A stretch of DNA of 31,354 nt from positions 1-31,354 of IMG/VR virus record IMGVR_UViG_3300042301_000459. One strand, given 5' to 3'. A model generated the notes under the pieces. The model did not search any database, had not been told where the DNA came from, and saw only the letters and a program-made list of their open reading frames with translations. How positions within the stretch are numbered: the stretch's first letter is position 1; every line of letters starts with the position of its first letter. Shown in pieces: positions 1 to 31,354 of this stretch. A program made the translations under genes and the position numbers. This DNA is from a virus.

Positions 1-126
1 TGGGATTATCAAAGATTAAAATGGAGGTCTGGCATATTTATCAATGGTAAATTGAAAAGTTTAGGTAGGTTTAATTGTGAATTAAAAGCACATTTAGCTT
101 ATCAAAATGCGTTAAAAAATATTTAA
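1..126 (+). CDS. AP2/HNH-type homing endonuclease, C-terminal fragment
   Basis: Frame 1 is open from the first base to a TAA at 124-126, giving the last 41 residues of a protein that starts outside the window. The piece reads GIFINGKLKSLGRF followed by HLAYQNALKNI, which matches the pattern of the small AP2-like DNA-binding domain at the C-terminus of phage HNH endonucleases (a short strand with NGK, a LG-x-F turn, then a helix with A-x-x-AY-x-x-A). The HNH active site itself is not in the window. The last gene of the window starts with a NUMOD4-like N-terminus, so the two ends may belong to one gene in a circular genome, but joining them directly gives the wrong frame, so a few hundred bases would be missing. 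The family call is from the pattern of a short fragment. Confidence 0.6.
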   Translation, partial: WDYQRLKWRSGIFINGKLKSLGRFNCELKAHLAYQNALKNI

Positions 127-128
127 CT

Positions 129-332
129 ATGGAATGCTACAAGCTAATACTAGAAAAAAACGGAACACTACTAAACTACGTATTCTCAGCAAAAGACGAA
201 GCTGATAAAACACGTAAGCTGAAAGAGTGGAAAGCTGAAAATATCACACCATACGATAAAGTTAAACTACTATTCTTAGGAACTATCGAAGAACAAGAGA
301 AATTAATTTATAAAAATATTATCGGTAATTAG
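129..332 (+). CDS. small hypothetical protein, 67 aa
   Basis: A 67-residue lysine- and glutamate-rich protein that starts two bases after the stop of the endonuclease fragment, so it is probably co-transcribed with it. No signal peptide, membrane segment or known motif is seen. The pattern of alternating hydrophobic strands and one charged helix suggests a small folded cytoplasmic protein. It is separated from the next operon by the structured 351-440 region. The function is not recognised. Confidence 0.65.
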   Translation: MECYKLILEKNGTLLNYVFSAKDEADKTRKLKEWKAENITPYDKVKLLFLGTIEEQEKLIYKNIIGN

Positions 333-350
333 AAAATAATTACTATATTA

Positions 351-440
351 GCACTCGAAGCGTAGGAACTTCAGGGAATTTAATTGAAAAGCTAGCATGA
401 AAAGGTAATCCTACGCACCTTGATTGCTGGCTTTTTGCAT
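351..440 (+). promoter_or_regulatory. pseudoknot-like RNA element ahead of the replication operon
   Basis: Two long complementary pairs interlock. Stem 1 is GCGTAGGA (360-367) with TCCTACGC (409-416), 8 perfect pairs. Stem 2 is AAAAGCTAGC (387-396) with GCTGGCTTTT (426-435), 10 pairs with one G-U. The strand order S1-S2-S1'-S2' is that of an H-type pseudoknot. Stem 2 ends in a T run, so on its own it would look like a terminator with a further small hairpin AAGGT/ACCTT (402-406/417-421) in its loop; stem 1 uses that same loop. The 3' strand ends 14 bases before the ATG at 450. It could be an attenuator, a leader that controls translation, or a stable small RNA. I do not recognise a named riboswitch or ribozyme. 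Confidence 0.5.
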
Positions 441-449
441 TGTATAAAT

Positions 450-1079
450 ATGGCAACAGATAAAAAGAAAGTAGTTGTTTACTGTGATTGGATTGAAACT
501 TTTGAATCGTTAACAGATGATGAAGCTGGGCGTTTAATAAAGCATTTTTTTAGATATGTGAATGATTTAAACCCGACTTCTGACAGGTTAGTAGAATTGA
601 TGTTTACACCCATTAAACAAACTTTAAAACGAGATTTACAAAGTTGGAATGAGAAACGTGTAAAGAACTCAGAAAACGGAAAGCTAGGAGGTAGACCAAA
701 GAAAAGCGAAGAAAACCCAATTAAAGCGAACGGTTTATTTAAAAACCCAATTAAAGCCAAAAAAGCCGTAAGTGATAGTGTTAGTGTAAGTGATAGTGTA
801 AATGATATAAATAAATATAGAGCATTCGCTCATCTGTCTATGTCAATTGATGAATTTAACAAACTAGAAGTAGATTACTATAAACACCAAATTGATAATG
901 CTCTTGACTCAATCGAAAACTTTAAGCAAAACACGAAGTATAAAAGTTTATATTTGACTGCTAAGAATTGGTTATCTAAAGAACCTAAAAAAAGTGAGCA
1001 AGTAGTTAAGCCATTATCAGAAGACCAAATACGTTATAATCACGTTATGGAACAAATGAGATTAAATAGTAACCAATAA
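450..1079 (+). CDS. DUF6291-like phage replication-associated protein
   Basis: A 209-residue protein when read from the ATG at 450. An upstream TTG at 420 is in frame but lies inside the structured RNA region, so I prefer the ATG. The N-terminal ~70 residues (VVYCDWIETFESLTDDEAGR followed by LIKHFFRY) have the pattern of DUF6291, found at the front of phage and plasmid replication proteins. A basic GKLGGRPKK segment follows, then a low-complexity SDSVSVSDSV linker and a helical C-terminal domain containing YKSLYLTAKNWLSKEP, as in DnaD-like and replication-initiator C-termini. It is the first gene of a run leading into a helicase, methyltransferase and ATPase, which supports a role in early DNA metabolism. 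The exact activity is inferred only. Confidence 0.65.
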   Translation: MATDKKKVVVYCDWIETFESLTDDEAGRLIKHFFRYVNDLNPTSDRLVELMFTPIKQTLKRDLQSWNEKRVKNSENGKLGGRPKKSEENPIKANGLFKNPIKAKKAVSDSVSVSDSVNDINKYRAFAHLSMSIDEFNKLEVDYYKHQIDNALDSIENFKQNTKYKSLYLTAKNWLSKEPKKSEQVVKPLSEDQIRYNHVMEQMRLNSNQ

Positions 1080-1091
1080 AAACAAATAAAT

Positions 1092-1178
1092 ATGAAAAGC
1101 AAAATTTCAACACTTAAACAATGGATTGAAGATGTTAATCCAACAATTTTAACAGACAAAACAAAAGAATCAAAATGA
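1092..1178 (+). CDS. 28-aa leader-like small ORF coupled to the helicase
   Basis: An ATG after an A-rich stretch opens a 28-codon frame (begins MKSKISTLKQW) that ends in TGA overlapping the helicase ATG as ATGA. The spacing and overlap match the coupled gene starts used throughout this genome, so it may be translated and pass ribosomes to the helicase. No function is recognised and it is short enough to be chance. Confidence 0.4.
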   Translation: MKSKISTLKQWIEDVNPTILTDKTKESK

Positions 1179-2545
1179 AAGACTATCAAGAATTTATTAA
1201 CTCAAAGAAGCACCTACTAGGTAACTTTGGATTCGAACCTAACTACGTTCCTGATATTGCATTTGATTTTCAAAAGCACATAATCGAGAAAGCAATTAGA
1301 AAAGGTCGTATAGGTGTGTTTGCAGATACAGGATTGGGTAAGACATTAATTCAATTATCAATAGCAAAAAACGTAATTAATCATACAAACAAAAAAGTAT
1401 TAATACTTACACCTTTGGCGGTTGCGTTTCAATTTATCTTAGAAGCTGAAAAGCTGGGTATAGATGACATCGAATATTCAAAAGACGGAAAGCACACAAA
1501 GAAGATAGTAATTTGTAACTATGAGCGTTTACACTATTTCGACCCTAAAGACTTTGTAGGTGTTATCTTAGATGAAAGTTCGATACTTAAAAACTTTGAC
1601 GGAAAGATTAAACAACAGATAACAGCGTTTGTTAAAAAGTTGCCTTATAGATTTCTTTCAACTGCAACACCTAGTCCGAATGACTTTATCGAATTAGGTA
1701 CAAGTTCAGAAGCACTAGGTTACATGGGTTACATGGATATGCTAGGAAAGTTTTTTAAGAACAATCAAAACTCAGTAGATTCTAACAACCGTAACATAGG
1801 GGAAAAGTTTTACTTAAAGCCACACGCTGAAAAGGATTTCTTTGCATGGGTAAATCAATGGTCGATTATGGTAAAGATGCCTAGCGATATTGGATATTCA
1901 AATGAGCGTTATAACCTGCCTGAGTTAATCGTTAATAAGCATGTTGTTACAAATGATAATCTAATTGATATCGGAGGTCAATTACAAATGTTTAATGTTA
2001 TTGCGAAGTCATTTAACGAGGTTAGACATGAACAAAAACAAACCGAGTTGAAACGATGCGAGAAAGCTATTGAATTAGCAAGCGGTAAAACTTCGGTATA
2101 TTGGTGTAATACAAACCAAGAAAGTGCGTATCTTCGTGAAATGGATAAAGACGCTGTTGAGATTATAGGTAGTCAATCCATAGACAAAAAAGAAGAAATA
2201 CTTTTAGCTTTTGCAAATGGTGAAATTGAAAGACTAATTACCAAAGCAAAGATGACATCAATGGGTTTGAACTGGCAACATTGTAACCATTCGGTATTCT
2301 TCCCTACATGGAGTTATGAGCAATACTATCAAGCTATTCGACGCTTTTGGAGATTCGGACAGAAAAATGACGTAACTATTGACATGGTTATTTCAGACGG
2401 TCAAACAAGAGTATTAGAATCATTACAGCAAAAAACAGAAAAGGCGATTCAATTACATAAATCGTTAACAGAAAATGTAAACCGTTCATTTGAACACAAG
2501 ACAAAAGAATTTAACAAAGAAATCATTAAACCTTCATTTATTTAA
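1175..2545 (+). CDS. SNF2/DEAD-like helicase
   Basis: A 456-residue superfamily 2 helicase. Visible motifs are Walker A ADTGLGKT at residues 50-57, motif II LDESS at 132-136, motif III STATP at 162-166 and motif VI QAIRRFWRFGQ at 386-396, the last being the arginine-finger motif in the form seen in SNF2-like enzymes. Both RecA-like lobes are present and the length is normal for a compact phage helicase. It uses ATP to translocate on DNA or remodel DNA complexes in the host cytoplasm. It lies directly before a DNA methyltransferase, a pairing that suggests the two act on the same DNA. Whether it serves replication, modification or recombination cannot be told from the sequence. Confidence 0.85.
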   Translation: MKDYQEFINSKKHLLGNFGFEPNYVPDIAFDFQKHIIEKAIRKGRIGVFADTGLGKTLIQLSIAKNVINHTNKKVLILTPLAVAFQFILEAEKLGIDDIEYSKDGKHTKKIVICNYERLHYFDPKDFVGVILDESSILKNFDGKIKQQITAFVKKLPYRFLSTATPSPNDFIELGTSSEALGYMGYMDMLGKFFKNNQNSVDSNNRNIGEKFYLKPHAEKDFFAWVNQWSIMVKMPSDIGYSNERYNLPELIVNKHVVTNDNLIDIGGQLQMFNVIAKSFNEVRHEQKQTELKRCEKAIELASGKTSVYWCNTNQESAYLREMDKDAVEIIGSQSIDKKEEILLAFANGEIERLITKAKMTSMGLNWQHCNHSVFFPTWSYEQYYQAIRRFWRFGQKNDVTIDMVISDGQTRVLESLQQKTEKAIQLHKSLTENVNRSFEHKTKEFNKEIIKPSFI

Positions 2546-2549
2546 GATT

Positions 2550-3566
2550 ATGGAAAGCAAAGTAAAAGACCAAGTAGTAACAGACCGTTACGCAATTTAT
2601 AACAGCGATTGCATGTTAGTAATGCCAACACTAGGCGACGAATCAATAGACCTATCAGTTTATTCACCACCGTTTGCAGGGTTGTATAATTACTCAAGTA
2701 GTGAGAATGATTTTTCTAACTGTGAAAGTAAGGAACAATTTTTAGAGCAATATGAATTTTTAGTAGCTGAGATTGCAAGGGTAACAAAAGCAGGTAGAAT
2801 TTCTGCGGTACACTGTACAGACGTATTTGATAACACGTGTAGACTTTGGGACTTCCCGAATGAGATTATTAGAATCCATGAAAAGTATGGTTTTGAATAT
2901 CGTAACCGTATAACAATTTGGAAAGAGCCTTTAAAGGTTCGTATGCGTACAATGGTTCAATCGTTAATGCACAAGTTTATTGTAGAAGATAGTACTAAGT
3001 GTTTTACTGCGATGCCTGACTATGTTTTAGTATTCACTAAGAAAGGAGAAAACAAAGTACCTGTAACGCACCCATTTGGAATTAATCACTATGCTGGAGA
3101 AACGCCAATTTTGCCTAACATTTTACGAGCATACAATAACGCTAATAATTCAGATTATAATACTGAGCAACTTTGGGAACATTTAAACGCTGTAAACGAA
3201 GATGACAAAATAACAAAACTTAATCATTATATTTGGCAGCGTTACGCTTCATCTGTTTGGGATGATATTAGAATTGATAATGTGTTACCGTTCAAGGATT
3301 CGAAAGAAGAAGACGATGAGAAACACGTACACCCTTTGCAGTTGGATGTAATTGATAGAATTGTCGAGTTGTATTCAAACCCTAACGAAGTTGTTTTAAC
3401 TCCATTCATGGGAGTAGGTAGTGAAGTTTTCAGTCCTGTATCAATGGGTCGTAAAGCAATTGGTATTGAATTAAAAGACAGCTACTATAAACAAGCGATT
3501 TTAAACATGCGTGAAGCTGACAAAAGATTTAAGGAATCAATTAAACAACAATCTTTATTTGAATGA
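2550..3566 (+). CDS. DNA methyltransferase (N4-cytosine/N6-adenine type)
   Basis: A 338-residue protein from the ATG at 2550. An upstream in-frame start at 2490 would overlap the helicase by 56 bases and adds a basic tail that looks like read-through. The catalytic motif IV is SPPF (residues 39-42) near the N-terminus, and the SAM-binding motif I FMGVGS is near the C-terminus (286-291). This order (IV before I) marks the beta group of amino-methyltransferases, and SPPF is more common in N4-cytosine enzymes than the DPPY of N6-adenine enzymes. It transfers a methyl group from SAM to a base in a short DNA site, probably to protect phage DNA from host restriction. No partner nuclease is seen, so it looks like an orphan enzyme. 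The stop overlaps the next start as ATGA. Confidence 0.85.
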   Translation: MESKVKDQVVTDRYAIYNSDCMLVMPTLGDESIDLSVYSPPFAGLYNYSSSENDFSNCESKEQFLEQYEFLVAEIARVTKAGRISAVHCTDVFDNTCRLWDFPNEIIRIHEKYGFEYRNRITIWKEPLKVRMRTMVQSLMHKFIVEDSTKCFTAMPDYVLVFTKKGENKVPVTHPFGINHYAGETPILPNILRAYNNANNSDYNTEQLWEHLNAVNEDDKITKLNHYIWQRYASSVWDDIRIDNVLPFKDSKEEDDEKHVHPLQLDVIDRIVELYSNPNEVVLTPFMGVGSEVFSPVSMGRKAIGIELKDSYYKQAILNMREADKRFKESIKQQSLFE

Positions 3567-4501
3567 TACTATCCGACGGACATAGTACAGAATATTTAGA
3601 CCAATATAAGGAGGGTAAAATCTCCTTAGGTCTAGGTATTGATTGCATACTTGATGACTACATAAGATTTAAAAGACGACAACTAAACATAGTTTTAGGA
3701 CATGACAATGTAGGTAAGTCTTATTGGATGGAATGGTACTTTTTAGCTTTGGCTACTAATCATGGTTTAAAGTTTACTATTTGGATGGGAGAAAATTCAA
3801 GCGGTCAAGTGATGCGAGATTTAATACAGATGTACGCTGGTAAGCCGTTTAAAGATTTAAGCTATACCGAACTAAGGCAACATGAAAAAACGATTGAATA
3901 CTATTTTAAGTTTGTAGATAATTCAAACATGTACAAGCCGAAAGACATGTTAGATATAATTGGTTCGACTAATTGCGATGTGGGTTTTATCGACCCGTTT
4001 ACAGGATTGGATAGAGGTATGCAACATTCAGATAATTACGAATTTCTAAATCAAACTCGACAATTTTGTAATCAGTTAAATAAAACTTTGTACATTAGCA
4101 CACATCCTAATAGTGAATCAGGTAGGAGTGGCATGTTATACCCTCAGGAACATCAATGGTTTGGACATTTGAAGCCACCACTTAAAGCACATATTGAAGG
4201 CGGTAAGCCGTTTTTAAATCGTTGTGATGACATGATAGTAATTCACAGGCTAGTAAAACACCCTGACATGAAGTTTCAAACTATGATTGATATAGAAAAA
4301 ATAAAGGATAGAGATACAGGAGGACAACAAACTGAGTTAGGCGTTCCGCTATTGTTTGAGTTTAACAATGGTTTAGGCTTTAAGATAGGAGGTAAAGACC
4401 CTATAAAAAGACGAGGTAACAATCCTATGAGCGAACCACAAAAACAGTTTTATTCAGCTTTAGAACCTGACAATACATTTGACGATGGACTACCATTTTA
4501 A
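3563..4501 (+). CDS. RecA/DnaB-like ATPase with SSB-type C-terminal tip
   Basis: A 312-residue P-loop ATPase. The Walker A is GHDNVGKS at residues 46-53, a Walker B-like strand DVGFIDPFTGL sits at 139-149 with Asp144, and a sensor-like LYISTHPNSES at 177-186 follows, the order seen in DnaB/RecA-core (KaiC-like) ATPases such as phage replicative helicases and RepA-type proteins. There is no primase domain, so it would be the motor part only. The last residues are DDGLPF, which copies the acidic tip of bacterial SSB proteins used to dock SSB partners. It is coupled to the methyltransferase by ATGA. I call it a likely replicative helicase or helicase-like ATPase; hexamer formation and loading are inference. 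Confidence 0.7.
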   Translation: MILSDGHSTEYLDQYKEGKISLGLGIDCILDDYIRFKRRQLNIVLGHDNVGKSYWMEWYFLALATNHGLKFTIWMGENSSGQVMRDLIQMYAGKPFKDLSYTELRQHEKTIEYYFKFVDNSNMYKPKDMLDIIGSTNCDVGFIDPFTGLDRGMQHSDNYEFLNQTRQFCNQLNKTLYISTHPNSESGRSGMLYPQEHQWFGHLKPPLKAHIEGGKPFLNRCDDMIVIHRLVKHPDMKFQTMIDIEKIKDRDTGGQQTELGVPLLFEFNNGLGFKIGGKDPIKRRGNNPMSEPQKQFYSALEPDNTFDDGLPF

Positions 4502-4510
4502 ATTAAACAC

Positions 4511-4786
4511 ATGAGCGCATTAAGACTAACAACCGCCCGAATCAACATAGGCTTAGTAATTAACAAGCTACTAGCAAGGCATAGACATAATAGTACAAGC
4601 GAAGCCCAAAAAGAAGGAATAGCAATAATGCTTAAAGATTTAGACGAAGCATTGAGGATAGTAGTAGAAGTATCGGAGGAAAACGAGAAAGCGTACAGGC
4701 TTAACTATTCGTTGCACATTGAGAATATGAAACTAAGAAAACAGATACTAGAATTAACGAAACCAAAAGAAGATGCCACGTTGTAA
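4511..4786 (+). CDS. hypothetical helical protein, 91 aa
   Basis: A 91-residue mostly helical, charged protein starting 10 bases after the ATPase and overlapping the NinG start by 14 bases. The C-terminal half (EENEKAYRLNYSLHIENMKL) has heptad-like spacing that could form a short coiled coil. No conserved motif is recognised. Its location between a replication ATPase and NinG suggests a DNA-metabolism accessory role, but that is context only. Confidence 0.7.
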   Translation: MSALRLTTARINIGLVINKLLARHRHNSTSEAQKEGIAIMLKDLDEALRIVVEVSEENEKAYRLNYSLHIENMKLRKQILELTKPKEDATL

Positions 4787-5294
4787 GAACTGTAAAAACA
4801 AGTTTGAGTCTATCCGCTTCAATCAAAAGTTTTGTTTAGAATCTGAATGTGTTCGTGTTTGGGTAGCAGAAGAAAAAGATAAGCAATGGAAAAAGACGAA
4901 GCAAGAAAAGAAAGCGGAACTATTAACCTTAAGCGACCATTTAAAACTAACTCAAATGGTAGTGAATAAATACATACGTGAAAGAGACAACGGTAAACCT
5001 TGCATATCTTGTGGTAAACATATTAACGGAGTACGCCACGCATCACATTATTTAAGTTCGGGCGGTCATTCAAACCTACGCTTTCACGAAGAAAACATTT
5101 GGGTATCTTGCTACAAGTGTAATGTAATGCTATCTAGTAACGCTATTGAATACCGTAAACGACTTATAAACCTAATCGGAATAGACCGAGTAGAATGGCT
5201 AGAAGAAAACGGAAGTAAAGTAAAGAAGTGGGAAGTAGATGAGTTGAAAGAAATCCAGCGAATATTCAAAGAAAAAATAAAAAACTTAAAATAA
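4773..5294 (+). CDS. ninG: NinG/Rap-like recombination nuclease
   Basis: A 173-residue protein with the layout of the lambda NinG (Rap) family: an N-terminal zinc-binding set C4-x2-C7 with C21 and C26, a charged helical linker, then a second cluster C77-x2-C80, HASH at 89-92 and C113-x2-C116. The family member Rap is a structure-specific endonuclease that cuts Holliday and D-loop junctions during phage recombination. The length is close to the usual ~200 residues. The start is the ATG inside the end of the previous gene. It closes the first DNA-processing operon, just before a fresh host-type promoter. Confidence 0.85.
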   Translation: MPRCKNCKNKFESIRFNQKFCLESECVRVWVAEEKDKQWKKTKQEKKAELLTLSDHLKLTQMVVNKYIRERDNGKPCISCGKHINGVRHASHYLSSGGHSNLRFHEENIWVSCYKCNVMLSSNAIEYRKRLINLIGIDRVEWLEENGSKVKKWEVDELKEIQRIFKEKIKNLK

Positions 5295-5306
5295 TTTAAT
5301 AAATGC

Positions 5307-5336
5307 TTGCAGATATAAAAAACTTGTGTATCTTTG
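5307..5336 (+). promoter_or_regulatory. Bacteroidetes-type promoter for 5364 operon
   Basis: TTG at 5307-5309, a 19-base spacer and TATCTTTG at 5329-5336 fit the Bacteroidetes -33/-7 consensus (TTTG and TAnnTTTG). Transcription would start near 5343, leaving a short A-rich leader before the ATG at 5364. It lies in the gap after ninG. Confidence 0.75.
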
Positions 5337-5363
5337 TAAGACAAACAAATAAAAAAAGGAATT

Positions 5364-5558
5364 ATGAATAATGAAGTAAAAGATTTTAGAGGAAATCTAA
5401 TAGGATTTAGATGTTTTAACTGTAATGATGTTGTACCCAGTATGTGGGGTACAACTTGCAATGCTTGTAGATCTAAAAAAGATGAGTCATCTGCACTAAG
5501 AAAAGAAATTGCTGAATTAAGAAAAGCAGTTGAATCTTTGAAGAAATTGAAAGTTTAG
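5364..5558 (+). CDS. small zinc-ribbon protein, 64 aa
   Basis: A 64-residue protein with two CxxC knuckles (C17/C20 and C32/C35) separated by 11 residues, a treble-clef or zinc-ribbon spacing, followed by a Lys/Glu-rich helix with leucine heptads (IAELRKAVESLKKLKV). It is the first gene after a strong host-type promoter. Such small proteins often bind nucleic acid or RNA polymerase, but no family is recognised. Its coding sequence contains a 9-bp perfect hairpin at 5430-5455 spanning the codons between the two knuckles. Confidence 0.7.
   Translation: MNNEVKDFRGNLIGFRCFNCNDVVPSMWGTTCNACRSKKDESSALRKEIAELRKAVESLKKLKV
5430..5455 (+). repeat. perfect 9-bp inverted repeat inside the zinc-ribbon gene
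   Basis: GTTGTACCC (5430-5438) is the exact reverse complement of GGGTACAAC (5447-5455), with an 8-base loop. It lies about 65 bases into the coding region, in otherwise AT-rich DNA. It could form an mRNA hairpin or be a protein-binding operator. Confidence 0.6.
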
Positions 5559-5577
5559 AATATAGAATCAATTTACT

Positions 5578-5760
5578 ATGATAACATTTGAAGCAATAAG
5601 AATAGATAATGGCGATTTGATAAGTTCAGCTTGCCTTATTCAAAAGTATATTTGTGAAGACTTAAAAGTTTTGTTAGGAATAAATGGAAGGTGGTATTAT
5701 GTTAAACCTGAAACACTACGGATAGTATCTATGAGTTATAAACTAATGAGAGACTGCTAA
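5578..5760 (+). CDS. hypothetical protein, 60 aa
   Basis: A 60-residue protein with a beta-rich pattern (ITFEAIRIDNGDLI, then WYYVKPETLRIVSMSY). It follows the zinc-ribbon gene after 19 bases and is probably in the same transcript. No motif, signal or membrane segment is seen. The function is not recognised. Confidence 0.6.
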   Translation: MITFEAIRIDNGDLISSACLIQKYICEDLKVLLGINGRWYYVKPETLRIVSMSYKLMRDC

Positions 5761-5772
5761 AAACACGAATAA

Positions 5773-5874
5773 ATGGGAAGAAAGAAAAAGGATAACGTGA
5801 TACTTTACATGAGAGTACCTAGAGAGAGACTAGAAGAACTAAAAGAACTGTTAAAGCTAAAGTTAAAGCAATGA
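5773..5874 (+). CDS. 33-aa basic small protein
   Basis: A 33-codon frame beginning MGRKKKDNVILYMRVPRERL whose TGA overlaps the next ATG (5871) as ATGA. The VILYMRVPRERLEELKELLK core looks like a ribbon-helix or short DNA-binding unit (a strand plus an amphipathic helix, as in Arc/MetJ-type proteins), which is a weak guess because of the length. Confidence 0.5.
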   Translation: MGRKKKDNVILYMRVPRERLEELKELLKLKLKQ

Positions 5875-6047
5875 ATCAAAGAAACGAAATTGACCAACGC
5901 AACTATGTATTCAACAGAGAGTACATCAGGTTACTATTTTTAACGCTTCTAACGGCATTTACCATATTGAGTATAGTGTTTGTATATCAGAGCGTAAAAG
6001 AGTGCGTTAAAACGAAAGAAACACGAATCGAATTTAAATCAGAATAA
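5871..6047 (+). CDS. small single-pass membrane protein, 58 aa
   Basis: A 58-residue protein with one clear hydrophobic helix at about residues 20-40 (LLFLTLLTAFTILSIVFVY), flanked by a charged 19-residue N-terminus and a charged C-tail. It has no lipobox or signal-peptidase site, so it is probably an inner-membrane protein. It overlaps the upstream gene by 4 bases. The location among early genes, away from the lysis cassette, suggests host membrane takeover or exclusion rather than lysis, but no family is recognised. Confidence 0.6.
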   Translation: MNQRNEIDQRNYVFNREYIRLLFLTLLTAFTILSIVFVYQSVKECVKTKETRIEFKSE

Positions 6048-6048
6048 T

Positions 6049-6294
6049 ATGGAAAAAGAAAAATGTTGTATGGGTAACACCGTACAAGGTGTTAAATTGC
6101 CTGATGAATGGTATTGTGATGAATGTTCGAAGCAAATAAGAGAAAAAATAGCTAGAATACTTAATGAATCAAACTGCGGAGAAAAAGCAATTGAATTTTC
6201 AAATCAAAACAAAGATAATAGTGGAGCATATCTTGGTTTTTTAGAAGGGGCAAGATATATGGCTGAGTTTATAGAAAAAAGTAAATCAGAATAA
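6049..6294 (+). CDS. hypothetical cysteine-containing protein, 81 aa
   Basis: An 81-residue protein starting two bases after the membrane protein. The first half holds C6, C7 and a WYCDEC segment (C25, C28), which could be a small zinc site. The second half is helical (YLGFLEGARYMAEFIEKS), a pattern common in small Bacteroidetes phage proteins. No function is recognised. Confidence 0.6.
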   Translation: MEKEKCCMGNTVQGVKLPDEWYCDECSKQIREKIARILNESNCGEKAIEFSNQNKDNSGAYLGFLEGARYMAEFIEKSKSE

Positions 6295-6295
6295 G

Positions 6296-6511
6296 ATGAA
6301 ACAAAGTAGTATAGAATGGTTGGTTGAGCAATTACATAACGGAAAAGAATTATCAACTGTTATTCGTAAAGCCAAAGAAATGCACAAGCAAGAGATAATT
6401 GAAGCGTATGAAGAAGGACAAAACACGCCTTATGAATATTCAGAGGACAACGATGTTAACTATTACGATGGAAGAAATTATTACAAAAACACGTATGAAA
6501 AAGAGAATTAA
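6296..6511 (+). CDS. hypothetical protein, 71 aa
   Basis: A 71-residue protein starting one base after the previous stop. The N-terminus SIEWLVEQLHNGKELSTVIR and the following KAKEMHKQEIIEAYEEGQ are typical of a very common family of small flavobacterial phage proteins (SSIEWLVEQL ... EKQQIIDAY) with no assigned role. The C-terminus is rich in Asn and Tyr. Confidence 0.7.
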   Translation: MKQSSIEWLVEQLHNGKELSTVIRKAKEMHKQEIIEAYEEGQNTPYEYSEDNDVNYYDGRNYYKNTYEKEN

Positions 6512-6620
6512 AAAGCTAATAAAGCATGATTGGATGATACGAACTGACTTTAAAAAGCGAGACAGTTCATGGATGGCAAAATACAGAAAGAAAGGAACTA
6601 ACAACGAAGAAGGATGTTAA
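6495..6620 (+). CDS. 41-aa basic hypothetical protein
   Basis: An ATG at 6495 overlaps the end of the previous gene by 17 bases and gives a 41-residue basic protein (starts MKKRIKKLIKHDWM). Longer versions from in-frame ATGs at 6399 or 6468 would overlap the upstream gene more and look like shadow translation. No family is recognised. It ends just before the next promoter. Confidence 0.45.
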   Translation: MKKRIKKLIKHDWMIRTDFKKRDSSWMAKYRKKGTNNEEGC

Positions 6621-6623
6621 AAA

Positions 6624-6654
6624 TTTGTTTGATTAGAATTTAATCGTATATTTG
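6624..6654 (+). promoter_or_regulatory. Bacteroidetes-type promoter for the sigma-like gene
   Basis: TTTG at 6624-6627, a 19-base spacer and TATATTTG at 6647-6654 match the Bacteroidetes promoter consensus. The predicted start is close to 6661, leaving a very short leader to the ATG at 6675. This would place the sigma-like gene under host RNA polymerase control. Confidence 0.75.
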
Positions 6655-6674
6655 TTTAAAAATTAATCACTCTT

Positions 6675-7202
6675 ATGGATAGTAAATGGTTATCTAAAGT
6701 AGCAGAACATCACAAAGAATACGTAAACATCGTACGTTCATGGGGTGAGTTAGATTATTGTGAAGACATAGTTCAAGAAACGTATCTTAAGTTATGGCGT
6801 TATACTACTGAGGAAAAGATAATTAATAACGGTAAAGTATCAAAGACTTATGTTTGGTATGCGCTACGTTCAGTTTATATGGAGTATGTCATAAAAAAAG
6901 GAAAGCTACAAAAAGTAGAACTAATTAACAACATAGAGTACACAACCGAAATAGAAGAAGCTGAAGCCTATGGTTTGGTACTTGAAAGAATAGATAGAGA
7001 GATAGATTCTTGGCACTACTTTGATACGTTACTGTTTAGGCATTACATATCAAGCGGTAAAAGCATGAGAGAAATAGCAAAGGACACTAACATAAGTTTA
7101 AGAACAATTTTTGATACTATTAAACAATGCAAGCTACGAATCAAAGAAAACGTAGGAGAAGATTGGGATGATTTTGCAAATAAAGATTACGAGAAAATAT
7201 GA
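6675..7202 (+). CDS. RNA polymerase sigma-70-like (ECF-type) factor
   Basis: A 175-residue protein of ECF sigma size. The N-terminal part has the region 2 core DYCEDIVQETYLKLWRY (residues 27-43), matching the D-x-AQ(D/E)-x-F-L-x-x-W pattern of sigma region 2. The C-terminal part has the region 4 helix-turn-helix SMREIAKDTNISLRTIFDTI (about 129-148) with a following recognition-type helix. It would bind host core RNA polymerase and direct it to other promoters. Its own promoter is host-type, and the gene sits just before terminase and the morphogenesis operon, which fits a middle or late transcription switch. It could also be a transcription regulator that kept the sigma fold; the target promoters are not proven. 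Confidence 0.75.
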   Translation: MDSKWLSKVAEHHKEYVNIVRSWGELDYCEDIVQETYLKLWRYTTEEKIINNGKVSKTYVWYALRSVYMEYVIKKGKLQKVELINNIEYTTEIEEAEAYGLVLERIDREIDSWHYFDTLLFRHYISSGKSMREIAKDTNISLRTIFDTIKQCKLRIKENVGEDWDDFANKDYEKI

Positions 7203-7378
7203 CAAAGAAACAAAAGAAAGAAGCCGTAAAAGAATTCCTATTGAATCAGTGGGAAGATACAGGTTCAAAGATGGTAGAATCAACTAAAGGAACTATCAAC
7301 TTAATTGACCAGCACTATCTAAGTGCGTTAATGATGAGTATTAAAATTCTAATAGACGAAAATGAAAAAGAGAACTAG
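7199..7378 (+). CDS. hypothetical protein, 59 aa
   Basis: A 59-residue frame coupled to the sigma-like gene by an ATGA overlap and overlapping the next gene by 17 bases. It is helical and charged (MTKKQKKEAVKEFLLNQWED). No motif is recognised. The double overlap is the main support that it is translated. Confidence 0.55.
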   Translation: MTKKQKKEAVKEFLLNQWEDTGSKMVESTKGTINLIDQHYLSALMMSIKILIDENEKEN

Positions 7379-7838
7379 AAGAACCAAAGAGCAAATAGCA
7401 ATAGACAACGCTAATAAACTTGCTGAAGAGATCAACCGTAAAGAAATAGAAGCACTTACTAAAGAAGTAGAAGAAGAAGTAAAAGCTGAATCAAAAGGAC
7501 TAGGAGATACAATAGAGAAAATAACGGAAGCAACAGGAATTAAAAGACTTGTTAAATTCATTGCAGGAGAAGACTGCGGATGCGAAGAAAGAAAGCTAAA
7601 GTTAAATAGATTGTTTCCATATCAAAAGCCTTTATGTCTAACAGAAGGAGAATACGAATACTTAACTAATTACTTTACAACTTGTGGAAACACGATTAAA
7701 GTAAGTCAACAAGAAGTACTACTAAAGATATTCAATAGAGTAATGAGAGACGGAAGAAAACCTACTTCATGTGCTGACTGTTGGAGAGAGATACACCTAA
7801 CACTAAAGAAAGTCTACAACGCATACGAAAGTAACTAA
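7362..7838 (+). CDS. conserved phage protein with four cysteines, 158 aa
   Basis: A 158-residue protein with a basic N-terminus, a Lys/Glu-rich helix to residue 45 and a core IEKITEATGIKRLVKFIAGE leading to DCGCEERK (C72, C74) and later SCADC (C137, C140). The four cysteines probably hold a metal. The pattern recurs in Bacteroidetes phages just upstream of terminase, without a known role. The location before the terminase genes suggests packaging or late gene control, which is context only. Confidence 0.7.
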   Translation: MKKRTRRTKEQIAIDNANKLAEEINRKEIEALTKEVEEEVKAESKGLGDTIEKITEATGIKRLVKFIAGEDCGCEERKLKLNRLFPYQKPLCLTEGEYEYLTNYFTTCGNTIKVSQQEVLLKIFNRVMRDGRKPTSCADCWREIHLTLKKVYNAYESN

Positions 7839-8021
7839 ATGAAATACTACATAGCTGTAATCAATCCAATACTTCACTCTAATGAATGGTCGACATTAAA
7901 AGCAACTCTTGTTAAGGCAGGTGTTGCTTATGTTGTTTATTACGATGAAAGTACTACATTGTTTGAAGTGAATGAAGTAACTAAAGAAGTATTTTATCAA
8001 ATGGTATACAGTGAGAATTAA
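7839..8021 (+). CDS. hypothetical protein, 60 aa
   Basis: A 60-residue protein that starts directly after the preceding stop. The sequence (MKYYIAVINPILHSNEW, then AYVVYYDESTTLFEVNEVTK) has alternating strands and a helix, like a small ferredoxin-like fold. No function is recognised. Confidence 0.6.
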   Translation: MKYYIAVINPILHSNEWSTLKATLVKAGVAYVVYYDESTTLFEVNEVTKEVFYQMVYSEN

Positions 8022-8043
8022 TTGATTAAACAAAACGAAAACA

Positions 8044-8319
8044 ATGGCAGGAAAAGGAGGAGCAATACCTGGAAATGGTAGAAAGTCAAAAGACGAAGAG
8101 AATAGAATAAGAGATTTAATGAAGCCACATTCTGAGGATGCAATCAGATGTTTAGTATCTATCATGAAAGATATTAAAGCACGTTCATCAGATAGAATAA
8201 GTGCATCTAAATTAATTATAGAATATACATACGGTAAGCCGAAAGAAACAATTGATAATAATCACACATTCTCAGGAGAAAACATAAAAGAACTTTTCAA
8301 AATTGATAGTACTAAATAG
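8044..8319 (+). CDS. terS: terminase small subunit-like protein
   Basis: A 91-residue basic protein beginning MAGKGGAIPGNGRKSKDEE, followed by a helical segment with RISASKLIIEYTYGKP near the C-terminal half. This start and the IEYTYGKPKE ending of the core match small terminase (DNA-recognition) proteins of Bacteroidetes phages. Small terminase binds the packaging site and stimulates the large subunit. It overlaps the next gene, the large terminase, by 17 bases, which is the strongest support. The protein is short for the family (often 120-180 residues). Confidence 0.75.
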   Translation: MAGKGGAIPGNGRKSKDEENRIRDLMKPHSEDAIRCLVSIMKDIKARSSDRISASKLIIEYTYGKPKETIDNNHTFSGENIKELFKIDSTK

Positions 8320-9508
8320 TAAATACAATTACTTAGGTTCAGATTCTCGTTACTTTATTGTAACAGGCGGTCGTGGTTCGTCTAAATCATTTAGTATAAC
8401 TACGTTCTTGTGTCTTTTAATGCGAGATAGTGGACACATTATACTATTCACTAGGTACACTTTAGTAAGTGCGTCTATATCAATTATTCCTGAGTTTATA
8501 GAGAAGATTGAAATGTTAGGTTTGATTGACGAGTTTCTAATCACAAAAGACGAGATTATAAACATTAAGTCAGGCAGTAAGATTATCTTCAAAGGAATCA
8601 AGACTTCAAGCGGAACACAAACGGCTAACTTGAAATCATTGCAAGGTGTTACTACGTGGGTGCTTGACGAAGCAGAAGAGTTAACAGATGAGGATACTTT
8701 CGATAAGATAGATTTATCCATTCGACATAAGACTAAGCAAAATAGAGTAATACTGATACTCAATCCAACAACGAAAGAGCACTTCATTTATAATAAGTTC
8801 TTTGAGAGTAAAGGAATCGAAGCAGGACAAACGCTAATAAAAGACGATACTACATACATACACACAACTTACTTAGACAACCTTAGTAACCTTTCTCCTT
8901 CGTTCATTAGTCAAGTAGAATACATTAAGAATCATAGACCTGAGAAGTTCAAGCATCAGATACTAGGTGGTTGGTTAGATAAAGCTGAAGGTGTTATATT
9001 TAGTAATTGGTCAATCGGAGAATTTAAAAACTGTGGTACTGTGGTATTCGGTCAGGATTTTGGATTTAGTAACGACCCTAGTACATTAGTTGAGACTTCA
9101 ATTGATAAGGCTAACAAAAAGATTTATCTAAGGTTACACTTTTACAAGGCAGGACTTACTACTTCAGATATTTACTTTTTAAACAATCAATATGCTGGGC
9201 AAAGTTTAATAGTTGCTGATAATGCAGAACCACGTTTAATAAGTGAGTTGAAAGCTAAAGGACTAAACATTACAGAAGCGGTCAAAGGTCAGGGAAGTGT
9301 TACGCTAGGAATTGCTTTACTCCAGGATTACGATTTGATAGTCTCAGAAGATAGCATCGACTTACACAAAGAACTAAATAATTATTCATGGTTAGAGAAG
9401 AAATCTAAAACACCATGCGATAATTATAATCACGCATTAGACGCTATTCGTTATGCAGTTACTTACCAACTAGAAAACCCTAATCGTGGAACATACGCAA
9501 TCTATTGA
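8303..9508 (+). CDS. terL: terminase large subunit
   Basis: A 401-residue packaging motor. The ATPase domain has Walker A GGRGSSKS (residues 22-29) and Walker B WVLDEAEEL (about 113-121), then a coupling motif-like ILNPTTKEHFIY. The C-terminal nuclease domain begins FGQDFGFSNDPST with the first metal-binding Asp, has VADNAEP in the middle and ends with NHALDAIRYAV, the last acidic residue. It cuts and pumps phage DNA into proheads through the portal. The start is TTG at 8303 inside the small-subunit gene; the first in-frame ATG is inside the ATPase domain, after Walker A, so a non-ATG start is required. The length is normal. Confidence 0.92.
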   Translation: MIVLNSKYNYLGSDSRYFIVTGGRGSSKSFSITTFLCLLMRDSGHIILFTRYTLVSASISIIPEFIEKIEMLGLIDEFLITKDEIINIKSGSKIIFKGIKTSSGTQTANLKSLQGVTTWVLDEAEELTDEDTFDKIDLSIRHKTKQNRVILILNPTTKEHFIYNKFFESKGIEAGQTLIKDDTTYIHTTYLDNLSNLSPSFISQVEYIKNHRPEKFKHQILGGWLDKAEGVIFSNWSIGEFKNCGTVVFGQDFGFSNDPSTLVETSIDKANKKIYLRLHFYKAGLTTSDIYFLNNQYAGQSLIVADNAEPRLISELKAKGLNITEAVKGQGSVTLGIALLQDYDLIVSEDSIDLHKELNNYSWLEKKSKTPCDNYNHALDAIRYAVTYQLENPNRGTYAIY

Positions 9509-9668
9509 CATACAAGAATACAAAGCAGTAGTACAAGCCTACATACTAGAAAGAACAGGTAAAAAGGTTACTATTGTATTTGATGACCTTATGAGGTTTA
9601 ATTTAGATTTTAAAATGCTTTGTCATGCTTATGATATTGCTGCTGCCTACTACAAAAACAAGAATTAA
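9486..9668 (+). CDS. hypothetical protein, 60 aa
   Basis: A 60-residue protein overlapping the end of the large terminase by 23 bases. The body (YKAVVQAYILERTGKKVTIV, then DIAAAYYKNK) is a helix-strand-helix with no known motif. It sits between packaging and tail genes and may be a small structural or assembly protein. The function is not recognised. Confidence 0.6.
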   Translation: MEHTQSIDIQEYKAVVQAYILERTGKKVTIVFDDLMRFNLDFKMLCHAYDIAAAYYKNKN

Positions 9669-9684
9669 TTGTTAAACAAATAGA

Positions 9685-10389
9685 ATGACACAAGAAATAC
9701 AAATACCAACTAAGTTAAGCGATGTTACACTAGAACAGTTTCAAGCGTTCAATAGAGTAACTGATGAAACAGATAACGAGGTGTTCATCTCACATAAGCT
9801 AATAGCAATCTTTTGTAAGATTAGAATGTCAGATGTTCTACGTATTAGACAAGTAGACTGTGAAGATATAGCAAACACTTTAAGATTGGTGTTAGAAGAA
9901 AAGAAAGACTTTGTACAGCGTTTTACTTTGGGTGGTAAAGAGTTTGGTTTTATTCCGAACTTAGAAGATATTTCAAGCGGAGAGTATGCAGATTTAGAAA
10001 CGTATATTTCTGATTGGTCAACAATGCACAAAGCACTAGCAGTATTATACAGACCTATTACTAAAACGAAAGGAGATAAGTACGAAATAGAACCTTACGA
10101 GGGTAGCGCAACTTACTCAGAAGTAATGCAGTACACGCCATTAAATATCGCTTTCGGAGCGTTGGTTTTTTTTTACCGTTTAAGCAACGAGTTACTAATA
10201 GCTTCCCTGAACTATTTGCAGAAGGAGATGGAAGTAATAGCTACGAAGCAAGCACGCAGTTCAGTAATAAATGGGGATGGTACAACAACTTCTATGCACT
10301 TGCTAAAGGAGACGCAACTAAGATTAAAGATGTTACAAAACTCGGACTATTTGAAGCCCTTACTTTCCTTACCTATGAAACAGAACTAA
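9685..10389 (+). CDS. tail assembly chaperone, zero-frame product (gpG-like)
   Basis: A 234-residue protein. The N-terminal ~160 residues contain FTLGGKEFGFIPNLEDISSG and WSTMHKALAVLYRPI, a pattern I associate with the protein placed before tape measure in Bacteroidetes phages. Residues 162-163 are encoded by a run of nine T (10166-10174), a T TTT TTT slip site. In this frame it ends FYRLSNELLIASLNYLQKEM then GDGTTTSMHLLKETQLRLK, which looks like real protein. Tail chaperones bind tape measure during tail assembly and often make two products by frameshift. It is the correct position (after terminase, before tail genes). A function as chaperone is inferred from context and the frameshift. Confidence 0.75.
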   Translation: MTQEIQIPTKLSDVTLEQFQAFNRVTDETDNEVFISHKLIAIFCKIRMSDVLRIRQVDCEDIANTLRLVLEEKKDFVQRFTLGGKEFGFIPNLEDISSGEYADLETYISDWSTMHKALAVLYRPITKTKGDKYEIEPYEGSATYSEVMQYTPLNIAFGALVFFYRLSNELLIASLNYLQKEMEVIATKQARSSVINGDGTTTSMHLLKETQLRLKMLQNSDYLKPLLSLPMKQN

Positions 10390-10406
10390 ATAGGATTCGT
10401 AAATGA
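9685..10406 (+). CDS. tail assembly chaperone, -1 frameshift product (gpGT-like)
   Basis: Read as 9685-10173 then 10173-10406, a -1 slip on the T run gives 240 residues that share the first 163 with the zero-frame product. The new 77-residue tail includes NSFPELFAEGDG and NKWGWYNNFYALAKGD, then VTKLGLFEALTFL, a tryptophan-rich helical pattern typical of the second part of tail chaperones. This frame is open from 10107 but has no ATG in it, so it cannot start on its own. Its TGA overlaps the next gene's ATG as ATGA, the coupling used across this genome. The alternative is an error in the count of T, but then the well-formed zero-frame tail would be unexplained. Confidence 0.7.
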
Positions 10407-10915
10407 AACAAGTAGAAGTACAAAGGGAGTTAGAATTATTCAAGAAGCGTGTTATTCAGCAGGCTAAGAGTAATCTTACACGAATGGGTAAAAACTCAAG
10501 CGGTGCTTTGCATAAAGGATTGAAAGGAGACTTAACGGTTTTTAAGAGTGGTAACTTTGGACTTGAGTTTGATTTAGGAAAGTATGGGGAGTTTCAGGAC
10601 AAAGGTGTAAGTGGAAAGAAACGAAAGTTTAACACACCATTTAGTTACAAGTCTAAGATGCCACCATCAAAAGTATTTGAGCAATGGGTAAAGAAAAAAG
10701 GTATAAAAGGACGAGATAATAAAGGCAGGTTTATAACAACTAAATCTTTAACTTATTTAATTGCACGAGGAATATTCAACAACGGTATAAAGCCTAGTTT
10801 ATTCTTTACAAAACCTTTCGAAAATGAGTACAAGAAACTGAGCGGTGATTTAGTAGAAGCGTTTGGTTTAGATATAGATGAATTTTTAAAATTTACAGTT
10901 AATGGCACTAGATAA
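10403..10915 (+). CDS. tail completion/neck protein (HK97 gp10-like)
   Basis: A 170-residue basic protein. It contains FDLGKYGEFQDKGVSGKKR and LIARGIFNNGIKPSLFFTKPF, which is the pattern of HK97 gp10-like and related neck or tail-completion proteins (a G-x-F-x-D-x-G core, then a hairpin, then a PFxxxYxxL helix). It would join the tail end to the head connector. The start is coupled to the -1 frame of the chaperone by ATGA and its end overlaps the next gene by 14 bases. Assignment is by pattern and place. Confidence 0.65.
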   Translation: MKQVEVQRELELFKKRVIQQAKSNLTRMGKNSSGALHKGLKGDLTVFKSGNFGLEFDLGKYGEFQDKGVSGKKRKFNTPFSYKSKMPPSKVFEQWVKKKGIKGRDNKGRFITTKSLTYLIARGIFNNGIKPSLFFTKPFENEYKKLSGDLVEAFGLDIDEFLKFTVNGTR

Positions 10916-11951
10916 AATATTAGCACGCTCCCCTTATTTCGTAACGGTTAACGGAGCATTAAACGATGAAATAACAGTTGAGTTATACATTTACAACGAA
11001 CCTGCAACTTCGCCAAGTGTACCAACGAAAGTACTTAGTAAGAAAATCTTTACAGGCACAAGTGTAAGTTTTAATATATCTCCTTACGTAAGGGAGTTTA
11101 TAGATGTGCAACCTGCTGCAACTGTAGACGCTCTTTATCCTAAAGCTAACAACGATTACTATTGTAGACTAAGATACAAAACATACATTAACGGAGCATT
11201 AGAAGACGATGAAACAGGTGGCTTTTGTTTTGATGGGTACGGTAACTTCGAGGAAGGTTATAATTTAAACTACTCTAATTTCTTTTTAAAGCCTTCAACA
11301 TATTATTTTTATAGTGGTTCAGCAGGTTTTAATGGTACTGTATCTTTTTACGCACGTGCTAACTGGTCAGCTAAGTATTCAGAAACGGGAACGGCAAATA
11401 CTACTACGGTTTCTTTGGGAACTGATGCAGCGATTAAGACTATCCATAGAACGTATTACACAACACTAGGAAACAAGTTAGAAATCTTTAATGCTTCAAA
11501 CGTATTAGAAGCGACATATTATTTTCTACCTAAAGACGAATGCAAATATACACCCGTAGCAGTTGACTTTATTAACAAGTACGGAATGCCACAGCGAGAG
11601 ATATTCTACAAGGCGTCTTACAAGAACTTCGAAGCAAATAGCACACCGTTTAAAGCAATGCCTTCAAGCGTAGATTACGATACTTCAAAAGCTATTAACA
11701 AGATAATGAATGTTAACGGTAAAGAGACAGTAAAAGTTAATACTGATTGGGTAAGTGAAGAGTACGCTGATACACTTCAAGAAATGCTGTTATCTGAAAA
11801 GATGAACATGGCTTTAGTAGTTAGTGGAGATTCTTATCCTTGCAAGTTACGCACTACTTCAATCGAGATGCACAAGCATATAAACCAAAAGCTAATTAAT
11901 TATACTTTAGAGTTTGAATTTGCCTTTGATAAACTTAACAACGTAATATGA
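10902..11951 (+). CDS. tail-associated structural protein, 349 aa
   Basis: A 349-residue beta-rich protein with repeats of Ile/Val/Tyr strands and Thr/Ser turns (PYFVTVNGALNDEITVELYI, SFNISPYVREFIDV). It has no signal peptide or enzyme motif. It is coupled to a 752-residue protein by ATGA and lies in the tail block, so a distal tail, tip or tail-sheath-like structural role is likely. Proteins of this shape recur in Bacteroidetes phages next to tape measure. I do not recognise a named family. Confidence 0.65.
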   Translation: MALDKILARSPYFVTVNGALNDEITVELYIYNEPATSPSVPTKVLSKKIFTGTSVSFNISPYVREFIDVQPAATVDALYPKANNDYYCRLRYKTYINGALEDDETGGFCFDGYGNFEEGYNLNYSNFFLKPSTYYFYSGSAGFNGTVSFYARANWSAKYSETGTANTTTVSLGTDAAIKTIHRTYYTTLGNKLEIFNASNVLEATYYFLPKDECKYTPVAVDFINKYGMPQREIFYKASYKNFEANSTPFKAMPSSVDYDTSKAINKIMNVNGKETVKVNTDWVSEEYADTLQEMLLSEKMNMALVVSGDSYPCKLRTTSIEMHKHINQKLINYTLEFEFAFDKLNNVI

Positions 11952-14206
11952 GAAGCGTACAAATATACGTTGAGAACCAACGCCTTGAATTATTTGCAGA
12001 TGAGACTATGACAGTTAACTCATCAACTCAAAACATTTACGATATTGCTTTAACGTTTACGGATATTTCTAGAACGTTTACAATACCAGCAACGCCACAC
12101 AATAACGCTATCTTTGAACACTACTATAACAATGACTTAGACACTGTAATAAACCACTCAAAGAGAAGGGATGCAAGAATAGAAATTGATTTAATACCTT
12201 TTAAAACGGGTCGCATTCAATTAGAAAAGTCAGCGGTTAAAAATGGTAATGCTGATTACTATACGGTAACTTTCTTTGGTGACTTTGTAAGTTTAAAGGA
12301 TGTAATCTTAGAAGATAAACTAAAAGATTTAGACTATTCAACTATCAACCACGAATACACAGGAGACGAGATTAAAGATAGGATAACAAATTATGATGAC
12401 AACATTCAATATCCTTTAATTACTTCGGGTCGTGTTTGGCAGTATGGAGATTCTACCACAAACGATATTAGTATAACGGGTGGAGCGATTGAGTATAGTG
12501 AGTTGTTTCCTGCTGTTTCTTACAAAGCAATTTTAGGACTAATAGAAGATAAGTACGGCGTTACTTTTACGGGTTCATTTCTTACTACTTCGCCACGTTT
12601 CTCAAATGCTTTTTTATGGTATAAGAACAAAGAGAAGTTAACTTTTTACAGTGAGCCTTCATTAGTTGCTTTTGCAGGTACAAGTGGAACACCTGTTTAT
12701 AATAACGAGGTGCTAGTTCAGTACGTAGAGCCTAGTTCACTTTTAACGGGTTCTTATGATACAGCATTGGCTATAAGTCATTTTGTGCAAATAGAAATTA
12801 ATACTTCTTATACGGGCGGTTATATTGTTGACGTTTACAAAAATGGAATCTTAGTAAATTCTATTAATGGAATAGGTACAAGCGGTTATAGTGTTTCATT
12901 AACTGCAAATGACATAGGACTAAATGATACGTATTATTTTAAAGTACGTGCTGAGGCTTCTATGGTATTTGATGCTGATGTAACTCACAAGTTAACTTAT
13001 ACTTTAGTTAATATTGGTGTTTCATCTTTAGGAGTTGAAGATATTACTACGGATAACTCAGGAACAATAACAACTACTGCAAATATCGACCTTTCAAGTT
13101 TAGCACCTGACATGAAAGTACTAGATTTAATTTCAGGAATGTTTAGGCAGTTCAACTTAGTTTGTTATGGCGATGGCGTTAACACCTATCGAATAGAGCC
13201 TTTAGAAGAGTTTTATAATTCGGGCGTGCCTTATGATATTACTAAGCACGTTTCAAGCGAGGTAGTAGAAGTAAATCGACCTGCATTATTTAATAACATA
13301 TCTTTCGAGTACGAGAAGTCTTTAAGTTTCATGAATATGGAATTTTACGATTTATTTGCACGTGAGTACGGAAGCCTTAGAAATACATTCGGTTACGATG
13401 GTGGAGATTATACTATAAAGTTACCGTTTGAAAGTTTACTATTTAACAAGTTCACAGGAACAAATATACAGGTTGGTTATTGTCTAGGCACTGAGCCTGA
13501 ATATAAAAACTATGTACCTAAACCCGTATCACTTTACAGAAATGAAAGGGTAGGTATTGGAACAGGTGCAAATTTAAAATTTGATAACGGAACAACTGTT
13601 TCTAGTATTACAAATTACGTACCATTTGGTCAAGATACTGTAGATTCAGATATAAACTATTCTTTGAACTTTAACAGCGATATTTCATCTTACACTTTAG
13701 AGATTGAAAACAATTCTTTGTACAAGATGTACTATCAAAACTATCTTATTAATTTATTCAATCCTAAGACACGTTTAGTAAGTGTCAATACTATTTTACC
13801 ATTAAGTATATTAGAGTCGCTTAGATTAAAGGATTCTATTATCATACGTGAAAAGAAGTACATTATTAACGATATGACTACTAACTTAATCACTGGCGAA
13901 GTAAAGTTTAATCTTATATCGAATTGGAGACCAACGCTAGATTTTGGAGCGGTGTATAATATTACTATTAGAGCGCAAACTTTGTATTATACTACTGAGA
14001 TACCTGATGGAATTACTTTGACTTTGGGAAGCCCTTACGAAACTGCATTTGCTACACCAAGTGCTACTACATTAAACGCAGGAGATACTTTAACGTTTAG
14101 TGTACCTGTAAACTTTGGTTCAGCAAGAACAAATACTTTTCCTGTAACGGTATCAAGTAACGGAACAACAATTTCTACACAGTTTATAATTATTAATCAA
14201 CAGTAA
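11948..14206 (+). CDS. large tail structural protein, 752 aa (tail tip/baseplate-like)
   Basis: A 752-residue protein. It opens with RSVQIYVENQRLELFADETM and DIALTFTDISRTFTIPATPH, a start often found in Bacteroidetes phage tail-tip or distal-tail proteins. The middle holds a helix-rich domain near LDLISGMFRQFNLVCYGDGV and a beta domain with EKKYIINDMTTNLITGEVKF. The last ~90 residues are a Ser/Thr-rich immunoglobulin-like domain. It has no catalytic motif. By size and place, directly before tape measure, it fits the baseplate hub or tail-associated protein that contacts the host. The role is inferred. Confidence 0.6.
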   Translation: MRSVQIYVENQRLELFADETMTVNSSTQNIYDIALTFTDISRTFTIPATPHNNAIFEHYYNNDLDTVINHSKRRDARIEIDLIPFKTGRIQLEKSAVKNGNADYYTVTFFGDFVSLKDVILEDKLKDLDYSTINHEYTGDEIKDRITNYDDNIQYPLITSGRVWQYGDSTTNDISITGGAIEYSELFPAVSYKAILGLIEDKYGVTFTGSFLTTSPRFSNAFLWYKNKEKLTFYSEPSLVAFAGTSGTPVYNNEVLVQYVEPSSLLTGSYDTALAISHFVQIEINTSYTGGYIVDVYKNGILVNSINGIGTSGYSVSLTANDIGLNDTYYFKVRAEASMVFDADVTHKLTYTLVNIGVSSLGVEDITTDNSGTITTTANIDLSSLAPDMKVLDLISGMFRQFNLVCYGDGVNTYRIEPLEEFYNSGVPYDITKHVSSEVVEVNRPALFNNISFEYEKSLSFMNMEFYDLFAREYGSLRNTFGYDGGDYTIKLPFESLLFNKFTGTNIQVGYCLGTEPEYKNYVPKPVSLYRNERVGIGTGANLKFDNGTTVSSITNYVPFGQDTVDSDINYSLNFNSDISSYTLEIENNSLYKMYYQNYLINLFNPKTRLVSVNTILPLSILESLRLKDSIIIREKKYIINDMTTNLITGEVKFNLISNWRPTLDFGAVYNITIRAQTLYYTTEIPDGITLTLGSPYETAFATPSATTLNAGDTLTFSVPVNFGSARTNTFPVTVSSNGTTISTQFIIINQQ

Positions 14207-14207
14207 T

Positions 14208-14363
14208 ATGATAAAAAATATTTTACAGATGCTTACGATAGATGACTTTAATAGAGAGTCTGAATTTATCGACATTGCAAAAGGTAGAAATGAAATACCT
14301 AAGACATTCAACAAAGCCTATAAACAAACAAAAAGAAAATACGCATGGAAAAAAAGACCGTAA
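14208..14363 (+). CDS. 51-aa basic small protein
   Basis: An ATG two bases after the 752-residue protein opens a 51-residue frame that overlaps tape measure by 19 bases. It begins MIKNILQMLTIDDFNRESEF and becomes very basic and aromatic (KAYKQTKRKYAWKKRP). It is in the position where phages may encode a short structural or assembly protein. No family is recognised. Confidence 0.5.
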   Translation: MIKNILQMLTIDDFNRESEFIDIAKGRNEIPKTFNKAYKQTKRKYAWKKRP

Positions 14364-16318
14364 TAATTGAAGTACAAACAGAGGATGGTGTAAAGCAATT
14401 AGACAGACTAAGCGCAAAGTTTGATGAGGTCTATGGCGATGTGTTACCTTTAACGGCTAGTATTGGTGAGTTGGAAGACCAACTTTACCAAATGGCTTTA
14501 GAGGGTAAAAGAGGTACTGAAGAATTTAATCTTTTAGCACAAGAAGCAGGTAGACTTAAAAAGACTTTACAACAAGTAGATATTGAAGTCGATGGTCTTT
14601 CAATGACTACAGCTAACAAGCTAGGCGGTGCTTTGGGTGGTGTTACGGCAGGCTTTGAATTAGTTCAGGGTGCAATGGGCGCAATGGGTGCTGAATCTGA
14701 AAAGGTTCAAGAAGCATTATTGAAAGTTCAGAGTGCAATGGCAATGGCGCAAGGTGTACAAGGACTAAAAGAAAGTGCTGCTTCATTTAAGGCATTAGGT
14801 GCTTCTGCTTCTACTGCATTTCAAGGAATGTCAAACGGTGCTAAAGTATTTGCTGCTACGGGTATCGGTTTGTTAATTACGGCTGTAGGTTATTTAGTAG
14901 CAAACTTTGATACATTAAAAGATTCGTTTAGCGGTGTAAGTGCAGGACAGAAAGCACTTACCGACACAATGGGCGATTATAAGAAAGGAGCAGAAGAGGC
15001 AGTAGCAGAAACTAATAACGTAAAGGTAGCTTTTGACTTAGCAAGAGATGGAGTAATTTCTAAAGAGCAAGCCCTTGAAACTTATAACGATACATTAGGC
15101 GATTCATTCGGGAAAGCTAAAAACTTAAACGAAGCAGAAAAGTTATTTAGAGAAAAGACAGATGCTTATATTCAAGCAACAGCATTACGAGCGCAAGCAA
15201 ACGCATTATTAACATTAGCAGCACAAGAATCGGCAAAGGCTTTGACTTCTCAAATGGAAGACCAAAGAACTTTAGGAGATGATATTAAATTAGGTGTTGT
15301 TCAAGCGTTAGGTTTCTCAGGTGCTACTGCTGATATTGGTAAAAAACAACAAGAACAAAGAAGAGCAGACGCAAAGAAAACAGCAGAAGCAAACGCTAAA
15401 ATATTTCAACAAGAAGCGGAAAACTTACTAAAGCAAGCAGCAAATGTAGAGAAGTCTAATAAGATTAAATCTGAGTCAGATATTAAGTACGATGCAGAAG
15501 CGGAACAACGCAGAAAAGACGCAGCATCCAAAGCAAAAGCAGCGAGAGAAAAAGCAATCGAAGATAAGTACGCACAAAATGCTGCTGAACTAGAAGCGTA
15601 TAAACGTAGACTAGAAGAGGAGCGTGGAATGCAAGAAGCGGAAGACGCTTGGAAGTTAGAACAGGAGAATAAAGCCATAGCAGACCAAGAAGCTAAATAT
15701 GAAAAAGAACGTGAAAAGGAAGAAAGAATATCTGCTTTTAGAATTGCTAATTGGGAGCGTGAAGCAGCAGAAAAAGAAAGGATTGAAAAAGCACAGCAAG
15801 CAATCGCTGTAAGAAATAAACAATTTGCAATAGAAAATGCAGAAGAAACTTTTCAATTTATAAGCGACTTAGCGACAATCTTTGAGGGTAAATCTGAAGA
15901 AAGCCAAAGGAGAGCGTTTAAAATTCGTAAGGCTTCAAGTATTGCACAAGCTACAATAGAAACTTATAAGGCTGCACAATCTGCGTACGCTTCACAGATA
16001 GTACCGGGAGACCCGACATCTCCTGTACGTGGTGCTATTGCTGCTAGTTTTGCTATTGCTTCAGGTTTAGTTAAAGTAAAGTCAATTGCTGCGACTCAGT
16101 TTGAAGGCGGTGGTGGTGCTTCAGGTGGTAGCGGTGGAGCAAGTGGTGTGCCAAGTTTACCAGCATCAAATCCTGCACAGTTTAACATCGTAGGGAACAG
16201 CGGAACAAATCAACTTAACGGCTTAGGCGGTGGAACTATGAAAGCGTATGTAGTTAGTGGAGATGTAACAAGCGCACAAAGTTTAGAACGTAATAAAATA
16301 ACAACAGCAACATTATAA
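14345..16318 (+). CDS. tail tape measure protein
   Basis: A 657-residue protein. It is long, Ala/Lys/Glu-rich and helical, with a hydrophobic segment at residues 168-188 (VFAATGIGLLITAVGYLVANF), long coiled coils around residues 370-520 and a Gly-rich C-terminus near residues 590-625. This layout is typical of tape measure proteins, which set tail length and help DNA entry. By the usual scaling of about 0.15 nm per residue the tail would be roughly 100 nm, a rough inference. It ends just before the protease gene. The poly-Lys/Glu region is low-complexity in codons. Confidence 0.85.
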   Translation: MEKKTVIIEVQTEDGVKQLDRLSAKFDEVYGDVLPLTASIGELEDQLYQMALEGKRGTEEFNLLAQEAGRLKKTLQQVDIEVDGLSMTTANKLGGALGGVTAGFELVQGAMGAMGAESEKVQEALLKVQSAMAMAQGVQGLKESAASFKALGASASTAFQGMSNGAKVFAATGIGLLITAVGYLVANFDTLKDSFSGVSAGQKALTDTMGDYKKGAEEAVAETNNVKVAFDLARDGVISKEQALETYNDTLGDSFGKAKNLNEAEKLFREKTDAYIQATALRAQANALLTLAAQESAKALTSQMEDQRTLGDDIKLGVVQALGFSGATADIGKKQQEQRRADAKKTAEANAKIFQQEAENLLKQAANVEKSNKIKSESDIKYDAEAEQRRKDAASKAKAAREKAIEDKYAQNAAELEAYKRRLEEERGMQEAEDAWKLEQENKAIADQEAKYEKEREKEERISAFRIANWEREAAEKERIEKAQQAIAVRNKQFAIENAEETFQFISDLATIFEGKSEESQRRAFKIRKASSIAQATIETYKAAQSAYASQIVPGDPTSPVRGAIAASFAIASGLVKVKSIAATQFEGGGGASGGSGGASGVPSLPASNPAQFNIVGNSGTNQLNGLGGGTMKAYVVSGDVTSAQSLERNKITTATL

Positions 16319-16333
16319 AATTGTTTAATTAAT

Positions 16334-16912
16334 ATGAAAAAATTACAAGAGATAGAACTGAAGATAAAAGACGAAAGCGAAGATGGTGTTTTTGCAATTA
16401 GTCTAGTAGAGAATCCTGCAATTGAAGAGGACTTTGTTTACCTATCAAAAGACGAAATACAACTAAAAGTAATTGACGAAGAAAAACGTATTGTAGTTGG
16501 TTTTGCTTTAGTGCCTGAAAAGAGAATCTACAGAGTAATGCAAGGTAAAGAATTTAACATTTACTTTTCTAAAGATACTGTAAGACGTTCAGCTGAGTTG
16601 TTTATGAAAAAAATGAACACACAAAACTTCACTTTAGAACACGATGAGAAAGTAGAAGGTATTAGTGTTATTGAATCATGGATAGTAGAAGACGCTAAAC
16701 AAGATAAATCTAATCTATACAACTTAGGCGCAAAAGGTGGCGAGTGGGTAGTTATGTCAAAGGTTTACAACGATGCGGTTTGGCAGGAGATTAAGGATGG
16801 AAAATACGGAGGTTATTCTATCGAAGCGATGTATGATGGATTCGAGCAACTACAAAGTAAAACACAAGAGGAATTAATCATTGAGCAATTAACACAAATA
16901 ATAAATAAATAA
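16334..16912 (+). CDS. XkdF-like prohead protease
   Basis: A 192-residue protein with SLVENPAIEEDF near the start, then IVVGFALVPEKRIYRV, TLEHD (residues 100-104, His103), ESWIVED (114-120) and KYGGYSIEAMYDG (157-169, Ser162). These are the landmarks of the phage XkdF/prohead protease-like family, in which the His and Ser are the likely catalytic pair. It would trim scaffold and capsid during head maturation. It lies just before scaffold and capsid, as expected. It follows an A/T-rich gap with the TTGTTTAA sequence discussed under findings. Confidence 0.85.
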   Translation: MKKLQEIELKIKDESEDGVFAISLVENPAIEEDFVYLSKDEIQLKVIDEEKRIVVGFALVPEKRIYRVMQGKEFNIYFSKDTVRRSAELFMKKMNTQNFTLEHDEKVEGISVIESWIVEDAKQDKSNLYNLGAKGGEWVVMSKVYNDAVWQEIKDGKYGGYSIEAMYDGFEQLQSKTQEELIIEQLTQIINK

Positions 16913-17052
16913 TGGCAAAAGTAAAAAAACCAAAGAAAGAAGACGTTGAAAAAGCACAACTAGGTCAAGGTATTGGAAGCCTAGTAAATCAATCAACAGC
17001 AGTAATAAACCATAGTAACGATGCCGTAACAGTTGTTACAACTAGAGGTTAA
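16912..17052 (+). CDS. 46-aa small protein
   Basis: An ATG overlapping the protease stop (TAATG) opens a 46-residue frame: a Lys-rich start (MAKVKKPKKEDVEKAQLGQG) then a Ser/Val-rich end. It sits between protease and the capsid-region genes. No family is recognised. The coupled start supports translation. Confidence 0.55.
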   Translation: MAKVKKPKKEDVEKAQLGQGIGSLVNQSTAVINHSNDAVTVVTTRG

Positions 17053-17099
17053 AAATGTTACAAACTATAAAACTATTTGTTTAACTAAAAAAAAGAATA

Positions 17100-17420
17100 A
17101 TGAGTGAATTAGACAGAGTTTACAAACAAGTTTTTAAAGAGGTTAAATTGTCTTCAAATGAAATCTATTTATCATTAGGAGATGATATTAGAAAATCTGA
17201 AAATGCTTTGAAAACTGCCTTATTAAACTACGGAGATGTAAAGGATAAATTTGAGGTTGCTAAAAAGAACTTTAAAAATGAAGCTGATAAAGCATATGAG
17301 GTAGCTATAAAATATAACGCAATGGCAAATGACTTAGGTTTAAAAGCAGTTGATAACCCAAGTTTTAAAGCAATAGATGCTTATTTAGCTTCTGACTTGT
17401 ATAGAAATCTTAATAAATAA
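17100..17420 (+). CDS. helical hypothetical protein, 106 aa
   Basis: A 106-residue helical charged protein (MSELDRVYKQVFKEVKLSSN, later YEVAIKYNAMANDLGL). No cysteine and no membrane segment. It sits between protease and scaffold, in the usual place of a scaffold-associated or capsid-assembly helper. The function is not recognised. Confidence 0.65.
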   Translation: MSELDRVYKQVFKEVKLSSNEIYLSLGDDIRKSENALKTALLNYGDVKDKFEVAKKNFKNEADKAYEVAIKYNAMANDLGLKAVDNPSFKAIDAYLASDLYRNLNK

Positions 17421-17450
17421 GGATTAGTTTAAATCAAATAATAAGTAAAA

Positions 17451-18035
17451 ATGAGTATTAAAGAAAACGTTAACAAAGTTCTTAGAAGTGTAGGACTAAA
17501 AGCGGTGGAAGTGAAACTTGCTCAAATGATGTTGGAAGATGGGGTAACGGTTATCGAAGCGGAAGAGTTCGAGCCTGAGTATTCCGTTGGAATCGTACAA
17601 GAGGAAGGTATCATTCCTTTGCCAGTAGGAGAATACACTCTAGAAGATGGGCGTGTTCTTGTTGTTGAGGTAGAGGGAATCATTGCAGCAATTAATGAAG
17701 CTGTAACTGAGGAACAAGCACCTGAGCAAGAGCAAGAGCCTGAGATGGAAATGAGCGAGCCTGAATCGCCACAAGCAAAAAAGATTGTTGAATCAATCGT
17801 TAAAGAATCTTTCTTTTCTGAAGTTGAAGCAATGCGTAACGAAATCACAGAGTTAAAAGCGCAGTTAGCACAAAAAGAATCGAAAGAAGAAACAGTTGAA
17901 TTGTCAGGTCAAGAGCCAGCAGTTGAACCAATTAAACACAATCCTGAGCCTAACAAGGTAACGGTAGATTTTAAAATTTCACCTAACCGTCAAAAAAATA
18001 CGATGGATAGAGTGTTAGAAATGATTACAAAATAA
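17451..18035 (+). CDS. scaffold-like protein
   Basis: A 194-residue acidic protein with a Glu/Pro/Gln-rich stretch near residues 86-108 (EEQAPEQEQEPEMEMSEPES), a coiled coil near residues 125-145 and a short basic C-terminus ending KNTMDRVLEMITK. The acidic middle, coiled coil and helical C-terminal tip, and its place between protease and major capsid, match phage scaffold proteins, which bind capsid subunits during prohead assembly and are later removed or cut by the protease. The assignment is by place and composition. Confidence 0.7.
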   Translation: MSIKENVNKVLRSVGLKAVEVKLAQMMLEDGVTVIEAEEFEPEYSVGIVQEEGIIPLPVGEYTLEDGRVLVVEVEGIIAAINEAVTEEQAPEQEQEPEMEMSEPESPQAKKIVESIVKESFFSEVEAMRNEITELKAQLAQKESKEETVELSGQEPAVEPIKHNPEPNKVTVDFKISPNRQKNTMDRVLEMITK

Positions 18036-18050
18036 ATTTAAATATAAACA

Positions 18051-19004
18051 ATGGCAACAACAACTTCATTAACTACAACATACGCAGGTGAGCACTCAGG
18101 AAAATGGGTAGCAGCAGCGTTATTATCAGGCGACACAATCGCAAACGGTGGTTTAACAGTTTTACCAAACGTTAAATACAAAGCCGTAATTAACAAACTA
18201 GGAACAGATGGGATTCTTAAAGATGCTTCTTGCGACTTTACAGCTACTTCTACTGTAACTATTACAGAGCGTACATTAGTACCTAAAGAATTACAAGTTA
18301 ACTTACAATTGTGTAAAAAAGATTTGCATTCTTCTTGGCAAGCTGCTGAGATGGGTTACTCTGCACACGATGTACTACCTAAATCATTTGCTGATTACTT
18401 AATCGCATACGCTGCTTCTAAAGTTGCTGCTGCTATTGAGGTTTCTTTATGGTCAGGTGCTACAGGTACTTCAGGACAATTCAACGGATTTGAGGTTTTA
18501 TTAGCTGCTGACGCTGCTTTACCTGCTGCTAACGAGGTTGCTGGAACTACTGTAACTGCTGCTAACGTTGTAGCTGAGTTAGGTAAATTAGTAGATGCTA
18601 TTCCTGCTGCTGTTTACGGAAAAGACGACTTGAAACTTTATCTTTCTCGTAACATCGTTAAAGCATACATTCGTGCATTGGGCGGATTCGGTGCTTCAGG
18701 TTTAGGTGCTAACGGTACAAACAACGCAGGTACACAATGGTACAACAACGGAGCGTTATCTTTCGATGGTATTCCAATCTTTATGTGTTCAGGAATGACT
18801 AACAACGTAGGTATCGCTGCAGAGACTTCAAACTTGTTCTTTGGAACGGGAGTATTGAGCGACCAAAACGAGGTTAAAGTTATCGACATGGCGGATATTG
18901 ATGGTTCAATGAACGTACGTATCGTTATGAGAATGACAGGAGCGGTTAACTACGGAAGTGTAGAAGATATTACTACATACGGTATCACAAACGCTGCTAA
19001 CTAA
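18051..19004 (+). CDS. major capsid protein
   Basis: A 317-residue protein. The N-terminal arm (MATTTSLTTTYAGEHSGKWV) leads into an Ala/Gly/Thr-rich body, with LYLSRNIVKAYIRALGGFGA and FDGIPIFMCSGMTNN near the C-terminal third; the pattern and length fit the capsid protein of many Bacteroidetes phages, expected to have the HK97 fold. It follows scaffold directly and is followed by a strong terminator, as is usual for a highly expressed capsid gene. Alanine codons are almost all GCT/GCA, an uneven choice typical of high expression. Confidence 0.88.
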   Translation: MATTTSLTTTYAGEHSGKWVAAALLSGDTIANGGLTVLPNVKYKAVINKLGTDGILKDASCDFTATSTVTITERTLVPKELQVNLQLCKKDLHSSWQAAEMGYSAHDVLPKSFADYLIAYAASKVAAAIEVSLWSGATGTSGQFNGFEVLLAADAALPAANEVAGTTVTAANVVAELGKLVDAIPAAVYGKDDLKLYLSRNIVKAYIRALGGFGASGLGANGTNNAGTQWYNNGALSFDGIPIFMCSGMTNNVGIAAETSNLFFGTGVLSDQNEVKVIDMADIDGSMNVRIVMRMTGAVNYGSVEDITTYGITNAAN

Positions 19005-19023
19005 TAACAATTAATTATTAACT

Positions 19024-19059
19024 AGAAAGGGGTGGTGCAACAAACGCCATCCCTTTTTT
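19024..19059 (+). terminator. rho-independent terminator after major capsid
   Basis: AAAGGGGTGG (19026-19035) pairs with CCATCCCTTT (19047-19056, one G-U), loop 11 bases, followed by a T run. This is the strongest terminator in the morphogenesis block and would limit transcription past the capsid gene. Confidence 0.85.
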
Positions 19060-19073
19060 AATACTATAAAACT

Positions 19074-19613
19074 ATGGCATGTGATATTGCAGCGGGGCGT
19101 ATAGAGCCTTGTAAAGATTCAATCGGAGGTTTAGATGCTATCTACTTCGTGAATGAAGGAGACCTTACGGGGTACACAATGGACTCTTCAAATACAGATG
19201 TTATTGAAGCGGTTTTAGGTACACCAAGTGCTTACAAATTTGATTTAAAAGGCACTTCTACTTACCAAGAAGATATTGTTTCTTCTCGTGAGAATGGAAC
19301 TACTTTCTTTCAGCAAGTGTTAACAGTTACGCTTAAAAAATTAGACGTAGCGACACACAAAGCGGTTAAATTATTAGCTTACGGAAATCCTAAAGTCGTA
19401 ATTAAAGACAACAACGGAAACTTCTTTATGGCAGGTAAAGACTTTGGAATGGATGTAACAGGTGGAACAGTTGTAACAGGTGGAGCAATGGGTGATTTAT
19501 CAGGATATACTTTGGTATTAACTGGAATGGAAAAAGCACCAGCGAACTTCTTTGAAGCGACTACAGAAGCAGGTTTAACATCAGCAGGATTTACAATCGT
19601 AGCAGGTTCATAA
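19074..19613 (+). CDS. major tail tube protein
   Basis: A 179-residue protein (MACDIAAGRIEPCKDSIGGL) with DIVSSRENGTTFFQQVLTVT and later GMDVTGGTVVTGGAMGDLSG, a beta-rich Gly/Thr pattern typical of phage tail tube proteins. It would form the hexameric rings of the tail tube. It lies between two terminators (before and after), so its level can be set apart from its neighbours. It is in the head region rather than next to tape measure, which is odd. Confidence 0.72.
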   Translation: MACDIAAGRIEPCKDSIGGLDAIYFVNEGDLTGYTMDSSNTDVIEAVLGTPSAYKFDLKGTSTYQEDIVSSRENGTTFFQQVLTVTLKKLDVATHKAVKLLAYGNPKVVIKDNNGNFFMAGKDFGMDVTGGTVVTGGAMGDLSGYTLVLTGMEKAPANFFEATTEAGLTSAGFTIVAGS

Positions 19614-19630
19614 TAAACAATTTTGTTTAC

Positions 19631-19668
19631 TTAAAGCCCTATTCGTTAACTCGTTTAGGGCTTTTTTT
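19631..19668 (+). terminator. rho-independent terminator after tail tube
   Basis: AAAGCCCTA (19633-19641) pairs with TAGGGCTTT (19656-19664), loop 14 bases, followed by T. Positioned just after the tail tube stop. Confidence 0.85.
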
Positions 19669-19701
19669 GTAACAAGAACTTGAATATATTGTTTAATAAG
19701 T

Positions 19702-20028
19702 ATGATTATAGTACAAGAATCGGCAAGCCCTCAAACGTTTAAGTTTATCCCTCGTTTATACGAAGCGGATAGCATGACTTTGACTAATGAGCAAACGAAT
19801 GAAGTATTTACTTACGAGATAAGCCCAACTAACACTACTTACTATCTTTCGGTAACTGAGATTTTAGATACTATTGAAAATAACACGTACACTTTAAAGG
19901 TGTATAATGGTACTGATGTTATCTACTACGACAAAGTATTTTGTACTAACCAAGATACAGATACATTTAGCGTAAACGATGGCGAATACGTACCTCACAC
20001 AAGCAACAACGATTATATTATTCTATGA
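19702..20028 (+). CDS. conserved structural protein, 108 aa
   Basis: A 108-residue beta-rich protein (SPQTFKFIPRLYEADSMTLT, then STYTLKVY-like NTYTLKVYNGTDVIYYDK) with immunoglobulin-like strand spacing. It is coupled to the portal gene by an ATGA overlap. This could be a head decoration or connector protein. No family name is recognised. Confidence 0.65.
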   Translation: MIIVQESASPQTFKFIPRLYEADSMTLTNEQTNEVFTYEISPTNTTYYLSVTEILDTIENNTYTLKVYNGTDVIYYDKVFCTNQDTDTFSVNDGEYVPHTSNNDYIIL

Positions 20029-21791
20029 GTACAATACACGTATTAGAACTAAGTAAATATACACAGCCTGAGATAGTAGAAAACACTAAGAACTCTTGGG
20101 TTGAGTACGGAGAAAATAACGATTACTACGAGTGGTTAATGAATCGTTACCGTAATTCTACAACAAACAACGCTATTATTAACAACATGGCACGTTTGAT
20201 TTATGGTAAAGGTATTGACGCAAGAGATGCAAGCCGTAAGCCAAACGACTACGCTCAAATGAAAATGTTGTTTTCTAATGAGACGTTAAGAAAATGTGCT
20301 TTAGAGGTTAAACTATTCGGAGGTTATGCTTTACAAGTTATCTATTCTAAGGATAGAAAATCAATCGCAAAGGTCGAACACTTACCTATTTACTTAACAC
20401 GCCCTGAGAAGTGCGATAAAGATGGTAATATTAACGGTTATTACTATTCAGATAATTGGGAAGATATTAAGAAGTTTGTACCTAAATACATTCCTGCATT
20501 TGGAACTTCACAAGCACCTTTAGAAGTGTTAGTAGTAGGTCAGTACTCAGTAGGTAGAAAGTACTTCCATAGAGTAGATTATGAAGGATGCTTAGACTAT
20601 TGTGTTTTAGAAGAAAAGATAAGTGAGTTCTTGATTAACGATGTTACTAATTCATTTAGCGGAACTAAGGTAATTAACTTTAATAACGGTAAAGGAACGC
20701 CTGAGCAACAACAAGAGCAAGTAAATAAAGTAAAAGGTAAGTTAACAGGTTCTACTGGCGACAAAGTTATTATTTCGTTTAATGACAATCCTGAATCTAA
20801 AACTACTATCGATGATGTACCTTTAGATAATGCACCTGAACACTATTCTTACTTAGCTACCGAAGCACGAAACAAGATTTTAGCAGGACACACAGTTACT
20901 AGTCCTATGTTGGTAGGTATTTCTCCTGATGGCGCAGGATTTAGTTCAAACGCTGATGAGATTAACACAGGAGCGTTATACTTCTACAATACAGCAATTA
21001 AACCACTTCAAGAGTTGTTAACTGATGGACTAGATAAAATACTAGCGTTTAACGGTGTTAATTTAGATTTGTACTTTAAGCGTTTAAACTTGTTAGAAGA
21101 TTTAGAAGCAGTACAGCAAGCTAGCGAGGTTGCAATGAGTAAACAAAAGTCTTTAGATGAGAAATTATTTAATGAACTAGACAAATACGCTGATGATGAT
21201 TTAGAAGGTTGGGAGTTAATAGATGTTCAAGATGTTAACTACGAACTAGAAGAGCAAGAAGACGCTTATTTAAACGAACTAAACAACCCTAAACAAAACC
21301 TTTTATCTAAGATTTGGGAATTTGTAAGTACGGGTACAGCAAGACCAAACGCTTCAAGCGAACAAGATGGTAATATATTTAAATCTCGTTATCGTTACGT
21401 AGGAGAAATTAAAGACAATTCAAGAGATTTCTGTAAGCGAATGATTAGCGCTAACAAGATTTATCGTAAAGAAGATATTATTGCAATGGGTTCACAAGTA
21501 GTTAACGAAGGATGGGGTGCTGAAGGAGCAGATACGTATTCTATTTGGTTGTATAAAGGCGGTGGTGCTTGCGGTCATAAATGGGTTCGTGAAACGTATC
21601 TTAAAAAGTCAGATGCTAACTCACCACTAGCTAGAAAGTACACACCTGCTGAAGTTCGTAAAGCTGGCGAGATTGTACCATTAACAGACAAAGATAAGAA
21701 CGGAAAAGCAGTAAATGACCAACGAGTTTATACAGCACCTAAAGATATGCCTTACGAAGGATTTTTACCAACTAACAAACGCTTTAACTAA
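20025..21791 (+). CDS. portal protein with MuF-like C-terminal region
   Basis: A 588-residue protein. Residues 1-400 have the layout of phage portal proteins: NDYYEWLMNRYRNSTTNNAI near the start, then KCALEVKLFGGYALQVIYSK and TSPMLVGISPDGAGFSSNAD. The last ~150 residues read RYVGEIKDNSRDFCKRMISA followed by SIWLYKGGGACGHKWVRETY, matching the end of MuF-type minor head proteins, so the two functions seem to be in one chain. The portal forms the ring where DNA enters and the tail joins. The gene lies after capsid rather than before, an unusual order. The end overlaps the next start as TAATG. Confidence 0.85.
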   Translation: MSTIHVLELSKYTQPEIVENTKNSWVEYGENNDYYEWLMNRYRNSTTNNAIINNMARLIYGKGIDARDASRKPNDYAQMKMLFSNETLRKCALEVKLFGGYALQVIYSKDRKSIAKVEHLPIYLTRPEKCDKDGNINGYYYSDNWEDIKKFVPKYIPAFGTSQAPLEVLVVGQYSVGRKYFHRVDYEGCLDYCVLEEKISEFLINDVTNSFSGTKVINFNNGKGTPEQQQEQVNKVKGKLTGSTGDKVIISFNDNPESKTTIDDVPLDNAPEHYSYLATEARNKILAGHTVTSPMLVGISPDGAGFSSNADEINTGALYFYNTAIKPLQELLTDGLDKILAFNGVNLDLYFKRLNLLEDLEAVQQASEVAMSKQKSLDEKLFNELDKYADDDLEGWELIDVQDVNYELEEQEDAYLNELNNPKQNLLSKIWEFVSTGTARPNASSEQDGNIFKSRYRYVGEIKDNSRDFCKRMISANKIYRKEDIIAMGSQVVNEGWGAEGADTYSIWLYKGGGACGHKWVRETYLKKSDANSPLARKYTPAEVRKAGEIVPLTDKDKNGKAVNDQRVYTAPKDMPYEGFLPTNKRFN

Positions 21792-22291
21792 TGGCACAAG
21801 CATTATTTATAACAAGAGAGGACATCGTTAAGCATACAGCCTTAAATGGCAATGTAGACCCTGATAAATTTATTCAGTTTATTAAAATCGCTCAGGATAT
21901 TCACATTCAAAACTACTTAGGTACTGACTTATTTAATAAGATTAACAACGATATTGTAGCAGGTACTATTTCAGGTAACTATTTAAGCCTATTAGAGACG
22001 TTTGTAAAGCCTATGTTGATACATTGGGCTATGAGTGAATACTTACCATTCGCAGCTTATACAATTGCTAACAAAGGCGTTTATAAGCATGGTTCTGAAA
22101 ACTCTGAAAGCGTAGCAAAAAACGAAGTAGATTATCTAGTGGAAAAAGAGCAAAGCATTGCTAAACATTATACTGAAAGATTCATTGACTATATGTGTTA
22201 TAATCAAAGTTTATTTCCTGAATATAATACTAACTCGAATGGAGATATGCACCCGGATAGAAGCAATAACTTCGGAGGTTGGTTTATCTAG
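21791..22291 (+). CDS. head-tail connector/completion protein (DUF6712-like)
   Basis: A 166-residue helical protein (TREDIVKHTALNGNVDPDKF, QIHIQNYLGTD-like DIHIQNYLGTDLFNKI, then LLETFVKPMLIHWAMSEYLP). This is the pattern of the DUF6712 family placed after portal in Bacteroidetes phages; these act like the head-tail adaptor (gp6/gp15-type). The end is Gly/Trp-rich. It would bind the portal ring and seal the head. Assignment from pattern and place. Confidence 0.7.
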   Translation: MAQALFITREDIVKHTALNGNVDPDKFIQFIKIAQDIHIQNYLGTDLFNKINNDIVAGTISGNYLSLLETFVKPMLIHWAMSEYLPFAAYTIANKGVYKHGSENSESVAKNEVDYLVEKEQSIAKHYTERFIDYMCYNQSLFPEYNTNSNGDMHPDRSNNFGGWFI

Positions 22292-22305
22292 TTTAATTAG
22301 ATTTT

Positions 22306-22398
22306 ATGATTGAAAAAAAGAGATACACACCTAAAGAGGAAAATGTAAAGAAGTTGCAGAAGTACCTTTTAAAGTTAAGTAAGGAGGAAAAGAAATGA
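22306..22398 (+). CDS. 30-aa lysine-rich small protein with internal ribosome site
   Basis: A 30-residue frame (MIEKKRYTPKEENVKKLQKY) coupled by ATGA to the next gene. Its 3' end contains AAGGAGG at 22381-22387, 7 bases before the next ATG (22395), a perfect Shine-Dalgarno core. That is unusual for a Bacteroidetes host, where such sites are seldom used. Confidence 0.5.
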   Translation: MIEKKRYTPKEENVKKLQKYLLKLSKEEKK

Positions 22399-24038
22399 AT
22401 GGCTTTTATCAATTCACGACAAAAATAAAAGATACTTTAAAGTTAGACCCGTTTGTAAAGACTGTTACTTACGGAGATATATTTCAAGTAGATTTAAATA
22501 AACAAACTATTTTCCCTTTGTCTCACTTAGTAGTAAATAATGTTACTAAGGAATCAAACGTTATGCGATTCAATGTTTCTATTCTTGCAATGGATATTGT
22601 AGACGTATCTAAAGAAGCAACTACTGATATTTTCATCGGTAATGATAACACGCATGACATTTGGAATACACAACTAAAAGTATTAGATAGACTTACTGAG
22701 TTGTTAAGACGTGGTTCAATTGTTTCAGAAGGTTACCAATTAGATGGAAACCCTACATTTGAGCAATTCACTGAACGCTTCGAAAATTACCTAGCAGGTT
22801 GGACTGTTACTTTTGATATTATTGTTTCTAATGACATGACTATTTGCGAAGTTGGAAGTTCAGGTAGTTCATGCGCTGATGCTTCTTATGTAATTACAGA
22901 TACAGATGGAAATATTTTGTATAACGGAAGTATTGCAAGTGGAGACAATGAAAACATTACAATATTAGACAGTGATTACTTAGTCGAATATATAAACGGA
23001 ACGCCAATAGAAAGCGGTTCTATACCAGCTGAGGGAAGTGTAACTATTCAAGTACCAAATCCTGTTACGTGTGAAGATGTTACTGTAAATGTAAACGGTG
23101 CATTTTGGGATAGCGTGCCTAGCGGTGGAACTGAGAATGTTATTGTACGTCAATCTTCAGGCTCTACACAAGTAGGTTCTATACAAGGTCAATACTTCAG
23201 GATAGCAGACTCAACGGCAGTACTCAAAACAACGGGCGGTACAACAATTTCTACAACTTCAATTAAAGCAGAAGCTAGTGCAAACATAGTAGCACCAAAC
23301 ACTACGATAGAAGTAAACGGAACAACTGAGGGTACTGTTGTAGCGGGTGCAACTGTTGATATTCAATTAAGCAATCCTAGCGGAACGGTAACTCCAACTT
23401 CAATAACTCAAGTAGGTAATGACTTACAAGTTGTTTTACCAGCAACTGCAACACCAAGAAGTACGGCTACACTTTTAAAAACTGGACAAACTACTTCGTA
23501 TAGAACTGGAGACGATGGAGATATTGAAGCAGGACGAGATGTATCATTTTTGATACTTGCAGAAAACAATCCATTTGGTAATACCAACAGATTTACAGAC
23601 GAGTTAGGAGGTCAAACATACACAAATAATATAGTAATTGATTGGAGTACTTATAACGGTTCGAAGGTTTTAGGCTATTACAGACGTTTATTAAATACAG
23701 GTGGTGTAACTTATGACTTTAGTTGGAATGATGCAATAGATAAAGCCTTAACGCATTCTGTAACAGGATTCACAAGTGGTTGGAGATTGTGGAATAGAAG
23801 AGAATTAGATAATATTATTAATTTAGAATATTCAAACGGATTTCCACCGCCTTTCGATAATGCTAGCGGTGGACAGATTGAAGCACAAAACCTTTGGACT
23901 TCATCAACTCTAAAAATCTCTACAACTCAGGCTTGGTATACTCAGTTTTACGGCTCACTTAATTATGGCGCAAAATCAGGAAATCGCAGAATTGTTGCCG
24001 TTCGTGATTTCACAGTTACAGGAACAACTTTATCTTAA
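22395..24038 (+). CDS. connector/tail-terminator protein fused to Lcl-type (DUF1566) lectin-fold domain
   Basis: A 547-residue protein. Residues 1-155 (FYQFTTKIKDTLKLDPFVKT, HDIWNTQLKVLDRLTELLRR, YLAGWTVTFDIIV) fit a connector or tail-terminator protein. Residues 165-395 are beta-rich repeats with Ser/Thr/Gly (for example VTVNVNGAFWDSVPSGGTEN). The last 104 residues match the DUF1566/Lcl C-terminal pattern: WNDAIDKAL, GWRLWNRRELDNII, NLWTSSTL, AWYTQF and a final VAVRDF. That fold is C-type-lectin-like and often binds carbohydrate or collagen. The chain would connect the tail to a receptor-binding function. An SD-like AAGGAGG precedes the start. Confidence 0.65.
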   Translation: MNGFYQFTTKIKDTLKLDPFVKTVTYGDIFQVDLNKQTIFPLSHLVVNNVTKESNVMRFNVSILAMDIVDVSKEATTDIFIGNDNTHDIWNTQLKVLDRLTELLRRGSIVSEGYQLDGNPTFEQFTERFENYLAGWTVTFDIIVSNDMTICEVGSSGSSCADASYVITDTDGNILYNGSIASGDNENITILDSDYLVEYINGTPIESGSIPAEGSVTIQVPNPVTCEDVTVNVNGAFWDSVPSGGTENVIVRQSSGSTQVGSIQGQYFRIADSTAVLKTTGGTTISTTSIKAEASANIVAPNTTIEVNGTTEGTVVAGATVDIQLSNPSGTVTPTSITQVGNDLQVVLPATATPRSTATLLKTGQTTSYRTGDDGDIEAGRDVSFLILAENNPFGNTNRFTDELGGQTYTNNIVIDWSTYNGSKVLGYYRRLLNTGGVTYDFSWNDAIDKALTHSVTGFTSGWRLWNRRELDNIINLEYSNGFPPPFDNASGGQIEAQNLWTSSTLKISTTQAWYTQFYGSLNYGAKSGNRRIVAVRDFTVTGTTLS

Positions 24039-24042
24039 AAAT

Positions 24043-24264
24043 ATGACAATTAAACTAGAAAACTTTTCCGCTACAATAGATGTTGAAAGCGTTGAGATAA
24101 CAAGCGTAACGGATAACGTAATAGCAAAGACTGCAAGCGTTAACCTAGTGATAAATAATAAGTACGGAACTACATTACAAGGGTTTGAATATACATCATC
24201 TTGGGAAGATAGCGATGTATTAGAATGGGCTAATAACGAACTGAATAAATACGTAATAAAATGA
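24043..24264 (+). CDS. hypothetical protein, 73 aa
   Basis: A 73-residue protein from ATG 24043. A longer in-frame start at 23965 lies inside the previous gene and its extra residues are shadow translation. The protein (MTIKLENFSATIDVESVEIT, ending WANNELNKYVIK) is beta-rich with a C-terminal helix. It is coupled by ATGA to the first membrane protein. It may be a tail fibre helper. Not recognised. Confidence 0.6.
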   Translation: MTIKLENFSATIDVESVEITSVTDNVIAKTASVNLVINNKYGTTLQGFEYTSSWEDSDVLEWANNELNKYVIK

Positions 24265-24491
24265 ATTTAGAAACCACTCTAAAGGGCATTAAAGACTACG
24301 GTATTACGGGCGTCTTAGTTGCGTGGCTATTTATTACGAATAACAGATTATCAATAGTAGAAAATAAACTTTTTGATTGTTACATGACGAAGCACTCAAG
24401 CGCACAAACTACGGAAAATATCTACATGATACCTGAGTTATTAGCTATATTACCAAGTAACCCAATAGGGAAAATAGAACACGATGTTTAA
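24261..24491 (+). CDS. BhlA/UviB-like membrane protein (holin-like)
   Basis: A 76-residue protein with one membrane helix near residues 13-27 (YGITGVLVAWLFITN) followed by NRLSIVENKLFDCY. The membrane helix plus R-x-x-x-VE-x-KL-x-DCY is the pattern of the BhlA/UviB holin-like family. It starts the lysis cassette: this gene, holin, spanin, endolysin. It would sit in the inner membrane and help release the endolysin. The family call is moderate. Confidence 0.6.
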   Translation: MNLETTLKGIKDYGITGVLVAWLFITNNRLSIVENKLFDCYMTKHSSAQTTENIYMIPELLAILPSNPIGKIEHDV

Positions 24492-24708
24492 AGAGTTAGT
24501 CAACGATACACTAAAGAAGAACGGCAAATGGAGTAGAACGTCTTTAACGATGTTTACAAGCTATATTATCGCTTTGGTTATGGCTATCTTAGATTTCTGT
24601 TTTAACGGTCTTAGATTCGATGTATGGCTAGGTTTAATCAGCGTGTCCATCGGTAGTAAAATAAGTGATTCACTAAGTAAAAAATTACACAATGATTCAG
24701 GAAGATAA
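24484..24708 (+). CDS. holin-like protein, 74 aa
   Basis: A 74-residue protein with two hydrophobic segments, residues 22-41 (TMFTSYIIALVMAILDFCFN) and 45-60 (FDVWLGLISVSIGSKI), and a charged C-tail (SDSLSKKLHNDSGR). Size, topology and place match a small two-pass holin, which forms the holes that let the signal-less endolysin reach the wall. It overlaps the BhlA-like gene by 8 bases and the spanin gene by 17. Confidence 0.7.
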   Translation: MFKELVNDTLKKNGKWSRTSLTMFTSYIIALVMAILDFCFNGLRFDVWLGLISVSIGSKISDSLSKKLHNDSGR

Positions 24709-25156
24709 AGAGTTTCGTTTTTTAATTATAGTAGCTTTGCTTTGCGCCTTTTGGATTGGCTTTCTATCTAGTTGTTCTCCGCAGTATCACATGGCTAAGT
24801 TTATAAAAAAGGGTGGTAAGATAAAGAATGATACTACTTTGGTAACGTTTAACGATACTATACGAATTAACGGTAAAGATTCAATTATCTACCGTACATT
24901 TGACAAAGTATGTCCTGAGATGAAATCCCCAAAAACACGCTATGAAACGAGAATTGAATACAGATACAAGACGAAAGTAGAAAAGGCGCAAATTAAGTAC
25001 CAAATCAAGTACATTAAACAACAAAGAAAAGAGGATAAAGTAAACAATAGGTTTAGATTTAAGCAAGAAAACAAAAATAACAAAACGTTAAATTTGCTTT
25101 TGATTGTATTGGGTTTAATAACATTGACTATATTAGCGTTTAAATTTTCTAAATAA
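24692..25156 (+). CDS. unimolecular spanin (u-spanin)
   Basis: A 154-residue protein with an N-terminal hydrophobic signal ending in a lipobox LSSC (Cys28), a Lys/Arg-rich periplasmic region (residues 35-130), and a C-terminal membrane helix (about 133-150, LLLIVLGLITLTILAF). A lipidated N-terminus in the outer membrane and an inner-membrane C-terminus in one chain is the u-spanin design; the known T1 gp11 is of similar length. It would fuse the two membranes in the last step of lysis. It lies between holin and endolysin. The short charged stretch before the signal is a weak point. Confidence 0.75.
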   Translation: MIQEDKEFRFLIIVALLCAFWIGFLSSCSPQYHMAKFIKKGGKIKNDTTLVTFNDTIRINGKDSIIYRTFDKVCPEMKSPKTRYETRIEYRYKTKVEKAQIKYQIKYIKQQRKEDKVNNRFRFKQENKNNKTLNLLLIVLGLITLTILAFKFSK

Positions 25157-25161
25157 AATCT

Positions 25162-25761
25162 ATGACAGAACACAAGTACAAAGACAAAGTGTTTAAAGGT
25201 GCTTCTTTTCCTGACGCTCCAATTAAGAACAACGTTAAAATAAGTTTCACTAAAGAACTAATTAACGAATACTTACCCACTATTGAAAAGGTAGAAGCAA
25301 GTAAAGGAGTTAAACTACTTTGTATCATTATGGCATCAAAGGAAGGTTTCTATAAAGGGACACGCTCTTACAGATGCAACAATCCTGGAAACATCGGAAA
25401 CACTGACAGCGGAAACAATAAATCCTTAAAAACTTTAAAGGATGGTATCGAATTACAAGTAAGTTACCTTAACCGAATTATTAACGGTCAATCGAGAGTT
25501 TATCCAATTGGTAAAAAAGTATTCATTAAACCTTTCTATTCTGAGGAAATTGCTAAGAACCAAAAGACCTACGGAATGTCTCCTTACTTACCAGGTTATG
25601 AGTTCTTTTTCGGTGGAGAACTAGAAGGCTTCGTTAAGATTTATTCAACAGGTGCAAGAGCAGGTAACAGCTATTTAAATATGATTATTTCATTCTTTGC
25701 AAATCATGGCATTAAGATTACCGAAAAAACAACATTAAAAGAAATATCACAAATTATTTAA
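25162..25761 (+). CDS. endolysin (lysozyme-superfamily)
   Basis: A 199-residue protein. The core is VKLLCIIMASKEGFYKGTRS with Glu61 as likely catalytic acid, then YRCNNPGNIGNTDSGNN, a motif found in lysozyme-like muramidase/transglycosylase families, and LKDGIELQVSYLNRIING. It would cut the glycan of peptidoglycan. It has no signal peptide, so it depends on the holin. It is the last gene of the lysis cassette and is followed by a terminator. Exact bond specificity is unknown. Confidence 0.8.
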   Translation: MTEHKYKDKVFKGASFPDAPIKNNVKISFTKELINEYLPTIEKVEASKGVKLLCIIMASKEGFYKGTRSYRCNNPGNIGNTDSGNNKSLKTLKDGIELQVSYLNRIINGQSRVYPIGKKVFIKPFYSEEIAKNQKTYGMSPYLPGYEFFFGGELEGFVKIYSTGARAGNSYLNMIISFFANHGIKITEKTTLKEISQII

Positions 25762-25783
25762 GCCTTCTTACGAAGGTTTTTTT
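25760..25783 (+). terminator. rho-independent terminator after endolysin
   Basis: CCTTC and GAAGG form a short stem with a TTAC loop, extended by A-T pairs, then a T run. It overlaps the endolysin stop, ending the late operon. Confidence 0.8.
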
Positions 25784-25815
25784 ATTGCAAAATGTCCCGT
25801 ATTTTAGTTAAAAAA

Positions 25816-25848
25816 TTGGACTTTTGTCAAGCTACACCTTTACATTTT
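25816..25848 (+). promoter_or_regulatory. possible weak promoter for the exonuclease
   Basis: TTG at 25816-25818, a 22-base spacer and TACATTTT at 25841-25848, one base off TAnnTTTG. It lies in the 137-base gap after the endolysin terminator. The match is imperfect, so this is tentative. Confidence 0.35.
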
Positions 25849-25898
25849 ACTAGGAAAGTAAAGATATCACCTTACAAATATTTACCTAAATTTTGAGT

Positions 25899-26669
25899 AT
25901 GAAGAAAAGAATGTTTTTTGACATTGAAACATCGTTTAACATCGGTATTTTTTGGCGCAGTGGTTATAATCTAACTATACAACCTGACGACATTATAAAA
26001 GAGCGTGCTATTATCTGCGTATCTTGGAAGTGGGAAGGTAATGATAAAGTACATAACTTGACTTGGGATAAAGACCAATGCGATAAGAAACTACTCAAAG
26101 CATTTATTAAAGAGTTAAATAAAGCGGATGAGATAATCGCTCACAACGGAGATAGATTCGATATTAAATGGCTTCGAACTAGATGCTTGTTTCATGGTCT
26201 TGAAATGTTTCCACAGTATCAAAGTATAGACACGCTTAAACACGCTAAAAGTCAGTTTAACTTCAACTCTAATAAACTAGATTACATTGCTAAGTTTCTT
26301 GGCGTTGGTGAAAAGCTGAAACACGAAGGTATGGATATGTGGAAAGCGATTATCTTCAACAAGGATGCAGAAGCACTTAAGCGCATGGTAGAGTATTGTG
26401 ATATGGATGTAATAGTCTTAGAGAAAGTCTACGAGAAACTACAACCTTACACAAAGCCAAAAGTTAATTACTCAGTTCTGCGAGGTGGCGATAAGTTCGG
26501 TTGCCCTAATTGCCAAAGCTACGAGATAAGATTACGTAAGACTTACACAACGCCAGCGGGAACTATTCAGCATTACATGAGTTGTAACAGTTGCAATAAA
26601 TCAAGCTATAAAATAAATAACAAAACATTTATTGATTACTTACAATGGAAAATGAAGAATAATATGTAA
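25899..26669 (+). CDS. DEDD 3'-5' exonuclease with C-terminal zinc ribbon
   Basis: A 256-residue protein from ATG 25899; an in-frame TTG at 25893 adds two residues only. The N-terminus FFDIET has Asp8 and Glu10, the ExoI motif. IIAHNGDRFDIKWL (79-92) with Asp88 is ExoII. YCDMD (167-170) is ExoIII. These mark a DnaQ/YprB-like ribonuclease H fold. The last part has a zinc ribbon with C202, C205, C229 and C232. It would degrade DNA 3' to 5', perhaps host DNA or recombination ends. It has its own gap before and a terminator after. Confidence 0.85.
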   Translation: MKKRMFFDIETSFNIGIFWRSGYNLTIQPDDIIKERAIICVSWKWEGNDKVHNLTWDKDQCDKKLLKAFIKELNKADEIIAHNGDRFDIKWLRTRCLFHGLEMFPQYQSIDTLKHAKSQFNFNSNKLDYIAKFLGVGEKLKHEGMDMWKAIIFNKDAEALKRMVEYCDMDVIVLEKVYEKLQPYTKPKVNYSVLRGGDKFGCPNCQSYEIRLRKTYTTPAGTIQHYMSCNSCNKSSYKINNKTFIDYLQWKMKNNM

Positions 26670-26710
26670 GTTTGCACTGATTCATAGTTCAAATTTTGTT
26701 TTGTTTAGGT

Positions 26711-26738
26711 TAAGCCCTCGAGAAATCGGGGGTTTTTT
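26711..26738 (+). terminator. rho-independent terminator after the exonuclease
   Basis: CCCTCGA (26715-26721) pairs with TCGGGGG (26726-26732, one G-U), with a GAAA tetraloop and a run of six T. It ends the exonuclease transcript and separates it from the next promoter. Confidence 0.88.
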
Positions 26739-26799
26739 AGTTTCTAAACCCTAGTAAAATCAACACTTTAAAAAATAGTTTGCATTTTTATTAACTTTT

Positions 26800-26832
26800 T
26801 TGTTAATAATTAAAATATTAATCGTAGGTTTG
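26800..26832 (+). promoter_or_regulatory. Bacteroidetes-type promoter for the second early operon
   Basis: TTG at 26800-26802, a 22-base spacer and TAGGTTTG at 26825-26832 match the Bacteroidetes consensus. Transcription would begin near 26839, leading to the 46-codon gene at 26872 and the coupled genes after it. Confidence 0.7.
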
Positions 26833-26871
26833 TAAGGTCAATGAGACACAGAAAAACAAAATTTAGAAATT

Positions 26872-27012
26872 ATGAAAGCATACGGATTTTACTTAAACGC
26901 AGAAAAACTAATATTAGCTAAAGAATTTAACAACCTAAGAGAATCAGATTCTTATTGTAAAGAAAATTACCCAAGTATTTATTGGAATATTGAAATAAGA
27001 AAAATACAGTAA
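26872..27012 (+). CDS. 46-aa small protein
   Basis: An ATG about 33 bases after the predicted transcription start opens a 46-codon frame (MKAYGFYLNAEKLILAKEFN, then YCKENYPSIYWNIEIRKIQ). It is beta-rich and aromatic. No family is recognised. It is the first gene in this transcript, so it may act early in infection. Confidence 0.5.
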   Translation: MKAYGFYLNAEKLILAKEFNNLRESDSYCKENYPSIYWNIEIRKIQ

Positions 27013-27037
27013 TTAAACAACCTATAAACAAAACAAG

Positions 27038-27268
27038 ATGAAAAGCAGAGTAATAGAATTACAAGAAAAAGCTAACCAACTTCTAGAGTTAGCAATCGCA
27101 ATGGATGAGAGAGTAGAATCAGCAGAACGATTTGAACAAGACTACAAAAAAGAACTTCCTTTATTATCCGAAAGATGGGCGCACCGAGCAGATACTCGAA
27201 AACGTGGAAGCAGAAGACTATGGAACGCATACCTACAAGTATTAACACAAATTAAATTAGAGTTATGA
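27038..27268 (+). CDS. hypothetical helical protein, 76 aa
   Basis: A 76-residue helical protein (MKSRVIELQEKANQLLELAI, ending LWNAYLQVLTQIKLEL) with a basic middle (RADTRKRGSRR). The next gene is coupled by ATGA. No motif is recognised. Part of a chain of small coupled genes downstream of a host promoter. Confidence 0.6.
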   Translation: MKSRVIELQEKANQLLELAIAMDERVESAERFEQDYKKELPLLSERWAHRADTRKRGSRRLWNAYLQVLTQIKLEL

Positions 27269-27471
27269 CACCGAAAGAAAAAGCAAAAGATTTAGTTGAT
27301 AAAATGTCTTTAAACATGATAGGTTATAGATGGAAATTAACCTCTAAAGAATGCGCATTAATTGCTATTAATGAAATGTTAAAAAATGATGGTTGGTCAT
27401 CAAACATTAATGAATGGAATGTATTTGAAAAATATTATAAAGAAGTAAAGAAAGAAATAAAAAAACTATGA
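27265..27471 (+). CDS. MTPxEKAK-family small protein, copy 1, 68 aa
   Basis: A 68-residue protein beginning MTPKEKAKDLVDKMSLN and ending YYKEVKKEIKKL. It is a paralogue of the gene at 28191, sharing the MTP-x-EKAK-x-LV start, a central ALIAI-x-E-like helix and the EVK-x-EI-x-x-L end. This is a widespread small protein in Bacteroidetes phages with no known role. It is coupled by ATGA on both sides. Confidence 0.7.
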   Translation: MTPKEKAKDLVDKMSLNMIGYRWKLTSKECALIAINEMLKNDGWSSNINEWNVFEKYYKEVKKEIKKL

Positions 27472-27704
27472 TTATTATAGAACTATTTGAAGACTTTGCA
27501 AAGGTCTTAGTAAACGGAAAAGAATTTGATATAGCAATACATCAACCCTCACAAGAAATCATTTTAGACATTAACTTTCTACGTGAATTTAAAAACTTTG
27601 ATGATATGAACGAATGCGATGAATGCTATCAAGGATGGTGTGATGATGGCGAAGGAGATGAAAGCCATTTTGTACGATGTGAATGCCAACCTAAAATTAA
27701 ATGA
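27468..27704 (+). CDS. hypothetical acidic protein with cysteines, 78 aa
   Basis: A 78-residue acidic protein whose C-terminal half holds NECDECYQGWCDDGEGDE followed by RCEC, giving five closely spaced cysteines (CxxC, C, CxC) that could bind a metal like a DnaJ- or rubredoxin-type knuckle. It is coupled by ATGA to its neighbours. Function is not recognised. Confidence 0.6.
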   Translation: MIIIELFEDFAKVLVNGKEFDIAIHQPSQEIILDINFLREFKNFDDMNECDECYQGWCDDGEGDESHFVRCECQPKIK

Positions 27705-27862
27705 GTTACGAAGAAGCAATGAACAGGTATTTAATACGTAAGTATCTGTTTATGATTGAGCAACTAGCAAAAAATCCGACTAAGTACTCAGATGAGAAAA
27801 TTGAAATACTAACAAACAGAATAAATAAACTAGATGAAAGCACTAAACACTTGGCTAAATAA
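27701..27862 (+). CDS. 53-aa hypothetical protein
   Basis: A 53-residue helical frame (MSYEEAMNRYLIRKYLFMIE, then KIEILTNRINKLDESTK) coupled by ATGA to the previous gene and overlapping the next by 29 bases. No family is recognised. Confidence 0.5.
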   Translation: MSYEEAMNRYLIRKYLFMIEQLAKNPTKYSDEKIEILTNRINKLDESTKHLAK

Positions 27863-28016
27863 AGACGTAAAGCCACAAACAAAAGAGAACGTTTACATTC
27901 CTAAACAACAAGTAAGAATACAGTCAACAGTTGATTACGGTCAAGGCATGACATTTAACGAAAAAGCGGAACACATTTTTAAACAGATAAAACAACTAAA
28001 TAATGCAAGAGGATAA
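27834..28016 (+). CDS. hypothetical protein, 60 aa
   Basis: A 60-residue basic protein (MKALNTWLNKDVKPQTKENV, then FNEKAEHIFKQIKQLNNARG). It overlaps the previous gene by 29 bases and the next by 14. No family is recognised. It is part of the same coupled run. Confidence 0.55.
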   Translation: MKALNTWLNKDVKPQTKENVYIPKQQVRIQSTVDYGQGMTFNEKAEHIFKQIKQLNNARG

Positions 28017-28194
28017 ACACTACAACAACACAAACGGAAGCCTTTACAAGTTTGCACAAGACCATGAGTTGAACGCTTGGGAGTTTGACATTCTAAAACG
28101 AATAGTAAGATGTCGTAAGAAAGGACAGTTTACTGAAGACTTAGAAAAGACGAAACGAGTAATTGATTTATATTTAAAAGAATTTGAAGCATGA
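28003..28194 (+). CDS. DUF3310-like small protein
   Basis: A 63-residue protein with SLYKFAQDHELNAWEFDILK then RIVRCRKKGQFTEDLEKTKR, the arrangement of the DUF3310 family (helix, R-x-x-KKG, then DLEKT), found in many phages near DNA-metabolism genes and sometimes linked with nucleotide kinases. The role is not established. It is coupled by ATGA to the next gene. Confidence 0.6.
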   Translation: MQEDKHYNNTNGSLYKFAQDHELNAWEFDILKRIVRCRKKGQFTEDLEKTKRVIDLYLKEFEA

Positions 28195-28412
28195 CACCAC
28201 AAGAAAAAGCAAAGGAATTAGTTGGTCAAATGTGTTTAAATGATTGCACCGATGAAAATATAGAACTCGTTAAGAAATACGCATTAATTGCAGTTGATTA
28301 TATAATTAAAAAAACAAGAAGTGTAGATACAATGCCTCCTAATTGTCAGAAAATAGATGATAATACAAGAGAATATTGGCAAGAAGTTAAACAAGAAATA
28401 CAAGCACTATGA
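28191..28412 (+). CDS. MTPxEKAK-family small protein, copy 2, 73 aa
   Basis: A 73-residue protein (MTPQEKAKELVGQMCLND, then KYALIAVDYIIKK and YWQEVKQEIQAL) that is a clear paralogue of the 27265 gene. The family's usual form is MTPKEKAKELV plus a helix plus YWQEVKQEI. Coupled by ATGA to its neighbours. No role is known. Confidence 0.7.
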   Translation: MTPQEKAKELVGQMCLNDCTDENIELVKKYALIAVDYIIKKTRSVDTMPPNCQKIDDNTREYWQEVKQEIQAL

Positions 28413-28657
28413 CAAAAGAACACTTTGAAATGACCTTAATTTTATCCATCCTTCCATCGTGTGCGGATAAGTTAGAACAGTTTCCATTTAGACAAATAGC
28501 AAAGATGAGACAAAACGAAGTAGTAAACGCTATCCGAAAACAAGATAAGCTATACATGAATACAGGAAACATAGAAATCTTTGAGCAACAGTTAAACATA
28601 CAAAGAGCTTTTTTACAATGGATTGATGAAGCATACAAAAACACAATAGAATCATGA
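28409..28657 (+). CDS. hypothetical helical protein, 82 aa
   Basis: An 82-residue protein (MTKEHFEMTLILSILPSCAD, then FRQIAKMRQNEVVNAIRKQD). It looks like a small helical cytoplasmic protein. It is coupled by ATGA on both sides. The function is not recognised. Confidence 0.6.
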   Translation: MTKEHFEMTLILSILPSCADKLEQFPFRQIAKMRQNEVVNAIRKQDKLYMNTGNIEIFEQQLNIQRAFLQWIDEAYKNTIES

Positions 28658-29067
28658 CACTAGAAGAACTTATAAACGAACTTGATTTAACCTCGAAATC
28701 TAGAAAGCGTGAAATTGTCTACACTCGCTTAGTTTTATTTCAATATCTAAGAACACAAAAATTAACGATGTACGCAATTGGTAATATTTTTAAGAAAGAC
28801 CATTCAACAGTTATTTATGGATTGAAGCAATACGAAATGCTAGACAAAAACAAGAAACACTATCCAGACTTTGCACGAATCAAAGACGATGTATTAACGA
28901 AGTTAGGTTTAACTGCAAAGCTACAACCGAAAGCCGAAGTAAGTTACTTAGAAAGAAAAGTATTGGAATGTAAAACGTATTTAGACCTACGAAACATTCA
29001 AGAAGAACTACAAAAAGTAATTTTAGAACGTGAAGAGGAAGAAATTTTTACAACGTTTGACATTTAA
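28654..29067 (+). CDS. DnaA domain IV-like HTH protein
   Basis: A 137-residue protein. Residues 18-60 have the layout of the C-terminal DNA-binding domain of DnaA: KREIVYTRLVLFQYLRTQKL, then AIGNIFKKDHSTVIYGLKQY, with the DHSTVI signature at 49-54. The ATPase domain is absent. DnaA domain IV binds DnaA boxes; a stand-alone copy could bind the phage origin or act as a regulator. The rest is a Lys/Glu-rich helix. It lies just upstream of the annealing protein and nuclease. Confidence 0.75.
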   Translation: MTLEELINELDLTSKSRKREIVYTRLVLFQYLRTQKLTMYAIGNIFKKDHSTVIYGLKQYEMLDKNKKHYPDFARIKDDVLTKLGLTAKLQPKAEVSYLERKVLECKTYLDLRNIQEELQKVILEREEEEIFTTFDI

Positions 29068-29089
29068 TTAACAAAAATGTTTATATTTG
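29056..29089 (+). promoter_or_regulatory. Bacteroidetes-type promoter for the recombination genes
   Basis: TTTG at 29056-29059, a 22-base spacer and TATATTTG at 29082-29089 match the host consensus. The start would be near 29096, just before the ATG at 29115. The -33 element lies in the end of the DnaA-like gene. Confidence 0.7.
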
Positions 29090-29114
29090 CAGAAACAAAA
29101 TAAAAAATAAGAAC

Positions 29115-29702
29115 ATGAAAAAAGAATCATTCGAGGATTTAATTCCTAAAACGCATCCAAATGGATTTTCTCCATTATCTATTAGTGAGATAGATTTTAG
29201 AGTACAATCAATTAACAAATTTGGTTATGCTACTATCTTAGCTTATAAAGACGCTAGAGCGGACATGAAACGATTAGATGAGCGTTTTGGTATGTTTGGA
29301 TGGCAAAAGAAATATGAAGTAATTAATGGCAATCTATACTGTTCAATCGGTATTTTAGACACTTTAAGAGATGAATGGGTATGGAAGCAAGATGTAGGCA
29401 CGGAATCAATGACAGAAAAAGAAAAAGGTCAAGCGTCTGATGCATTTAAGCGTGCTTGTTTTAATTTAGGCATTGGTCGTGAATTATATGATTATCCTAT
29501 AATTCAAATAAAGCTGAATCAAAACGAATTTAGTATTCAAAACTTTGGCGGTAAAGATGCAGTTAAACCTACATTCGAACTTAAGTTAAAAGAGTGGAAA
29601 TGGTTTAGTCAATGGATTGATGATAAGTTGACTTATTTAGCTTGCAAAGACCAAAATGACGTATTAAGATTTTCTTACGGTAAATTTATAAAAGAACTAT
29701 AA
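29115..29702 (+). CDS. Sak/Rad52-like single-strand annealing protein
   Basis: A 195-residue protein with MKRLDERFGMFGWQKKYEVI (51-70), VWKQDVGTESMTEKEKG and KGQASDAFKRACFNLGIGREL (104-124), the core of the phage Sak/Rad52-like annealing family. It would bind and anneal single-stranded DNA made by the nuclease encoded next. The next gene starts in the stop codon (TAATG). The length is typical of this family. It acts in phage recombination and repair. Confidence 0.82.
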   Translation: MKKESFEDLIPKTHPNGFSPLSISEIDFRVQSINKFGYATILAYKDARADMKRLDERFGMFGWQKKYEVINGNLYCSIGILDTLRDEWVWKQDVGTESMTEKEKGQASDAFKRACFNLGIGRELYDYPIIQIKLNQNEFSIQNFGGKDAVKPTFELKLKEWKWFSQWIDDKLTYLACKDQNDVLRFSYGKFIKEL

Positions 29703-30394
29703 TGGAAGATTTACTATTATTTAGAGCATCGTCTCTAGGGAAGCTGATGACAGAGCCTCGTACAAAAAGCGAGGTTCTATCTGAAACTGCAAAGAGTTAC
29801 ATTCAAGACTTATTCAAGGAGCGTGAATATGGTATTTATAAAGAGTTTTCAAGCCGTTACACCGACAAAGGTATAGAGAATGAAGATATCGCTATACAAA
29901 TGGCTTCTGAGGTATTAAATTGGGAGTTTGTAGTAAAGAACGAAACGAGATTTAACAACGAATGGTTAACGGGAGAGCCTGACATCTTAACGGATTCACT
30001 TTTAGCTGACATTAAATGCTCATGGAATGGTTCAACTTTTCCGATGTTCGACAAAGAATTAAAGAATAAAGACTATTTTTGGCAGATGCAATCATACCTA
30101 ATGCTAACTGGACACGAACAAGCGGAACTAGTTTATTGCTTAACAAATACACCTTTTCAAATAGTGGAAGATGAGGTACGTAGAATGCATTGGAAGTTAA
30201 ATCTAATTGATGAGGATTTAGATGTAAGAGAAGCGGTTCAAGCGTCGCATAACTTTGACCATTTGCCAGACTCGCTACGAGTAAAACGTTTCATAATCAA
30301 ACGAGATAACGAAGCAATCGAAAGAGTAAAGCAACGTGTAGAGGTAGCACGTGAATATTACGAATCACTAAGAACAATTTTTTTTCTAGCATAA
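29702..30394 (+). CDS. YqaJ/RecB-like (PD-(D/E)XK) exonuclease
   Basis: A 230-residue protein. The start (FRASSLGKLM) and the acidic residues Glu81 (NETRF), Asp94 (GEPDI) and Asp103-x-Lys105 (LADIKCSW) form the PD-(D/E)XK nuclease core of the YqaJ/lambda exonuclease family; YFWQMQSYLMLTGHEQAEL follows, as in the family. It would resect DNA ends to give single strands for the Sak protein. The pair nuclease-annealing protein is the usual phage recombination module (here annealing gene first). Confidence 0.85.
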   Translation: MEDLLLFRASSLGKLMTEPRTKSEVLSETAKSYIQDLFKEREYGIYKEFSSRYTDKGIENEDIAIQMASEVLNWEFVVKNETRFNNEWLTGEPDILTDSLLADIKCSWNGSTFPMFDKELKNKDYFWQMQSYLMLTGHEQAELVYCLTNTPFQIVEDEVRRMHWKLNLIDEDLDVREAVQASHNFDHLPDSLRVKRFIIKRDNEAIERVKQRVEVAREYYESLRTIFFLA

Positions 30395-30427
30395 ATATTT
30401 TTTAATAACAAATAAAAACAAGTAAAA

Positions 30428-30850
30428 ATGAAAAAAGTAATTTTATCAGTATCGGTTATTTTAACTGCAATTTCATTAACAAGTTGTAATGATTACCAAC
30501 GTCAACAAGCACAACTAGATGCAGAATCACATGGTAAAGAAATTCTATTAGAAGCAGAGAGTTCTAAGAAAGCTAAAATTGAAGATGCAAAAGCAAATTT
30601 AGAAAGTGCTAAATTGAACGCTGAAAAAGCTATTCTTTTATCACAAGCAAAAATTAAACAAGCTGAAGCCAACGCACAAGCTACTGTAATTAATGCTCAA
30701 GCAGAGCAGAAACGTATTAACATAATGAAAGATGCTTTAGGAGGTCAAGATAACTACATGACATATGTAAAATATCAGATGATGTATTCAGGTAAAGGAA
30801 ACAAATACTTTGTAGCCACAGAATCAAATTTACCAATATTATTAAAATAA
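30428..30850 (+). CDS. lipoprotein with SPFH-like C-terminus
   Basis: A 140-residue protein with a signal peptide and lipobox LTSC (Cys20), then a long Ala/Glu/Lys-rich helix (25-100) and a C-terminal segment NIMKDALGGQDNYMTYVKYQ followed by FVATESNLPILL, resembling the end of SPFH/prohibitin-like proteins. It should be lipid-anchored in a membrane facing the periplasm. A lipidated coiled coil made early could act in superinfection exclusion or membrane protection. That role is inferred. The following small gene begins in its stop codon. Confidence 0.65.
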   Translation: MKKVILSVSVILTAISLTSCNDYQRQQAQLDAESHGKEILLEAESSKKAKIEDAKANLESAKLNAEKAILLSQAKIKQAEANAQATVINAQAEQKRINIMKDALGGQDNYMTYVKYQMMYSGKGNKYFVATESNLPILLK

Positions 30851-30948
30851 TGAAACTATTAGCTATTGTAGTAATTGGAGTGCCGTTAGTGGTACTTCTT
30901 TACGTTGGAGTTGTAAGAATAATTAAAGAAATAATCACAAATAAATAA
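30850..30948 (+). CDS. 32-aa small membrane protein
   Basis: An ATG overlapping the lipoprotein stop (TAATG) opens a 32-residue frame that is almost one hydrophobic helix (LLAIVVIGVPLVVLLYVGVV) with a basic tail. It is probably an inner-membrane peptide working with the lipoprotein. No family is recognised. Confidence 0.5.
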   Translation: MKLLAIVVIGVPLVVLLYVGVVRIIKEIITNK

Positions 30949-30954
30949 ATAAAA

Positions 30955-31191
30955 ATGAGTTACGATAACACGAACACAGGAGCAATTTTCAAGAACGACA
31001 AAAAAGCGGATAACCATCCAGACTACAAAGGCAAAATTAACGTAGATGGAGTAGATAAAGAAATCGCTTTATGGGTAAAGACTTCAAAGGATGGAACTAA
31101 ACAATTTTTTAGTGCTAAGATTAGTGAGCCATTCAAGAAAGCAGAAGGAAGTTCGCCAATTGCTAAAGTAGAAAACGATTTACCATTTTGA
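30955..31191 (+). CDS. SSB-like/DUF736-type protein with LPF tail
   Basis: A 78-residue protein. The first part (MSYDNTNTGAIFKNDKKADN, DYKGKINVDG, IALWVKTS, FFSAKIS) is an OB-like beta pattern seen in DUF736-type small phage proteins. The C-terminus KVENDLPF copies the acidic tip of bacterial SSB. It may bind single-stranded DNA or recruit SSB partners. It closes the recombination operon, just before the second RNA element. Whether it binds DNA is not shown by sequence alone. Confidence 0.6.
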   Translation: MSYDNTNTGAIFKNDKKADNHPDYKGKINVDGVDKEIALWVKTSKDGTKQFFSAKISEPFKKAEGSSPIAKVENDLPF

Positions 31192-31220
31192 TTTAACGCA
31201 ACCTTATTAAGTAATTTACG

Positions 31221-31310
31221 TCTATATAGAGAGGATAGGTTTGGAGTAGCTACCAACTGATAAAACGAAGCACTGACGTTTTCCTCTCTTTCTTATTCAG
31301 TGTTTTATTT
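31221..31310 (+). promoter_or_regulatory. second pseudoknot-like RNA element, ahead of the endonuclease gene
   Basis: AGAGAGGA (31228-31235) pairs with TCCTCTCT (31282-31289). CACTGA (31271-31276) pairs with TCAGTG (31297-31302), extended by AAAA (31262-31265) with TTTT (31303-31306). The strand order is again S1-S2-S1'-S2', as at 351-440. A competing hairpin AAAACG/CGTTTT (31262-31267/31277-31282) holds CACTGA in its loop. The second stem plus T-rich end could also work as a terminator for the upstream operon. No named RNA family is recognised. Confidence 0.5.
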
Positions 31311-31322
31311 AAAGTGTATATT

Positions 31323-31354
31323 ATGCAAGAAATTTGGAAAGACATTCCTACGTT
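31323..31354 (+). CDS. NUMOD4/HNH-type endonuclease, N-terminal fragment
   Basis: ATG at 31323 is followed by QEIWKDIPT before the window ends. The E-x-WK-D-IP start is the hallmark of NUMOD4-containing HNH homing endonucleases, which continue as a YEGLYQVS-type motif. Only ten complete codons are visible, so this rests on that short match and on the similar gene end at the start of the window. Confidence 0.5.
   Translation, partial: MQEIWKDIPT

Follow-up and report, generated by a model that had tools for sequence, protein, structure and literature searches.

Many Bacteroidetes phages may well set the ratio of two proteins by letting RNA polymerase slip on a selected run of nine T, after which about 36 codons appear to be read in two frames; we lean toward this reading with fair confidence. 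The gene in question lies at positions 9685 to 10406 of the window, by which we mean the whole stretch of viral DNA that was analyzed (31,354 nucleotides). The initial annotation had placed a T run at 10166-10174 inside a zero frame running from 9685 to 10389, together with a -1 frame open from 10107, and these coordinates are all confirmed, the -1 frame ending in a TGA at 10404-10406. The features of the gene are as follows.

9685 to 10389, plus strand: zero-frame product of 234 amino acids, the predicted major form (open reading frame, homologues, AlphaFold pLDDT 82)
9685 to 10173, plus strand: N-domain common to both products, 163 codons
10166 to 10174, plus strand: nine-T slip site (nine T in 182/184 and ten T in 2/184 distinct homologues; pattern scan)
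10173 to 10406, plus strand: -1 tail, 77 amino acids and a TGA; the N-domain and this tail make up the 240-amino-acid fusion
10174 to 10281, plus strand: about 36 codons with protein-level selection in both frames (substitution classes, simulation, codon columns)
10282 to 10389, plus strand: remainder of the zero-frame tail, with weak constraint and a length that differs among relatives
10181 to 10183, plus strand: TAA shutting the third (+1) frame directly after the T run (sequence)
10403 to 10406, plus strand: ATGA, in which the -1 stop overlaps the start of the next gene (10403-10915)

It had also been observed that the -1 frame has no ATG and that its TGA is coupled to the next gene as ATGA. 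The sequence bears this out, and a scan of open reading frames at 10107-10406 finds none in the -1 frame of at least 60 amino acids that starts with ATG, GTG, or TTG. An internal start for the -1 tail was considered and rejected, as the window has no usable start codon for it. In some relatives the first -1 codon is TTG, but this TTG falls within the slip site itself, and initiation inside the gene would give no reason for the run to stay at nine. PHROGs splits the gene between two families of unassigned function, with the zero frame in phrog_32199 and the -1 tail in phrog_38404.

In the account that we find probable when taken as a whole (polymerase slippage, two products, a chaperone pair, and about 36 dual codons), a single start would give rise to two proteins. 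In most transcripts, nine U would be copied and translation would stay in the zero frame to produce the 234-amino-acid protein. In some transcripts, RNA polymerase would slip on the nine T and add one U, and ordinary translation of this ten-U transcript would enter the -1 frame, resulting in a protein of 240 amino acids with the same first 163 residues and another, helical C-terminal domain. Holding the run length at nine would set the ratio of both products. If lambda G/GT is taken as the model, the pair would be a tail assembly chaperone, with an abundant form and a minor form that carries an extra binding domain, and the 36 or so codons after the run would serve both proteins.

The search for relatives, in viral contigs and genomes, used peptides and made no use of the T run; it produced at least several hundred matches. 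A profile scan took in 223 homologous loci; the distinct sequences among those with a readable tail number 184 and form 54 clusters at 70% and 21 clusters at 50% protein identity. The tail is in the -1 frame in every one of the 219 loci with a readable tail, and none of those 219 has a single-frame fused version; in the remaining 4 of the 223 loci the tail is absent and the contigs are truncated. Among the 184 distinct sequences, 182 have exactly nine T, two have ten, and there is no run shorter than nine. Related phages, which the initial annotation had proposed as the place to look, thus share both the frame arrangement and the run. The nine T are in the same phase as in the window in 174 of the 184 sequences, and moved by one base in 8, all of one clade, perhaps as the result of one event.

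In addition, we performed a DNA pattern scan in which four T are fixed and 0 to 8 further letters are free, such that run lengths of 4 to 12 are permitted. Every stretch among the matches listed (at least 120) has exactly nine T. Elsewhere in the 1.1 Mb of homologous loci, nine T occur only 12 times. The base preceding the run varies (G, C, or A), and ten T are nonetheless rare. The third frame is shut within 3 codons after the run in 183/184 sequences; this is the frame that other slippage products would enter, and its early closure would also follow from the residues encoded. Judged by its conservation, which goes well past what chance would give, the -1 shift arrangement is a family-wide, selected feature.

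The homologous loci belong to Flavobacteriaceae-type phages and prophages. Known hosts are Flavobacteriaceae/Bacteroidetes (Nonlabens and Galbibacter), and the metagenome bins are named Flavobacterium, Winogradskyella, and Psychroflexus. Among the 397 genomes that were sampled around Galbibacter, no more than 3 have the gene, and one of these copies is apparently broken. A prophage-like copy (L357), whose matched stretch is interrupted by three in-frame stops, still has the nine-T run, with the bases after the run altered.

What is it that slips? The run at the junction has the properties of a transcriptional slippage site, namely that it is made of A/T, is about nine or more long, and is conserved as a whole. 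A run of nine A/T makes bacterial polymerase slip efficiently (PMC5009743), insertion slippage by the E. coli polymerase favors poly(T) (PMC6260861), and slippage amounts to about 15-55% in characterized genes of Shigella, Citrobacter, and Yersinia (PMC4256274). Within the run, both Phe codons are invariably TTT (54/54 and 50/50 clusters), whereas in seven other conserved Phe columns 23-42% of the codons are TTC. Using the 54 clusters, we observe no excess local folding downstream of the run (z about 0 at 13 offsets, pseudoknots being outside the model), and no consistent SD-like element upstream of it by eye. Because nine T are held, the Phe codons are always TTT, nine is kept after the phase move, and no stimulator is predicted, slippage by RNA polymerase at the nine-T run is the likely mechanism. 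It is the homopolymer, not the heptamer, that the conservation appears to track, although hydrophobic residues in the two frames could also account for the T on either side of the core.

The alternative is ordinary -1 ribosomal frameshifting, in which two tRNA-Phe slip on T TTT TTT (10167-10173) to produce the same two proteins, and we regard it as unlikely while still giving it real weight. Every member has such a heptamer (X_XXY_YYZ) in register, and in E. coli the U_UUU_UUY type ranks among those that shift more readily (PMC4066793); a ribosomal shift is also the known mechanism in tail assembly genes (PMC5009743). On the other hand, seven T would suffice for the ribosome, yet there are always nine or more. 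Moreover, if the heptamer ended in C instead of T, neither protein would change (in the usual phase) and the site would remain shift-prone; such a C occurs in 0 of 184 sequences, although transitions silent in both frames are otherwise frequent in this stretch (at few sites). Neither a stimulatory structure nor a consistent SD-like element is predicted in the 54 clusters, and not every ribosomal shift site needs a stimulator. The initial annotation had attributed the shift to slippage at T TTT TTT. A programmed shift that puts both frames to use stands, while the ribosome as its agent is probably wrong, given a conserved homopolymer, invariant TTT, and no downstream structure predicted. Another reading, to which we give practically no credence, is that the gene is decayed or was misread in sequencing or assembly, such that the true run would be off by a base and the product would be a single fused protein. 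Homopolymers are generally error-prone, but the same nine T and the same frame relation recur in 184 distinct sequences from independent samples, in the isolate phages P12024S/L, and in a Galbibacter pacificus genome of high coverage. Sequencing error is ruled out by conservation across both isolates and metagenomes.

How much of the overlap between the two frames is under selection in both? Because sister pairs and clusters are not fully independent, the constraint figures are to be taken as guides and not as exact probabilities: the fraction of codons for the same residue that differ between sister pairs is 0.30 in the upstream gene (mostly terminase) and 0.26-0.29 in the N-domain, compared to 0.086 in the first half and 0.159 in the second half of the overlap, 0.141 past the zero-frame stop, and 0.277 in the next gene beyond its first 25 codons. 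The low 0.141 past the zero-frame stop implies that the overlap is not the sole cause of the constraint. The low synonymous change there (10282-10406 in the window, and relatives) perhaps reflects start-site signals of the next gene.

The direction of the substitutions is more informative about the first 36 codons. Transitions that alter the zero frame and are silent in the -1 frame have a value of 0.061, and those that alter the -1 frame and are silent in the zero frame 0.083, both against a single-frame baseline of 0.168; for transitions silent in both frames the value is 0.58 (about ten sites only). In simulations given the observed -1 proteins, the identity in the zero frame is 652 +/- 12, and the observed identity is 779/953. 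As an example of a codon column, one zero-frame position is Leu in 50/50 clusters (TTA, TTG, or CTA), and the -1 residue at that position is L, I, V, F, or T. Every -1 Leu in this column is CTT, a codon that accounts for about 1/8 of the Leu codons in the window's genes, and with the single -1 Thr (ACT), the zero-frame Leu (CTA) is still encoded! Synonymous recoding would also lead one to expect a shorter open zero frame than the window has (P < 0.0003 by codon usage, 0.03 by permutation).

Taken together, the substitution classes, the simulation, and the invariant Leu column indicate that about 36 codons after the run are truly dual coding at the protein level, as far as such comparisons can tell. 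Beyond them, the same comparisons point to a -1 frame that dominates and to a zero-frame end that wanders, between 15 and 89 codons. The initial annotation had described a long dual-coding overlap, which is real for these 36 or so codons and shorter than the whole overlap claimed. Likewise, a test of synonymous-site constraint, which had been suggested for the whole overlap, finds both frames constrained in the first 36 codons or so, and the remainder only weakly. The two long tails that had been described, of 71 residues in the zero frame and 77 in the -1 frame past the junction, are present in the window, but they are not a fixed trait, because the zero-frame tail has 15 to 89 codons in relatives. 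RNA structure downstream, considered as a reason for the low synonymous rate, is rejected, since the folding z is about 0 and the substitution classes point to protein coding.

One could propose instead that only the -1 product matters and that the zero-frame tail is a by-product, open by chance or kept so against early termination. The variable position of the zero-frame stop (15-89 codons) would agree with this proposal, as would a synonymous rate that is also low past that stop (0.141). For the first 36 codons, however, changes that affect the zero frame only are rarer than those that affect the -1 frame only (0.061 vs. 0.083, with the baseline at 0.168), and all 50 clusters keep the zero-frame Leu at a position where the -1 residue differs between them, such that we find the proposal improbable for the tail as a whole. 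For the distal zero-frame tail, it may be right.

With respect to function, the initial annotation had called the gene a tail chaperone. Such a role for the gene pair is quite likely, resting on gene context and the analogy to lambda G/GT, although Pfam and NCBIfam yield no matching family of any kind, no PHROG chaperone matches, and the structural support is one weak match. A structure search reports phage homologues of unassigned function and that one match to a BFVD tail assembly chaperone (E 0.06), and the PDB provides no useful match by sequence or by fold. VIA fold matches were discarded as generic helical hairpins (residues 160-231). In the AlphaFold model of the zero-frame product (pLDDT 82), the N-domain is compact and a long helix (153-191) crosses the junction; the -1 tail is modeled as a separate helical unit (pLDDT 74).

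The slip gene adjoins the packaging terminase, being downstream of the terminase gene, and three genes separate it from a probable tape measure gene (14345-16318). The Galbibacter prophage has the same gene order after the slip gene, with one extra gene. The order in the window at 9685-21791 is unusual, with the terminase, the slip gene, and the tail genes and tape measure placed before a protease gene and probable capsid and portal genes. The window also encodes a sigma-factor-like protein at 6675-7202 (phrog_1740, E 2.6e-6), and there is no phage RNA polymerase gene among the window genes scanned. From the presence of one and the absence of the other, the host polymerase probably transcribes the phage.

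Chaperones of the lambda G/GT type bind the tape measure and the tail tube protein, are absent from the virion, and are made in a fixed ratio. The gene described here resembles lambda G/GT and other frameshifted tail chaperones in having one start, two predicted proteins, a common N-terminal part, and a C-terminal domain in the -1 frame, and its place among the structural genes, upstream of the probable tape measure gene, also recalls lambda G/GT. It differs in that its slip site is an invariant nine-T run instead of a heptamer with a ribosomal -1 shift, in having about 36 dual-coded codons and a long zero-frame tail, in its lack of a sequence match to known chaperone families, and in its location, which adjoins the terminase and is separated from the tape measure gene by three others. 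With Shigella mxiE/spa13, Thermus dnaX, and Citrobacter and Yersinia tssM, it shares a long A/T run joining two frames (PMC5009743, PMC4256274), no predicted RNA stimulator, and the expectation of an extra base in part of the mRNA. Unlike those bacterial genes, it is a probable phage morphogenesis gene in which slippage is predicted, its run keeps a length of nine across very diverged relatives, and both frames code afterwards. The Nonlabens phages P12024S and P12024L have a homologous pair (genes 38/39 and 40/41) with the nine T and the -1 tail; it differs in that the zero-frame tail has only 25 codons and in being annotated as two separate hypothetical proteins, an example of how automatic gene calling divides or overlooks the second product.

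In the open-access papers searched, we found neither transcriptional slippage described for a phage tail or other morphogenesis gene nor any account of a shift in the gene studied here. If the polymerase does slip, phages would solve the problem of a fixed protein ratio in two ways, with the ribosome (lambda) or with RNA polymerase (here). Hundreds of natural versions of the nine-T site would then make the determinants of slippage efficiency testable in Bacteroidetes.

Two other arrangements in the window involve fused or overlapping genes. At 22395-24038, a 547-amino-acid fusion protein combines a phrog_30964 N-terminal part with an Lcl_C domain (Pfam PF07603, E 3e-9); the phrog_30964 part is a separate gene in the Galbibacter prophage (L079, 5727-6176), directly after the -1 tail. 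At 1175-3566, a DEAD-type helicase is followed by an N6/N4 DNA methylase, and the two overlap at 2490-2545.
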